DNA of 64,000 nt, taken from the NCBI RefSeq assembly GCF_040786275.1, contig NZ_JBFMVT010000002.1, forward strand, positions 868,001 to 932,000. Direction: 5' to 3'. Positions 1 to 64,000 of the stretch are shown in pieces. The translations under genes and the position numbers were made by a program. Source of the DNA: Buttiauxella gaviniae (lineage in GTDB: Bacteria; Pseudomonadota; Gammaproteobacteria; Enterobacterales; Enterobacteriaceae). Within the stretch, counting starts at the first letter, position 1. The number at the start of each line of letters is the position of its first letter. The notes below the pieces were generated by a model. The model had not been told where the DNA came from. It did no database searches and saw only the letters and a program-made list of their open reading frames with translations.

Positions 1-214
<214 letters not shown>

Positions 215-441
215 TCCCGAAAATTAATCCGGATATTTCGTCTGTTTTACGCAATGATATTTCCCGCCCATAATCCAATATAACCGCTTACATTTTTGCC
301 TGAATATCACCCTGGTCAGGCAAAATTCATCTTCCATTTACAAAAAATATCATCTTCCTCCGAATTGCCCTCAGCCCTTTATTCATGGGAAATGCCGCCC
401 ACACTGGGCGCGCGGATATTGGATATAGAGAAAATCGAGGG

Positions 442-469
442 TTGTCTCAGATTCTGAGTATGCTAGGGT
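442..469 (+). promoter_or_regulatory. proU P2-type promoter and AT-rich regulatory region of proVWX
   Basis: The 321-bp gap between nrdF and proV holds a -35 TTGTCT (442-447), a 16-bp spacer and a -10 TAGGGT (464-469). It closely matches the E. coli proU P2 promoter (TTGCCT, 16 bp, TAGGGT) as I remember it. The gap and the start of proV are AT-rich, in line with the H-NS repression known for proU. I see no convincing second promoter further upstream, and nothing else in the gap. Confidence 0.75.
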
Positions 470-535
470 ATATGCAGTGAATATTTCCATCAGGAATTGT
501 GTATAAATATATAATCACAGGAACAACTTTATTGC

Positions 536-1735
536 ATGGCAATTAAACTCGAAGTAAAGAACTTATATAAAGTATTTGGTGAGCATCCACAGCGCGCATT
601 CAAATATATAGAGAAAGGTATTTCCAAAGCTGAATTACTGGAAAAAACAGGGCTGTCGCTTGGCGTAAAAGACGCCAGTCTGGCCATTGAAGAAGGCGAG
701 ATTTTTGTCATCATGGGGTTATCGGGTTCCGGTAAATCCACCATGGTTCGCCTTCTCAATCGCCTGATTGAACCAACCCGTGGGCAGGTGCTGATTGATG
801 GCGTAGATATTGCCAAAATATCAGACGCGCAGCTTCGTGAAGTGCGTAAAAATAAGATCTCCATGGTATTCCAGTCGTTTGCTTTAATGCCTCATATGAC
901 GGTGCTAAATAACACCGCCTTTGGTATGGAATTAGCTGGTATTCCATTGAAAGGACGCCAGGAAAAAGCGCTTGATGCTCTACGTCAGGTGGGGCTTGAA
1001 AATTATGCCCATGCTTATCCTGATGAGCTTTCAGGAGGAATGCGGCAGCGTGTGGGTTTGGCCCGCGCCCTGGCCATTAATCCAGATATATTATTGATGG
1101 ATGAAGCCTTCTCCGCTCTCGATCCATTAATTCGTACTGAAATGCAGGACGAGTTAATTAAATTGCAGGCGAGACACCAGCGTACCATCGTATTTATTTC
1201 CCACGATTTGGATGAAGCCATGCGTATTGGCGACCGCATTGCCATTATGCAAGGCGGCGAAGTTGTGCAAGTCGGTACACCGGATGAAATACTGAATAAT
1301 CCTGCAAATGATTATGTGCGCACCTTCTTCCGTGGCGTGGATATTAGCCAGGTGTTTAGCGCGAAAGATATTGCTCGCCGTAGCCCGGCAGGTTTACTGC
1401 GTAAAACTGCCGGATTTGGCCCTCGCTCTGCGCTGAAATTGTTGCAGGATGAGGACCGTGAATACGGGTATGTGATTGAACGCGGGCAAAAATTCCTCGG
1501 TATTGTCTCGACCGATTCGCTGAAAGCGGCGCTGGCTGCGGGCCAGGGTCTGGACAACGCTTATCTCGAATCTCCTGCGGCGGTTTCCGCTGATACGTCT
1601 CTGAGCGATCTGCTTACCCATGTAGGCCAGGCACCGTGCGCGGTTCCGGTTATTGGGGAAGAGTGTCAGTACGTAGGCATCATCTCAAAAGGGGTGCTGC
1701 TTCAGGCGTTAGATCGTGAGGGGGTAAGTCAATGA
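536..1735 (+). CDS. proV: Glycine betaine/proline betaine ABC transporter ATP-binding protein ProV
   Basis: ProV is the ATPase of the osmoregulated ProU importer, which takes up glycine betaine and proline betaine at high osmolarity. The 399-residue protein has Walker [10 protein letters not shown] near residue 61, the ABC signature LSGGMRQR, and Walker [12 protein letters not shown]. After about residue 280 comes a C-terminal region with two CBS-type repeats, as in E. coli ProV (400 residues). The ATG at 536 is used because it gives the family length and follows the P2 promoter. The stop overlaps the proW start in ATGA, so the genes are translationally coupled. In E. coli the 5' end of proV is part of the H-NS-bound downstream regulatory element; that role here is inferred. 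Confidence 0.97.
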
Positions 1736-2805
1736 GTGCAGCAAATCCATGGGATACCGGCAGTGCAACTGCCGATACAACTAATCAGGCCGCTTCAACC
1801 GCCGATGCGTGGGGTGGCCCGGCGTCAACCCCCGCTTCGAGCAACGGCGCAGACTGGCTGAATTCAGCCCCTGCCCCGCAGGTTGAACATTTTAATATTC
1901 TCGATCCGTTCCATAAAACACTGATCCCTCTTGATAGCTGGGTAACGCACGGTATCGATTGGGTCGTTACGCATTTCCGCCCGGTGTTCCAGGGGATCCG
2001 CGTGCCAGTGGATTATATCCTCAGTGGTTTCCAGCACTTCTTGCTGGGTATGCCTGCGCCGGTGGCGATCATTCTGTTTGCGCTGATTGCGTGGCAGATG
2101 TCCAGCCTGGGAATGGGGATTGCAACGCTGATTTCGCTGGTGGCGATTGGCGCGATTGGCGCCTGGTCGCAAGCGATGGTGACGTTGGCGCTGGTGCTGA
2201 CCGCCCTGCTGTTCTGTATGGTTATCGGCCTGCCGCTTGGCATATGGCTCGCCCGCAGCGAACGTGCAGCGAAGATAATCCGCCCGCTGCTTGATGCGAT
2301 GCAGACCACGCCGGCGTTTGTGTATCTGGTGCCTATCGTCATGCTGTTCGGTATCGGTAACGTGCCGGGTGTGGTGGTGACGATTATCTTCGCCCTGCCG
2401 CCGATTGTGCGCCTGACGATCCTCGGCATTAAGCAGGTTCCGGAAGATTTGATTGAAGCCTCGCGCTCGTTTGGCGCAAGCCCGCGTCAGATGCTGTTCA
2501 AGGTTCAGTTACCGCTGGCAATGCCAACCATTATGGCGGGTGTAAACCAGACGTTAATGCTGGCACTTTCAATGGTAGTTATCGCTTCCATGATTGCCGT
2601 GGGAGGCCTTGGCCAGATGGTGCTGCGTGGAATTGGCCGCCTCGACATGGGTCTTGCGACCGTCGGCGGCGTCGGGATTGTGATTCTTGCTATTATTCTC
2701 GACCGTTTAACACAGTCCATTGGCCGCGATTCGCGCAGCCGTGGCAACCGCCACTGGTTTAACACCGGCCCAATTGGTCTTTTGACCCGTCCCTTCATCA
2801 AATAA
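1732..2805 (+). CDS. proW: Glycine betaine/proline betaine ABC transporter permease ProW
   Basis: ProW is the inner-membrane channel subunit of ProU. The 357-residue protein begins with a long hydrophilic, Ala/Ser/Thr-rich N-terminal tail of about 90 residues, typical of ProW, followed by several membrane segments. The permease-ATPase contact motif (EAA loop) is visible as [21 protein letters not shown]. coli ProW is 354 residues. It lies second in the proVWX operon, overlapping proV by 4 bases, and is 60 bases upstream of proX. Nothing is unusual. Confidence 0.97.
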
Positions 2806-2865
2806 GCCTGCTGGCGGTGTTTTCGAATGCCGCCTCACGCCCCATCACGAAAAAAAGGAATAACG

Positions 2866-3858
2866 ATGCGACATACGACAATTATCGCTACCGCTCTTGC
2901 CACACTCGTTTCCACCAGCGCTTTTGCCGCAGACCTGCCGGGTAAAGGTGTTACTGTTCAGCCCGCGCAAAGCACCATCTCAGAAGAGTCATTTCAAACA
3001 TTATTAGTCAGCCGCGGCCTGGAAAAACTGGGTTATACGGTCAATAAGCCAAGCGAAGTAGATTACAACGTGGCTTACACCTCAATGGCCGCGGGCGACA
3101 CCACGTTTATCGCCACTAACTGGAAGCCGCTGCACGACGATATGTATGAAGCCGCAGGCGGCGACAAAAAGTTTTACCGTGAAGGAACCTACGTTCAGGG
3201 GGCCGCTCAGGGTTATCTGATTGATAAGAAAACGGCCGAGCAATACAAAATCACTAATATCGCGCAGTTAAAAGATCCCAAAATCGCCAAACTGTTTGAT
3301 ACCAATGGCGACGGCAAAGCAGACCTGACCGGTTGTACGCCAGGCTGGGGCTGTGAAGCGGTGATTAACCACCAGATTGGTGCTTATGGCCTGAGCAATA
3401 CCGTGGAACATAACCAAGGGAATTATTCGGCGATGATTGCCGACACGATTACGCGTCATAAAGAAGGCAAACCGATTCTGTACTACACCTGGACGCCATA
3501 TTGGGTGAGTGATGTGATGGTGCCGGGTAAAGACGTGGTGTGGTTGCAGGTGCCGTTCTCTTCAATGCCAGGCGCGCAGAAAGACGTTGAGACTAAATTG
3601 CCGAATGGGGCGAATTATGGCTTCCCTGTGAACACCATGCACATTGTGGCAAACAAAGCCTGGTCTGAGAAAAACCCGCAGGCCGCAAAACTGTTCAGCC
3701 TGATGAAACTCCCGCTGGCGGATATCAACGCCGAGAATGCGATGATGCATAACGGTAAAGCGTCAGAAGCCGATATTCAGGGTCACGTTGACGGCTGGAT
3801 TAAAGCGCACCAGGTTGAGTTTGATGGCTGGGTGAAAGAGGCTTTGGCTGTTAAGTAG
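2866..3858 (+). CDS. proX: Glycine betaine-binding periplasmic protein ProX
   Basis: ProX is the periplasmic substrate-binding protein that delivers glycine betaine and proline betaine to ProVW. The start at 2866 is chosen over an in-frame ATG 39 bases upstream because it follows AAGGAA at good spacing, gives 330 residues as in E. coli, and opens with a typical Sec signal peptide ([21 protein letters not shown], cut after AFA). The mature protein carries the Trp-rich betaine-binding residues of the family (for example YYTWTPYW) and a Cys pair in GCTPGWGCE. It is the last gene of the operon; an inverted-repeat element follows directly. Confidence 0.96.
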
Positions 3859-3867
3859 TTAGTTCTG

Positions 3868-3970
3868 AATGACCCCCTCCCAGCCTCCCCCTTTCCAGGG
3901 GGAGGAGCAAAAGATATAAGGAGTTAACTTCTCCCTCCCCAGGAAAGGGAGGGTTGGGGTGGGGTCATTA
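3868..3970. repeat. Large imperfect palindrome (about 100 bp) after proX
   Basis: The left arm, beginning AATGACCCCCTCCCAGCCTC, pairs with the right arm, which ends GGTTGGGGTGGGGTCATT. Each arm also holds a short internal palindrome (CCCCCTTTCCAGGGGG on the left, CCCTCCCCAGGAAAGGGAGGG on the right). The whole would fold into a long hairpin just after the proX stop and could end proU transcription. Size, terminal inverted repeats and intergenic position suggest a MITE-like or REP-like dispersed element. Only one copy is in the window, so dispersal is inferred. Confidence 0.6.
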
Positions 3971-4053
3971 CAAACAAATCGCACATTCCGCCCCCCTCCT
4001 ACATCAATCTTCGCTATTATTCCCGCTCTACCATCACAAACTGAAGAATAAGA

Positions 4054-5229
4054 ATGAAAACAACCTCACCGGGACTGAGCCCCGCGCTTATCATCCTGAT
4101 GTCTATTGCGACGGGCCTGGCTGTAGCAAGCAACTACTACGCCCAACCGCTGCTCGATACCATCGCTAACGCGTTTTCCCTATCGATTAACCAGGCTGGA
4201 TTTATCGTTACCGCCGCACAACTTGGCTATGCCGCAGGTTTGCTGCTGCTGGTGCCGCTTGGGGATATGTTTGAGCGCCGTGGGCTGATTGTGTTTATGA
4301 CGCTACTGGCGGCGGGTGGCATGGTCATTACCGCGTTAAGCCAAACATTATGGGTGATGATTCTCGGCACCGCGCTGACGGGTTTATTCTCCGTCGTCGC
4401 ACAGATTCTGGTGCCGCTGGCTGCTACGCTTGCCGAACCGGAAAAGCGCGGTAAAGTCGTCGGGACGATTATGAGCGGGCTTCTGCTCGGCATTTTACTT
4501 GCACGAACCGTGGCGGGTTTACTGGCAAACCTGGGCGGGTGGCGCACTGTTTATTGGGTCGCCAGTGTATTAATGGTGTTTATGGCTTTGGCTCTGTGGC
4601 GCGGTTTGCCGAAAGTGAAATCAGAAACGCACCTGAACTATCCGCAACTGCTCTCCTCGGTTTTTGGCCTGTTTATTAAAAACCCGCTACTGCGCACTCG
4701 TGCCCTGTTGGGCTGCCTGACGTTTGCAAACTTCAGCATTCTCTGGACATCAATGGCGTTTCTGCTGGCGTCTGCGCCGTTTAACTTTTCAGACGGTATG
4801 ATCGGTCTGTTTGGGCTGGCGGGTGCCGCAGGTGCACTGGGCGCTCGTCCGGCGGGCGGTTTTGCCGATAAAGGCAAAGCGCATCTGACGACCACCATCG
4901 GGCTGGTATTGCTGTTGGCTTCATGGATTGCGACGGCGATGGGGCAGTATTCGGTTATCGCGCTGATTGTCGGGATTCTGGTGCTCGATTTAACCGTTCA
5001 GGGCGTGCACATCACTAACCAAACGGTTATCTATCGCATGATGCCGGAAGCACGAAATCGCCTGACCGCCGGTTACATGACCAGCTACTTTATTGGCGGT
5101 GCGGCGGGCTCTGTTATTTCAGCCAGCGCTTATCAACATGCTGGATGGAACGGCGTGTGTGCTGCGGGCGCGCTCATTGCCCTACTAAATTTAGTAGTGT
5201 GGTGGCGCGGCTATCACCGTCAGCCGTGA
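4054..5229 (+). CDS. ygaY: MFS family exporter, intact YgaY-type protein
   Basis: This is a 391-residue, strongly hydrophobic protein with about 12 membrane segments. It has the MFS loop 2-3 signature (GDMFERRG), repeated in degraded form between helices 8 and 9 (GGFADKGK), so it is a major facilitator, probably a proton-coupled drug or sugar exporter. It sits between proX and ygaZ, the place where E. coli K-12 has the frameshifted pseudogene ygaY. I therefore take it as the intact counterpart. ATG at 4054 fits the usual short cytoplasmic N terminus. The substrate cannot be told from sequence. Confidence 0.8.
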   Translation: MKTTSPGLSPALIILMSIATGLAVASNYYAQPLLDTIANAFSLSINQAGFIVTAAQLGYAAGLLLLVPLGDMFERRGLIVFMTLLAAGGMVITALSQTLWVMILGTALTGLFSVVAQILVPLAATLAEPEKRGKVVGTIMSGLLLGILLARTVAGLLANLGGWRTVYWVASVLMVFMALALWRGLPKVKSETHLNYPQLLSSVFGLFIKNPLLRTRALLGCLTFANFSILWTSMAFLLASAPFNFSDGMIGLFGLAGAAGALGARPAGGFADKGKAHLTTTIGLVLLLASWIATAMGQYSVIALIVGILVLDLTVQGVHITNQTVIYRMMPEARNRLTAGYMTSYFIGGAAGSVISASAYQHAGWNGVCAAGALIALLNLVVWWRGYHRQP

Positions 5230-5353
5230 TGGCACTATTCCTTTACAATCCCTGTCGATAATTTGGGGTATTAAGGGTCGTACCAGTCTGTTAAGGTTAT
5301 CCCTGTTTATTCATTCGAGTGACATTAACGTCAGAAATAGATAAATAGTTAAT

Positions 5354-6094
5354 ATGGATAGTCCTGCAACAGTTCCGCTAAATAACAATCAAAATGATGC
5401 TACCTGGGCTGAAGGGCTGAAAGACAGTTTACCTATTGTCATCAGTTATATCCCGGTAGCATTCGCGTTTGGGCTAAATGCCACCAAGCTGGGATTTACC
5501 CCGCTCGAAAGTCTGTTTTTCTCCTGCGTTATTTATGCTGGCGCCAGTCAGTTTGTTATTACCGCCTTGCTGGCAGCGGGCAGCTCATTGTGGGTCGCCG
5601 CCTTAACGGTTATGGCAATGGATGTGCGCCACGTTCTGTATGGCCCTTCCCTGCGTCAGCGCATTACACGTCAGTTGAGTAAACCTAAAACCGCAATTTG
5701 GGCGTTTGGCCTGACCGATGAAGTTTTTGCCGCCGCCACGGCGAAATTAGTGCGCGATAACCGCCGCTGGAGTGAAAACTGGATGATCGGTATCGCCTTC
5801 AGCTCGTGGTTTTCATGGGTTTTAGGCACCGCGCTCGGTTCGTGGTCCGGGAATGGCTTATTAGATAATTTCCCGGCGGTGGAAGCGGCGTTAGGCTTTA
5901 TGTTGCCCGCTCTTTTCCTGAGCTTCTTACTGGCGTCGTTCCAGCGTAAACAATCCTGGATAGTTACCGCATCTCTGACTGGCGCACTTTTAGGTGTGAC
6001 GCTGGTTTCAATCCCTGCGGCTATTCTCGCGGGGATTGTCTGTGGCTGTCTGGCGGCACTGGTGCAGGCGTTTTACCAGGGAGGACCAGAATGA
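5354..6094 (+). CDS. ygaZ: L-valine exporter subunit YgaZ (AzlC family)
   Basis: YgaZ is the large inner-membrane subunit of the YgaZH branched-chain amino acid exporter, which relieves valine excess. The 246-residue protein has the AzlC features: the N-terminal [15 protein letters not shown] segment, the [14 protein letters not shown] segment, and further membrane helices up to the C terminus. E. coli YgaZ has 245 residues. The end overlaps the ygaH start by 4 bases (ATGA), as expected for a two-gene exporter. Confidence 0.94.
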
Positions 6095-6432
6095 GTACAC
6101 AAGTTATTTTACTGGGCCTGCTGGTCGGGTTTGCCAACTATATGTTTCGTTATTTGCCTTTGCGTATCAGGGCAAATTCGTCTCGCCCGGCTAAACGCGG
6201 GGCGACCGGGGTGCTGCTCGACAGCATCGGGATCGCATCAATTTGTGCGCTGCTGGTGGTTTCGTGCGTGCCTGAAATCATGCATGACGCGCAGCGTCTG
6301 GTCCCGACGCTGATGGGCTTTATCATTCTAGGACTGAGCTTTTATAAGACCCGCAGCATTATTATCCCCACGCTATTAAGTGCTCTGGGTTATGGATTAA
6401 CCTGGAAACTCATGATGGTGATCTCAATTTGA
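6091..6432 (+). CDS. ygaH: L-valine exporter subunit YgaH (AzlD family)
   Basis: YgaH is the small AzlD-type partner of YgaZ. Its 113 residues form about four membrane segments and include the family stretch [11 protein letters not shown] near the N terminus. E. coli YgaH has 111 residues. It is coupled to ygaZ by a 4-base overlap. The next gene, mprA, starts 84 bases downstream and has its own promoter region. Confidence 0.93.
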
Positions 6433-6516
6433 TGATAAAAAACGTATAAACAATACATTTACTTTATTTGTCACCATCGTTATTATATCGACCGCAACTA
6501 ATGAGGTTATGCCAAA

Positions 6517-7047
6517 ATGGATAGTTCGTTTACGCCCATTGAACAAATGCTAAAGTTTCGCGCCAAACGCTATGAGGATTTCCCATACCAGGAAATTCTG
6601 CTGACGCGCCTGTGTATGCACATGCAGGGCAAGCTTTTGGAAAACCGCAATAAAATGCTGAAAGCTCAAGGGATTAACGAGACGCTATTTATGGCGTTGA
6701 TCACTCTTGAATCTCAGGAAAACCATAGCATCCAGCCTTCTGAATTAAGCTGTGCTTTAGGTTCTTCTCGTACGAATGCAACCCGCATTGCCGATGAGCT
6801 GGAAAAGCGTGGCTGGATTGAGCGTCGCGAAAGCGATAACGACCGCCGTTGCCTGCATCTGCATTTGACCGAAAAAGGTCAGGAATTCTTACGTCAGGTG
6901 TTACCGCCGCAGCACAACTGCTTGCATGAGTTGTGGTCTTCGCTGAGTGGTTCGGAAAAAGAGCAACTGGAACAGATTACCCGCAAACTGCTCACCCGCC
7001 TTGATGAAATGGATGAAAACCAGACCGTACTGGAAGCCGTGCGCTAA
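6517..7047 (+). CDS. mprA: MarR-family repressor MprA (EmrR)
   Basis: MprA represses the mprA-emrAB operon and is released by uncouplers and other small hydrophobic compounds. The 176-residue protein has the winged helix-turn-helix of the MarR family: [35 protein letters not shown] covers the recognition helix and wing, and a helical C terminus serves dimerization. The length equals E. coli MprA. It is first in the operon; emrA begins 133 bases later. That gap holds a small hairpin, GGCCAGCAA paired with TTGCTGGCC (7098-7121), without a T-run, so I do not call it a terminator. Confidence 0.96.
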
Positions 7048-7180
7048 GTACCGTCGCTGCGTTCCATCGTAGTGCCCCAAAGAAATGAATACTGACAGGC
7101 CAGCAACTTATCTTGCTGGCCCGTTGGGTCTAACAGGTCGGCTCAGCCGATCACTATAATAAAAAAGTGTGGAGATAAGC

Positions 7181-8353
7181 ATGAGCGCACATGCGGAGAC
7201 TCAAACCCCGCAACAGCCGGGTAACAAGAAAGGCAAACGTAAAGGTGCCTTGCTTGCATTGACCCTGCTGTTTGTCATTATTGGTGTGGCATATGGGATC
7301 TATTGGTTTTTAGTATTACGTCACTACGAAAATACGGATGATGCGTATGTAGCCGGTAATCAGGTGCAGATCATGGCCCAGGTTTCCGGAAGCGTAACCA
7401 AGGTTTGGGCCGACAATACCGACTTTGTAAAACAGGGTGATGTACTGGTGACGCTGGACCAGGCAGACGCTGAGCAGGCATTTGAGAAAGCACAAACCGT
7501 GCTGGCCTCGAATGTGCGCCAGACCCGTCAGCAAATGATTAACAGTAAGCAGTATCAGGCTAATATTGAACTGCAAAAAACGTCGCTGGCTCAGGCGCAA
7601 AGCGATCTGAATCGCCGTGTGCCGTTGGGTAATGCAAACCTGATTGGCCGCGAAGAGCTACAACATGCCCGAGATGCCGTCGCGACGGCTCAAGCGCAAC
7701 TGGATGTTGCCATTCAACAATTCAATGCCAATCAGGCCATGATTCTCGGCAGCAAACTCGAAGACCAACCCAGCGTTAAACAAGCGGCGGCTGAGTTGCG
7801 TAACGCCTGGATGGCCCTGCAACGGACGAAAATCGTCAGTCCAATGACCGGCTATGTTTCACGCCGCACGGTGCAGGTTGGCGCGCAAATTAGCCCAACC
7901 ACGCCTCTGATGGCTATCGTGCCAGCAAGCGGTCTGTGGATTGATGCCAACTTTAAAGAAACACAGCTTGCGCATATGCGTATCGGCCAACCGGCGACCG
8001 TTGTCAGTGATATTTATGGCGACAAAATTGAGTACACCGGTAAAGTTGTCGGCCTGGATATGGGCACCGGTAGCGCGTTCTCACTGCTTCCGGCACAAAA
8101 CGCCACCGGCAACTGGATTAAAGTCGTTCAGCGTCTGCCTGTGCGTATTGAACTCGATGCAAAACAGTTGGAGCAACATCCGCTGCGCATTGGTTTGTCT
8201 ACGCTCGCAACGGTGGATACCAGTAATCGCGAAGGCAGCATGCTGGCTAATGAGGGTCGCCACTCTCCGGTGTATGAAAGCAATGCGCGCGAGCTGAACC
8301 TTGCGCCAGTGAACGAGCTTATCACCAACATCATTCAGGCCAATGCGGGTTAA
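7181..8353 (+). CDS. emrA: Multidrug efflux membrane fusion protein EmrA
   Basis: EmrA is the periplasmic adaptor that links EmrB to the outer-membrane channel TolC for export of uncouplers and hydrophobic antibiotics. From the ATG at 7181 it has 390 residues, as in E. coli. It follows GGAGAT at good spacing, whereas an in-frame GTG 12 bases upstream does not. Visible parts: a cytoplasmic tail, one membrane anchor (about residues 24-45), a lipoyl/barrel-sandwich half (VSGSVTKVWADNTDFVKQGDVLVTL), a coiled-coil hairpin, and the second lipoyl half and beta-barrel (SPMTGYVSRRTVQVGAQI). Confidence 0.96.
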   Translation: MSAHAETQTPQQPGNKKGKRKGALLALTLLFVIIGVAYGIYWFLVLRHYENTDDAYVAGNQVQIMAQVSGSVTKVWADNTDFVKQGDVLVTLDQADAEQAFEKAQTVLASNVRQTRQQMINSKQYQANIELQKTSLAQAQSDLNRRVPLGNANLIGREELQHARDAVATAQAQLDVAIQQFNANQAMILGSKLEDQPSVKQAAAELRNAWMALQRTKIVSPMTGYVSRRTVQVGAQISPTTPLMAIVPASGLWIDANFKETQLAHMRIGQPATVVSDIYGDKIEYTGKVVGLDMGTGSAFSLLPAQNATGNWIKVVQRLPVRIELDAKQLEQHPLRIGLSTLATVDTSNREGSMLANEGRHSPVYESNARELNLAPVNELITNIIQANAG

Positions 8354-8368
8354 CAAGGCGGAGCTTGT

Positions 8369-9916
8369 ATGAAACAGCAACAACCGCAGAAACCGCTGGA
8401 AGGTGCGCCACTGGTCATTATGACCATTGCTTTATCTCTGGCGACCTTTATGCAGGTGCTGGACTCCACCATCGCCAACGTGGCCATTCCGACCATCGCA
8501 GGTAACCTTGGCTCATCTCTGAGCCAGGGGACTTGGGTTATCACTTCATTTGGGGTGGCAAACGCCATCTCCATCCCCCTCACCGGCTGGCTTGCAAAAC
8601 GCCTCGGTGAAGTGAAGTTGTTTATGTGGTCAACGATTTTGTTTGTGCTGGCTTCCTGGGCTTGTGGTGTCTCCAACAGCCTGGAAATGCTGATCTTCTT
8701 CCGCGTTATCCAGGGGATCGTTGCCGGGCCGCTGATTCCTCTTTCACAAAGCCTGCTGCTGAATAACTACCCGCCAGCGAAACGAAGCGTTGCTCTGGCG
8801 CTGTGGTCGATGACGGTAATCGTCGCCCCGATTTGTGGGCCGATTCTCGGCGGATTTATCAGCGATAACTACCACTGGGGTTGGATCTTCTTTATCAACG
8901 TGCCCATCGGTGCCGTGGTGGTCTTGTTGACGCTGCAAACGCTGCGTGGACGCGAGACGAAGACCGAGCACCGTCGCATTGATGCCATCGGTCTTGCGCT
9001 ATTAGTGGTCGGCATTGGTAGCCTGCAAATCATGCTCGACCGCGGGAAAGAGCTCGACTGGTTTAACTCAACGGAAGTGATTGTGCTGACTGTCGTCGCG
9101 GTGGTGTCGATTAGCTTCTTGATTGTCTGGGAGCTGACGGACGATAACCCGATAGTCGATCTTTCGTTGTTTAAGTCACGAAACTTTACCATCGGCTGCC
9201 TGTGTATCAGCCTCGCCTACATGCTTTACTTCGGTGCGATCGTTTTGCTGCCGCAGCTATTGCAGGAGGTATATGGCTATACCGCAACCTGGGCGGGTCT
9301 GGCATCGGCCCCGGTCGGGGTGATCCCTGTGCTGTTATCCCCGATAATCGGGCGCTTTGCCCATAAGCTTGATATGCGCCGGTTGGTGACGTTCAGCTTT
9401 ATTATGTACGCCGTCTGTTTCTACTGGCGCGCATACACTTTCGAACCGGGAATGGATTTCGGTGCGTCGGCCTGGCCGCAGTTTATTCAGGGCTTTGCCG
9501 TGGCATGCTTCTTTATGCCACTAACCACCATTACGCTTTCCGGGCTGCCGCCAGAGCGTATGGCTGCGGCGTCAAGCCTGTCGAACTTTACGCGTACGCT
9601 TGCGGGTTCGATTGGTACGTCGATCACCACAACGCTTTGGACTAACCGCGAGGCGATGCACCATTCACAGTTAACGGAGTCCGTTTCACCGTTTAACCCG
9701 AATGCACAGCAAATGTACTCTCAGCTGGAAAGCATGGGGATGTCCACGCAGCAGGCCTCCGGTTATATTGCGCAGCAGATTACCAATCAGGGGCTAATTA
9801 TTTCCGCCAATGAGATTTTCTGGATTTCAGCGGGAATATTTATTTTGCTGTTAGGTCTGGTGTGGTTTGCTAAACCTCCGTTTGGCGCGGGTGGTGGTGG
9901 CGGTGGAGCGCACTAA
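8369..9916 (+). CDS. emrB: Multidrug efflux MFS transporter EmrB (DHA2 family)
   Basis: EmrB is the proton-driven inner-membrane pump of EmrAB-TolC. The 515-residue protein has the 14-helix DHA2 layout and the motif LDSTIANVAIPTIAGNLG in helix 1. It starts 16 bases after emrA in the same operon. E. coli EmrB has 512 residues; the extra length appears to be in the C-terminal tail, which here ends FGAGGGGGGAH, a glycine run longer than I recall for the family. A rho-independent terminator follows at once. Confidence 0.96.
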   Translation: MKQQQPQKPLEGAPLVIMTIALSLATFMQVLDSTIANVAIPTIAGNLGSSLSQGTWVITSFGVANAISIPLTGWLAKRLGEVKLFMWSTILFVLASWACGVSNSLEMLIFFRVIQGIVAGPLIPLSQSLLLNNYPPAKRSVALALWSMTVIVAPICGPILGGFISDNYHWGWIFFINVPIGAVVVLLTLQTLRGRETKTEHRRIDAIGLALLVVGIGSLQIMLDRGKELDWFNSTEVIVLTVVAVVSISFLIVWELTDDNPIVDLSLFKSRNFTIGCLCISLAYMLYFGAIVLLPQLLQEVYGYTATWAGLASAPVGVIPVLLSPIIGRFAHKLDMRRLVTFSFIMYAVCFYWRAYTFEPGMDFGASAWPQFIQGFAVACFFMPLTTITLSGLPPERMAAASSLSNFTRTLAGSIGTSITTTLWTNREAMHHSQLTESVSPFNPNAQQMYSQLESMGMSTQQASGYIAQQITNQGLIISANEIFWISAGIFILLLGLVWFAKPPFGAGGGGGGAH

Positions 9917-9928
9917 ATCAGAAACACG

Positions 9929-9953
9929 AAAGGGGCCGATTGGCCCCTTTTTG
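9929..9953. terminator. Rho-independent terminator between emrB and luxS
   Basis: GGGGCCGATTGGCCCC is followed by a T-run on the + strand (end of emrB). On the - strand it is followed by TTTCGTG, so it may also weakly end luxS, whose stop is about 30 bases away. Confidence 0.85.
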
Positions 9954-9981
9954 CTATTCGCGGTTAACCGCTATGCAGAAA

Positions 9982-10497
9982 CTAGATGTGCAGCTCTTTG
10001 AGCGTCTCTTTTGGCAGAGCCAACTCTTCGTTGCTGTTCACACTGACACCATGCTCCATGATGTGACGCGCAATATCCTGCGCTTCCTCCAGCGAGTGCA
10101 TGTGGTACGTGCCACACTGGTAAACATTCAGCTCAGGGATCTGGTTTTGCTCTTTCACCTTCAGTACATCTTCCATTGCCGCTTTCCATGCATCGGCAAC
10201 GCGAGACTCTTCCGGCACGCCAATCAGGCTCATGTAGAAGCCCGTGCGGCAACCCATTGGTGAAATATCAATAATCTCTACGCCATTCCCATTAAGGTGG
10301 TCACGCATAAAACCAGCAAACAGGTGCTCAAGAGTATGAATTCCTTTTTCTGGCATCACTTCCTTGTTCGGGATACAAAAGCGCAGATCAAATACAGTGA
10401 TAGTATCGCCATGAGGCGTATGCATCGTCTTCGCCACACGCACTGCGGGTGCGCCCATGCGGGTATGGTCAACTGTGAAGCTATCCAACAACGGCAT
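9982..10497 (-). CDS. luxS: S-ribosylhomocysteine lyase LuxS
   Basis: LuxS splits S-ribosylhomocysteine into homocysteine and DPD, the precursor of the AI-2 quorum signal, and so closes the activated methyl cycle in the cytoplasm. The 171-residue protein has the full metal site: the HTLEH motif (His54, Glu57, His58) and the C-terminal Cys in YQCGTYH (about 128), plus the catalytic Cys84 in MGCRTGFY. The length equals E. coli LuxS. The ATG is preceded by a strong GGAGGTGATC ribosome site. MicA lies upstream on the opposite strand. Confidence 0.98.
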
Positions 10498-10535
10498 CTG
10501 ATCACCTCCGATAAGTGATTTTTTTAAAAATAAAA

Positions 10536-10563
10536 TGAACCATTCTTTCCCACACTACTCTGA
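10536..10563 (+). promoter_or_regulatory. Sigma-E promoter of micA
   Basis: A -35 GAAC element (within 10536-10542) and a -10 TCTGA (10559-10563), separated by about 16 bases, end 6 bases before the first base of MicA. This fits the sigma-E pattern (GGAACTT / TCTGA) and the envelope-stress control known for micA. Confidence 0.75.
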
Positions 10564-10569
10564 GTATAT

Positions 10570-10643
10570 GAAAGACGCGCATTTGTTATCATCATCCCTG
10601 ATTCAGAGATGTATATTTTGGCCACATTGATTGTGGCCTTTTT
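10570..10643 (+). ncRNA. micA: MicA small RNA
   Basis: A 74-base match to the Hfq-dependent sRNA MicA of enterobacteria. The 5' end GAAAGACGCGCATTTGTTAT contains the seed that pairs with the ompA ribosome-binding region. It continues through ATCATCCCTGATTCAGAGAT, which forms stem 1, to the terminator hairpin GGCCAC-ATTGAT-GTGGCC and a T-run. It is in the conserved place between luxS and gshA, on the opposite strand to both. Its role, inferred from E. coli, is to repress outer-membrane protein synthesis (OmpA and others) during sigma-E stress. Confidence 0.95.
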
Positions 10644-10651
10644 CTTTTGTG

Positions 10652-12208
10652 TCAGGCGTGCTTTGCAAGCCAAACATCAAACGGTTCAGTATCGCTGGCT
10701 TCGATATCACGCTGGCGCTGCCATGAAGCATCATGTTCTTTCTGCAACACGTCTTCAGTCAAAATCTCCAGCGGCTCTTGCACCAACATCTGACGGTACT
10801 GTTCAGCCAGAGCAAGTCCTGTTCCACCAATACCATTATCAATCATAGACCGCAGAATGCGTGCCGAGTATGTTAATTCCGGATCGTCAAAACACGCGAC
10901 CAGTTGATCACACACATCCTGGTAATCCGTATTACCCGCCTCACCATCCAACGTTTCCGCGACACGACGTAGATCGGTGAACAGATCTTTACCCACTTTC
11001 GCCAACGGGTGCTGTGCAGTTTCACAACCTATACCTAGCGTCAGGCCGGGTTTACGCCCTTCCAGAATCACACGATTCCAGTTTTTACGGGTGCAGAGCA
11101 ATTCATCGCTGCTCATTTCAGGCGCATCAGCCAGCACACACCAGATCATGAACAGATCGAGGAAGCGAACTTGCTGTTCATCAACACCAATCGGTGAGAA
11201 CGGGTTGATATCCAGCGAACGCACTTCGATATATTCAATGCCGCCGCGCATCAGAGCGTCAGAAGGCGACTCCCCTTCCGCTGTAACGCGTTTAGGGCGG
11301 ATAGGTGCATAGAGTTCATTTTCAATTTGCAGCACGTTGGTGTTGATTTGAAGGCGCTTGCCGTCCTTCTCAACGCCCATCTTCGCGTACTCTTCTGAAG
11401 GTGTTTTGATAGCGCGTTTTAACCCGGCGACGTAGGTCTCCAGATCGTTAAACGTAATACCGAGATTACTTTGAGATTTATTGGTGTATCCCAGGTCGCT
11501 CAAACGCAGCGATGTTGCGTACGGCAGGTAATTCATGCCGCATTCGGTTTTTTCAAAGGGCAGCAAACTTTCTTTCCCTTGCAGGAAAGAGGAACAGATT
11601 GCTGGCGACGCACCGAACAAATACGGAATAACCCAACCAAAACGGTAGTAGTTACGAATCAGGCGGAAGTAACCGGCGGAAATCTCTTCTTTGCCACTTT
11701 GTGCATCTTTGACACCCAGACGCGCCTGCCAGAACTCAAGCGGCAGAGAAAAGTTATAGTGCACGCCAGAAATGGTCTGCATCAACGCGCCGTAACGATT
11801 TTTCAAACCTTCACGGTATAACGTCTTTAAACGCCCGGTATTAGAAGAACCGTACTGTGCCAGTTCAATGTTCTGACCATCGTTGATGTAACACGGCATG
11901 CTCAGAGGCCACATGCGTTCGTCACCCAGCTCACGGGCTGTATGACGATGGATATCGCGCATGAACGTCAGCATGTGGTCAATGTCGCCATCAACCGGAG
12001 TAATAAACTCCAGCAGCGCTTCCGCGAAATCCGTTGTGATCCATTTATGTGCCAGCGCTGAGCCAAGGCTTTCCGGGTGGCCGGTTGTTGCCAACTGACC
12101 ATCTGGCGTGACTCGCAGCGTTTCACGCTCAAGACCACGACGAATACCTTTTACTGCCTGAGGATGCTGTTCCAGCCAGGCCAGCGCCTGTGATACGTTC
12201 GGGATCAA
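10652..12208 (-). CDS. gshA: Glutamate-cysteine ligase GshA, TTG start
   Basis: GshA makes gamma-glutamylcysteine from glutamate, cysteine and ATP, the first step of glutathione synthesis. An in-frame ATG exists 39 bases upstream. I instead choose the TTG at 12208, because it follows GGGAGGT at ideal spacing, gives 518 residues as in E. coli (which also uses TTG), and begins with the family sequence [17 protein letters not shown]. Family motifs include [10 protein letters not shown] and [12 protein letters not shown]. MicA ends 8 bases from its stop, on the opposite strand. Confidence 0.95.
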
Positions 12209-12281
12209 ATTGACCTCCCGCCTGTCGAATTCATTTTTATTAAGCATAAGAGATGGCGATGATAATTATCAAACCACGCAA

Positions 12282-12710
12282 TTAGTGCCACCACGCGATG
12301 CCTTGTACCGTTGCAGCCGCCACAACGATATAGCGAAGCGCTTTACCAAGGCATAAAAAAAAGATTACCGGTCCCCAGCTCATGCGTAATAAGCCAGCTA
12401 ACAGACACAGCAGATCGCCCACTAAAGGCATCCAACTGAGTAATAATGTTGCCGGACCGAACCGTACCAGCCAGGTCGTTGCCTTCCCCTGCCAGCGCGA
12501 TTGTTCCCGCATTGGAAAAAAACGCCCCAGAATAACGTTAGTTAAGCCACCAAGGCTATTACCCATTGTTGCTATTAAAACGAGTAGCCATGTTGGGCCG
12601 GAGCCTGCAACCAGTAATGCTATGAGCACTGCTTCAGAACTGCCGGGCAGTAAAGTCGCGCTCAGGAAGCTACTGGTAAATAAAGATATGAGTGATAACG
12701 CCTCACTCAC
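12282..12710 (-). CDS. yqaA: Small DedA-like inner-membrane protein YqaA
   Basis: A 142-residue membrane protein, the same length as E. coli YqaA. It belongs to the VTT/DedA-related group, with the stretch LPGSSEAVLIALLVAGSG near the N terminus and the conserved GNSLGGLTNVILGRFF loop. About four membrane segments are visible. The specific function is not established; related DedA proteins act in membrane homeostasis and lipid-carrier recycling. It is translationally coupled to yqaB, which precedes it, by a 4-base overlap. Confidence 0.9.
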   Translation of the reverse strand: MSEALSLISLFTSSFLSATLLPGSSEAVLIALLVAGSGPTWLLVLIATMGNSLGGLTNVILGRFFPMREQSRWQGKATTWLVRFGPATLLLSWMPLVGDLLCLLAGLLRMSWGPVIFFLCLGKALRYIVVAAATVQGIAWWH

Positions 12711-13273
12711 AGCAAACGGACATCCACACCATCCATTCCGGCAGCACGAGCGGCTTCAAGTCCAAAATCTGCATCCTCAAATACCACGCATTTTTGCGGA
12801 GCAACGCCCATTAATTCAGCGCACAGCAAAAAGGTATCAGGAGCCGGTTTGTGGTTTTTAACATGATCGGCCGCAACTACAGCGGAGAAATATTGACGTA
12901 AGCCCAAATGATTAAGCAGGGCCTCTGCGATATCACTCTCACTTCCTGTACCGACCGCCATTGGGCGGCGGCCGTGCCAGGACTTCACTACATCAATAAG
13001 AGGAAGCGGACGCACGGTATCAAGCAACATCGCTCTTACAGCCTGCGTTTTTTCCTGTGCCAGACGATGGGGGTCAAGATCTGCGCCATTAAGCTCAATA
13101 ATCGCCTGCGCAATGCGCCAGGTTGGGGAGCCATTCAACGCAACCATAGCGTGTTCGTCAAATTGCATACCGTAGCCTGCTAACGTCTCACGCCACGCCT
13201 TACGATGTGTTGGTTCGGTATCGAGGATGGTTCCGTCCATATCGAAAATCAGACCTTCGTAACGTTCGTACAT
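12707..13273 (-). CDS. yqaB: HAD-family sugar phosphatase YqaB (fructose-1-phosphatase)
   Basis: A haloacid dehalogenase hydrolase of subfamily I. The nucleophile motif is DMDGT near the N terminus, the motif II Thr is in VGTGSES, the motif III Lys is in NHKPAPDTFL, and motif IV is FEDADFG. E. coli YqaB dephosphorylates fructose-1-phosphate and 6-phosphogluconate in vitro. The start at MYERYEG (13273) gives 188 residues, as in E. coli; an ATG 21 bases upstream is also in frame but would add a tail not seen in the family. It precedes yqaA in a two-gene operon. Confidence 0.92.
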   Translation of the reverse strand: MYERYEGLIFDMDGTILDTEPTHRKAWRETLAGYGMQFDEHAMVALNGSPTWRIAQAIIELNGADLDPHRLAQEKTQAVRAMLLDTVRPLPLIDVVKSWHGRRPMAVGTGSESDIAEALLNHLGLRQYFSAVVAADHVKNHKPAPDTFLLCAELMGVAPQKCVVFEDADFGLEAARAAGMDGVDVRLL

Positions 13274-13476
13274 CTCATCCCTCACATCACTCAATATTGA
13301 AGTGTTACTTTATCGTAAAGCAATAATATTGTCGCTTATTGTAATAGAGATAGTTCAGAAGGTGACTAATTGGTAAATATGAAGTTATTGGGATCGATTG
13401 GGGTGATTTTACTGAGCGGTGGGGTAATTTGCTAATAAGAACTTGGGGGAGGAGTTACTGATAATTGTGAATAATA

Positions 13477-13610
13477 TGGTGCATCCGGGAGGATTACTCG
13501 CTAAGGCTCGCCCTAAAGGGCCGTTGCTAAAGCAACGTTATCTTCCCTGGTGCTTGCTGAGAAACTTACTTTCTCTGGCACATTATCGTCGCTGATAATT
13601 GGGAATAATA
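13477..13610 (-). repeat. tRNA-tail pseudo-unit (rtT-like) at the end of the tRNA operon
   Basis: This unit ends, in the transcribed direction, with the exact 19-base 3' end of the tRNA-Arg genes (+ strand TGGTGCATCCGGGAGGATT, 13477-13495). The tRNA body is missing. In its place are two small perfect hairpins on the - strand (CGTTGC-TTTA-GCAACG and GCCC-TTTA-GGGC). It takes up about one 137-base period of the tandem tRNA array. The layout resembles the rtT repeats after E. coli tyrT, which also repeat 19 bases of tRNA 3' end. Confidence 0.75.
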
Positions 13611-13687
13611 TGGTGCATCCGGGAGGATTCGAACCTCCGACCGCTCGGTTCGTAGCCGAGTACTCTATCCAGCTGAGCTACGGATGC
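13611..13687 (-). tRNA. argQ: tRNA-Arg(ACG)
   Basis: A 77-base tRNA including encoded CCA. The acceptor GCATCCG pairs with CGGATGC, the anticodon loop is CTACGAA (anticodon ACG, becoming ICG), and the T-arm is GGTTCGAATCC. It is the last complete tRNA of the operon. In E. coli the same cluster is serV-argV-argY-argZ-argQ; the gene name is given by order and is only nominal, since the four copies look identical. Confidence 0.95.
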
Positions 13688-13748
13688 ATCAGGATAATAC
13701 TTTTATTGCGGTTCTCACAATTATCACTAACGACAATCAGAGAAAATA

Positions 13749-13825
13749 TGGTGCATCCGGGAGGATTCGAACCTCCGACCGCTCGGTTCGTAGCCGAGTA
13801 CTCTATCCAGCTGAGCTACGGATGC
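13749..13825 (-). tRNA. argZ: tRNA-Arg(ACG)
   Basis: The same 77 bases as its neighbours, with anticodon ACG and encoded CCA. Its 61-base spacer to the next downstream copy is nearly the same as that of the previous copy, pointing to tandem duplication. The name is given by order. Confidence 0.95.
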
Positions 13826-13885
13826 ATCAGGATAATACTTTTACTGCGGTTCTCATAATTATCACTAACGACAATCAGAGAAATA

Positions 13886-13962
13886 TGGTGCATCCGGGAG
13901 GATTCGAACCTCCGACCGCTCGGTTCGTAGCCGAGTACTCTATCCAGCTGAGCTACGGATGC
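13886..13962 (-). tRNA. argY: tRNA-Arg(ACG)
   Basis: A third copy with the same sequence, anticodon ACG and encoded CCA. It lies just after the internal pseudo-unit in the direction of transcription. The name is given by order. Confidence 0.95.
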
Positions 13963-14026
13963 ATCAGGGGGTACTGCTTTTACTGCTGATTTAATGTCAC
14001 TCAACGTGCCGCAACATTAAAGAAGA

Positions 14027-14163
14027 TGGTGCATCCGGGAGGATTACTCGCCGAAGGCTCGCCCTAAAGGGCCGTTGCTAAGGCAACGTTATTCTCCCTG
14101 CTGCTCGCTAAGAAATTATCTTTCTTTGGAGCACTACCGTTGCTAAATGGTAGTTAGTGAGAA
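14027..14163 (-). repeat. tRNA-tail pseudo-unit (rtT-like) inside the tRNA operon
   Basis: A second copy of the pseudo-unit, again ending in the 19-base tRNA-Arg tail (14027-14045) and holding the same pair of hairpins (one base differs: CGTTGCCTTAGCAACG). It lies between the first and second tRNA-Arg genes and keeps the 137-141 base period of the array. Processing of the operon transcript at CCA could release a roughly 137-base RNA. Confidence 0.75.
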
Positions 14164-14240
14164 TGGTGCATCCGGGAGGATTCGAACCTCCGACCGCTCG
14201 GTTCGTAGCCGAGTACTCTATCCAGCTGAGCTACGGATGC
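14164..14240 (-). tRNA. argV: tRNA-Arg(ACG)
   Basis: The first tRNA-Arg copy of the operon, 4 bases after tRNA-Ser. It has the same 77 bases, anticodon ACG and encoded CCA. The very short spacer to serV is as in E. coli. Confidence 0.95.
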
Positions 14241-14244
14241 AAAA

Positions 14245-14337
14245 TGGCGGTGAGGCGGGGATTCGAACCCCGGATGCAGCTTTTGACCGCATACTCCCTT
14301 AGCAGGGGAGCGCCTTCAGCCTCTCGGCCACCTCACC
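14245..14337 (-). tRNA. serV: tRNA-Ser(GCT)
   Basis: A 93-base type II tRNA with acceptor GGTGAGG, anticodon loop CTGCTAA (anticodon GCT, reading AGC/AGU), a long variable arm, the T-arm GGTTCGAATCC and encoded CCA. It is first in the operon. Confidence 0.96.
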
Positions 14338-14399
14338 ACACGCCTCTTTCGAGTCGCACCGCTGAACTTGTTTCTGCTCATCGGCACTGCGTGGCGCAC

Positions 14400-14427
14400 A
14401 TATTACTTTCCCGCACTTATAAGTCAA
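14400..14427 (-). promoter_or_regulatory. Promoter of the serV-arg tRNA operon
   Basis: In the 325-bp gap between csrA and serV, the - strand has TTGACT (-35, 14427-14422), a 16-bp spacer, and TAATAT (-10, 14405-14400). A G+C-rich stretch (GTGCGCCACGC) follows where the start site would be, as is usual for stringently controlled stable-RNA promoters. The rest of the gap, apart from the csrA terminator, shows nothing I recognise. Confidence 0.75.
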
Positions 14428-14628
14428 ACATTTTTTCCCAACTCATAATCAATTGCACACTTCACACACAAATCGGGCAAATTGACGGCAAAAAGAGTGT
14501 TTTATCAACAAGCAAGATAAGGATAATCAGCAAAAGAAAGTATTCAGGATGCGTAAGAAATTACGGTCACGGTAGAAGATACAGGAAGGATTGAGGGGTA
14601 AAGCGAAGAAAATGGGGCGCTAAAGGAA

Positions 14629-14655
14629 GCGTCTCGCTAGTGATTAGCGAGACGC
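14629..14655 (-). terminator. csrA terminator hairpin
   Basis: GCGTCTCGCTA and TAGCGAGACGC form a perfect 11-bp stem shortly after the csrA stop. The T-run on the - strand is weak (TTCCTTT). Confidence 0.7.
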
Positions 14656-14662
14656 AGTAACT

Positions 14663-14848
14663 TTAGTAACTCGTTTGTTGCGATTTTTCAGCCTGGATAC
14701 GTTGGTAGATCTCTTCACGGTGTACAGAAACTTCCTTAGGGGCGTTAACACCAATACGAACTTGGTTACCTTTTACCCCAAGAACTGTCACAGTCACCTC
14801 ATCCCCAATCATGAGGGTCTCACCAACTCGACGAGTTAGAATCAGCAT
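14663..14848 (-). CDS. csrA: Carbon storage regulator CsrA
   Basis: CsrA is a dimeric RNA-binding protein that binds GGA sites in mRNA leaders and controls carbon storage, motility and biofilm genes. The 61-residue protein differs from E. coli CsrA, as I remember it, at a single residue near the C terminus (QQTSY for QQSSY). RNA-contact residues Leu4 and Arg44 are present ([17 protein letters not shown]). AAGGAG stands upstream of the ATG. It lies between alaS and the tRNA operon, as in E. coli. Confidence 0.98.
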
Positions 14849-15045
14849 TCTTTGCTCCTTGAAAGATTAAAAGAGTCGGGTCTCTCTGTATCCCGGCATT
14901 CTCCATCATATACGCCAAAAAGTAAGTGGTGACAAACACATAAAGTGTCAGTGACCGCGACATTACCTTCTGATATGACTAAGTCTAGCCGATATACGCA
15001 ACTTTAACCTGACTTTATCATTATTGAGTGTGTGCAGATTAAGAA

Positions 15046-15075
15046 GACGCCATAACCTGAATGAGTTATGGCGTC
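15046..15075 (-). terminator. alaS terminator hairpin
   Basis: GACGCCATAAC and GTTATGGCGTC form an 11-bp stem about 20 bases after the alaS stop, followed on the - strand by TTCTT. Confidence 0.7.
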
Positions 15076-15097
15076 TGCCTGCATTTTATTTTTTTAC

Positions 15098-17725
<2,628 letters not shown>

Positions 17726-17863
17726 AATTATCCTGAAATCAAGCTAACGAGGAGTTGTAAACCGGGCATCGCCAATTTTGATACTTTGGTCGTAACCGGT
17801 TTACCTGGAAAAAGTGGGAATAAGATAAGTTTTCTTATCAGGGAAGTAAAATCTCTCTTGAGG

Positions 17864-18370
17864 CTAATCGGCAAAATTTCGATATATATCCTGGATATCT
17901 TCCATAAAGAAACCACGATACAGAAGAAAACGCTGCACTTTAGCCCGCTCTTTCCATTCAGTAGGCAGCGGCTCACCAAATTTTCGCTCGGCGATTTCTC
18001 GCGCCATTGCCTGCCAGTCTATTTCACAATTAAGCATCGCAGCTTCGCCCGTTGCGCGAGCAATCCCTTTACTCTGCAATTCCTGACGAATACGTTGTGG
18101 GCCATAACCCTTGCGGCCACGGCTGGCGATAAACCGTGAAGCAAACTGTTCATCATCTAGCCAACGATGTTCATAACACCAGGCGATGACTTTTTCGATA
18201 TCTTCAGGCGTAAAAGGATTTTCTTCCGGTTTCGGTTTTCCCGGAAAAGTAGGTTGGGCGGAAAGTTTACGACGGAGTTCTTGTTCACTGTGATCGCGCA
18301 TCGCAAGTATGCGAGTGGCTTTATCTAATAAGCGGGAGTAAGCACTGCGGCGGGGAGTGGATTCAGGCAT
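17864..18370 (-). CDS. recX: Recombination regulator RecX
   Basis: RecX binds and caps RecA filaments and limits their growth. The 168-residue protein (E. coli 166) is made of helical RecX repeats, with [11 protein letters not shown] in the first and [16 protein letters not shown] in the second. It lies 74 bases downstream of recA. The recA terminator stands in between, so recX expression probably depends on read-through, as in E. coli. Confidence 0.95.
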
Positions 18371-18414
18371 AGCAAATAACTTCTTGAAGAGAATACGCTA
18401 ACGCAGAAATAAAC

Positions 18415-18436
18415 AAGGGCTGCCGTAGCAGCCCTT
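18415..18436 (-). terminator. recA terminator (partial, recX read-through)
   Basis: AAGGGCTGC-TACG-GCAGCCCTT forms a stem-loop right after recA, followed on the - strand by TGTTTATTT. It is imperfect enough to allow read-through into recX. Confidence 0.8.
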
Positions 18437-18444
18437 GATGGGAT

Positions 18445-19554
<1,110 letters not shown>

Positions 19555-19582
19555 TTACTATGCTGTTTTGTTGTGCCAATTA

Positions 19583-19602
19583 TACTGTATGGTCATACAG
19601 TA
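19583..19602 (-). promoter_or_regulatory. LexA (SOS) box of recA
   Basis: TACTGTATGGTCATACAGTA is a near-perfect palindrome with the CTGT-N8-ACAG core, differing from the E. coli recA box only in the centre. It lies 73 bases upstream of the recA ATG and overlaps the last codons and stop of pncC. Confidence 0.95.
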
Positions 19603-20102
19603 TCAAGCTTATTTTTGAGAAATTCTTCCCATAGGGTTTGCAGGGCATATTCAGTGGCCTGGCGTCGAATGGCGTCGCGGTCACCTGCAAAGATCTGGTG
19701 GCGGGCGACAGTGCCATCAAACTTTGAGGCAAAGCCAAACCAGACTGTGCCGACCGGTTTTTCATCACTGCCACCATTTGGCCCAGCGATGCCACTGACC
19801 GCAACTGCGTACTCCGCAGCAGCAGCGTAGAGCGCACCCTGCGCCATTTCGCGAACAACCGCTTCACTCACTGCACCATGCGTTTCAAGCGTGCCGCTAT
19901 CAACACCAATCATTTGATGCTTGGCTTCATTACTGTAAGTAACAAAACCACGTTCAAACCAGGCAGAACTGCCTGAAATGTCGGTAATCACTTTTGCAAT
20001 CCAGCCGCCGGTACAGGATTCAGCTGTTGTGACTGTCGCGCCGAGTTGACCCAACGCTTCACCAACTTTGTGGCTTAATTGGCGTAATGTTTTCTCTGTC
20101 AT
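19593..20102 (-). CDS. pncC: Nicotinamide-nucleotide amidase PncC (CinA C-terminal family)
   Basis: PncC deamidates NMN to nicotinate mononucleotide for NAD recycling. The start MTEKTLRQLSHKVG gives 169 residues (E. coli 165). Upstream in-frame codons are rejected because they lack family sequence. CinA motifs are TTAESCTGGWIAKVITDI (with the catalytic Ser), GFVTYSNEAKHQMIGV, and SGIAGPNGGSDEKPVGTVWF. The C terminus runs a few residues further than E. coli, so its stop codon falls inside the recA LexA box. Confidence 0.93.
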   Translation of the reverse strand: MTEKTLRQLSHKVGEALGQLGATVTTAESCTGGWIAKVITDISGSSAWFERGFVTYSNEAKHQMIGVDSGTLETHGAVSEAVVREMAQGALYAAAAEYAVAVSGIAGPNGGSDEKPVGTVWFGFASKFDGTVARHQIFAGDRDAIRRQATEYALQTLWEEFLKNKLDTV

Positions 20103-20234
20103 GGCTTGCTCCGATTGTAGACATATCGCAGGGTTACACGATAGCACTTAACAACACTTTCAGAGGATTACATTAGATAACGCGAGGGACTTCCAGAAAA
20201 AAATAGAACGGCCAGCGAGCGCTGGCCGATTAAA

Positions 20235-21113
20235 TCATTTCATACTGTTGGCAATGGTTTCCACATTGTGTTTAAACGCCATCTCATAAGTGCTGGCGGG
20301 TCCACCAGCGGTAGAAAGCGCCTCTGGATAAAGTTCGCCTCCCGGTTGCGCCCCGCTGGCGGTTGCAATCTGTTTAACCAGGCGAGGGTCTGTCTGGTTC
20401 TCAATAAAGTAGGTTTTGATGTGCTGGCTTTTCAGTTGTTTTATCAACGCAGCAACATCACTGGCATTTGCTTCAGCTTCGGTTGAGAAACCCACTGGAG
20501 CAAGGAAAGTGACCCCATAAGCCAGGCCAAAATAGCCAAACGCATCATGGCTGGTCAGCACTTTACGATGTGATTTAGGGATCGCTTCAAAGCGAGTTTT
20601 TGCCCAGCTATCCAGCAATTTCAGACGCGTGACGTATTCACTAGCACTTTCACTTATTGCCGCAGCATCTTCCGGGTCAGCGGCAATCAGCGCTTTCATA
20701 ATATTTTGTGCGTAGAGGGCACCATTTTCAGCACTGTTCCAGGCGTGTGGGTCGGTAATTTGTTTGCCTTCATCAACCATGCTACGTGTGGAAATGCCTT
20801 CAGAAGCGACAATCACTTTGCCCTTATAGCCTGACGCGCTTACCAGGCGGTCCATCCAACCTTCCATGCCGAGCCCGCTAACGATAACCACATCCGCTTT
20901 GCTTAACGCCACGCTGTCTTGCGGCGACGGCTCAAAACTATGCGGATCGCCATCTGGCCCCACCAGGCTTTTCACCGTGACATGTTCACCGCCGACTTGT
21001 TTTGCCATATCAGCCAGTACGGTAAAACTGGCGACTACATTAAGGTTTTTTGCCAATGCTGCCTGGCTGGAACACGCCAGTACGAGTGACATTATCATCC
21101 CAAAACGTTTCAT
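20235..21113 (-). CDS. Zinc-type ABC transporter periplasmic binding protein (ZnuA-like, cluster A-I)
   Basis: A 292-residue periplasmic metal-binding protein with a signal peptide (MKRFGMIMSLVLACSSQAALA). Likely metal ligands are His58 (GDPHSFEP), His123 (TDPHAWNS), His189 (LTSHDAFGYF) and an acid near 264 (LYPEAL). A His at the third place, where Mn/Fe-binding relatives such as PsaA have Glu, suggests zinc. The His-rich loop of ZnuA is missing. It is last in a three-gene operon, with its ATG overlapping the permease stop in ATGA. I see no counterpart at this place in E. coli K-12. The true metal is inferred. Confidence 0.85.
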   Translation of the reverse strand: MKRFGMIMSLVLACSSQAALAKNLNVVASFTVLADMAKQVGGEHVTVKSLVGPDGDPHSFEPSPQDSVALSKADVVIVSGLGMEGWMDRLVSASGYKGKVIVASEGISTRSMVDEGKQITDPHAWNSAENGALYAQNIMKALIAADPEDAAAISESASEYVTRLKLLDSWAKTRFEAIPKSHRKVLTSHDAFGYFGLAYGVTFLAPVGFSTEAEANASDVAALIKQLKSQHIKTYFIENQTDPRLVKQIATASGAQPGGELYPEALSTAGGPASTYEMAFKHNVETIANSMK

Positions 21114-21994
21114 TTAATCCCCTTGCTTGTTGTTATCCAGCCTCGACAAAGGCTACGAACCAGCCCGCTGCGCGAACCAAAAAGTATCGAAATAAAGAAA
21201 CCTACGCTTGCCGTCAAAACGATAGCTGGACCTGCAGGCAATGCTGCGGCGAAAGACCAGGCAAGCCCAAGCCAGGCCGATACCAATCCAAAAACAACGG
21301 CGATGATCATCGCGCCCGGTAGTGTTTTCGCCCAGCAACGCGCTGAAACCGCCGGGAGCATCATCAGCCCAACGGACATCAGCGTGCCGAGGATCTGAAA
21401 TCCAGCGACGAGATTAAGCACCAGCAGCGCGAGAAATACGCCGTGAATAAAGTGGGGAGCCAGGCGGTTATTGACCTGTAAAAAGCTGCGATCAAACGTT
21501 TCCATCACCAGACCGCGATATAAACCGGCAAGAATGAGCAGCGTCACGCTTGCAATAACGCCCACGAAGATCGTCGCCTGGCTGTCGACTGCCAGAATCG
21601 AGCCGAATAGCAGATGTAAAAGATCAACGCTGGAGCCACGAAGAGAAATAAGCGTGACGCCTAGTGCCAGCGAGCCAAGATAAAATCCAGCAAAGCTGGC
21701 GTCTTCTTTAAGATTGGTACGAGAACTCACCAGCCCCGAAATTAACGCCACCAGAACGCCCGCCACAAAACCGCCAATGCCCATGGCGACAAGCGACATA
21801 CCCGCCAGCAAATAGCCCACAGCCACACCCGGTAAAATGGCATGCGAAAGCGCATCTCCCACCAGGCTCATACGTCGTAGTAAAAGAAAAATCCCCAACG
21901 GAGCGGTACTAATAGAGAGTGCCAGGCACGCTACGAGCGCGCGGCGCATAAAGCCGTAAGCGATAAACGGTTCAAAGAAAAAATGATAAATCAT
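21110..21994 (-). CDS. Metal ABC transporter permease (ZnuB/SitC-type)
   Basis: A 294-residue membrane protein of the ABC-3 family with about eight helices. The family motif is visible in GDALSHAILPGVAVGYLLAG. The start MIYHFFFEPFIAYGFMRRAL is chosen because its ATG overlaps the ATPase stop (ATGA) and it begins with the usual family sequence. It is the channel of the zinc-type importer formed with its two neighbours. Only one permease gene is present, as in znuABC and unlike sitABCD. Confidence 0.88.
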   Translation of the reverse strand: MIYHFFFEPFIAYGFMRRALVACLALSISTAPLGIFLLLRRMSLVGDALSHAILPGVAVGYLLAGMSLVAMGIGGFVAGVLVALISGLVSSRTNLKEDASFAGFYLGSLALGVTLISLRGSSVDLLHLLFGSILAVDSQATIFVGVIASVTLLILAGLYRGLVMETFDRSFLQVNNRLAPHFIHGVFLALLVLNLVAGFQILGTLMSVGLMMLPAVSARCWAKTLPGAMIIAVVFGLVSAWLGLAWSFAAALPAGPAIVLTASVGFFISILFGSRSGLVRSLCRGWITTSKGIK

Positions 21995-22686
21995 GCAGAT
22001 AACGCCAGATGGGTGCCGGTTTGTGAATAGCGAGGTAATACAACAGCTGCATCCCCCCAATGGAAATGGTCTTGCGTCAGCAATAAAACGTGTGGGAAGT
22101 GCTGATTAACGCGTTCGTTATCATGCAGCACCGCCATCACGGTTTGCCCCGCCTGATGCATCTGGCAAATTAACGACATCAGAAAATCACTGGTTTGCGA
22201 ATCGACACCGGTAAAAGGTTCATCAAGCAAAACCAGCGGGGCGTCTTGCACCAATAAACGTGCGAAGAGCATTCTCTGAAACTGGCCGCCCGAGAGTGTT
22301 TCAATCGGTTGTTTACTAAATGCGCTCAGGCCGACCCGCTCAATCGCGTCGGCCACTCGCAGGCGATTTTGACGATTCAGCGAAGAAAATAGCCCTCGCG
22401 CAGGCCAGGCCCCCATGCAAACCACATCATAAACAGTGGCGGGAAACTGCCGATCCATTTCAGCAAGCTGAGGCAACCAGGCAATACGCGGTGCACTCCC
22501 GTCAGTAAAAGACAACTGCCCCGATACCGGCGACTGTAGTTTCAGTAGCGTTTTTAATAAGGTCGATTTCCCTGTGCCGTTGGCACCGATGATGGCCGTC
22601 ATACTGCCTTTCGCAATATGCCCGGTTAGCGGAGGTGTCACAGCCTTTCCTTGATATCCCAACACCAGGTGATTTAGCGAGATCAT
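21991..22686 (-). CDS. Metal ABC transporter ATP-binding protein (ZnuC-like)
   Basis: A 231-residue ABC ATPase with Walker A GANGTGKST near residue 35, signature LSGGQFQR, Walker B LVLLDEPFTGVD, and switch His in VLHDNER. The start MISLNHLVLGYQGK is picked because the family begins here; two upstream in-frame ATGs (22701 and 22716) are possible and the ribosome site is weak for all. It is the first gene of the operon, downstream of a Zur-like palindrome, with overlapping stop and start to the permease gene. Confidence 0.87.
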   Translation of the reverse strand: MISLNHLVLGYQGKAVTPPLTGHIAKGSMTAIIGANGTGKSTLLKTLLKLQSPVSGQLSFTDGSAPRIAWLPQLAEMDRQFPATVYDVVCMGAWPARGLFSSLNRQNRLRVADAIERVGLSAFSKQPIETLSGGQFQRMLFARLLVQDAPLVLLDEPFTGVDSQTSDFLMSLICQMHQAGQTVMAVLHDNERVNQHFPHVLLLTQDHFHWGDAAVVLPRYSQTGTHLALSA

Positions 22687-22813
22687 GGCAAAGCAATCGC
22701 CCATCGAATAGCCAGCCATAAACCGGCGAGCAGAATGAGGACTGCGCAAAATCGAACGGGTGCAGCCGCAGTGAAAAGTGTCCGTAAAGGAAGCATGACG
22801 AGATAAACCGCTT

Positions 22814-22848
22814 AATTTGATTTGTTATAACGTAACATAAATCAAATT
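22814..22848 (-). promoter_or_regulatory. Zur-like operator and promoter of the metal transporter operon
   Basis: The outer arms AATTTGATT and AATCAAATT are a perfect inverted repeat. The inner core TGTTATAACGTAACA (22823-22837) matches 12 of 14 defined positions of the enterobacterial Zur core TGTTATA-N-TATAACA. On the - strand, TTCAAT and TATAAC (16-bp spacing) form a plausible promoter whose -10 is inside the core, as expected for repression by zinc-loaded Zur. It lies 128 bases upstream of the ATPase gene. Confidence 0.65.
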
Positions 22849-22926
22849 GAATACGATGTAAATTCCTGATCGACGATCAGGAAAAACCTTCATAAAAAAG
22901 TCAGGAATAAAAAGACAGGGGAATAA

Positions 22927-22949
22927 CCCCGCCTCAGAACAAGGCGGGG
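22927..22949 (-). terminator. mltB terminator
   Basis: CCCCGCC-TTGTTCTGA-GGCGGGG lies 7 bases after the mltB stop (read on the - strand), followed by TTATT. It separates mltB from the metal transporter operon. Confidence 0.75.
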
Positions 22950-22955
22950 AAAAAA

Positions 22956-24029
22956 TTACTGAACGCGAGCCAACGCAACTGCCTGGCCTAGCTGCCAGAC
23001 GGCCATCGCATAATGCGTGCTGTGGTTATAGCGGGTGATGGTGTAGAAATTCGGCAGACCGTACCAGTATTGATAACTGTCGCCCATATCCAGACGCAGC
23101 AGGCTTGCTTCCTTATGATTACCCAACGAAGCGGTCGGTGTTAAACCCGATTGCTCAAGCGCGGAAACGGAATATTTGGTGTTAAAGCCGTTCGCCAGCC
23201 CCGGCACCTGCCCGTTGGCAGGCACAGCAACTACATCACCTTTCACCCAGCCGTGAGCTTTAAAGTAATTCGCCACGCTACCGATAGCATCTTCCGGATC
23301 CCACAGATTCACATGGCCATCGCCGTTGAAATCAACCGCATAATCTTTGAATGCGGAAGGCATAAACTGGCCGTATCCCATCGCACCGGCAAACGAACCT
23401 TTCAGCGCCAGCGGGTCGTCACCTTCGTTACGCGCCATCAGCAGGAAGGTTTCAAGTTCACCAGAGAAGTATTTGGCCCGACGAGGATAGGCAAAGGAGA
23501 GCGTGGCGAGCGCATCAATAATACGCGTTTTGCCCATCACCCTGCCCCAGCGCGTTTCTACGCCAATAATCCCGACGATAATTTCAGGCGGTACGCCATA
23601 CACCTGCCATGCGCGTTTTAAGACGTCATCATGTTGGTTCCAGAAATTCACACCATTTTGTACGTTGTCGGGTGTAATGAATTGCTTGCGATAACGCAGC
23701 CATGCCCCGTTAGGGCCTGCAGGGGGCTGAGTGGTCGGCGCCTGCTTGTCCATTAAACGCAGCACATAATCCAGCCTTTTGGCCTGAGAGAGCACTTCAT
23801 GCAATTGCTGGCGGTCAAAGCCATGCTCGCTCACCATTTTATTGATGAATTTTTCGGCTTCCGGATTATTGGCAAAATCCCCCGTCTGCATAAACACATC
23901 ATGCTGCGGCTGCAACAGGAAACCACCCGAAGGCGTGCCGGTTTGCTGAGGCTGAGTTTCAGTTTTCGGTTTGCTGCTACACGCGGCCAGTAAAACAATA
24001 AGCGGAAGTAACGCGACGGAGTAACGCAT
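22956..24029 (-). CDS. mltB: Membrane-bound lytic murein transglycosylase B (MltB)
   Basis: MltB cuts peptidoglycan glycan strands to 1,6-anhydro-muropeptides at the inner face of the outer membrane. The 357-residue protein (E. coli 361) has a lipoprotein signal with lipobox LLAAC, the catalytic Glu in IIGVETRWGR, the GAMGYGQFMPS stretch, and the calcium-binding EF-hand DFNGDGHVNLWDPEDAIGS typical of Slt35. It is divergent from mutS, 250 bases away; in E. coli K-12 the two genes are tens of kilobases apart. Confidence 0.96.
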   Translation of the reverse strand: MRYSVALLPLIVLLAACSSKPKTETQPQQTGTPSGGFLLQPQHDVFMQTGDFANNPEAEKFINKMVSEHGFDRQQLHEVLSQAKRLDYVLRLMDKQAPTTQPPAGPNGAWLRYRKQFITPDNVQNGVNFWNQHDDVLKRAWQVYGVPPEIIVGIIGVETRWGRVMGKTRIIDALATLSFAYPRRAKYFSGELETFLLMARNEGDDPLALKGSFAGAMGYGQFMPSAFKDYAVDFNGDGHVNLWDPEDAIGSVANYFKAHGWVKGDVVAVPANGQVPGLANGFNTKYSVSALEQSGLTPTASLGNHKEASLLRLDMGDSYQYWYGLPNFYTITRYNHSTHYAMAVWQLGQAVALARVQ

Positions 24030-24279
24030 GTGATGGGATATCCATATGACTAACGACGAAAGTGTACCCCTTATGGTAAATCAAAATCAGGGCTTGAGTA
24101 ACAGACTCTGCGAGAAGGTACGAAGTTTTCCTTCCCTTTGACGATATGTCATCGCGCCGTTCTGTGGTGTAATAGCGAAGCTTTTCACGCTAATTTAGCT
24201 TCATGAGACAATGTGAGCATTAACGATAATAAGAAATCACAATTAACTTTTAATTCAATGGATTAAAAAGAAAAACACT

Positions 24280-26841
24280 ATGAGTACAACGGAAAATTTT
24301 GACGCCCATACCCCGATGATGCAGCAGTATCTGCGTCTGAAAGCAGAACATCGTGACATCTTGTTGTTCTATCGCATGGGCGACTTTTACGAGTTGTTTT
24401 ATGACGATGCAAAACGTGCGTCGCAGTTGCTCGATATTTCCCTGACCAAGCGCGGCGCATCCGCCGGCGAACCCATTCCCATGGCTGGCGTACCGCATCA
24501 CGCCATCGAAAACTATTTAGCAAAACTGGTGAATCTGGGCGAATCTGCCGCGATTTGCGAACAGATTGGCGACCCGGCAACCAGCAAAGGGCCTGTCGAG
24601 CGCAAAGTCGTGCGCATTGTGACGCCTGGCACCATCAGTGATGAAGCGTTGCTTCAGGAGCGCCAGGACAACCTGCTCGCCGCTATCTGGCAAGACGGCA
24701 AAGGTTTTGGGTATGCCACTCTCGACATCAGTTCCGGGCGTTTTCGCCTGTCCGAGCCAGAAGATGTTGAAACCATGGCTGCCGAGCTTCAGCGCACCAA
24801 TCCAGCAGAACTACTGTATGCCGAAGATTTTGCAGAAACCCGTTTAATTGAAGGCCGCCGTGGCCTGCGTCGTCGCCCGCTTTGGGAGTTTGAGATTTCT
24901 ACCGCGCGCCAGCAACTCAATATGCAGTTTGGCACGCGTGACCTCACCGGTTTTGGCGTAGAAAATGCTCATCATGCCTTGTGTGCTGCGGGATGCCTGC
25001 TGCAATACGTAAAAGATACGCAGCGCACCTCTTTGCCGCATATTCGTTCCGTCACCATGGACCGCCAGCAAGACAGCATCATTATGGATGCGGCTACGCG
25101 CCGTAACCTTGAGATTACCCAGAACCTGTCCGGTGGCTTCGAAAATACGCTGGCGTCGGTGCTGGATTGCACCGTCACGCCGATGGGTAGCCGCATGCTG
25201 AAACGCTGGCTGCACATGCCGATTCGTAATGTTGCCGTGCTGGAAAAACGCCAGCAGACAATTGCCGCTCTGCAAGAGCGTACCGCTGATATTCAGCCGG
25301 TGCTACGACAGGTAGGCGATCTGGAACGTATTCTGGCGCGTCTGGCGTTACGCACCGCTCGCCCACGCGATTTAGCGCGTATGCGGCACACTTTCCAGCA
25401 ACTGCCTGAGCTGCGCGAATTACTGGCCGATGTGCCAACGGATTATGTGCAAACGCTGCGTGAAAACATGGGCGAATTCACCGAGCTGCGCGAATTGCTC
25501 GAACGCGCCGTGGTTGAAACCCCGCCAGTACTGGTTCGCGATGGCGGCGTGATTGCTCCGGGTTATAACGAAGAGCTGGACGAATGGCGCAGCCTGGCCG
25601 ATGGGGCAACAGATTACCTCGATAAGCTGGAAATCCGCGAACGTGAAAAACTGGGCCTCGACACGCTGAAAGTCGGTTTCAACGGCGTGCATGGCTATTA
25701 CATCCAGATTAGCCGCAGCCAAAGCCACCACGCACCGATTCACTATGTGCGCCGCCAGACGTTGAAAAACGCCGAGCGCTACATTATCCCTGAGCTAAAA
25801 GAGTACGAAGACAAAGTACTGACCTCCAAAGGGAAAGCTTTAGCCCTGGAAAAACAGCTTTACGATCAACTGTTTGATACCTTGCTTCCACACCTTGAAG
25901 CCTTGCAGCAAAGTGCGACCGCGCTTGCGGAACTGGACGTGTTAGTTAACCTGGCCGAACGCGCTTACAGCCTGAATTATATCTGCCCGCAGTTAAGCGA
26001 AAAGCCGGGAATTAAAGTGGTTGGCGGTCGTCATCCGGTGGTTGAACAGGTGCTGAGTGAGCCGTTTATCGCAAACCCTCTCAGTCTTGCGCCACAGCGG
26101 CGGATGCTGATTATTACCGGCCCGAATATGGGCGGTAAAAGTACCTATATGCGCCAGTCGGCACTGATCGTGCTGCTCGCTTACATCGGCAGTTTCGTTC
26201 CCGCGCAGCAGGCTGAAATCGGCCCGATTGACCGAATTTTCACACGCGTTGGTGCGGCTGACGATCTCGCTTCCGGGCGTTCAACCTTTATGGTGGAAAT
26301 GACCGAGACGGCAAATATTCTGCATAACGCAACCGAGCATAGCCTGGTGCTGATGGATGAAATTGGCCGCGGGACATCAACGTATGATGGCTTGTCGCTT
26401 GCCTGGGCTTGCGCCGAAAGTCTCGCAAACCGCATTAAAGCGCTCACTCTGTTCGCCACGCATTACTTTGAGCTGACGACACTGCCTGAAAAAATGGAAG
26501 GTGTGGCAAACGTGCATCTTGATGCAATTGAACACGGCGATACCATCGCGTTTATGCACAGCGTGCAGGATGGTGCTGCGAGCAAAAGTTACGGCCTGGC
26601 CGTCGCGGCGTTAGCGGGAGTGCCGAAAGAAGTGATTAAGCGTGCGCGTCAAAAACTGCGTGAACTGGAGACGGTGTCCAATAACACAGCCGCCACTCAG
26701 GTAGATGGCACGCAAATGTCACTGCTATCGGTTGCAGAAGAGACATCCCCTGCGGTAGAAGCGCTGGAGGCGTTAGATCCAGATTCTCTCTCGCCACGTC
26801 AGGCGCTGGAGTGGATTTACCGTTTGAAGAGTTTGGTTTAG
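24280..26841 (+). CDS. mutS: DNA mismatch repair protein MutS
   Basis: MutS recognises mismatches and small loops and starts repair with MutL. Its 853 residues equal E. coli MutS. The mismatch-wedging Phe and Glu are in [10 protein letters not shown] near the N terminus. The ATPase domain has Walker [10 protein letters not shown] (near 614), the [15 protein letters not shown] stretch, and FATHYFEL. The C-terminal tetramerization tail is present. It converges with rpoS, with a shared terminator between them. Confidence 0.99.
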
Positions 26842-26845
26842 AAGT

Positions 26846-26878
26846 GTCGGATGTCGTTTGTGTTAATCCGACCTACTG
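26846..26878. repeat. REP (PU-type) element after mutS
   Basis: GTCGGAT...ATCCGAC followed by CTAC is the form of enterobacterial REP palindromes. The middle is divergent. It lies right after the mutS stop. Confidence 0.55.
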
Positions 26879-26902
26879 ATCGATTGTGCTGAAAAAAGAT
26901 AA

Positions 26903-26934
26903 AAAAAAGCGGTGACATAAGTCACCGCTTTTTT
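26903..26934. terminator. Bidirectional terminator between mutS and rpoS
   Basis: AAAAAAGCGGTGAC-ATAA-GTCACCGCTTTTTT has a GC stem with an A-run and a T-run on both sides, so it can end both converging genes. Confidence 0.92.
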
Positions 26935-26948
26935 ATTTGAAGAGACGC

Positions 26949-27941
26949 TTATTCGCGGAACAACGCTTCGATATTCAATCCTTGTGTCTGCAAAATTTCA
27001 CGCAGACGACGCAGACCTTCAACCTGAATCTGACGAACACGTTCACGAGTCAGGCCAATTTCACGACCTACATCTTCCAGTGTTGCAGCTTCATAGCCTA
27101 ACAGACCAAAACGACGAGCCAGGACTTCACGCTGTTTAGCGTTCAGTTCAAACAACCACTTAACGATGCTCTGTTTCATATCATCGTCTTGCGTGGTGTC
27201 TTCCGGACCGTTGTCTTTCTCGTCAGCCAGAATGTCCAGCAGCGCTTTTTCAGAGTCACCGCCCAATGGGGTGTCTACTGAGGTAATGCGCTCGTTGAGA
27301 CGCAGCATACGGCTGACATCATCAACAGGTTTATCCAGTTGCTCGGCAATCTCTTCAGCACTCGGCTCATGGTCGAGTTTATGAGAGAGTTCACGAGCAG
27401 TACGCAGATAAACGTTCAGCTCTTTCACGATATGAATCGGCAAGCGAATCGTACGGGTTTGGTTCATGATTGCCCGTTCGATGGTCTGACGAATCCACCA
27501 TGTCGCGTATGTTGAAAAACGGAACCCACGTTCTGGGTCAAACTTCTCAACAGCACGAATGAGCCCCAGATTTCCCTCTTCAATCAGGTCCAGCAGAGCC
27601 AGACCACGATTGCTATAACGACGGGCAATCTTAACCACCAGACGCAGGTTACTTTCAATCATGCGACGGCGGGAGGCAACATCACCACGCAGTGCGCGGC
27701 GGGCAAAATAGACCTCTTCTTCGGCTGTTAATAGTGGGGAGTAACCAATCTCCCCAAGATAAAGCTGAGTCGCGTCAAGCACTCGCTGCGTGGCGCCCTG
27801 TGACAACAGCTCTTCTTCGGCAATGTCGTTATCACTGGGTTCCTCTTCTACAAGGGCTTTTTCGTCAAAGACCTCAACTCCATTCTCATCATATTCCGCG
27901 TCTTCATTTAACTCGTTAACTTTCAGCGTATTCTGACTCAT
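26949..27941 (-). CDS. rpoS: RNA polymerase sigma factor RpoS
   Basis: RpoS is the general stress and stationary-phase sigma factor. The start [21 protein letters not shown] gives 330 residues, as in E. coli; the preceding bases GTAGGAGCCACCTT match the E. coli ribosome site. Region 2 ([18 protein letters not shown], then [14 protein letters not shown]) and region 4 ([21 protein letters not shown]) are intact. The main E. coli rpoS promoter lies inside nlpD, and its long leader is the target of DsrA, RprA and ArcZ; the same arrangement is likely here. Confidence 0.98.
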
Positions 27942-28064
27942 AAGGTGGCTCCTACCCGTGATCCCAAGGTAAAGCACCTTACACTTCATCTTTTAAGTGG
28001 CGGTATCAGCGTTGACCGCCTGGCACCACTTAAACGACTTTGTGCGTAAAAGTACTTCACCGGT

Positions 28065-29201
28065 TTATCGCTGCGGCAAATAACGCAGCGGGTTGACGGA
28101 TTTCCCCTTGTAACGAATTTCAAAATGTAAACGTGTCGAACTGGTTCCGGTGCTACCCATGGTAGCTATCTTCTGCCCCGCCTTGATTTCTTCTTGTTCC
28201 CGGACCAGCATTGTATCGTTATGGGCGTAGGCACTCAGGTAATCATCATTGTGTTTAATGATGATCAGATTACCGTAACCTCGCAGCGCGTTACCGGCAT
28301 ACACTACTCGCCCGGAAGCGGTAGCAACAACAGCCTGGCCTTTGCTGCCTGCGATATCGATCCCTTTATTGCCACCGTCTGTAGCAGAGAAGTTCTCGAT
28401 AATTTTGCCATCAGTTGGCCAACGCCACGTCGAAATCGGCGCGCTGTCGGATGTACTGCTGGCAGTAGGTACGGTAGTAGAGCTAACCACAGGAGCCGTT
28501 ACGGGTGCTGTGACAACAGTCGCATTACCCTTATTGTTCGGCAACATTTTGTTAGCACTCTGTTCACCTGAATCCTCAGAATACGTAATTACTGGCTTGG
28601 AAGCAACCACCGTGGTGGTATTTTGCGCAGCCGGAGGGGTTACGCCCTGCGCGGTCGCATCCGCCGTGGTTACCGCGTTGCCACCGGTGATTGGCGTACC
28701 GGAAGCATTACCCACTTGTAGAGTTTGTCCGACATTCAAGCCATACGGTGCCGGTACGTTGTTACGCTGGGCTAAGTCACGGAAATCGTTGCCGGTAATC
28801 CAGGCAATATAGAACAGGGTGTCGCCACGTTTAACCGTATAAGTACTGCCACCGGTATAGCTCCCTTTCGGAATATCGCCATATTTGCGGTTGTAGACGA
28901 TATGGCCGTTTTCCGTTTGTACAGGCGTTGAGATAACAGGCTGCGTTTGCTGCGTTTGCATCGGTTGAATCATCGGCTGCTGAGGCACGGGCTGAATTTG
29001 CGGAGCCTGACTTTGGGTGGACATTTTCGGTGGCTGGGTTATCAGCATGCCGCCGGAAGAGTTGCTGCTGGCATTGCTGTTACCGCCCACCGAACTGATC
29101 GGAGCCTGGGTATTACTGCTGGTGCATCCCGCTAACCACAGGCTAACCAACGACAGCGCTGCAATACGGCGTAAAGTAAAAGTTGGGCTTCCCGCGCTCA
29201 T
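28065..29201 (-). CDS. nlpD: Murein hydrolase activator NlpD
   Basis: NlpD is an outer-membrane lipoprotein that activates the amidase AmiC at the septum. The 378-residue protein has a lipobox (LWLAGC), a Gln/Pro/Ser-rich linker, a LysM domain ([29 protein letters not shown], about 120-165), and a C-terminal LytM domain (M23 fold). The LytM domain lacks the full set of metal-binding His residues, so it activates rather than cuts. It is upstream of rpoS and likely carries its promoter. Confidence 0.96.
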
Positions 29202-29327
29202 TTATCCCCCAAAAACAATCATATGCTTATGAAAATACGGCAGAACTGGCAAGTAAGGCCAGTTACCAAAATTTGCTGCCCGTTACGTTACGCCAAAATC
29301 CTTAGAAAAAAACAAGATATTTCCAGG

Positions 29328-29954
29328 TTATGCCAATTCACCCTTCACTAAGGGTACAAAACGCACGGCTTCTACCGTATCAATGACAAATTCCCCACTC
29401 AAGCGGCGAATACGTTTAAGAAATTGCCGTTCTTCGCCAACCGGGAGAACTAAAATTCCGCCTTCATCGAGCTGTGACAACAGTTCGCTGGGGATCTCCG
29501 GTGGAGCCGCCGTAACAATGATAGCGTCAAATGGGCTGCGCGCATGCCAGCCCTGCCAACCATCACCGTGACGGGTTGAGATATTATGTAGATCGAGCTG
29601 CTTTAAACGCCGCCTTGCATGCCACTGCAGGCCTTTAATGCGTTCGACGGAACAAACATGATGCACCAAATGAGCAAGGATAGCAGTTTGATAGCCAGAG
29701 CCAGTGCCAATTTCCAGCACGCGTGATTCAGGCGTGAGTTCAAGCAACTCGGTCATTCTTGCAACCATATAAGGCTGCGAAATGGTTTGGCCGGAGCCAA
29801 TCGGTAATGCCGTGTTTTCCCAGGCTTTGTGCTCAAACGCTTCATCGACAAATTTTTCTCGCGGCACCAGCGCAATCGCCTCAAGGACTTTTTCATCCTT
29901 GATGCCCTGATTGCGTAGCTGTTCGAGAAGGGTTTGTACGCGTTTGCTTACCAT
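29328..29954 (-). CDS. pcm: Protein-L-isoaspartate O-methyltransferase Pcm
   Basis: Pcm methylates isoaspartyl residues in aged proteins so they can be repaired. Its 208 residues equal E. coli Pcm. The SAM site is [16 protein letters not shown], and substrate-binding [17 protein letters not shown] precedes it. The start overlaps the end of surE by 7 bases, as in the known surE-pcm-nlpD-rpoS arrangement. Confidence 0.96.
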
Positions 29955-30709
29955 TGCTCGTCCACTCCTGATTTGTCTAACCAGTGGCTGACCACCTCAC
30001 GAGCGCTGTGAGCGGTGAGGTCAACGTGCAAGGGTGTTATCGAAACATAACCTTCATCAACGGCGGCAAAATCGGTTTCAGGGCCGGCATCAAATTTGTC
30101 GCCCGGAGGCCCAATCCAGTACAGCGTATTCCCGCGCGGATCTTCTTGCGGAATCACTTTATCTGCCGGATGGCGACTGCCGCAGCGCGTGACTTTAATG
30201 CCCTTGATTTCATCAAGCGGCAAATCTGGCACGTTAATATTTAAGATGCGCCCGGTACGCAGCGGTTCACGCGATAACGCACGCAGAATAGAGCAGGTCA
30301 CTGCCGCCGCTGTTTCATAATGTTCATGCCCATTGAGCGAAACAGCCAGCGCCGGGATACCTAAATGCCGCCCCTCCATCGCTGCAGCAACGGTACCGGA
30401 ATAGATGACGTCATCACCCAAATTGGGCCCGGCGTTAATTCCAGAAACGACCACATCAGGCGCAGGGCGCATCAAGGCGTTGACGCCAAGATAAACGCAG
30501 TCCGTTGGCGTGCCCATCTGCACTGAAATATCGCCGTTTGCGAGGGTGAAAGTACGCAATGAAGATTCGAGCGTCAGTGAGTTTGATGCCCCACTGCGAT
30601 TACGGTCGGGGGCTACCACTTGCACGTCAGCAAATTCCCTTAGTCGGGCCGCCAGAACCTGAATGCCCGGCGCATTGACCCCGTCATCGTTACTCAAAAG
30701 TATTCTCAT
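29948..30709 (-). CDS. surE: 5'/3'-nucleotidase and polyphosphatase SurE
   Basis: SurE removes phosphate from nucleoside monophosphates and short polyphosphates and helps survival in stationary phase. The 253-residue protein (the E. coli length) has the metal site [11 protein letters not shown] at the N terminus, Asn/Ser ligands in [13 protein letters not shown], and [25 protein letters not shown]. It lies 138 bases downstream of truD. Confidence 0.96.
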
Positions 30710-30847
30710 ATCGGATTTACATAGATTCTTTTTGTTGTTTTATTCCATTCTGCTGATTTTAGTGCAGCTGTCATGAAATTGTTGCAGTTTTTGTAACATT
30801 CACGATAACGACTTGTCCAGGCAAAGCGACAAACCAACTCACCGCTG

Positions 30848-31894
30848 TTACTCAGCGATATCCGCATAACCGCCCGGAGCATTCATTAACTCACGCACTA
30901 CGCTTGTGGCAAAACTCCCGGCAGGCAGCCAGAAATTTAACTCAACGGTGACGTCATCCCACCAGTTCCAGCTCAGCTCTTTAGGCATTACCAGCATTGC
31001 ACGACGCGCCGCTTCAACACGCTCACGCACCAGCAGCCCCAGCAAGTCCGTTTCCTGCTCGACACAGCGCTGTTCAAACTCCAGGGCAGCATTTTGCGTG
31101 CCCCAGGCACCGTCACCGGGCAGAGGAGCGGTAATCAGCAATTCGCCGTCATCGACACGCTGTTGCAATTCCGGCAACTCTTCCGGTTTTGCCACAAACC
31201 AACTTCCGCGCCCGGCTAACTGCAACGCATCGCCGTCGATAACCTGGTTAAAGTCCGGCTTTTTCAGCCTTTCGCTGACAACCTGGTTAAACATGGCGCT
31301 ACGGGCTGCGGAGAGATAAAAGCTGCGTTTGTTACGATCGCGGATCGGCGCATTGCTTTGCGCCCAGCGAAGAGCCTGATGCAAGTTATTACCCGCGATA
31401 CCGAAGCGTTGGCTACCAAAGTAATTGGGTACGCCGCGGTGCAAAATGGCATTGAGCCGCTGTTCGAGCTCATCGCGATCGCTTACATCACGCAGCACCA
31501 GCGTAAAACTGTTCCCTTTTAACGCACCTAAACGCAATTTACGGCGATGGCGGGCATATTCCAGCACCTGACAGCCTTCGAGCTGGAAAGCGCCCATATC
31601 AGGCATCTCTTTGCCCGGCAGGCGCACGCAGAACCATTGTTCGGTCACCGCATGCTTATCTTTCTGACCGGCAAAGCTAACTTCACGGGCATGCACTTTG
31701 AGAAACTTCGCCAGCGCATCAGCGACAAAGCGCGTGTTACAGCCGTTTTTCAGGATGCGCAACAGCAAGTGTTCGCCATCGCCATCAGGCCCAAAACCCA
31801 AATCTTCGATAACCACGAAGTCTTCTGGATTGGCTTTAATGAGCCCTGTGCCTTGCGGTTTACCATGCAGCCAGGTGAGATTCTGCATATCCAT
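30848..31894 (-). CDS. truD: tRNA pseudouridine(13) synthase TruD
   Basis: TruD makes pseudouridine 13 in tRNA-Glu. The 348-residue protein (E. coli 349) shows the catalytic Asp in [16 protein letters not shown] and the later family motif [10 protein letters not shown]. Its start overlaps the ispF stop by one base, so it is probably cotranscribed with ispD-ispF. Confidence 0.95.
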
Positions 31895-32373
31895 TATTTA
31901 CGAGCCTTATGCAACAGCGCCACCGCCTCACAAGCGATACCTTCGCCGCGCCCGGTAAAACCCAGTTTTTCCGTTGTGGTCGCTTTGACATTCACATCAT
32001 CCATATGGCAACCCAAATCTTCGGCGATAAACACGCGCATCTGCGGAATGTGCGGAGCCATTTTCGGAGCCTGCGCAATAATCGTCACATCGACATTACC
32101 TAACGTGTAGCCTTTCGCCTGAATACGTCGCCAGGCTTCACGCAGCAATTCTCGGCTGTCAGCACCTTTAAACGCGGGGTCGGTATCAGGGAACAGTTTG
32201 CCAATATCACCTAAGGCAGCAGCACCCAGCAGAGCATCGGTTAATGCGTGCAGAGCGACATCGCCATCAGAGTGTGCGAGCAGCCCCTTTTCGAACGGTA
32301 CGCGCACGCCACCGATGATAATTGGGCCTTCGCCACCAAAGGCGTGTACATCAAAACCATGTCCAATACGCAT
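31894..32373 (-). CDS. ispF: 2-C-methyl-D-erythritol 2,4-cyclodiphosphate synthase IspF
   Basis: IspF forms the cyclic diphosphate in the MEP pathway for isoprenoids. The 159-residue protein has the zinc ligands in GHGFDVHAF (Asp8, His10) and the later His of [24 protein letters not shown]. It overlaps ispD and truD by one base on each side, a tightly coupled set. Confidence 0.97.
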
Positions 32374-33083
32374 TATTCATTCTCCGTTTGGGTTAACCGC
32401 GTGAGGTAAAACTCCGCCAACGCCAGGTCTTCAGGACGAGTCACTTTTATATTATCGGCGCGGGCGCTAATTAATTCGGGATGGAAACCACAATATTCGA
32501 GCGCTGAGGCTTCATCGGTAATCGAGGCGTGTTCATCGAGTGCACGCTGCAGGCAGCTACGCAGCAATTCCAGAGGAAACAGTTGCGGTGTCAGGGCGTG
32601 CCAAAGATCTTCCCGGTCAACCGTATGGGCTATCAAGTTTTTGCCAGGCTCCCCGCGTTTCATTGTGTCACGCACGGGTGCGGCCAGAATGCCGCCAATT
32701 TTGCTGGTTTCGGTAATCGCCAGCAAACGGGCTAAATCATCCTGATGTAAACAAGGACGCGCCGCGTCATGCACCAATACCCATTGCGCGTCGTGCACTA
32801 CGTTTAAACCGGCAAGCACCGAATCTGCACGCTGTGCACCACCGTTGATGACCGTAACATGAGGATTTGAAGCAAGAGGTAAAGAGGAAAACCAGCTATC
32901 GGTAGGGCTAATGGCGATAACGACATGCGCCACGCGCGGGTGGGCCATCAGGCTTGCCACCGCGTGTTCAAGAATAGTTTTATCGCCGATTGTAAGATAT
33001 TGCTTAGGACATTCCGTTTGCATGCGGCTGCCGATACCTGCTGCCGGCACCACGGCAATTACGTCCGGGGAGGAGTCTGCCAT
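32373..33083 (-). CDS. ispD: 2-C-methyl-D-erythritol 4-phosphate cytidylyltransferase IspD
   Basis: IspD joins CTP and MEP to give CDP-ME, the step before IspE and IspF. The 236-residue protein has the nucleotide-binding loop [18 protein letters not shown] at the N terminus and the catalytic stretch [11 protein letters not shown]. It starts 20 bases after ftsB ends and is coupled to ispF. Confidence 0.97.
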
Positions 33084-33103
33084 GTAGATTCACTTACGCT
33101 TGA

Positions 33104-33418
33104 TTATCGATTGTTCTGCCCGGCACCACTGCTTAATCGCTTAGAGCTATCGGGTACCAGGCGGTAGAAGGTTTCACCCGGTTTGGTCATGCTGAGTTCA
33201 TTACGTGCACGCTCTTCAATAGCTTCCTGACCGCCATTAAGATCGTCAATTTCCGCAAAAAGCTGATCGTTACGCGCTTTGAGTTTAGCGTTCGTCGCCT
33301 GCTGCGCAGTAACGTCGTCATTGACTCGCGTGTAATCGTGTACGCCGTTTTTTCCAAACCACAGCGAATACTGCAGCCAGACCAACAAGGCCAGCAATAG
33401 CAGCGTTAGTTTACCCAT
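33104..33418 (-). CDS. ftsB: Cell division protein FtsB
   Basis: FtsB bridges FtsL and FtsQ in the divisome. The 104-residue bitopic protein has one N-terminal membrane helix ([19 protein letters not shown]) followed by a leucine-zipper coiled coil (about residues 30-70) and a short periplasmic tail. E. coli FtsB has 103 residues. It is first in the ftsB-ispD-ispF-truD cluster. Confidence 0.95.
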
Positions 33419-33602
33419 CCCGCCCCCTGAAAAACGGCAAAATCATCGCACAAAATTTTATCTGGCTGCGCTCTGGGTACAAAGCGAGCCTTCCTATTTG
33501 CGGCAGAATTTATCACAGATAGCGACAACATGCGCGTTTGCAGGTGAGTTAGCCGATTTGTAATCATAAATAGTCTGTTACGGTTTGCTGAATATTTTAC
33601 GA

Positions 33603-33926
33603 TTAGCCCATCAGCCACAAAAATAGGATGCCGAACATGAGCGCCACAGCCAGCACGGTCGTCGCACAGCTATAGAGCAGGCGGCCATGTAACAGTGAGT
33701 GCAGAGCAATGCCCACAACCACGGCGACAGGCAGCAACGCGAGGAAGAATGGCCAGGTATACAGGAAGAAAAACAGCGTATTCGGGCCGTAGATTAGAAA
33801 GGGAATGCCCAGCGCCAATAGCCACGACAAAAAACCGATGAGCGCCCCGGCCAATGACCAGGTCGTCTCTTCGGTGCCGTGGCCTGCTTCAGCCGATGTC
33901 ATAGCCATATTGGTGCCATTGCGCAT
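33603..33926 (-). CDS. ygbE: Inner-membrane protein YgbE (DUF3561)
   Basis: A 107-residue protein of the DUF3561 family, the length of E. coli YgbE. A hydrophilic N terminus with the conserved EETTWSL is followed by three membrane segments, including GPNTLFFFLYTWPFFLALLPVAVVVGIALHSLL. The function is unknown. It lies between cysC and ftsB, as in E. coli. Confidence 0.88.
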   Translation of the reverse strand: MRNGTNMAMTSAEAGHGTEETTWSLAGALIGFLSWLLALGIPFLIYGPNTLFFFLYTWPFFLALLPVAVVVGIALHSLLHGRLLYSCATTVLAVALMFGILFLWLMG

Positions 33927-33977
33927 AACGAATCCGTAAACCCTGCAGACCAGGCGCGTTACGCCCCTGGCAATGTC

Positions 33978-34583
33978 TTAGGTTTTGATAATAACGTCAC
34001 GACGCAACAGGTCTAATAATTGGGCTATCAAATTTGTTACTAATTGTTCGCCGTCTAAGTGTATTTCCGGGCGCTCTGGGGCTTCATAAACCGAGTCAAT
34101 TCCGGTGAAATTACGCAGCTCACCCGCTCGCGCTTTTTTGTATAAACCTTTAGGGTCGCGTGCTTCGCAGATAGAAAGTGGCGTATCAACAAATACTTCG
34201 ATAAAACGCCCCTCGCCTACCCGGTCACGCACCATCTGGCGCTCAACACGATGTGGCGAAATAAAAGCGCTCAATACTACGAGCCCGGCATCGGCCATTA
34301 AATTAGCCACTTCACCGACACGGCGGATATTTTCCTTACGATCCGCATCGCTAAAACCCAGGTCGCTACACAGACCGTGGCGCACATTGTCGCCATCAAG
34401 TAAGTAGGTGCTTACCCCAAGCTGATGCAGCGCTTCTTCAAGCGCTCCTGCTACGGTGGATTTACCCGAGCCCGAAAGCCCGGTAAACCACAGCACCGCG
34501 CCCCGGTGCTGATGAAGTTTTTCACGCTGTTCGACCGTGACCGGATGCGCATGCCAGACGACGTTTTCGTCGTGCTCAGCCAT
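33978..34583 (-). CDS. cysC: Adenylyl-sulfate kinase CysC
   Basis: CysC phosphorylates APS to PAPS, the second step of sulfate activation. The 201-residue protein has Walker [31 protein letters not shown], and the [18 protein letters not shown] stretch. Its start shares a base with the cysN stop, so cysDNC is one operon. The family Ser that carries the phosphoenzyme is in SAFISPH. Confidence 0.97.
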
Positions 34584-36010
34584 TATTTGCCTCCCAGCAA
34601 ATCACGAGCGCCCCAGTGCGGGAAGTGACGACGTACCAGCGCATTCAGTTCCAGCTCAAAGGCGCTGAAAGCAGACGGTTCCTGGAACACCTCTTGTTGC
34701 GGTTCACGCACCATTCCGGCCCCCACCGTCACGTTAGTCAGGCGATCGATGAAAATCAGCCCGCCGGTGACCGGATTTTCCTGGTATTTATCCAGCACCA
34801 GCGGTTCGTCAAAGGTTAAATCCACCAGCCCGATACCGTTAAGTGGCAGGCTTTCGACGATCCGCTGCGTCAGGCTGTTGATTTCGACCTGGTAATGAAT
34901 GTTGTCCACGCGCGCGCGCGTTTTCTTCCCGGCAACTTTGATATCGTAGCTTTGACCCGGCACCAGCGGTTGCTCCGCCATCCATACCACGTCCACTTTC
35001 GCAGTTTGCACCGCAGGCTGCGCGTCACCGGCATCAACCAGCAAATCACCACGGCTAATATCAATTTCATCTTTCAGCACCAGCGTGATGGCTTCCCCCG
35101 CCGCAGCTTGTTGCAAATCTCCATCAAAAGTGACGATTCGCGCAACGGCGGACTCAACGCCTGACGGAAGGACTTTAACGCGCTGCCCGACATTCACCAC
35201 GCCGGATGCCAGCGTACCGGCATAGCCACGGAAATCCAGATTCGGGCGGTTCACATACTGAACCGGGAAACGCATGGGCTGCTGCTCGACCAGGCGTTTC
35301 ACTTCGACCGTTTCCAGAAGTTCCAGCAACGTCGGGCCGGTATACCACGGCATACTTGCGCTTTGAGTCGCCACGTTATCGCCTTCAAGGGCAGACAGCG
35401 GCACGAAGCGAATATCCAGATCCGATGGAAGCTGTTCCGCGAAGCTCAGGTAATCCTGTTTAATCTGCTCAAACGTCTCTTCGCTGTAGTCCACGAGATC
35501 CATTTTATTGACCGCAACCACCAGGTGTTTGATCCCCAGCAGCGTGGAGATAAAACTGTGGCGACGCGTTTGATCCAGCACGCTTTTACGCGCGTCGATC
35601 AACAGGATCGCCAGTTCACACGTTGATGCCCCGGTCGCCATGTTGCGTGTGTACTGCTCGTGCCCTGGGGTATCCGCAATGATAAATTTACGTTTTTCAG
35701 TCGAGAAGTAACGATAGGCCACATCGATGGTAATCCCCTGCTCGCGCTCGGCTTGTAAACCGTCCACCAGCAAAGCCAGGTCCAGTTTTTCACCTTGCGT
35801 ACCATGGCGTTTGCTGTCGGTATGCAGGGAGGAAAGCTGATCTTCATAGATTTGACGCGTGTCGTGCAGCAGGCGGCCAATCAGGGTGCTTTTGCCATCA
35901 TCGACGCTGCCGCAGGTCAGAAAACGCAGCAGGCTTTTATGTTGTTGAGCATGCAGATAGGCTTCAACGCCGCCTTCATCAGCAATTTGTTGTGCAATCG
36001 TGGTATTCAT
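34583..36010 (-). CDS. cysN: Sulfate adenylyltransferase subunit 1 (GTPase) CysN
   Basis: CysN is the GTPase subunit that drives APS formation by CysD. The 475-residue protein (the E. coli length) has G1 [17 protein letters not shown]3 [12 protein letters not shown] and G4 NKMDLVD, followed by two EF-Tu-like beta-barrel domains. It lies between cysD (11 bases upstream) and cysC (1-base overlap). Confidence 0.97.
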
Positions 36011-36021
36011 CTGGCGGCTCC

Positions 36022-36930
36022 TTAGAAATAACCCTGGCGTTTTTTAAGCTCCATGGAGCCTGCCTGGTCGCGGTCAATTGCCCGCCCTTGACGTTCGCTG
36101 GTGGTCGAAACCAGCATCTCTTCGATGATTTCCGGCAGCGTCTGCGCTTCGGATTCAACGGCGCCGGTCAGCGGCCAGCAGCCCAGGGTACGGAAGCGCA
36201 CCATTTTCTGCTCGATCACTTCACCCGGCTGTAAATCGATACGGTCATCGTCAACCATCAACAGCATGCCGTCACGCTCAAGCACCGGGCGCAGGGCGGC
36301 CAGATACAACGGAACGATTTCGATATTTTCCAGGAAGATGTACTGCCAGATGTCCAGCTCGGTCCAGTTAGAAAGCGGGAACACGCGAATGCTTTCGCCT
36401 TTGTTAATCTGGCCGTTGTAGTTATGCCACAGTTCCGGACGCTGGTTTTTCGGGTCCCAACGGTGGAAACGGTCGCGGAAGGAGTAGATACGCTCTTTGG
36501 CTCGCGATTTTTCTTCATCACGGCGCGCACCGCCGAAAGCCGCATCAAAGCCGTATTTGCTCAAGGCCTGTTTCAGCCCTTCGGTTTTCATGATGTCCGT
36601 GTGTTTGGCGCTACCGTGCACAAACGGGTTGATGCCCATCGCCACGCCTTCCGGGTTTTTATGCACCAGCAGCTCAAAACCGTAGTTCTTCGCCGTACGG
36701 TCACGGAACTCGTACATCTCGCGGAATTTCCAGCCGGTATCAACATGCAGCAGCGGGAAAGGAAGTGTGCCTGGGTAGAAGGCTTTACGGGCCAAATGCA
36801 ACATCACCGATGAGTCTTTACCGATGGAATACATCATAACCGGATTGGAAAATTCAGCGGCAACCTCACGGATAATATGGATGCTTTCTGCCTCCAGTTG
36901 CCGTAAGTGTGTGAGTCGTTTTTGATCCAT
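36022..36930 (-). CDS. cysD: Sulfate adenylyltransferase subunit 2 CysD
   Basis: CysD adenylates sulfate to APS. The 302-residue protein belongs to the PP-loop ATP-pyrophosphatase family, with [17 protein letters not shown] near residue 52, [17 protein letters not shown], and the C terminus KKRQGYF. It is the first gene of cysDNC; AAGGGAAGG precedes the ATG. An inverted-repeat element starts only about 36 bases upstream (see below). Confidence 0.97.
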
Positions 36931-36965
36931 AACCTTCCCTTAACCGAGGTTTAGTACGGAGAGTC

Positions 36966-37113
36966 ATAGAACCTGCCAGTAGGTGTGATTGTGGGAGCCA
37001 GTTTGGACACGGACAGCGCGGAGCAACCGCAACGTACACGTAGTACGTGAGGTTTATGAGCACTGCCCTGGTTCAAAATGGCAAATAAAATCGCCCTGAT
37101 GGATAGGTTCTTA
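36966..37113. repeat. Candidate MITE-like element upstream of cysD
   Basis: An element of about 148 bp bounded by AGAACCT on the left and AGGTTCT on the right. The central palindrome CGTACACGTAGTACG is flanked by sequence of the type AGCAACCGCAACGTAC and GTACGTGAGGTTTATGAGC. I recall similar sequences in enterobacterial intergenic regions but cannot name the family. It separates cysD from the rest of the 412-bp gap. The rest of the gap holds only a weak candidate cysD promoter (TATAGT on the - strand at 37146-37141, no clear -35) and the iap upstream region. Confidence 0.5.
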
Positions 37114-37342
37114 GCCCGCCGTTTAAAAATTCATTAGGGGACTATACGACCGAGGTTTATTTGTTATGAAATTACGAATTGGAATGAGTAGTTCCACAAA
37201 GGAATAACGGCCTGGCAATGCAAATCACAAAATGTGCTTAACCCACGATTTAACGAGGCTTTCAGAGCAATTGAAATTGTGTAACGCCCATCACAGTTTC
37301 ATACTAGGCGGGCAAAAATTTCCCATTTAAAAAGGACCCACT

Positions 37343-38386
37343 ATGTTTTCCGCATTGCGCCAAACGCTTACCTGCGTGGCGTTAGGAATTTGCTGTACTT
37401 TGCCTGCTCTTGCAAGCACCACATCACCTGGCAAAATTGCCGACCAACAAACGCGTCATATTGCCACTGTCTTTCCAGGGCGAATGACAGGCAGTCCAGC
37501 GGAAATGTTGGCAGCGGATTACCTTCAGCAGCAATTTAGCCAGCTTGGCTACCAAAGCGATATTCGCCGCTTTAATACTCGCTACCTTTACACCACCAAA
37601 GATGGTCATCAGAGCTGGCATAACGTCAGCGCCAGTTCCGTCGTTGCGGCGCGCGAAGGCACTAAACCCCAGCAAATCATTATCATGGCGCATCTCGATA
37701 CCTACTCACCGCTTAATGATAACGATGTGAATAACAACCTCGGCGGTTTAACTCTGCAAGGCGTGGATGACAACGCTTCCGGCCTCGGGGTGATGCTTGA
37801 ACTTGCCACGCGCCTGAAAGATATCCCAACGCGCTATGGCATTCGGTTTATTGCCACCAGCGGAGAAGAAATTGGCGCTCTGGGTGCGGAAGATATTTTG
37901 AAACGCATGAGCGAGAGTGAGAAGAAAAACACGCTGCTGGTGATTAATCTCGATAATTTGATTGTGGGTGACAAACTCTATTTCAACAGCGGCAAATCAA
38001 CGCCTACCGCCGTCAGCAAACTGACACGCGACCGGGGATTGGCGCTGGCGCACCGTCTGAATATCAACGCCACCACTAATCCGGGCCTGAATGCCAAATA
38101 TCTGAAAGGAACCGGCTGCTGTAACGATGCAGAAGTGTTTGATAAAGCGGGGATTCCAGTGCTTTCGGTAGAAGCCACCAACTGGTCATTGGGTCAGAAA
38201 GATGGCTATCAGCAACGCGCAAAAAGCAAAGCCTTTCCCGAGGGAACTAGCTGGCATAACGCATTGATTGATAACCAGCAGTATCTGGATAAATGGTTAC
38301 CACAGCGCATTGAAAAACGCAGTCATGATGTGGTGCGCGTGATGCTGCCTTTGGTGAAAGAGCTGGCGAAGGCTGAAAGAAAGTAA
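37343..38386 (+). CDS. iap: Alkaline phosphatase isozyme conversion aminopeptidase Iap
   Basis: Iap is a periplasmic M28-family aminopeptidase which in E. coli trims N-terminal Arg from alkaline phosphatase subunits. The 347-residue protein (E. coli 345) has a signal peptide (MFSALRQTLTCVALGICC..., cut near ALAS). Metal ligands lie in AHLDTYSP, GVDDNASGLG, TSGEEIGALG and VINLDNL, with a late His in GTSWHNA. It is next to the CRISPR array, as in E. coli. The 158 bases between its stop and the first repeat show no clear feature. Confidence 0.94.
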   Translation: MFSALRQTLTCVALGICCTLPALASTTSPGKIADQQTRHIATVFPGRMTGSPAEMLAADYLQQQFSQLGYQSDIRRFNTRYLYTTKDGHQSWHNVSASSVVAAREGTKPQQIIIMAHLDTYSPLNDNDVNNNLGGLTLQGVDDNASGLGVMLELATRLKDIPTRYGIRFIATSGEEIGALGAEDILKRMSESEKKNTLLVINLDNLIVGDKLYFNSGKSTPTAVSKLTRDRGLALAHRLNINATTNPGLNAKYLKGTGCCNDAEVFDKAGIPVLSVEATNWSLGQKDGYQQRAKSKAFPEGTSWHNALIDNQQYLDKWLPQRIEKRSHDVVRVMLPLVKELAKAERK

Positions 38387-38544
38387 AAAATAAGATGCAA
38401 TACCCCCATGTATCCTCAAAGGGCTTTATTTCATGCCGATTACAGTTTTCCTCTGCGTTAATGCATCCTGAATCCGATGAGTTCGTTATCACTTCCTTGA
38501 TGTATGGCACACACTGAAATGCTTACTTCATTGCGTTTACGATC

Positions 38545-39732
38545 CTGTTTATCCCCGCTGGCGCGGGGAACACTGTTTTAAAAACATTCAACCATGCAAC
38601 ATGTACGGTTTATCCCCGCTGGCGCGGGGAACACATAGTTAATCCGCCCGTCATTGTGTCCCCTGACGGTTTATCCCCGCTGGCGCGGGGAACACTACAC
38701 AACAATCCCCCATGACGCGCTGTAACGCGGTTTATCCCCGCTGGCGCGGGGAACACCTGCACGGGCCATTTGATCCCGGACGTATTCCCGGTTTATCCCC
38801 GCTGGCGCGGGGAACACTGAAACACCGAGCGAACGGCTGTCCGTCCAAGCGGTTTATCCCCGCTGGCGCGGGGAACACTGTGACGTAGTATTCAATCCAT
38901 TGATTGGCCTCGGTTTATCCCCGCTGGCGCGGGGAACACGATTGCTACATGGGCATTGACCAGATGGGTAACGGTTTATCCCCGCTGGCGCGGGGAACAC
39001 AACACGACCGTCAGATTCAATAAGACGGCGACCGGTTTATCCCCGCTGGCGCGGGGAACACTTTCAATATATTCGGATAGTCTGCCTGGCACACGGTTTA
39101 TCCCCGCTGGCGCGGGGAACACCGTCGTGTTAATGCTGCTCTCTGGACCTGTGTCGGTTTATCCCCGCTGGCGCGGGGAACACCCACGTTGCGTGCGCGT
39201 GCAACATGCTGAATCCGGTTTATCCCCGCTGGCGCGGGGAACACATCCATCACCGTCGAAAGCATATGATAATGCCCGGTTTATCCCCGCTGGCGCGGGG
39301 AACACATTGGCACGCTTCCACAATTCTTTCTCGATACCGGTTTATCCCCGCTGGCGCGGGGAACACTGGACGTGGGGCAATACTTGATTACCGGTGTGCG
39401 GTTTATCCCCGCTGGCGCGGGGAACACACCGGTGTTGCGGCACTCGCTCCCGCCGTGCGCGGTTTATCCCCGCTGGCGCGGGGAACACGCGATAATGATC
39501 AGGTGCCGATGCTCAGTATCCGGTTTATCCCCGCTGGCGCGGGGAACACCCCGTAAGCAAGCTGAAGACGATGCAACGGCCCGGTTTATCCCCGCTGGCG
39601 CGGGGAACACGTGGTACGCAACCAGAACAGGTGCGCCCGCCGCGGTTTATCCCCGCTGGCGCGGGGAACACCCATCGATCTGCAATTCGCCCGTGATATG
39701 CGTCGGTTTATCCCCGCTGGCGCGGGGAACAC
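38545..39732 (-). CRISPR. CRISPR array 1: 20 repeats, 19 spacers (type I-E)
   Basis: Twenty 29-base repeats at an exact 61-base period, with 19 spacers of 32 bases. On the - strand (crRNA sense) the repeat begins GTGTTCCCCGC, has loop GCCA, and ends GCGGGGATAAACCG, the E. coli type I-E repeat. The leader lies at the right end next to cas2, so the oldest repeat is the leftmost; it differs from consensus at one base (CTG for CGG at its edge). All spacers look unrelated to each other. ATAAACCG gives the crRNA 5' handle after Cas6e cutting. Confidence 0.98.
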
Positions 39733-39816
39733 TCTAAAACTATATCATTGTTCTAAAAGGAATTCTTTAGACACAAAAATTCCACCAACTTTTCTTAATT
39801 TTTAAAGAACGCTAAC
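39733..39816 (-). promoter_or_regulatory. Leader of CRISPR array 1
   Basis: An 84-base AT-rich segment between the newest repeat and the cas2 stop. It shares blocks with the leader of array 2: TCTAAAA next to the repeat, AAAATCCACC-like and CTTAATTTTTAAAG further out. The - strand would carry the pre-crRNA promoter and the sites for spacer integration. Confidence 0.8.
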
Positions 39817-40113
<297 letters not shown>

Positions 40114-41028
40114 TCACCCACGGTGCCCAATATCGCCTATTGATGAAGGTTCTGGGATAGCTGGAGGTTGTGAATCTGCAAAAGGAGCTGGAACATCGAT
40201 TTCGCCCGCTGCCAACACTTCTTCTATTAGTGGGATTAGCCGCGCCAGTGTTTTTTGGCTCCGGAAAACATCACGGCAAGCAAGGCGGACTTCCTTATCC
40301 GGGCTATGAGGTGTTTTTGCCGCAATCTCAAAGGCTACAGGAACCACACCCTCAAACTTCACGATGTCTGCAATATCATAAACAAATGAAAGAGGTTTAC
40401 CTGAATGAACAAAGCCGATAGCCGGGGCGTAACCCGCAGCTAGAATGGCCGCTTCAGTTATTCCATACAAACAGGAAGTAGCGGCGCTGATACATTGATT
40501 TACCACATCACCTTTTTCCCAGTCTTTAGGATCGTAACGTCGGCCATTCCATTTCACACCATAACGTTTAGCCAATAACGAATAGGTCTGACGAACTCGG
40601 GCACCTTCAATGCCCCGTAACTGTTCGACGGATCGCCGACCAGGAGCCGGTTCTCCAAACCGAAGTTCAAACATCTTACGTACGACTTTAAGGCGAAGAT
40701 CCTCATCCAGTGCCAGTTTTGCCTGATATAGCAATCGATCCGACCGAGCACCACCCGGTTGGCCACTGGCATACATACGCACCCCGGCTTCCCCCACCCA
40801 GACGAGCAAAGTGCCAGTGGTAGCGGCCAGGCGAACCGCGGCATGAGAAATACGAGTCCCGGGCTCCAGCATGATGCAGGCTATCGATCCCACCGGGATG
40901 TGCGTACGTATCCCGGTTTTGTCGATCAGAACGAAAGCGCCATCCACAACATCTATTTGCCCATATTGCAAAAAGATCATTGAGGTACGGTCTTTCAGAG
41001 GGATGGGTGACAAGGGGATGTAACTCAT
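40114..41028 (-). CDS. cas1: CRISPR-associated endonuclease Cas1 (type I-E)
   Basis: Cas1 is the catalytic subunit of spacer integration. The 304-residue protein is close to E. coli Cas1 throughout. Metal ligands are Glu in GIEGARVRQTY (about 141), His in IGFVHSGKPLSF (about 208) and Asp in DIADIVKFEGV (about 221). The C-terminal tail is proline-rich, as in E. coli. It starts 2 bases after cas6e. Confidence 0.97.
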   Translation of the reverse strand: MSYIPLSPIPLKDRTSMIFLQYGQIDVVDGAFVLIDKTGIRTHIPVGSIACIMLEPGTRISHAAVRLAATTGTLLVWVGEAGVRMYASGQPGGARSDRLLYQAKLALDEDLRLKVVRKMFELRFGEPAPGRRSVEQLRGIEGARVRQTYSLLAKRYGVKWNGRRYDPKDWEKGDVVNQCISAATSCLYGITEAAILAAGYAPAIGFVHSGKPLSFVYDIADIVKFEGVVPVAFEIAAKTPHSPDKEVRLACRDVFRSQKTLARLIPLIEEVLAAGEIDVPAPFADSQPPAIPEPSSIGDIGHRG

Positions 41029-41030
41029 AT

Positions 41031-41684
41031 TTATCTCCGGCGAATCAACATCAGTCCGCAGCCCAGCGCTTTGCTTTTACCCAATCCATTCTTGAGCGTC
41101 TGCATAAAGAGTGGAATATTCATCACCGTCAGGCTTCCTGCAAAGTCCACCGTTGTGAACGTAATGGGATGCTCGCCAGACTTACGCACAAAACGTTGGC
41201 GCTGCTGGCCGACAACTTGTATTTCCTGCGCTTCAACAGCAAAACCTCCTCTTTCGCCCTGTGCTTTTAGCCACGTAAATGCGGCCTTCTCCTGTAACTC
41301 AGCGATTTCACCCGGGCCAGCACCTTGCAATTTAGCCTGGTATTTTGCATCCATTAATACGTCGCTTCGTTTACCGTTGCGCGTCACTACTGGATTGGCC
41401 CGCAGGGCAAATGTGAGTTCCATCCCCTCCACTAATTGCGGATCGAATGGCTTACTGCTGATGGAAAACAATGAGTCTTTGGCAAAAGGGGCAACATCCG
41501 AAAGCAGATAAAAACTCTCCCCTTGCGGGGTTGCCTCATGGCGGAATAAAAACGATCTTTCATCCTGTTGAGTGAAAAGCTGCCATAGCCATTGATGGCT
41601 GGCATAGGGTTGAGCAACCTGCCATTTTTGCCACATGGCAGGAGTCAATTTCGTTAAATCAAGTGATACACGGGAAAGAAACAT
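41031..41684 (-). CDS. cas6e: Cascade crRNA-processing endonuclease Cas6e (CasE)
   Basis: Cas6e cuts pre-crRNA at the base of the repeat hairpin and stays bound to its 3' end. The start MFLSRVSLDLTKL (41684) is chosen because the family begins there and its ATG overlaps the cas5e stop (TGATG). Upstream codons are shadow of cas5e. The 217-residue protein has two ferredoxin folds, the catalytic His in the N-terminal part, and a C terminus GLGKSKALGCGLMLIRRR with the glycine-rich loop of Cas6. It must process three stem types here: those of array 1, array 2 and the mini-array. Confidence 0.94.
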   Translation of the reverse strand: MFLSRVSLDLTKLTPAMWQKWQVAQPYASHQWLWQLFTQQDERSFLFRHEATPQGESFYLLSDVAPFAKDSLFSISSKPFDPQLVEGMELTFALRANPVVTRNGKRSDVLMDAKYQAKLQGAGPGEIAELQEKAAFTWLKAQGERGGFAVEAQEIQVVGQQRQRFVRKSGEHPITFTTVDFAGSLTVMNIPLFMQTLKNGLGKSKALGCGLMLIRRR

Positions 41685-42418
41685 CAGCACTCCTCCGTGA
41701 GATAACCGGAATGCTGTAAGCGAGTCGTAAATTGCCAACGATTCCGGCTGACGGGCTGATCGCCGCGTTGTTGTGTGGCGAATCCAGATACGCCCTGTTG
41801 TTCGCCTTCCCAGACGCAAAATAACTGCGCTGAGCTAATCGCTGCCAGCTCTTCACAATTAAAACCGTAACTGCTGTCTGCATACGCTTTATGAAATGCT
41901 TCGCCCAACGTTCCATCGATAATCTGCGGGTTTAATGGCAAAGCGGGCGGGCAAGATTTTCTTCCCAGATATAGCGGAAATACAGGCGCGATTAATGCGC
42001 AAGCCAGCTCATCAAGCGTGAACGGGGCATCCGATGTTTCCTGCACTGCTACGTGATAACAGGCATCGCAGCGGTACTCTCGCGAAGTCAGCATCGTGCC
42101 GGGCTCTTCCAATGAGAGGATCAGTTCATCGCGCCGGGTGTAATAGCGGCGTTTGCGATTCTCTTTAGGCATCTGCACCGTGTGGTAATCACGCAACCAT
42201 TGCTCACGCGGAGAAAGTGGCCTGATGGCAAAATGGTAGTGTTGATTCATAAGCTGGAGCTGCTGCTCATTTTCGCGCTTAATACCCAGCGCCGCTGCCA
42301 GCAAGCCAAGCAAAGCAGAACGGCTGGGGATTGTTGCTGTGTGGCGAACTTCACCCACCGCAACCTCACCCCAGGACACCAGCGACGCATAGAGTTGAAA
42401 GATCAGATATCGGGACAT
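41684..42418 (-). CDS. cas5e: Cascade subunit Cas5e (CasD)
   Basis: Cas5e binds the crRNA 5' handle in Cascade. The 244-residue protein starts at the ATG 5 bases after AAGGAG; a GTG and another ATG stand directly before it and are also possible. Family stretches are IPSRSALLGLLAAALGIKRE, WLRDYHTVQMPK, and FPLYLGRKSCPPALPL. It is located between cas7e and cas6e. Confidence 0.94.
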   Translation of the reverse strand: MSRYLIFQLYASLVSWGEVAVGEVRHTATIPSRSALLGLLAAALGIKRENEQQLQLMNQHYHFAIRPLSPREQWLRDYHTVQMPKENRKRRYYTRRDELILSLEEPGTMLTSREYRCDACYHVAVQETSDAPFTLDELACALIAPVFPLYLGRKSCPPALPLNPQIIDGTLGEAFHKAYADSSYGFNCEELAAISSAQLFCVWEGEQQGVSGFATQQRGDQPVSRNRWQFTTRLQHSGYLTEEC

Positions 42419-42427
42419 CATCACTCC

Positions 42428-43483
42428 TTACTGGCTAACAAAGTTCAGCAATTCCTGAAGTGTGCCGTCACCAGATTCCACATTCATTTCATACCGCTGT
42501 TCTTCAGTACGCTGCCCGTAAGCGCGAGTGAATTTCTGCTGTTGTTGCTGCAAACGCGTTATTGCCTGAGCATGCTGATCTTCACCTCGCACCGGGCTGA
42601 AAAATGCGACAGATAATGCACGCGGCTGCTGCGTACCCTTTTCAGCCATGACATACGAAGCCCAGGCGCGGGAAGCAAAACTGTTTTGCTTACCACCAGG
42701 TGAAACGGTTAACGCCGTTTCGGTCAATGCTCGCAAGGTACGCTGGACCAGTTCTTCATTACCGTTAAGGTTTTCCAGCAGTAAATCGCGGCTAATGCAG
42801 ATATAGCTATAGAACAGCGCCGAAGCGAACCCCTGCTCCCCCATATGGGCAGAACCTGAATCCTTTTTGCCGTTAAGGTCATCCACAGCGGTAAAGAAAT
42901 CCTCTTCAACCGTTACTGCGCTGACTCCCAACGCATGTGCCACTTGGCAGGCCGCCTCTACGTTGAATTCAGGTTTTGAAGCTAACATACGGCCAAAGAG
43001 TGCAATATCCACCGCCTGCGCATTCGCGCGCAGCAGGTTAAGCTCTTCAGGATTTGCTTCGCGGTTGTCAGTAATCAGCGTTGCCAGTAATTTTTGAATT
43101 TGCTGCTGTTCTTCTGGGCTGGCATGAACCAACTGTTCAATTTCAAGGTTTTCTTCTGCGCTGGCACCTTTATCACTTTTCAATTTGCCGAACTGTTCAG
43201 CAATTTTCCCGGCGATCGAAAGCGCCATTTTTTCCGCAACACCTTTATCACGTAACTGTTTATAGATTTCAGGCCCCAGGCGACGGGTACGGGTACCGAT
43301 ATGGCCATTTAACGCATCTTCAAAAACATCTGAAGTACGCCAGGCGCGTTTCAGGCTTTGCGACGAAACGCGCAGACGCTCCACTCCACCCATGATGGCG
43401 GTTTTTGGGCGACCGGTATCGTCCCGATTTAAATTAGATGGGGCATAAGCGGTAAGGATGTGAAGCTGAATAAACGTTGTCAT
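42428..43483 (-). CDS. cas7e: Cascade backbone subunit Cas7e (CasC)
   Basis: Cas7e forms the helical backbone of Cascade, each copy covering six bases of guide and flipping out the sixth. The 351-residue protein (E. coli 363) has the RAMP-type N terminus FIQLHILTAYAPSNLNRDDTGRPKTAIMGG, then RVSSQSLKRAWR, and the GSAHMGEQGFASALFYSYI stretch. It is in the usual operon position after cse2. Confidence 0.96.
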   Translation of the reverse strand: MTTFIQLHILTAYAPSNLNRDDTGRPKTAIMGGVERLRVSSQSLKRAWRTSDVFEDALNGHIGTRTRRLGPEIYKQLRDKGVAEKMALSIAGKIAEQFGKLKSDKGASAEENLEIEQLVHASPEEQQQIQKLLATLITDNREANPEELNLLRANAQAVDIALFGRMLASKPEFNVEAACQVAHALGVSAVTVEEDFFTAVDDLNGKKDSGSAHMGEQGFASALFYSYICISRDLLLENLNGNEELVQRTLRALTETALTVSPGGKQNSFASRAWASYVMAEKGTQQPRALSVAFFSPVRGEDQHAQAITRLQQQQQKFTRAYGQRTEEQRYEMNVESGDGTLQELLNFVSQ

Positions 43484-43509
43484 GATTATTATTCCATTAA
43501 TTTCAAAGA

Positions 43510-44109
43510 TTATTTTTCGGTTGCCAGCAAATACTCGCTGGCCCAGCGCACACTGAAACGGTTAAAGGGATTACTGTCGACAGGCTGGTTTTCTTCCCGC
43601 TGCTGCCATTCACGCATCCAGAGGAAAATCCCGTCGGCTAACGAAACGATATTGATCCCCTTTTCGCCCCTTAGCTTCACGGCTCGGGTGAGTTGGCTGC
43701 ACAATTCAGCCGGTGTTCTGACGGCAAGCAGACGATCAAAGCGCAAACGCGAAAGGCATGGAGTTGAACCATTTATCTTTTCGCCGAGCTGACGAGCGAA
43801 ACTTACTTTTGGCTCATCAGAACGTGCATGGGCTACAACATAAGCAATAATTGCCAGGGCGAAGGTATCGCTCTGCTTCAGACTTGCGCTTGTAGAAAGT
43901 GACTGATTGAGTTGAAAAAATGCAGTCGTGGTTAACGCTCCAAAAGGCTGAGCACAGCGGCGTAATTCTGCGCGCCAGGCGCGGCCATTCGTCGCAACAC
44001 CCAGACGCTGATTATTGCGCTCCTGCAAAAAATCAAACCAACGGCGCAGCACCTTAGCGGCATCCGGATCGGTGAGTACCACCGGTTTTGCGGTATCAAT
44101 GTCAAACAT
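43510..44109 (-). CDS. cse2: Cascade small subunit Cse2 (CasB)
   Basis: Cse2 forms the dimer that steadies the displaced strand in the Cascade R-loop. The 199-residue helical protein has family sequence LRRWFDFLQERNNQR...WRAELRRC and KINGSTPCLSRLRFDRLL. Its start overlaps the cas8e end by 8 bases, so translation is coupled. It is somewhat longer than E. coli CasB (160). Confidence 0.92.
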   Translation of the reverse strand: MFDIDTAKPVVLTDPDAAKVLRRWFDFLQERNNQRLGVATNGRAWRAELRRCAQPFGALTTTAFFQLNQSLSTSASLKQSDTFALAIIAYVVAHARSDEPKVSFARQLGEKINGSTPCLSRLRFDRLLAVRTPAELCSQLTRAVKLRGEKGINIVSLADGIFLWMREWQQREENQPVDSNPFNRFSVRWASEYLLATEK

Positions 44110-45664
44110 CCTGTTTCTCCTTGTGCTCTTGCGTTAACTGGAGCAACTCTTTTAAACACTTCTGTTTAATGAAATTTTTATTAAGATTGAGTCGAGCACG
44201 CAGAATACGCGTGAGATCGGCCACCTCGTCAGGATTGGTGAATGCACGCTCATCGAATGCGTGGAACAGATAATCGCGCAACGAAACCTGCCAAAGACGC
44301 AAAGCATGACGTGCTTCCGGGAATGTAGCTGACGGGTATTGATTAAGGGTTTTCCACAACTTGCTAAAATCGGCTTCGGTTTGCTGCCAGAACGCAATAT
44401 CGATGAAGCTAAAATCCCCTTTTGCTTCTTTTGGCGTCGTGAACCACGCCTCTTTTAGCGCATAGCGCAGCAGCGGCAGACTGCTGGTTGCAAGTTCAAC
44501 AGCCGTTTGCAGCAGTTCCTTCAATTCATCCTGATGAGCTTTTGGCAAGGTGGATAACGTCAGACGGTGCTCATACCAGCAACGCGCTTTGGCATTATCC
44601 ATGTCATATCCGAAACACCATAAATTGGTCAGATGTGGCACGGTATTCATACGAATAACTTTTGCCGGAAACGTGCAGTTGAGCTTCTCCTCCGACTCTA
44701 CAACCAAACCCAGCCAGTCTTTGTACGCAAGCCCGCCGGGCTGCCCTTTCAAAGGGATCATTGGCGCACTGGCGTCTTTCGCAGCTCGCCGATAAGGTGA
44801 AAGAGGATGAATCCATGTGTCGTACTGCACGCCATAGTTTTTACTGCGCATTCTGGTCAGCAAGGCTTCGTGCATTTCCCCACATAAATCGCATTTCCCC
44901 GACGTCGATTGGCTGAAATCAATCTCAAGACGGCGTGGCATGCCCCAGTAAGCCTGAAGAGGGTGGGCATTTTCTGGAGTCACAATGTTTTTGGGGGTTT
45001 CGCTGCTGCGGGTCGCAGCCAGCCATGGGAAAATCAGAGGCAATTGCTCTTTTTCCCACTTATCACGAGCGGGAAAAACATTTAGCCAAAGCTTTCTCCA
45101 TAAAGCTTCATCCGTTTTTTGCGGAACCAATAGCGTAGTCATTGGCCCCCCGCCACGCATGCTGGTGCGGAACCCGGCTCCGGCAGCAGGAGAGTTGGTC
45201 TGTACTGTATACAAGGCCATTGCGGCACAGTGCGGGCAAAATTGCTGGTAAACACTTCGCTTCACGAAATGATCTTTATTGAGCTTTAGCGTATTTCCGC
45301 CCGGCGCATCCACCAACAACCCTGCAATCGATGAAGACTCAACGGGTAAGGTATCTAAATCCTGCAAAAAGGCGGGCTTTTGTGGGCCGAAATTAAATGC
45401 CTCAGCAATCCCTTCCAGTGCGTTATGCCAGTCTGACGGTTTAATCCCCTCTTCCCAGACTTCATCCCACTCTTCCTCATCTCGTGGTGGCGTCACGGTC
45501 TGCATCAGGCCAATCAGCAGTTGATAAGCGGCCCCCTGAAAATCCGCACGTGGCCACACCAACTCAACAATGTCATTATCAAAGAGCTGCTGTGGCGATA
45601 TTTTCCTGCGCTGCCCAGAGCGGTCGATAACGGGTAGCCAACGTTCTGTGATAAGGCAAAACAT
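44102..45664 (-). CDS. cas8e: Cascade large subunit Cas8e (Cse1/CasA)
   Basis: Cas8e recognises the PAM and recruits Cas3. The 520-residue protein begins MFCLITERWLPVIDRSGQRRKISPQQLFDN, close to other Cse1 proteins. It has the N-terminal globular domain with the QTNSPAAGAGFRTSMRGGGPMTTLL loop, a Cys pair in CDLCGEMHEALL, and a C-terminal helical bundle. AAGGAG precedes the ATG. It is the first gene of the Cascade-cas1-cas2 operon, separated from cas3 by a 400-bp control region. Confidence 0.95.
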   Translation of the reverse strand: MFCLITERWLPVIDRSGQRRKISPQQLFDNDIVELVWPRADFQGAAYQLLIGLMQTVTPPRDEEEWDEVWEEGIKPSDWHNALEGIAEAFNFGPQKPAFLQDLDTLPVESSSIAGLLVDAPGGNTLKLNKDHFVKRSVYQQFCPHCAAMALYTVQTNSPAAGAGFRTSMRGGGPMTTLLVPQKTDEALWRKLWLNVFPARDKWEKEQLPLIFPWLAATRSSETPKNIVTPENAHPLQAYWGMPRRLEIDFSQSTSGKCDLCGEMHEALLTRMRSKNYGVQYDTWIHPLSPYRRAAKDASAPMIPLKGQPGGLAYKDWLGLVVESEEKLNCTFPAKVIRMNTVPHLTNLWCFGYDMDNAKARCWYEHRLTLSTLPKAHQDELKELLQTAVELATSSLPLLRYALKEAWFTTPKEAKGDFSFIDIAFWQQTEADFSKLWKTLNQYPSATFPEARHALRLWQVSLRDYLFHAFDERAFTNPDEVADLTRILRARLNLNKNFIKQKCLKELLQLTQEHKEKQDV

Positions 45665-45682
45665 GGAATCTCCTTTAAAATA

Positions 45683-45699
45683 GCCCCCACCCTAGGGGC
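45683..45699 (-). promoter_or_regulatory. Hairpin just upstream of the cas8e ribosome site
   Basis: On the - strand GCCCC-TAGGGTG-GGGGC is followed by TATTTTAAAGGAG, the last bases being the cas8e ribosome site. It may be a weak attenuator or an mRNA 5'-end structure. The role is not known. Confidence 0.4.
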
Positions 45700-45895
45700 A
45701 TTGAGCAATCCTTACAAACCAAACCATAAGAATGAAATGATTAATTCCCACTCACCATGCTGGCGACGTTTAAAGATTATTTTCATTTACATCCATTTTG
45801 TTATTTGACTCCTCACAGAACGCTACTGTTATACAGGCTCGGCAACGATATGTAGTGTCCACCTTATTTGGCGTTCTAATGTTTGCCGCCAACAC

Positions 45896-45924
45896 AGATT
45901 ACGCTCAAGCAAAGTCAATATCAA
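45896..45924 (-). promoter_or_regulatory. Candidate promoter of the cas8e-cas2 operon (Pcas)
   Basis: On the - strand, TTGATA (-35, 45924-45919), an exact 17-bp spacer and TAATCT (-10, 45901-45896) form the best promoter in the 400-bp cas3-cas8e gap. The start would be near 45889, leaving a leader of about 225 bases. The same gap in E. coli holds the H-NS- and LeuO-controlled Pcas. Confidence 0.5.
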
Positions 45925-45925
45925 T

Positions 45926-45948
45926 AAGTGTATAGTTAGAAAAGGATT
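45926..45948 (+). promoter_or_regulatory. Self-target (PAM plus protospacer) of the mini-array guide
   Basis: AAG, the preferred type I-E PAM, stands at 45926-45928. It is followed by TGTATAGTTAGAAAAG (45929-45944), equal to the first 16 bases of the mini-array guide except at position 6. The PAM lies one base from the -35 of the candidate Pcas, and the far end of the protospacer touches the -35 of the + strand promoter. Cascade bound here would be expected to block both. Confidence 0.8.
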
Positions 45949-45975
45949 AATATTTAAAAGTTAATAGAAGATAAT
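45947..45975 (+). promoter_or_regulatory. Candidate + strand promoter of the mini-array
   Basis: TTAATA (-35, 45947-45952), a 17-bp spacer and GATAAT (-10, 45970-45975) would start RNA near 45982, about 20 bases before the first repeat. It is divergent from Pcas, in the manner of the anti-Pcas promoter known in E. coli, for which I know no assigned function. Confidence 0.45.
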
Positions 45976-46003
45976 TGGAAACATTGTTAATCTTTTATGG
46001 CTA

Positions 46004-46081
46004 GTATTCCCCGCAACTGCGGGGATAAACCGTGTATTGTTAGAAAAGCTATTCGTTCCCCACGTCAGTGGGGACTTCCCT
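46004..46081 (+). ncRNA. crRNA-like mini-array (two degenerate repeats, one 20-nt guide), CreR-type candidate
   Basis: The first repeat (46004-46032) begins GTATTCCCCGC, has loop AACT and ends GCGGGGATAAACCG: an intact array-1-type stem and a perfect 8-base handle. The guide TGTATTGTTAGAAAAGCTAT (46033-46052) follows. The second repeat (46053-46081) keeps an array-2-type stem, GTTCCCCAC-GTCA-GTGGGGAC, but its handle has decayed to CTTCCCT. Cas6e cutting would yield a single crRNA of about 49 bases instead of 61. The guide is 12 bases shorter than normal, i.e. two Cas7 steps. It reads opposite to both arrays and into the 3' end of cas3. Relic repeats are the alternative; the PAM-flanked self-target argues for function. 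Confidence 0.8.
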
Positions 46082-48716
46082 CAAGACCTGATTCTTTACT
46101 GTAAAACTCTGCAACCTTATCCCGCTCCAGAAGAGCTACCTGGGCTGCGGGATTGCGGATAGTTAACCGCATTTTTTCTAGCGCCTCGCCTTCCAGATGC
46201 GGGATTTTCTGAGCCAGCGTTTTCCACAACGAAGGCCGGATGGACAAGCGACTTTGTTCCCAGGGGTACGCATCCCCTTCAGCATAAGGTTCGCCATCTT
46301 GCCAGGTGAGATAGAGATCAACCGTGTCTGCATTCAAACGAGTCGCCAGATCAAGATTATCCCAGGGATAATCACTGGCTTTACGTGCATAACCCTCGTC
46401 GCGCCGCAGCAGCGTTTGAGCGGCAATTCCACTGGCGCTGAAGCTTTTCCCCATTGCCAGATCGCTTGCAGGCTGTAGATCAGATGGCGCGGCAATCCAT
46501 TCCGCATACACACTTTCGACTAGTTCACGGGCATCTTCCGGCATCCGAATTGCCCCTTTCTCACGGAGAATTTGCTGTGTGCGCCAGAGGCAAGCGTGAT
46601 CGGCATAGACAAAACCCGTTCCCGGGATAGATTCCTTTAACCAGTCAGATTCAGGGTCGGTCTGCCAGGCGGGTGCCAAAATATGGAGTACCGGAGGGAT
46701 TCGCGTTCCACGTTGATGCCGTTGCAGGCGACCTGCACGTTGAATAAGTAAGTCGATAGGGGCCAAGTCACTAATCATCACGTCCAGATCAATATCCAGA
46801 CTTTGTTCAATAACCTGTGTGGCGATAAGAACCTTGCTACGCCGACCAGCGGCGGTGCTTTCTTTACCAAATTGGTCCAGAGCCTGGGTTTCGACCTTCA
46901 TCCGGTCAACAAAAGCAAAGCGGCTATGGAACAGCAGTAAATCCTCTTCAGGAAGGGTTCCGCACTCCTTCAGTTGGCGATAAACCTCAATCGCTTCATC
47001 CACAGTATTTCGAATCCAGCAGATGCATTGCCCGAGACTTACTGCCTGTTTGATTAGATCAACAGCCTGTTGCGTTTCTGTGAGCCACGCTACCCCCACC
47101 TCACGGGAAACTTCAGGACGTGTGGAAGTAAAGCTTTCATGAAGCGTTTCGGTAGTCAGCAGAGAAAACCAGGGGTATTGCGCATCCGGAGTCGGGTTGG
47201 GTAATTTGCCCCCCGTTCCTTTCTGGAATGCGCGCAGAAGTTTGTTACGCAATGAGTAAGGCAATGTGGCGCTGAGGATGATCGCACTCCCGCCCTGGGC
47301 CGCATGGAAGGTGAGCAAACCTTCCAGAAGACGAACCATATAGCTGTCATAAGCATGGACTTCATCTAAAATCAGTAACTTGCCAAAAAGGCCAAGTAAC
47401 CGCAGTGACTGGTGTTTAAAAGGCATCACCGCCATCAATACCTGATCGAGCGTACCGACACCGACTTCAGCCAGTAGCGATTTTTTCCGTGAATCCGCAA
47501 ACCAGGCATTGCAGGCGCTGCTGGCGGAACTTTCACCAGCCTCATAGTTAAGCTGCCCGCGATTCTCATCCCCCCATAATGAGTGGTTAAAATCATCAGA
47601 CATATGGCGCGCACCATGCGCCAGAACCAGCGAAGGCAAACTGCTTTGCGTAAACAAAGCCCGATACGCCAGAGAGAGGCGACGGAACATGGCGTTTGAA
47701 GTCGCCATCGTAGGAAGCCCGACATACAGGCTATCGCTCTTTCCGGCTGACATCAGGCGGTGGGCCAGAATCAGTGCAGCTTCCGTTTTCCCGGCCCCAG
47801 TAACATCTTCGAGAACCAGCAACTGCGGGCCCGGGGCAGAAATATCGACTTCTAACGCTTTTTGCTGAAGCGGTGTCAAATGTTCAATAAAGGGAAATAA
47901 CGCCTGATAAGAATGAAAAGTCTGTGTTGTGGAAGGATTTGGTAATTGCTGCAATGCTCGTTGCGCCAGGATTTGGGCTTTTTGCCAGTACTCAGCGAGA
48001 GGCAAAATATCACTCACCAGGGGAAAGTAAGACTGGTTTGAACCTAGCCAATCAGCCAGCACCGTCAACCCAGCCAGCAGCCAACTACTCTGCTTCAACT
48101 TATCTCGCCAGTCTTTGTCAGCAAAGAATCCAGGTATGGCATCAACGTCTAGTAATAACGAAAGGTCGGAAAGCCAATTCTCCGCAGCGATTTTATCCTC
48201 TTCAGTAAATGCCTGAGTTCCTTTGACTTCAGTTTCTGGCGGTTTTCCATGGTGCCCCGTTGCGATGCTAAACCAGCAATCAAGCGCATAACGGGATTTC
48301 TTTTTTTGTTCACAAATAGGAATGGCGCTGCAAAGACCTTCTTGCCAGCGCAGTGAAATATAGTCTTTCCACAGCCAGTAACCCAATGAATCATGGCGGG
48401 CGCAGTATGCTTTGCCGCTCACGGCTGGAACTAATAATGGATGTGCCCCGCGAAATAACTGCTGGAAGCCGCGAGCAAATTTTCCGAGATCATGAGCGCC
48501 GAGAATCCATGCAAACCAGCGAGCGGCTTCATCGCGATTAAATCCAAGCTCAGCAAAAATATCTGCTGCATGAAAGTGGTTACTCATCACCATCTGCCAG
48601 CCACACGCGGCAACATCCAGACTGTGCCAGGGCAATAAATGATAAGCCGAACTATCAGGGTCGTCTTTTCGACTCGTTTTTCCCCAATAGTGGAAATAAT
48701 CGGATTGCTGATTCAT
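46065..48716 (-). CDS. cas3: CRISPR-associated helicase-nuclease Cas3 (type I-E)
   Basis: Cas3 is recruited to Cascade R-loops and unwinds and shreds the target. The 883-residue protein has an N-terminal HD nuclease (His in LLPWHSLDVAACG, HD in GAHDLGKFARGF, HH in TGHHGKP). An SF2 helicase follows: Walker A DVTGAGKTEAAL near 306, DEVHAYD near 450, SATLP, and QRAGRLQRHQR near 660. A C-terminal domain completes it. It is transcribed separately from Cascade. Its last codons and stop lie inside the second hairpin of the mini-array. Confidence 0.96.
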   Translation of the reverse strand: MNQQSDYFHYWGKTSRKDDPDSSAYHLLPWHSLDVAACGWQMVMSNHFHAADIFAELGFNRDEAARWFAWILGAHDLGKFARGFQQLFRGAHPLLVPAVSGKAYCARHDSLGYWLWKDYISLRWQEGLCSAIPICEQKKKSRYALDCWFSIATGHHGKPPETEVKGTQAFTEEDKIAAENWLSDLSLLLDVDAIPGFFADKDWRDKLKQSSWLLAGLTVLADWLGSNQSYFPLVSDILPLAEYWQKAQILAQRALQQLPNPSTTQTFHSYQALFPFIEHLTPLQQKALEVDISAPGPQLLVLEDVTGAGKTEAALILAHRLMSAGKSDSLYVGLPTMATSNAMFRRLSLAYRALFTQSSLPSLVLAHGARHMSDDFNHSLWGDENRGQLNYEAGESSASSACNAWFADSRKKSLLAEVGVGTLDQVLMAVMPFKHQSLRLLGLFGKLLILDEVHAYDSYMVRLLEGLLTFHAAQGGSAIILSATLPYSLRNKLLRAFQKGTGGKLPNPTPDAQYPWFSLLTTETLHESFTSTRPEVSREVGVAWLTETQQAVDLIKQAVSLGQCICWIRNTVDEAIEVYRQLKECGTLPEEDLLLFHSRFAFVDRMKVETQALDQFGKESTAAGRRSKVLIATQVIEQSLDIDLDVMISDLAPIDLLIQRAGRLQRHQRGTRIPPVLHILAPAWQTDPESDWLKESIPGTGFVYADHACLWRTQQILREKGAIRMPEDARELVESVYAEWIAAPSDLQPASDLAMGKSFSASGIAAQTLLRRDEGYARKASDYPWDNLDLATRLNADTVDLYLTWQDGEPYAEGDAYPWEQSRLSIRPSLWKTLAQKIPHLEGEALEKMRLTIRNPAAQVALLERDKVAEFYSKESGLEGSPH

Positions 48717-48834
48717 GTTCAGTCGTCAAATATATATGCATACGACTACTAGAGCGTAAGTAGGATTTTTTATTTTTGATATCAATCAGATCATTTTGTA
48801 TTTAACGGGGTTTTGTTCTGATAAATGGATATTT

Positions 48835-50023
48835 CTTTTCTCCCCCACAAGTGTGGGGAACACAGATAGTCGATGTAGTCAGCGTTGTGGAAGTCCGGTT
48901 TATCCCCACTCGCGTGGGGAACACGTCCGCCGCAGTGATTGGGTCAGCCATGGTTACGGTTTATCCCCACTCGCGTGGGGAACACACAACCTGACTCTTC
49001 AGCTCGTCACGCTCTGCCGGTTTATCCCCACTCGCGTGGGGAACACCCGACGCTGTTTCGCTGCACGTCGCTCTGCTGCGGTTTATCCCCACTCGCGTGG
49101 GGAACACTTCGGTCATTTCGATAGTTCCCTCTGTTGTTGCGGTTTATCCCCACTCGCGTGGGGAACACTCATGGATGCTGCCCAATTTAACGAATCGCAA
49201 CGGTTTATCCCCACTCGCGTGGGGAACACTATGCGTCATTTCAGGACAGATGGCGTATATGCGGTTTATCCCCACTCGCGTGGGGAACACCAAAGCCATT
49301 TTCGGTCACACAGAAACGGATGCGGTTTATCCCCACTCGCGTGGGGAACACGCTGGTAGAGGCGCAGGATGATGATGATATAACGGTTTATCCCCACTCG
49401 CGTGGGGAACACATAAACTTACTCAGCATGGTTTCATATATGGTCGGTTTATCCCCACTCGCGTGGGGAACACTGAGCCATTTTCTCCAGGCTTATCAGC
49501 AGACTCGGTTTATCCCCACTCGCGTGGGGAACACCCTCTGGATAATTTCAACCAATCGCCTGACATCGGTTTATCCCCACTCGCGTGGGGAACACGGGAA
49601 ATCACTAGCTGGAGAGGCTGGCTATGGTCGGTTTATCCCCACTCGCGTGGGGAACACACCATTCGGCATTGTTCGGCAATCAGCGCCGCCGGTTTATCCC
49701 CACTCGCGTGGGGAACACTTGCGGCAGTAACAAAAGCTGTGGTTGCGATGCGGTTTATCCCCACTCGCGTGGGGAACACTTCCTCTCCCGCCAGCAGCTG
49801 GCCTTTTTCATCGGTTTATCCCCACTCGCGTGGGGAACACATGTCGGCCGGAAGGTAACTGACAGCCATATCCGGTTTATCCCCACTCGCGTGGGGAACA
49901 CGTTTAGCACGGTAATCGCCGCACCTGATGCGCCGGTTTATCCCCACTCGCGTGGGGAACACGCTCTTGTCACCGCGTGGCAAGTTGTAGAACGCGGTTT
50001 ATCCCCACTCGCGTGGGGAACAC
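48835..50023 (-). CRISPR. CRISPR array 2: 20 repeats (last one degenerate), 19 spacers
   Basis: Nineteen consensus repeats plus a decayed terminal repeat at the left (48835-48863, eight mismatches). On the - strand the repeat is GTGTTCCCCAC, loop GCGA, then GTGGGGATAAACCG: two compensated stem changes and a different loop compared with array 1. The period is 61 bases except for one spacer of 33 (49596-49628). The leader is at the right end. The array lies about 120 bases upstream of cas3. Confidence 0.98.
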
Positions 50024-50110
50024 TCTAAAAATATCTTACTGATCTATAAATATTTTTTTAACTTTAAAAATCCACCGGTTTTTTCTAATTTTTAAAGTGC
50101 ACAACTCTTT
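50024..50110 (-). promoter_or_regulatory. Leader of CRISPR array 2
   Basis: AT-rich sequence right after the newest repeat, sharing TCTAAAA, AAAATCCACC and CTAATTTTTAAAG with the array 1 leader. This marks the transcription start side and the integration end. The rest of the gap to cysH (50111-50320) shows nothing I recognise. Confidence 0.75.
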
Positions 50111-50320
50111 GAATTTAAAATGATAAAAGATCACTCATACGGTGAATGACAAAATTCCCCGGCGGCTTCATGCTTATCTGGATGACTAAACAATCTTTAC
50201 TGTCTTGAGGGGATTAATTAACCATTAATTATTCAAGCAGTTATTGATTAACGTCAGGTAGTCTTTAAGGGAGAAACATTCAGGAGGGAATAACTTAATT
50301 ACAGCAATAAATATAAAATA

Positions 50321-50356
50321 ACGCCGACCCTCTCTTTAAGGAGAGAAAGTCGGCGT
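50321..50356 (-). terminator. cysH terminator
   Basis: ACGCCGAC and GTCGGCGT enclose a second stem CTCTC-TTTAAG-GAGAG. On the - strand it is followed by TATTTTATATTT, 8 bases after the cysH stop. Confidence 0.8.
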
Positions 50357-50363
50357 TCAGCAA

Positions 50364-51098
50364 TCAACCTTCGTGAAGACCACATTCACGCTTCAAACCA
50401 AAGAAACGGGTTTCTTCTTCTGCCATACCCTCTTCCCATTTGCGCGTGGTGTGGGTATCGCCGACGGAAAGATAGCCCTGATCCCACAGCGGGTGGTATT
50501 TCAGGCCGTTGGCGGTCAGGTACTGGTAAACCTGGCGGTTGTCCCAGTCGATGATCGGCAGAATTTTGAATACTTCGCGCTGAATCGCCAGCACCGGCAA
50601 ATTCGCCCGGCTGCCGGATTGCTCACGGCGTAAACCCGCAAACCAAGTTTGCCCGTTAAGCTCACGCAATGCGCGGTTCATCGGCTCGACTTTGTTGATG
50701 TCATTGTATTTTTCAATGCCCTCAACGCCCTGCTCCCACAGTTTTCCGTAGCGCGCTTCCTGCCAGGCGGCACTCTCTTTGGCGCTGAAGACTTTCAGGT
50801 TCAATTTCAGCTTGTCCGTCAGCTCATCGATAAACTGGTAAGTTTCCGGGAACAGGTAGCCCGTATCAGTGAGAATGACCGGAATATTGGGAAACTGCTG
50901 CGTAACCAAGTGCAGGCTTACCGCCGCCTGAATACCAAAACTTGAGGACAACACAAACTCGCCCGGAAGATTTTCCAGCGACCAGGTCACGCGCTGCTCG
51001 GCGCTAAGTTTTTCGAGCTGAGCGTTGACCTCAGCCAGCGCCATTACACGCTCGACTTTCGGTAATTCATTCAGTGCTTTTAGATCGAGTACGGACAT
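50364..51098 (-). CDS. cysH: Phosphoadenosine phosphosulfate reductase CysH
   Basis: CysH reduces PAPS to sulfite with thioredoxin. The start [14 protein letters not shown] gives 244 residues, as in E. coli. An ATG 45 bases upstream is rejected because the extra residues are not family sequence. Motifs are [15 protein letters not shown] (PP-loop), [13 protein letters not shown], and the C-terminal redox Cys in KRECGLHEG. It is last in cysJIH. Confidence 0.97.
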
Positions 51099-51125
51099 AC
51101 GTGCCTCGCTTGTTGGTGAACCAGT

Positions 51126-51195
51126 GGTGGATGGCGCTGACACTTATCCACCCTACAAGTCCGTCATAGGACGGGTAAGCAATGCGCCACCCGCC
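51126..51195. repeat. Pair of inverted REP elements (BIME) between cysI and cysH
   Basis: GGTGGATGGCGCTGACACTT with ATCCACCCTACAA is a typical REP. It is followed in the opposite orientation by CGGGTAAGCAATGCGCCACC, a second one. Lying inside the cysJIH operon, the pair could stabilise the upstream cysJI mRNA. Confidence 0.75.
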
Positions 51196-51204
51196 GTTAA
51201 ACCG

Positions 51205-52917
51205 TTAATCCCACATATCCCGTGCCGGATCGAGAACCGGACGGATAATCCCGGCGCGAATGGTAAAGTCGCCAAAGCCTTCGTCAGCCTCGCGTTCTTT
51301 CGACCAGCGCCCAACCAGCTCATCAATGGAAGCCAGAATTTCCGGTTCGGTAATATTTTCACGATACATACGTGGAATACGCGTCCCGATACGGTTACCG
51401 CCAATGTGCAGGTTGTAGCGCCCCGGAGCTTTCCCCACCAGGCCTATTTCCGCCAGCATCGCACGGCCACAGCCGTTCGGGCAGCCGGTGACGCGCGTTA
51501 CGATGTGCTCGTCCGGCACATGGTGTTTTTCCAGCACTTCTTCAACTTTAGTCACAAACTGCGGCAGGAAGCGTTCAGCTTCTGCCATCGCCAGCGGGCA
51601 AGTCGGAAATGCCACACAGGCCATTGAGTTTTCGCGCTGCGGTTTCACCGCGTGCATCAGCCCATGGTCTTTGGCAAGTTTCTCGATTTTTGCCTTTTCG
51701 CTTTCCGGCACACCCGCCACGATCAGGTTCTGGTTGGCGGTCAGGCGGAAATCACCTTTATGGATCTTCGCGATCTCAACCAGGCCCGTTTTCAGCGGCC
51801 TGCCTGGGTAATCCAGAATACGACCGTTCTCGATAAACAGCGTCAGGTGCCATTTGTCGTCGATGCCTTTTACCCAACCAATACGATCGCCGCGGCCAGT
51901 GAATTCATACGGACGGATCGGTTCGAATGTGATCCCCGCCCGGCGTTCAACTTCAGCTTTGAAAACGTCAACACCCACACGTTCAAGGGTGTATTTGGTT
52001 TTGGCATTTTTACGGTCGGTACGGTTGCCCCAGTCGCGCTGCGTGGTGACAACGGCCTCCGCTACCGCCAGCGTGTGCTCCAGCGGAATGTAGCCAAATT
52101 CGCTCGCGGTGCGTGCGTAAGTTGCTTTATTACCATGTTCGATGGACAAACCACCGCCCACCAGCAGGTTAAAGCCCACCAGCTTGCCGTCTTTGGCGAT
52201 CGCAATAAAGTTCATGTCGTTGGCATGAAGATCGACATCGTTCTGCGGCGGTACCACAACGGTGGTTTTAAACTTACGCGGCAGATACGTTTCACCGAGG
52301 ATCGGCTCTTCATCGGTGGTGGCGACTTTCTCTTGATCCCACCAGATCTCAGCATAAGCACGCGTGCGCGGCAGCAAATGCTCAGAAAGTTTCTTCGCCC
52401 ATTCGTAGGCTTCCTGGTGTAGTTCAGACTCCACCGGGTTAGACGTACAAAGCACGTTACGGTTCACGTCATTGGCGGTTGCCAGCGCGTCCAGCCCAAC
52501 TTCATGCAACATTTCATGCGCCGGTTTCACGTTCTTTTTCAGAATGCCGTGGAACTGGAAGGTCTGGCGGTTGGTCAGACGAATGCTGCCGTAAATGGTT
52601 TTATCTTCGGCAAATTTGTCGATGGCACGCCACTGCTCAGTGGTGATGATCCCGCCCGGCAGGCGGCAGCGCAGCATCATCGCATGGCGCGGTTCGAGTT
52701 TTTGTTCCGCACGTTCAGCGCGAATATCACGGTCGTCCTGCTGATACATGCCGTGGAAGCGGATCAGCAAAAAGTTGTCGCCTCTGAAGCCGCCGGTCAG
52801 GCCATCCTGCAAATCTTCTTTAATGGTGCCACGCAGGTAATTGCTTTCACGTTTCAGGCGCTCGGCATCGCTTAGTTTGCCTTCGACCACTAATGGTCCT
52901 GGGTGTTTTTCGCTCAT
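51205..52917 (-). CDS. cysI: Sulfite reductase hemoprotein beta subunit CysI
   Basis: CysI reduces sulfite to sulfide with siroheme and a 4Fe-4S cluster. Its 570 residues equal E. coli CysI. The cluster-binding Cys residues are in [19 protein letters not shown] and TGCPNGCGR; siroheme-binding Arg and Lys residues are in the N half. Its start overlaps the cysJ stop by one base. Confidence 0.98.
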
Positions 52918-54722
52918 TAGTAGACATCTCGCTGATAACGGCGCTCAACGCGCAGCTCACTTAAAAATTCATCTGCCGTTTCGATATCCATGCCACCGAA
53001 CTCGGCCACCACTTCCAGTAACGCCTGCTCAACGTCTTTCGCCATGCGATTCGCATCGCCGCAGACGTAAATGTGGGCACCTTCATTAATCCAGTTCCAC
53101 AGTTCCGCGCCTTTTTCACGCAGTTTATCTTGTACGTATATTTTGTGTTGCTGGTCGCGAGACCAGGCAAGATCGATGTTAGTCAGCAGGCCGTCTTTGA
53201 CGTAACGCTGCCATTCCACCTGATAAAGGAAATCGTCGGTAAAGTGTGGGTTACCGAAGAACAGCCAGTTTTTGCCGCCTGCTCCGTCGTTTTCACGCTG
53301 CTGCATAAAGGCACGGAAGGGGGCAATGCCGGTGCCAGGGCCAATCATAATCACCGGTGTTTCCGGGTTAGCAGGCAGACGGAAGTTGTCGTTATGTTCG
53401 ATAAACACGCGTACTTCACCATCTTCTTCAAGACGGTCAGCCAGGAAACCTGAAGCGCCACCGGTACGGGCACGGCCTTCGATGTCATAACGCACAACGC
53501 CTACCGTAATATGCACTTCGTTTTCAGCTTCTGCCTGGGATGAGGCGATGGAGTACAGGCGCGGCGTTAACGGGCGCAGCAGCTCAATCAGTTGCTCAGC
53601 CGTTAATTCAGCAGGCGCGTAACGCACCATGTCGACAATCGGCGTGCTTTGGGCAAAGTGTTGCAGCTTCGTTTTATCACCAACTAAATCCAGCAGCGCG
53701 GCGTTGCGAGTAGTCTGAGCATATTTCTCAACGATATTGGCGGTGTTAATTGTTAGCTCAAAATGCCACTCCAGCGCTTCGCTAAGGGGCAAGGTTTTGC
53801 CATCAACGGAGACGCTTTCGTCGCCCTTCAGCCACAATAATTCAACCAACTCTTTCACGAGTGCGGGATCGTTTTGATACCAGACGCCAAGCGCGTCGCC
53901 CGGCTGATAGCGCAGGCCGGAATCCCCCAGATCGATTTCGAAATGACGCACATCTTTCTCAGAATCACGGCCGGTGATTTTCTGGTTAACCGCAAGCGTT
54001 GCGGCTAATGGCGCTTCTTTGCTGTACGGGCTTGAGGAAACTTCGTTAACCACGCCGGTGGCAGTCACTGCCGCTTGCGCCGGTGTTTCTGCCGGAACGC
54101 GAGATTTCAAAACCTCGACAATTTTTGCACGCCATTCAGCGGCGGCAGGCTGGAACTCAACGTCGCTATCAACGCGATCCAGCAGGCGTTCACCGCCCAG
54201 CTCTGCAAGTTTGGAATCAAAATCTTTACCGGACTGGCAGAAGAATTCATAAGACGTATCGCCGAGGCTGAACACCGCAAACGCAGTGCCCGGGAGTTTT
54301 GGTGCTTTCTTCGAGAACAGGAACTTGTGCAACGCCACGGCTTCTTCAGGCGGTTCGCCTTCGCCTTGTGTGGATGTTACGACAACCAGCAGTTTTTCCT
54401 GGGCAATTTGTTTGAATTTATAGTCGCCCGCATTCACCAGGTTGACGTTTAATTTTGCTGCGAGTAAATCATCACGCAGCTGTTCGCTGACGCGGCGTGC
54501 GTTACCGGTCTGCGAAGCAGAGAGTAGAGTGATAACCGGAACCTCTGCCGCTGGAGGTTGTGGTGCCGCTACCGCGCCGGGTTGTTGGTTAATCATTCCC
54601 CAGAAATAGCCCGATAACCAGGCCAGTTGAGTCTGCGAGAAGTCGGTTGTCGCCGCCTGGAGGCGCGCAAGCTGCTCCGGAGTGAGCGGCAGCAAAGCTG
54701 TCGGTGGGGCCTGTGTTGTCAT
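52917..54722 (-). CDS. cysJ: Sulfite reductase flavoprotein alpha subunit CysJ
   Basis: CysJ passes electrons from NADPH through FAD and FMN to CysI. The start [19 protein letters not shown] gives 601 residues (E. coli 599). The order is an FMN flavodoxin domain ([15 protein letters not shown]), an FAD domain ([20 protein letters not shown]) and an NADP domain ([18 protein letters not shown]). It is first in cysJIH. The 313-bp gap to queD has an AT-rich upstream part, as expected for CysB control, and a weak -10 (TACTAT, - strand, 54809-54804); I cannot define the CysB site. Confidence 0.97.
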
Positions 54723-55035
54723 GCTTATTGGGTTCCAGTAGCAAAAGATCCGTTTCATCATTCAACGGTAAAAAGCATTCATGGTGTAAGGTTAACCACC
54801 GGAATAGTAACAATTAAAGAAGGTATGGAAATAACAAATAACCAAAATGACTAACCGATTTTTCGGGTAAAACATAGTGTTAAAAGTGATTAATTAATTC
54901 ATTGATTTATAAGAGTTTAAAAACACATTCCTGCTTAAAATAGGCAATACCGGACAGATGCTAGTTTTTGTTAATGCGTAAAATAGTGGTTTCCGGTACT
55001 ATTCGGCGGTTTTTCGCCCTACTGAGACTGAAATC

Positions 55036-55395
55036 ATGACCACCACCCTGTTTAAAGATTTTACCTTCGAAGCCGCTCACCGCCTGCCACATGTGCCAGA
55101 AGGTCACAAATGCGGTCGCCTGCACGGCCACTCGTTTATGGTGCGCCTGGAAATCACTGGCGAGGTCGATGCTTATACCGGCTGGATTATGGATTTCTCC
55201 GAGCTGAAAGCGGCGTTTAAACCGACCTATGACAGGCTGGATCACTACTATCTGAATGATATTCCAGGTCTTGAAAATCCGACCAGCGAAGTGCTGGCAA
55301 AGTGGATTTGGGATGAGATGAAGCCGCTGGTGCCGCTTCTAAGCGCGGTGATGGTGAAAGAAACGTGTACCGCCGGTTGCGTGTATAAGGGTTGA
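55036..55395 (+). CDS. queD: 6-carboxy-5,6,7,8-tetrahydropterin synthase QueD
   Basis: QueD makes 6-carboxytetrahydropterin, an early step to queuosine. The 119-residue protein (E. coli 121) has zinc-binding His residues in [13 protein letters not shown] and GRLHGHSF, the catalytic Cys in KCGRLHG, and the family C terminus [13 protein letters not shown]. The next pathway gene, queE, lies convergently downstream. Confidence 0.96.
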
Positions 55396-55410
55396 CTCCT
55401 CGGCGGTAAT

Positions 55411-55447
55411 GTCGGGTGGCCGCTTATGCCTTACCTGACCTACATGC
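55411..55447. repeat. REP element after queD
   Basis: GTCGGGTGGCCGCTTATGCC followed by TTACCTGACCTACATGC has the shape of an enterobacterial REP palindrome. Confidence 0.65.
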
Positions 55448-55454
55448 GAAAAAG

Positions 55455-55482
55455 AAAGGCACCGTAAAGGTGCCTTTTTTGT
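55455..55482. terminator. Terminator between queD and queE
   Basis: AAAGGCACC-GTAA-AGGTGCCTTTTTT lies 1 base from the queE stop. The A-run on the other side lets it work in both directions. Confidence 0.88.
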
Positions 55483-55483
55483 T

Positions 55484-56155
55484 TTAAGCGATATTCAAAT
55501 ACTTATGTGTCTGCATCGACAGTCGCCAGTTACGGGCGATACAGGTTTCGATACACAGACGCGTAGCGTCTTCTTTCTGGCTGATAGGTTGGAGTGCAAT
55601 CACCCGCTTTTTATCATCAACCAGCGTTGCCAGCAGTTCGTCCAGCGCTTCTATATCACGCATACGTCCTACCGGATGTTTAATTTCATCAGCGCGCTCC
55701 AGCGCCTGGGAAAGCACGTCGTAGCCACCGCGCATGTTCACTTTAGGGGAAACCGTTACCCAGGTTCCTGCGGTGCAACGCACTTCATGAGTGCCGCTGG
55801 TTTCAATCTGACAGCTATAACCATGATGCTCAAACAGCGAGGTTAACGGGGTGAGATCGTGAATACACGGTTCGCCGCCGGTAATCACCACGTGGCGCGC
55901 GGTGTAATCCTGGCGCTGGAAAATCGCCAGCAGGTCTTCAGCGCTGGCGCTGCCCCATTTGTCGCTTTCTTTGGTTTTGGCCAGAATGCTAAACAGAGAG
56001 ACTTCACGATCCGCGAGTTTTTCCCAGGTGTGTTTGGTATCGCACCACGCGCAGCCCACCGGGCAGCCTTGTAGGCGAATAAAAATGGCGGGCACACCAG
56101 TAAAATAGCCCTCCCCTTGCAGGGTCTGGAACATCTCGTTAATCGGATACTGCAT
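55484..56155 (-). CDS. queE: 7-carboxy-7-deazaguanine synthase QueE
   Basis: QueE is a radical-SAM enzyme that contracts the pterin ring to 7-carboxy-7-deazaguanine in queuosine synthesis. The start MQYPINEMFQTLQGEGYF gives 223 residues, as in E. coli. The long in-frame upstream extension has no family similarity. The CX3CX2C cluster motif is GCPVGCAWCD, with SAM-binding VITGGEPCIHDL. Confidence 0.96.
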   Translation of the reverse strand: MQYPINEMFQTLQGEGYFTGVPAIFIRLQGCPVGCAWCDTKHTWEKLADREVSLFSILAKTKESDKWGSASAEDLLAIFQRQDYTARHVVITGGEPCIHDLTPLTSLFEHHGYSCQIETSGTHEVRCTAGTWVTVSPKVNMRGGYDVLSQALERADEIKHPVGRMRDIEALDELLATLVDDKKRVIALQPISQKEDATRLCIETCIARNWRLSMQTHKYLNIA

Positions 56156-56261
56156 AGTCTTCTCAAAAAAGGTGTAAAGAGTAATTATCGCAGATGTGGC
56201 GGCTGAGATCATGCAAATGGCCGGGATTATCCCAGCCATTTTAAGTTCACTACAAAAATGC

Positions 56262-57278
56262 TTACTTCTTAGTTTTAAAATCAATCACCATACGGCCTTT
56301 GATTTTCCCTTCTTCCATTTCTTTGAAGATGGCATTGATATCTTCCAGAGGGCGCAGGGTGACTTTAGGCACTACTTTACCTTCGGCAGCAAACTGGAAG
56401 GCTTCGGCTAAATCATGACGGGTTCCCACTAATGAACCCACCACTTCGATCCCATCGAGAACCAGACGTGGAATGTTCAAGCTCATAGATTCAGATGGCA
56501 AACCCACCGCAACAATACGCGCGCCTGCGCGTACGGCGTCTACCGCAGAGTTAAATGCCGCTTTCGCCACGGCAGTCACTACCGCCGCATGTGCGCCACC
56601 CACTTTCTCCTGAATGACTTTGGCAGCATCTTCATTGCGCGAGTTAATGACCAAATCCGCCCCGCTCTCTTTGGCGAAATCTAACTGAGCATCATTCACA
56701 TCAATAGCAATGACTTTGGCATTAAAGACATTTTTAGCGTATTGCAGCGCGAGGTTGCCAAGGCCGCCTAAGCCATAAATCGCGATCCACTGACCCGGCT
56801 TAATGTGGGAAACTTTCACCGCTTTATAAGTGGTGACGCCTGCACAAGTCACACTACTCGCAGCAGCAGATTCAAGCCCATCGGGAACTTTTACTGCGTA
56901 ATCTGCCACCACGATACACTCTTCAGCCATGCCACCATCGGCGGTATAACCCGCGTTCGTGACGCTGCGACAGAGGGTTTCGTTGCCGGTGTTACAGTAT
57001 TCGCAGTTCCCACAGCCCCGGAAGAACCACGCAACGCTTGCGCGGTCACCTACTTTCAGGGACGTGACGCCAGGCCCCACCGTCTTCACAACACCAATAC
57101 CTTCATGCCCGAGGGTAATGCCGGTTACGTCACCAAAATCTCCATTTTTTACATGTAAATCGGTGTGGCATACGCCACAACATTCCATGTTAAGCAATGC
57201 TTCGCCGTGTTTAAGGGCGCGAACGGGTTTATCAATGATCCCTACAGAGTGGTCTTTATTCACAACTGCTGCTTTCAT
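56262..57278 (-). CDS. adhP: Zinc-dependent alcohol dehydrogenase, AdhP type
   Basis: A 338-residue medium-chain NAD-dependent alcohol dehydrogenase close to E. coli AdhP (336), which oxidises ethanol and other short primary alcohols. Catalytic zinc ligands are in [10 protein letters not shown] and GHEGIG; the structural zinc site is [16 protein letters not shown]; the Rossmann loop is [14 protein letters not shown]. The start [13 protein letters not shown] follows AGGAGACCG. It lies between queE and eno, a place it does not have in E. coli K-12. Confidence 0.92.
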
Positions 57279-57398
57279 GTCGGTCTCCTGACCTGTGATT
57301 GAAAAAGTCCCCGTAAGCCTGGTCGACAGGCCAGGGTTGTGCAAACTTTACCCTCAAGGGGAGACATAAAGTGTTCAGAAGCCGACAAAAAAAGAGAT

Positions 57399-57425
57399 AA
57401 AAAAACCCGCCGAAGCGGGTTTTTT
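57399..57425 (-). terminator. eno terminator
   Basis: AAAAAACCCGC-CGAA-GCGGGTTTTTT has runs on both sides. It lies 24 bases after the eno stop and before adhP. Confidence 0.9.
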
Positions 57426-57449
57426 GTAAGAATTTAAGGCAGTAACGAA

Positions 57450-60493
<3,044 letters not shown>

Positions 60494-60703
60494 TTAGGTT
60501 TAAAGACGATGGAAGTACCAGGACGGGAAAGTAGTATACCCGAACAGTATCGGCGCCACAAACTTTCATTCTGTCTGCAAAGCCCTGACCTCGCACTTTG
60601 TCAGGGCAACGAAAATAGCCCGTTTGGCATAAATGTTTTTGACTCAAATCAAGCGCTTGTTAAATCGAAAATGCCATTAAAAGCGCTTGACCACAAAAAC
60701 ACG

Positions 60704-61495
60704 TTAGATATCAGTTTCCTGGCGTTTAACTTCTTGCCAGACTTCTTCCATGATTTCCAGGTCGACACCGGTCATTGTCAGGCCTCTGGCGGCAATAATC
60801 TGTTCCACCTGGCGGAAACGGCGCTCGAATTTGAGGTTAGCTTTTTGTAATGCCGTTTCAGCTTTAGTCCCTAAATGGCGCGCAAGATTGACGGTGGCGA
60901 ACAATAAATCACCGACTTCTTCTTCCAGTTTTGTTTCATCAACGACGGCCTGTTTCGCCTCAAACATCACTTCGTCGATCTCTTCGTAGACCTTATCTAA
61001 CACCGGGCCGAGCGTGGTCCAGTCAAAACCAACGGTTGAACAACGTTTCTGGATTTTCTGCGCACGCATTAACGCAGGCAGCGCATGTGGAATGTCATCG
61101 AGCGCTGAATGTTGTGCTTTTTCGGCACGTTCGTCCGTTTTAATTTGCTCCCAACGCGCCAGCACTTCAGTGCTGTTTTCAGCCGTTGCGTCGGCAAAGA
61201 TATGCGGGTGGCGGCGCTCGAGTTTGTCGCCGATCGCCTCACAAATATCATCGAAATTAAAGCGCCCTTCTTCCTGAGCCATTTGCGCGTAGAACACAAC
61301 CTGGAACAGCAAATCGCCCAGCTCACCGCGTAAATCATCAAAATCTTCGCGGTTGATGGCATCGAGCACTTCGTAGGTTTCTTCCAGGGTGTAGGGCGCA
61401 ATGGTCGCGAAAGTTTGTTCACGATCCCACGGGCAGCCGGTTTCCGGGTCGCGCAGGCGCTTCATGATGCCCAGAAGGCGGGTGATTTGATTCAA
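60704..61495 (-). CDS. mazG: Nucleoside triphosphate pyrophosphohydrolase MazG
   Basis: MazG hydrolyses NTPs to NMPs and modulates ppGpp levels under starvation. The 263-residue protein (the E. coli length) has two MazG repeats. The first contains EETYEVLDAINREDFDDLRGELGDLLFQ, and the second KVYEEIDEVMFE...KLEEEVGDLLFATV. It lies directly after relA; the E. coli mazEF toxin genes, which stand between relA and mazG there, are absent. Confidence 0.95.
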   Translation of the reverse strand: MNQITRLLGIMKRLRDPETGCPWDREQTFATIAPYTLEETYEVLDAINREDFDDLRGELGDLLFQVVFYAQMAQEEGRFNFDDICEAIGDKLERRHPHIFADATAENSTEVLARWEQIKTDERAEKAQHSALDDIPHALPALMRAQKIQKRCSTVGFDWTTLGPVLDKVYEEIDEVMFEAKQAVVDETKLEEEVGDLLFATVNLARHLGTKAETALQKANLKFERRFRQVEQIIAARGLTMTGVDLEIMEEVWQEVKRQETDI

Positions 61496-61553
61496 TGTCG
61501 GTCCTTTACATTTTGCATAGGGTGAATAAACAACGCGCCATCCACTAAATAAT

Positions 61554-61586
61554 GTCGGATGGCGCTCGCGCTTATCCGACCTACAA
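61554..61586. repeat. REP element between mazG and relA
   Basis: GTCGGATGGCGCTCGCGCTT with ATCCGACCTACAA is a typical REP. A part copy (CGCGCCATCCACTAAATAAT) stands next to it in inverted orientation. Confidence 0.75.
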
Positions 61587-61602
61587 AGTTACAGGCCCTA
61601 AA

Positions 61603-63831
61603 TCAGCCGTGCAGTCGCTTCGCATCGATAATATCCGGCACCTGGTTCAGTTTGCCCAGTACGCGACCGAGCACTTGCAGGTTGTAGATTTCGATATTCA
61701 TGTCGATGGTTGCCAGTTGCTGTTTGGTGTCGCTCCTGCTGGCAACGCCCAACACATTCACCTTTTCATTTGCCAGAATAGTGGTGATGTCACGCAGCAG
61801 GCCGCTGCGATCGTTGGCAGTGACGCGCACCACCAGCGAGTAGCCGCTGGAGTAGCTTTCGCCCCAAACGGCATCTACGATACGCTCTGGCGCGTGAGAT
61901 TGCAGTTCGGCAAGCTGGTCGCAGTCTGCGCGGTGAATCGAGATCCCCCGCCCCTGCGTGATAAAACCGACAATCTCATCGCCCGGAATAGGCTGGCAGC
62001 AACGTGCGATGTGGTGCATCAGATTACCCACGCCTTCCACAACCACGCGGCCGTTATCTTTACTGCGCGATTGCGGCGTGTAGGTTTTCTGCTTCAGTTG
62101 ACGAAGAGCTTGCTCATCCTGTTCGGCAGCGGTTGGCTTATTAAACTGGGCCTGCAGGTAGTTACTCATCTGGTTAAGACGAATATCCCCGCCGCCAATT
62201 GCCGCCAGTAACTCTTCAATTTCATTGAAGTTGTAGCGCGGCAGCAGGGATTTTTCAGCCTCTTTCAGGCTGATACCCAGATGCTCAATTTCGTCATCAA
62301 GGATCTGCCGCCCAGCCAGAATGTTTTTGTCGCGATCTTGCTTGCGGAACCAGTTGTGGATTTTGGCGCGGCCACGGCTGGTGGTGATGTAACCCAGGTT
62401 TGGGTTCAACCAGTCACGGCTCGGGTTCGGCTGCTTCTGGGTAATGACTTCAATCTGATCGCCCATTTGCAGCTGATAGGTAAACGGCACAATGCGCCCG
62501 CCGATTTTCGCGCCAATGCAACGGTGCCCGACATCGCTGTGAATATGGTAGGCAAAATCAAGCGGCGTGGAGCCTGCAGGTAAATCCACCACATCGCCTT
62601 TCGGGGTAAAGACATATACGCGGTCGTCAAAGACCTGGCTGCGCACTTCATCCAGCAGTTCGCCGGAATCCGCCATCTCTTCTTGCCAGGCAATCAGTTT
62701 ACGCAGCCATGCGATGCGGTCTTCATGCCCTGTGCTGCCGCTGCGTGCGTTGCCTTCTTTGTACTTCCAGTGGGCAGCAACCCCCAGCTCCGACTCTTCA
62801 TGCATCTGTTTGGTACGGATCTGGATTTCGATGGTTTTGCCGTTTGGCCCCAACACCACGGTATGAATCGACTGATAGCCGTTCGGTTTTGGGTTCGCCA
62901 CGTAGTCGTCAAACTCGTCGGGCATATGGCGATAGTGCGTGTGCACAATGCCGAGCGCGGCGTAGCAATCCTGCAAACGCTCCGCGACGATACGCACGGC
63001 GCGCACATCAAACAGTTCATCAAAGGCGAGGGATTTCTTCTGCATCTTGCGCCAGATGCTATAGATGTGTTTCGGGCGGCCATACACTTCAGCCTTCACG
63101 CCCTCTTCTTTCATCGATTTACGCAGCGCGCTAACAAATTCATCGATGTAATGCTCACGGTCGATGCGACGCTCATGCAGCAATTTTGCGATGCGTTTGT
63201 ATTCAGCAGGGTGCAGGTAGCGGAAGCAGTAATCTTCCAGCTCCCATTTAAGTTGGCCGATGCCGAGACGGTTGGCGAGCGGAGCATAAATATTGGTACA
63301 CTCTTTCGCCGCCAGCACGCGTTCATCTTCTGGCGCGTCTTTTACTTCACGCAGATGGGCGATACGCTCCGCCAGCTTGATGACCACGCAGCGGAAATCG
63401 TCGACCATCGCCAGTAACATGCGGCGGACGTTATCGACCTGTTCTGCAGAGACGGAATCGGTATGGGCAGCTTTAAGCTGACGGATGGCCGCCATGTCGC
63501 GCACACCGTGGATGAGCGTGACAACCTGGCTATCGATGCTTTCGCGCATCACCTCTTCGGTGACCACGCCCGCATCGGCAAGAGGGAACAATAATGCGGC
63601 TCGCAGCGTGTCGTTGTCCATGCTTAACATCGACAGGATTTCCACCATCTCGACACCGCGCCACAGTAGCAGTTCAGCGTCAGGATGGCCTTTGGTCTGT
63701 TGCTCGCAATACCGCCAGGTTTCGGCTAAGCGTTCACATGACTGCTGGTTAGTGATCCCGAGGCTAGCAATCCATCTATCGGGCGCAAATTCGCCAGCTA
63801 CATTGAGATGTGCACTTCTTACCGCAACCAT
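61603..63831 (-). CDS. relA: (p)ppGpp synthetase RelA
   Basis: RelA makes (p)ppGpp on stalled ribosomes carrying uncharged tRNA. The 742-residue protein (E. coli 744) has a degenerate, inactive HD domain (LIHGVRDMAAI in place of the HD motif), a synthetase domain (YGRPKHIYSIWRKMQKK, NPKPNGYQSIHTVVLGP), a TGS domain (VFTPKGDVVDLPAGSTPLDFAY), a zinc-finger region and a C-terminal ACT domain. It lies between rlmD and mazG. Confidence 0.98.
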   Translation of the reverse strand: MVAVRSAHLNVAGEFAPDRWIASLGITNQQSCERLAETWRYCEQQTKGHPDAELLLWRGVEMVEILSMLSMDNDTLRAALLFPLADAGVVTEEVMRESIDSQVVTLIHGVRDMAAIRQLKAAHTDSVSAEQVDNVRRMLLAMVDDFRCVVIKLAERIAHLREVKDAPEDERVLAAKECTNIYAPLANRLGIGQLKWELEDYCFRYLHPAEYKRIAKLLHERRIDREHYIDEFVSALRKSMKEEGVKAEVYGRPKHIYSIWRKMQKKSLAFDELFDVRAVRIVAERLQDCYAALGIVHTHYRHMPDEFDDYVANPKPNGYQSIHTVVLGPNGKTIEIQIRTKQMHEESELGVAAHWKYKEGNARSGSTGHEDRIAWLRKLIAWQEEMADSGELLDEVRSQVFDDRVYVFTPKGDVVDLPAGSTPLDFAYHIHSDVGHRCIGAKIGGRIVPFTYQLQMGDQIEVITQKQPNPSRDWLNPNLGYITTSRGRAKIHNWFRKQDRDKNILAGRQILDDEIEHLGISLKEAEKSLLPRYNFNEIEELLAAIGGGDIRLNQMSNYLQAQFNKPTAAEQDEQALRQLKQKTYTPQSRSKDNGRVVVEGVGNLMHHIARCCQPIPGDEIVGFITQGRGISIHRADCDQLAELQSHAPERIVDAVWGESYSSGYSLVVRVTANDRSGLLRDITTILANEKVNVLGVASRSDTKQQLATIDMNIEIYNLQVLGRVLGKLNQVPDIIDAKRLHG

Positions 63832-63892
63832 TGTTCTCTCCTATTGGGGATTTATCAGATCGTGATCCGATAACACAATCCTGAATAACCCC

Positions 63893-64000
63893 TTAATTCC
63901 GCTCAAATAACGCCATCGATTCCAGGTGACTCGTATGCGGGAACATATCCAGCATAGCGAGTTGGCGTAATTGGTATCCTGCCGCCAGCAATGCCTCGCT
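63893..64000 (-). CDS. rlmD: 23S rRNA (uracil-1939-C5)-methyltransferase RlmD, C-terminal end
   Basis: Only the last 35 codons are in the window. The peptide [35 protein letters not shown] matches the end of RlmD (RumA); the [13 protein letters not shown] stretch is the family's C-terminal motif with the general base Glu. It is directly upstream of relA, as in E. coli. Confidence 0.9.

Follow-up and report, generated by a model that had tools for sequence, protein, structure and literature searches.

RNA-guided feedback on cas genes by cas-regulating RNAs (CreRs), for which Liu et al. 2023 (doi 10.1016/j.chom.2023.08.005) is reportedly the primary paper, is already known. According to the available excerpts of three articles, CreRs autorepress type I-B, I-E and V-A effectors through partial complementarity to the cas promoter (PMC13131331, PMC12737573, PMC12948488). 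The locus described here resembles the CreRs in those excerpts, as it contains a mini-CRISPR whose predicted product is a crRNA-like RNA with a partial match to a predicted cas promoter. It is also similar to CreA of the CreTA module, for which two degenerate repeats and a PAM-flanked target in a promoter are described in the accessible text (PMC8501985, PMC9458426). CreA of Halobacterium hubeiense is reported to pair at positions 1–5 and 7–11, leaving 6 and 12 unpaired (PMC8501985), and the same seed pairing, with 6 and 12 free, is found here. In contrast, CreA is described as repressing an RNA toxin, whereas the target here lies ahead of the cas operon and, in certain species, of a small peptide gene as well. 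In CrePA, according to the accessible text, a gene is repressed under the guidance of Cascade and set free by anti-CRISPR proteins (PMC12737573), a release that we also predict for this locus. Unlike CrePA, whose CreP is a KilA-N type protein, the locus has no gene for a KilA-N type toxin following the target, and no ORF of at least 80 aa lies between 45665 and 46064.

Work on Cascade binding gives the frame for short pairings. For E. coli, the excerpt at hand states that AAG plus 5 nt is often enough for Cascade binding and that more than 18 bp are needed for type I-E interference; off-target binding left transcription unaltered, and those matches were mostly shorter (PMC5904413). A 24-nt spacer of a type I-B system is reported to repress without interference or priming (PMC10989794).

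A degenerate mini-array matches the predicted cas promoter region

The window, which is the whole 64,000-nt stretch of Buttiauxella gaviniae DNA that was analysed, contains a complete type I-E operon on the minus strand (cas3, cse1, cse2, cas7, cas5, cas6e, cas1 and cas2, by Pfam). The mini-array, hereafter creR, is located between cas3 and cse1 and is oriented towards cas3. The features of the locus are as follows.

38545–39732, minus strand: CRISPR array 1, 61-nt period
39817–44109, minus strand: cse2, cas7e, cas5e, cas6e, cas1 and cas2 (Pfam matches)
44102–45664, minus strand: cse1 (cas8e), the first of the large genes in the cas operon (PF09481)
45926–45928, plus strand: PAM of the self-target, AAG
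45929–45944, plus strand: CreR target (protospacer), TGTATAGTTAGAAAAG
46004–46032, plus strand: first I-E repeat, degenerate, with intact hairpin (−14.3 kcal/mol) and intact 5´ handle ATAAACCG
46033–46052, plus strand: spacer of ~20 nt, by distance to the second hairpin; the guide is its first 16 nt
46053–46081, plus strand: second repeat, degenerate, with intact hairpin (−13.5 kcal/mol) and partly degenerate handle
46025–46073, plus strand: predicted mature CreR RNA, with an 8-nt handle, a 20-nt spacer and a 21-nt 3´ part
46065–48716, minus strand: cas3 (PF18019, PF22590)
48896–50024, minus strand: CRISPR array 2, mostly 61-nt period

The ends of the mature CreR are placed according to standard Cas6e processing. 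The spacer is only ~20 nt long, instead of 32 nt, because the second repeat starts at about 46053. As repeat 1 retains hairpin and handle and repeat 2 retains the hairpin, each repeat has kept the half that one crRNA needs. The second repeat overlaps the cas3 stop codon (46065–46067), and creR and cas3 are therefore convergent and overlapping.

The guide TGTATTGTTAGAAAAG (46033–46048) follows directly on the 3´ side of the repeat and starts 104 bases after the start of the target. The first-pass annotation had described this site as a match of 15 of 16 bases with a lone mismatch at position 6, ending at position 16 and directly preceded by AAG in the right orientation, all of which is borne out, with pairing stopping at 45944; the interval that it gave, 45926–45948, holds the PAM and the match and runs 4 bases past the match. 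The pattern TGTATWGTTAGAAAAG occurs twice in the 4,764,459-base genome, once as guide and once as target, and nowhere else. Against its own target the guide scores 15, while the maximum for 200 shuffled guides in the same region is 8 (0/200).

Two degenerate repeats thus stand near the cas genes, the cognate effector operon is present, and the guide is complementary, to a limited extent, to a PAM-flanked site within the predicted cas promoter region. We read the mini-array as a type I-E CreR that would silence the predicted cas promoter, and assign this reading, which is based on sequence comparison, a probability of about 0.86. No structured RNA in Rfam matches the locus at gathering score; a match to RsmY below threshold (E 0.08) was dismissed. 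The folding of the leader is ordinary (z −0.22), and hence no structured leader is claimed. Searches of E. coli genomes and plasmids gave no match to the DNA of the locus.

Guide/target pairs recur upstream of cse1

Relatives of cse1 were present in 61 of 392 genomes of the family, at 62 places, and loci were taken from the best 30 of the 62, one being the window's own. Genome contigs provided 58 loci, 4 of which were dropped since they lacked a cse1 start. The resulting 87 regions, three further copies of the window included, comprise 78 distinct regions (79 with L111). A later set from genomes of the class, with a match in 21 of 369, contributed 22 new loci, 3 of which were skipped for want of a cse1 start, leaving 19 and a total of 97 cse1 upstream regions (78 + 19).

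Both a repeat-preceded guide and a site that matches it were present in 26 of the 78 distinct regions and in 6 of the later 19; five of the six are new, and the other, L117, is the L111 locus, known from an earlier search for the repeat-spacing pattern. A chance origin of the guide/target match is unlikely given 32 such pairs in 97 regions. Two loci found afterwards are kept outside the statistics: L134, with creR, AAG and mismatches at 6, 13 and 14, and L135, where no pair was found. The 32 guides form 25 clusters and are therefore mostly unrelated in sequence; species differ in their guides, but every guide is matched by a target of its own in the cse1 upstream region. These searches found no creR in 65 of the 97 regions, which indicates that such loci can do without it. 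Judged by cse1, the nearest relative among the matches listed (L010, 74%) has a cas3–cse1 gap of ~30–40 nt and no creR.

The repeat-spacing search returned 15 short-spacer mini-arrays, including that of the window. All five that are situated between cas3 and cse1 have a nearby match (0/200 shuffles each), and none of the ten located elsewhere does. A short-spacer sequence resembling a mini-array is shared by L102, L103 and L104, which belong to one genus; no cse1 or cas3 match and no nearby self-match were found on the 3-kb locus.

Small ORFs between the target and cse1

Two candidate features occupy the stretch between the target and cse1.

45712–45786 (coding 45786–45715), minus strand: unannotated 24-aa ORF MKIIFKRRQHGEWELIISFLWFGL
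45683–45699, minus strand: terminator-like hairpin separating the small ORF from cse1, from the consensus scan only (2 in the region, 0.6 expected)

The small ORF is absent from the first-pass annotation. Its presence raises the alternative of a CreTA-like module, in which the guide would mainly repress the small peptide gene, a possible toxin, and the cell would depend on intact Cascade; repression of cas would come along because peptide and cas share a promoter. We consider this unlikely, although conserved small ORFs between target and cse1 speak for it. The window ORF has a homologue of 54% identity in L012, a locus of another genus that carries a creR of its own, with a guide unlike that of the window, and 17 of their 27 nucleotide differences are at third codon positions. 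The codon changes, however, are 8 synonymous to 10 non-synonymous, and the window ORF has no clear ribosome-binding site, being unlisted by a ribosome-site filter that was run on 17 of the 32 creR loci. Among 40 relatives, only its own copy was found.

A second family, of ~36 aa with a single membrane span, also speaks for such a module. It is encoded upstream of cse1 in 13 loci (L053, L054, L059, L061–L067, L069, L081 and L083), 12 of which have creR; creR was not detected in L066, which counts against the module. The differences between nine members fall at third positions in 743 of 1462 pairwise cases, and changes between close pairs are mainly synonymous (L059 versus L064: 16 synonymous, 2 non-synonymous). 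The family has no match in the creR-less loci L051, L055–L058 and L068, which presumably belong to Methylococcales; among these, L055 is sparsely covered upstream, and the gap is short in L051, L058 and L068. Elsewhere, two weak matches occur in 369 genomes. A third family, of ~55 aa, is present in Pectobacterium, Brenneria and relatives. It accompanies creR in L039 and L047 but is frameshifted in L041 beside an intact creR, and with no creR found it is whole in L032 and reduced to its C-terminal part in L029, L030 and L042–L044. Six of the small peptides have no Pfam or NCBIfam match, and the best PHROGs match of six peptides has an E value of 0.057.

About ten creR loci have a target–cse1 gap of ~36–190 nt with none of these peptide families, and the peptide is therefore not obligatory. 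Moreover, one known CreT works through overuse of a rare codon and not through a peptide. We retain the reading as a CreR acting on cas, to which the peptide would be an accessory: some CreR promoters may also gate a peptide, which we interpret as being under predicted CreR control in some lineages, with a toxin role as a possibility.

The target adjoins two divergent predicted promoters

Three promoter-like sites were predicted around the target.

45896–45924, minus strand: predicted cas promoter, TTGATA (45924–45919), 17 nt, TAATCT (45901–45896); top weight-matrix score of the interval in the cas direction, with comparative support
45776–45804, minus strand: alternative cas-direction promoter-like site, ATAACA-17-AATAAT; consensus scan and weight matrix; overlaps the start of the small ORF
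45947–45975, plus strand: predicted creR promoter, TTAATA, 17 nt, GATAAT; consensus scan, weight matrix and comparative support

With weight matrices that were not fitted, the two cas-direction sites score 9.1 (TTGATA-17-TAATCT) and 8.3 (ATAACA-17-AATAAT). The predicted cas promoter is a modest one, with 3 of 6 consensus matches in its −10 element (TAATCT), and is situated ~225 nt upstream of cse1; its −35 element is separated from the PAM by one base. On the other side, the −35 element of the predicted creR promoter begins at 45947, two bases past the match. The first-pass annotation had placed the site between two divergent candidate promoters and next to the −35 of the cas promoter. The predicted cas-direction −35 does adjoin the target, but this promoter is absent from the output of a plain consensus scan, whose sole cas-direction site is 45804–45776 and which yields 2 promoters in all versus 1.1 from shuffles. 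The site at 45804–45776 is nearer to cse1 and would be beyond the reach of Cascade at the target.

Comparison across loci was carried out with 31 of the 32 pairs, L089 being omitted. The −35 score in the cas direction is highest for hexamers that start on the bases complementary to the AA of the PAM. When the flanks were shuffled with the target fixed, the cas-direction signal had z scores of 9.1 (wide window) and 5.1 (narrow window; 0/300 each), and the creR promoter had z scores of 5.6–5.8 (0/300). A first promoter test, based on random placement, was confounded by base composition and was dropped in favor of the flank shuffles. Across the set, the target is thus predicted to be placed between two divergent promoters, touching both.

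The contact with the creR promoter would also suit a guide that mainly represses its own promoter and has little effect on cas, the more so if the site at 45804–45776, which would escape Cascade at the target, drives cas. We regard this as quite improbable: the alignment with the cas −35 element is sharper than that with the creR promoter, and in L089 creR is on the cas strand and the target is less than 60 nt from cse1, not between divergent promoters. The arrangement in L089 speaks for cas as the element that is controlled throughout.

PAM and mismatch pattern across pairs

The PAM is AAG in 31 of the 32 pairs and AAA in one. The number of pairs (of 32) with a mismatch at positions 1 to 20 is 1, 0, 0, 1, 0, 22, 1, 0, 0, 0, 2, 18, 1, 2, 7, 13, 18, 22, 23 and 22. 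Positions 6 and 12 thus account for 40 of the 48 mismatches within positions 1–14, with 40 of 64 cells mismatched versus 8 of 384 at the other positions of this range (Fisher p ~3e-32). The contrast persists with one pair for each of the 25 guide clusters (31 of 50 versus 8 of 300; p ~5e-24). Pairing fades at positions 15–17, and from position 18 the mismatch rate is near that of random sequence.

The first target searches ignored mismatches at every sixth base, which may have biased them towards such a periodicity, and the later searches weighted all positions equally; one of these all-position searches added a bonus of 0.5 for AAG and another had no PAM term. The five later pairs alone are mismatched in 8 of 10 cells at positions 6 and 12 versus 0 of 60 elsewhere, and all 8 of their mismatches fall there (binomial p ~2e-7). 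Scoring that had no PAM term placed AAG at 26 of 74 best matches, and shuffled guides reached at most one mismatch in 5 of 1580 trials. The pair of L019/L039, found in the first target searches, is not the best match of its region under this scoring.

The pattern fits the flipped-out bases of Cascade and a pairing length of ~15–17 that appears to be under selection. The first-pass annotation held that base 6 is flipped out and not read. The accumulation of mismatches at 6 and 12 agrees with this, but position 6 was matched in 45% of off-target Cascade sites according to the available part of the E. coli study (PMC5904413). A decayed, functionless remnant array whose 17-nt match arose by chance or by duplication is hardly credible. 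The repeats are degenerate and local duplication can give a 17-nt direct repeat, but neither decay nor duplication would be expected to produce covariation across 32 loci, AAG at 31 of them and mismatches with a 6/12 period; this 32-pair pattern of PAM and mismatches contradicts the remnant reading for the class.

A model for feedback on the cas operon

What the DNA itself shows is the anatomy of creR and a pairing that is conserved, covaries and has a 6-nt mismatch period; from published work on CreR and CreA we infer that creR is transcribed and processed, that it represses cas, and that this repression can be relieved. Transcription of the two-repeat mini-CRISPR would run towards cas3, and its short, crRNA-like product would have an intact handle at the 5´ end, followed by ~20 nt of spacer and a hairpin at the 3´ end. 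Once loaded with this CreR, Cascade would pair over ~15 nt next to the AAG PAM, in the interval from which the creR and cas promoters diverge, and would cover the −35 region of cas. Such pairing is probably too short to license Cas3, so that Cascade would repress rather than cut. Surplus free Cascade would thereby lower cas transcription, and array crRNAs or anti-Cascade proteins would relieve the repression. This feedback interpretation is well supported by the comparison of species and matches the published CreR mechanism.

Autorepression by type I-E Cascade thus appears to have been kept by selection across many gammaproteobacteria despite the change of guides. The evolutionary record would read out the rules of Cascade, namely an AAG PAM, indifference to bases 6 and 12, and pairing below the Cas3 threshold. 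What could be new is the way in which evolution displays the 6-nt period, together with the two spacer sizes and the peptide genes that would share the promoter: within the accessible text of CreR reviews, we found no 6/12 mismatch period across natural CreRs, no two spacer sizes and no leader peptides. The locus offers an easily testable enterobacterial case and points to unannotated peptides under the same putative control. A more speculative reading, which we hold to be rather unlikely, is that in many gammaproteobacteria transcription from the promoter silenced by CreR covers first a small peptide, often a membrane-spanning one, and after it the Cascade genes; loss or inhibition of Cascade would then release new Cas proteins together with a peptide effector. 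If true, one promoter would combine autoregulation with a trigger for addiction or abortive infection.

Spacer size classes and variant loci

Measured by the distance to the second hairpin, the spacer is 20–23 nt long in 17 pairs, 25 nt in one and 31–34 nt in 14; the window, with 20 nt, belongs to the short class. The second hairpin of L027 and L038 was set by eye, since the automatic pick was a later hairpin. A step of ~12 nt corresponds to the span of two Cas7 units plus one Cse2; this suggests that Cascade is smaller in the short class, as if this class assembled a complex dedicated to repression.

The long spacers often fold back on their own seed (L053, L059, L061–L063, L067, L081 and L083), and this self-complementarity is strongest in L063, L081, L061 and L053. 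The combined p value for the 14 long-class loci is ~8e-6, a figure confounded by kinship, and none of the 17 short spacers shows it. L024 differs in that another spacer, nearly of full length, and a third repeat come after the creR mini-array. An ORF pair, which we take to resemble hicAB, is located between cas3 and cse1 in L056, L057, L059, L062 and L063.
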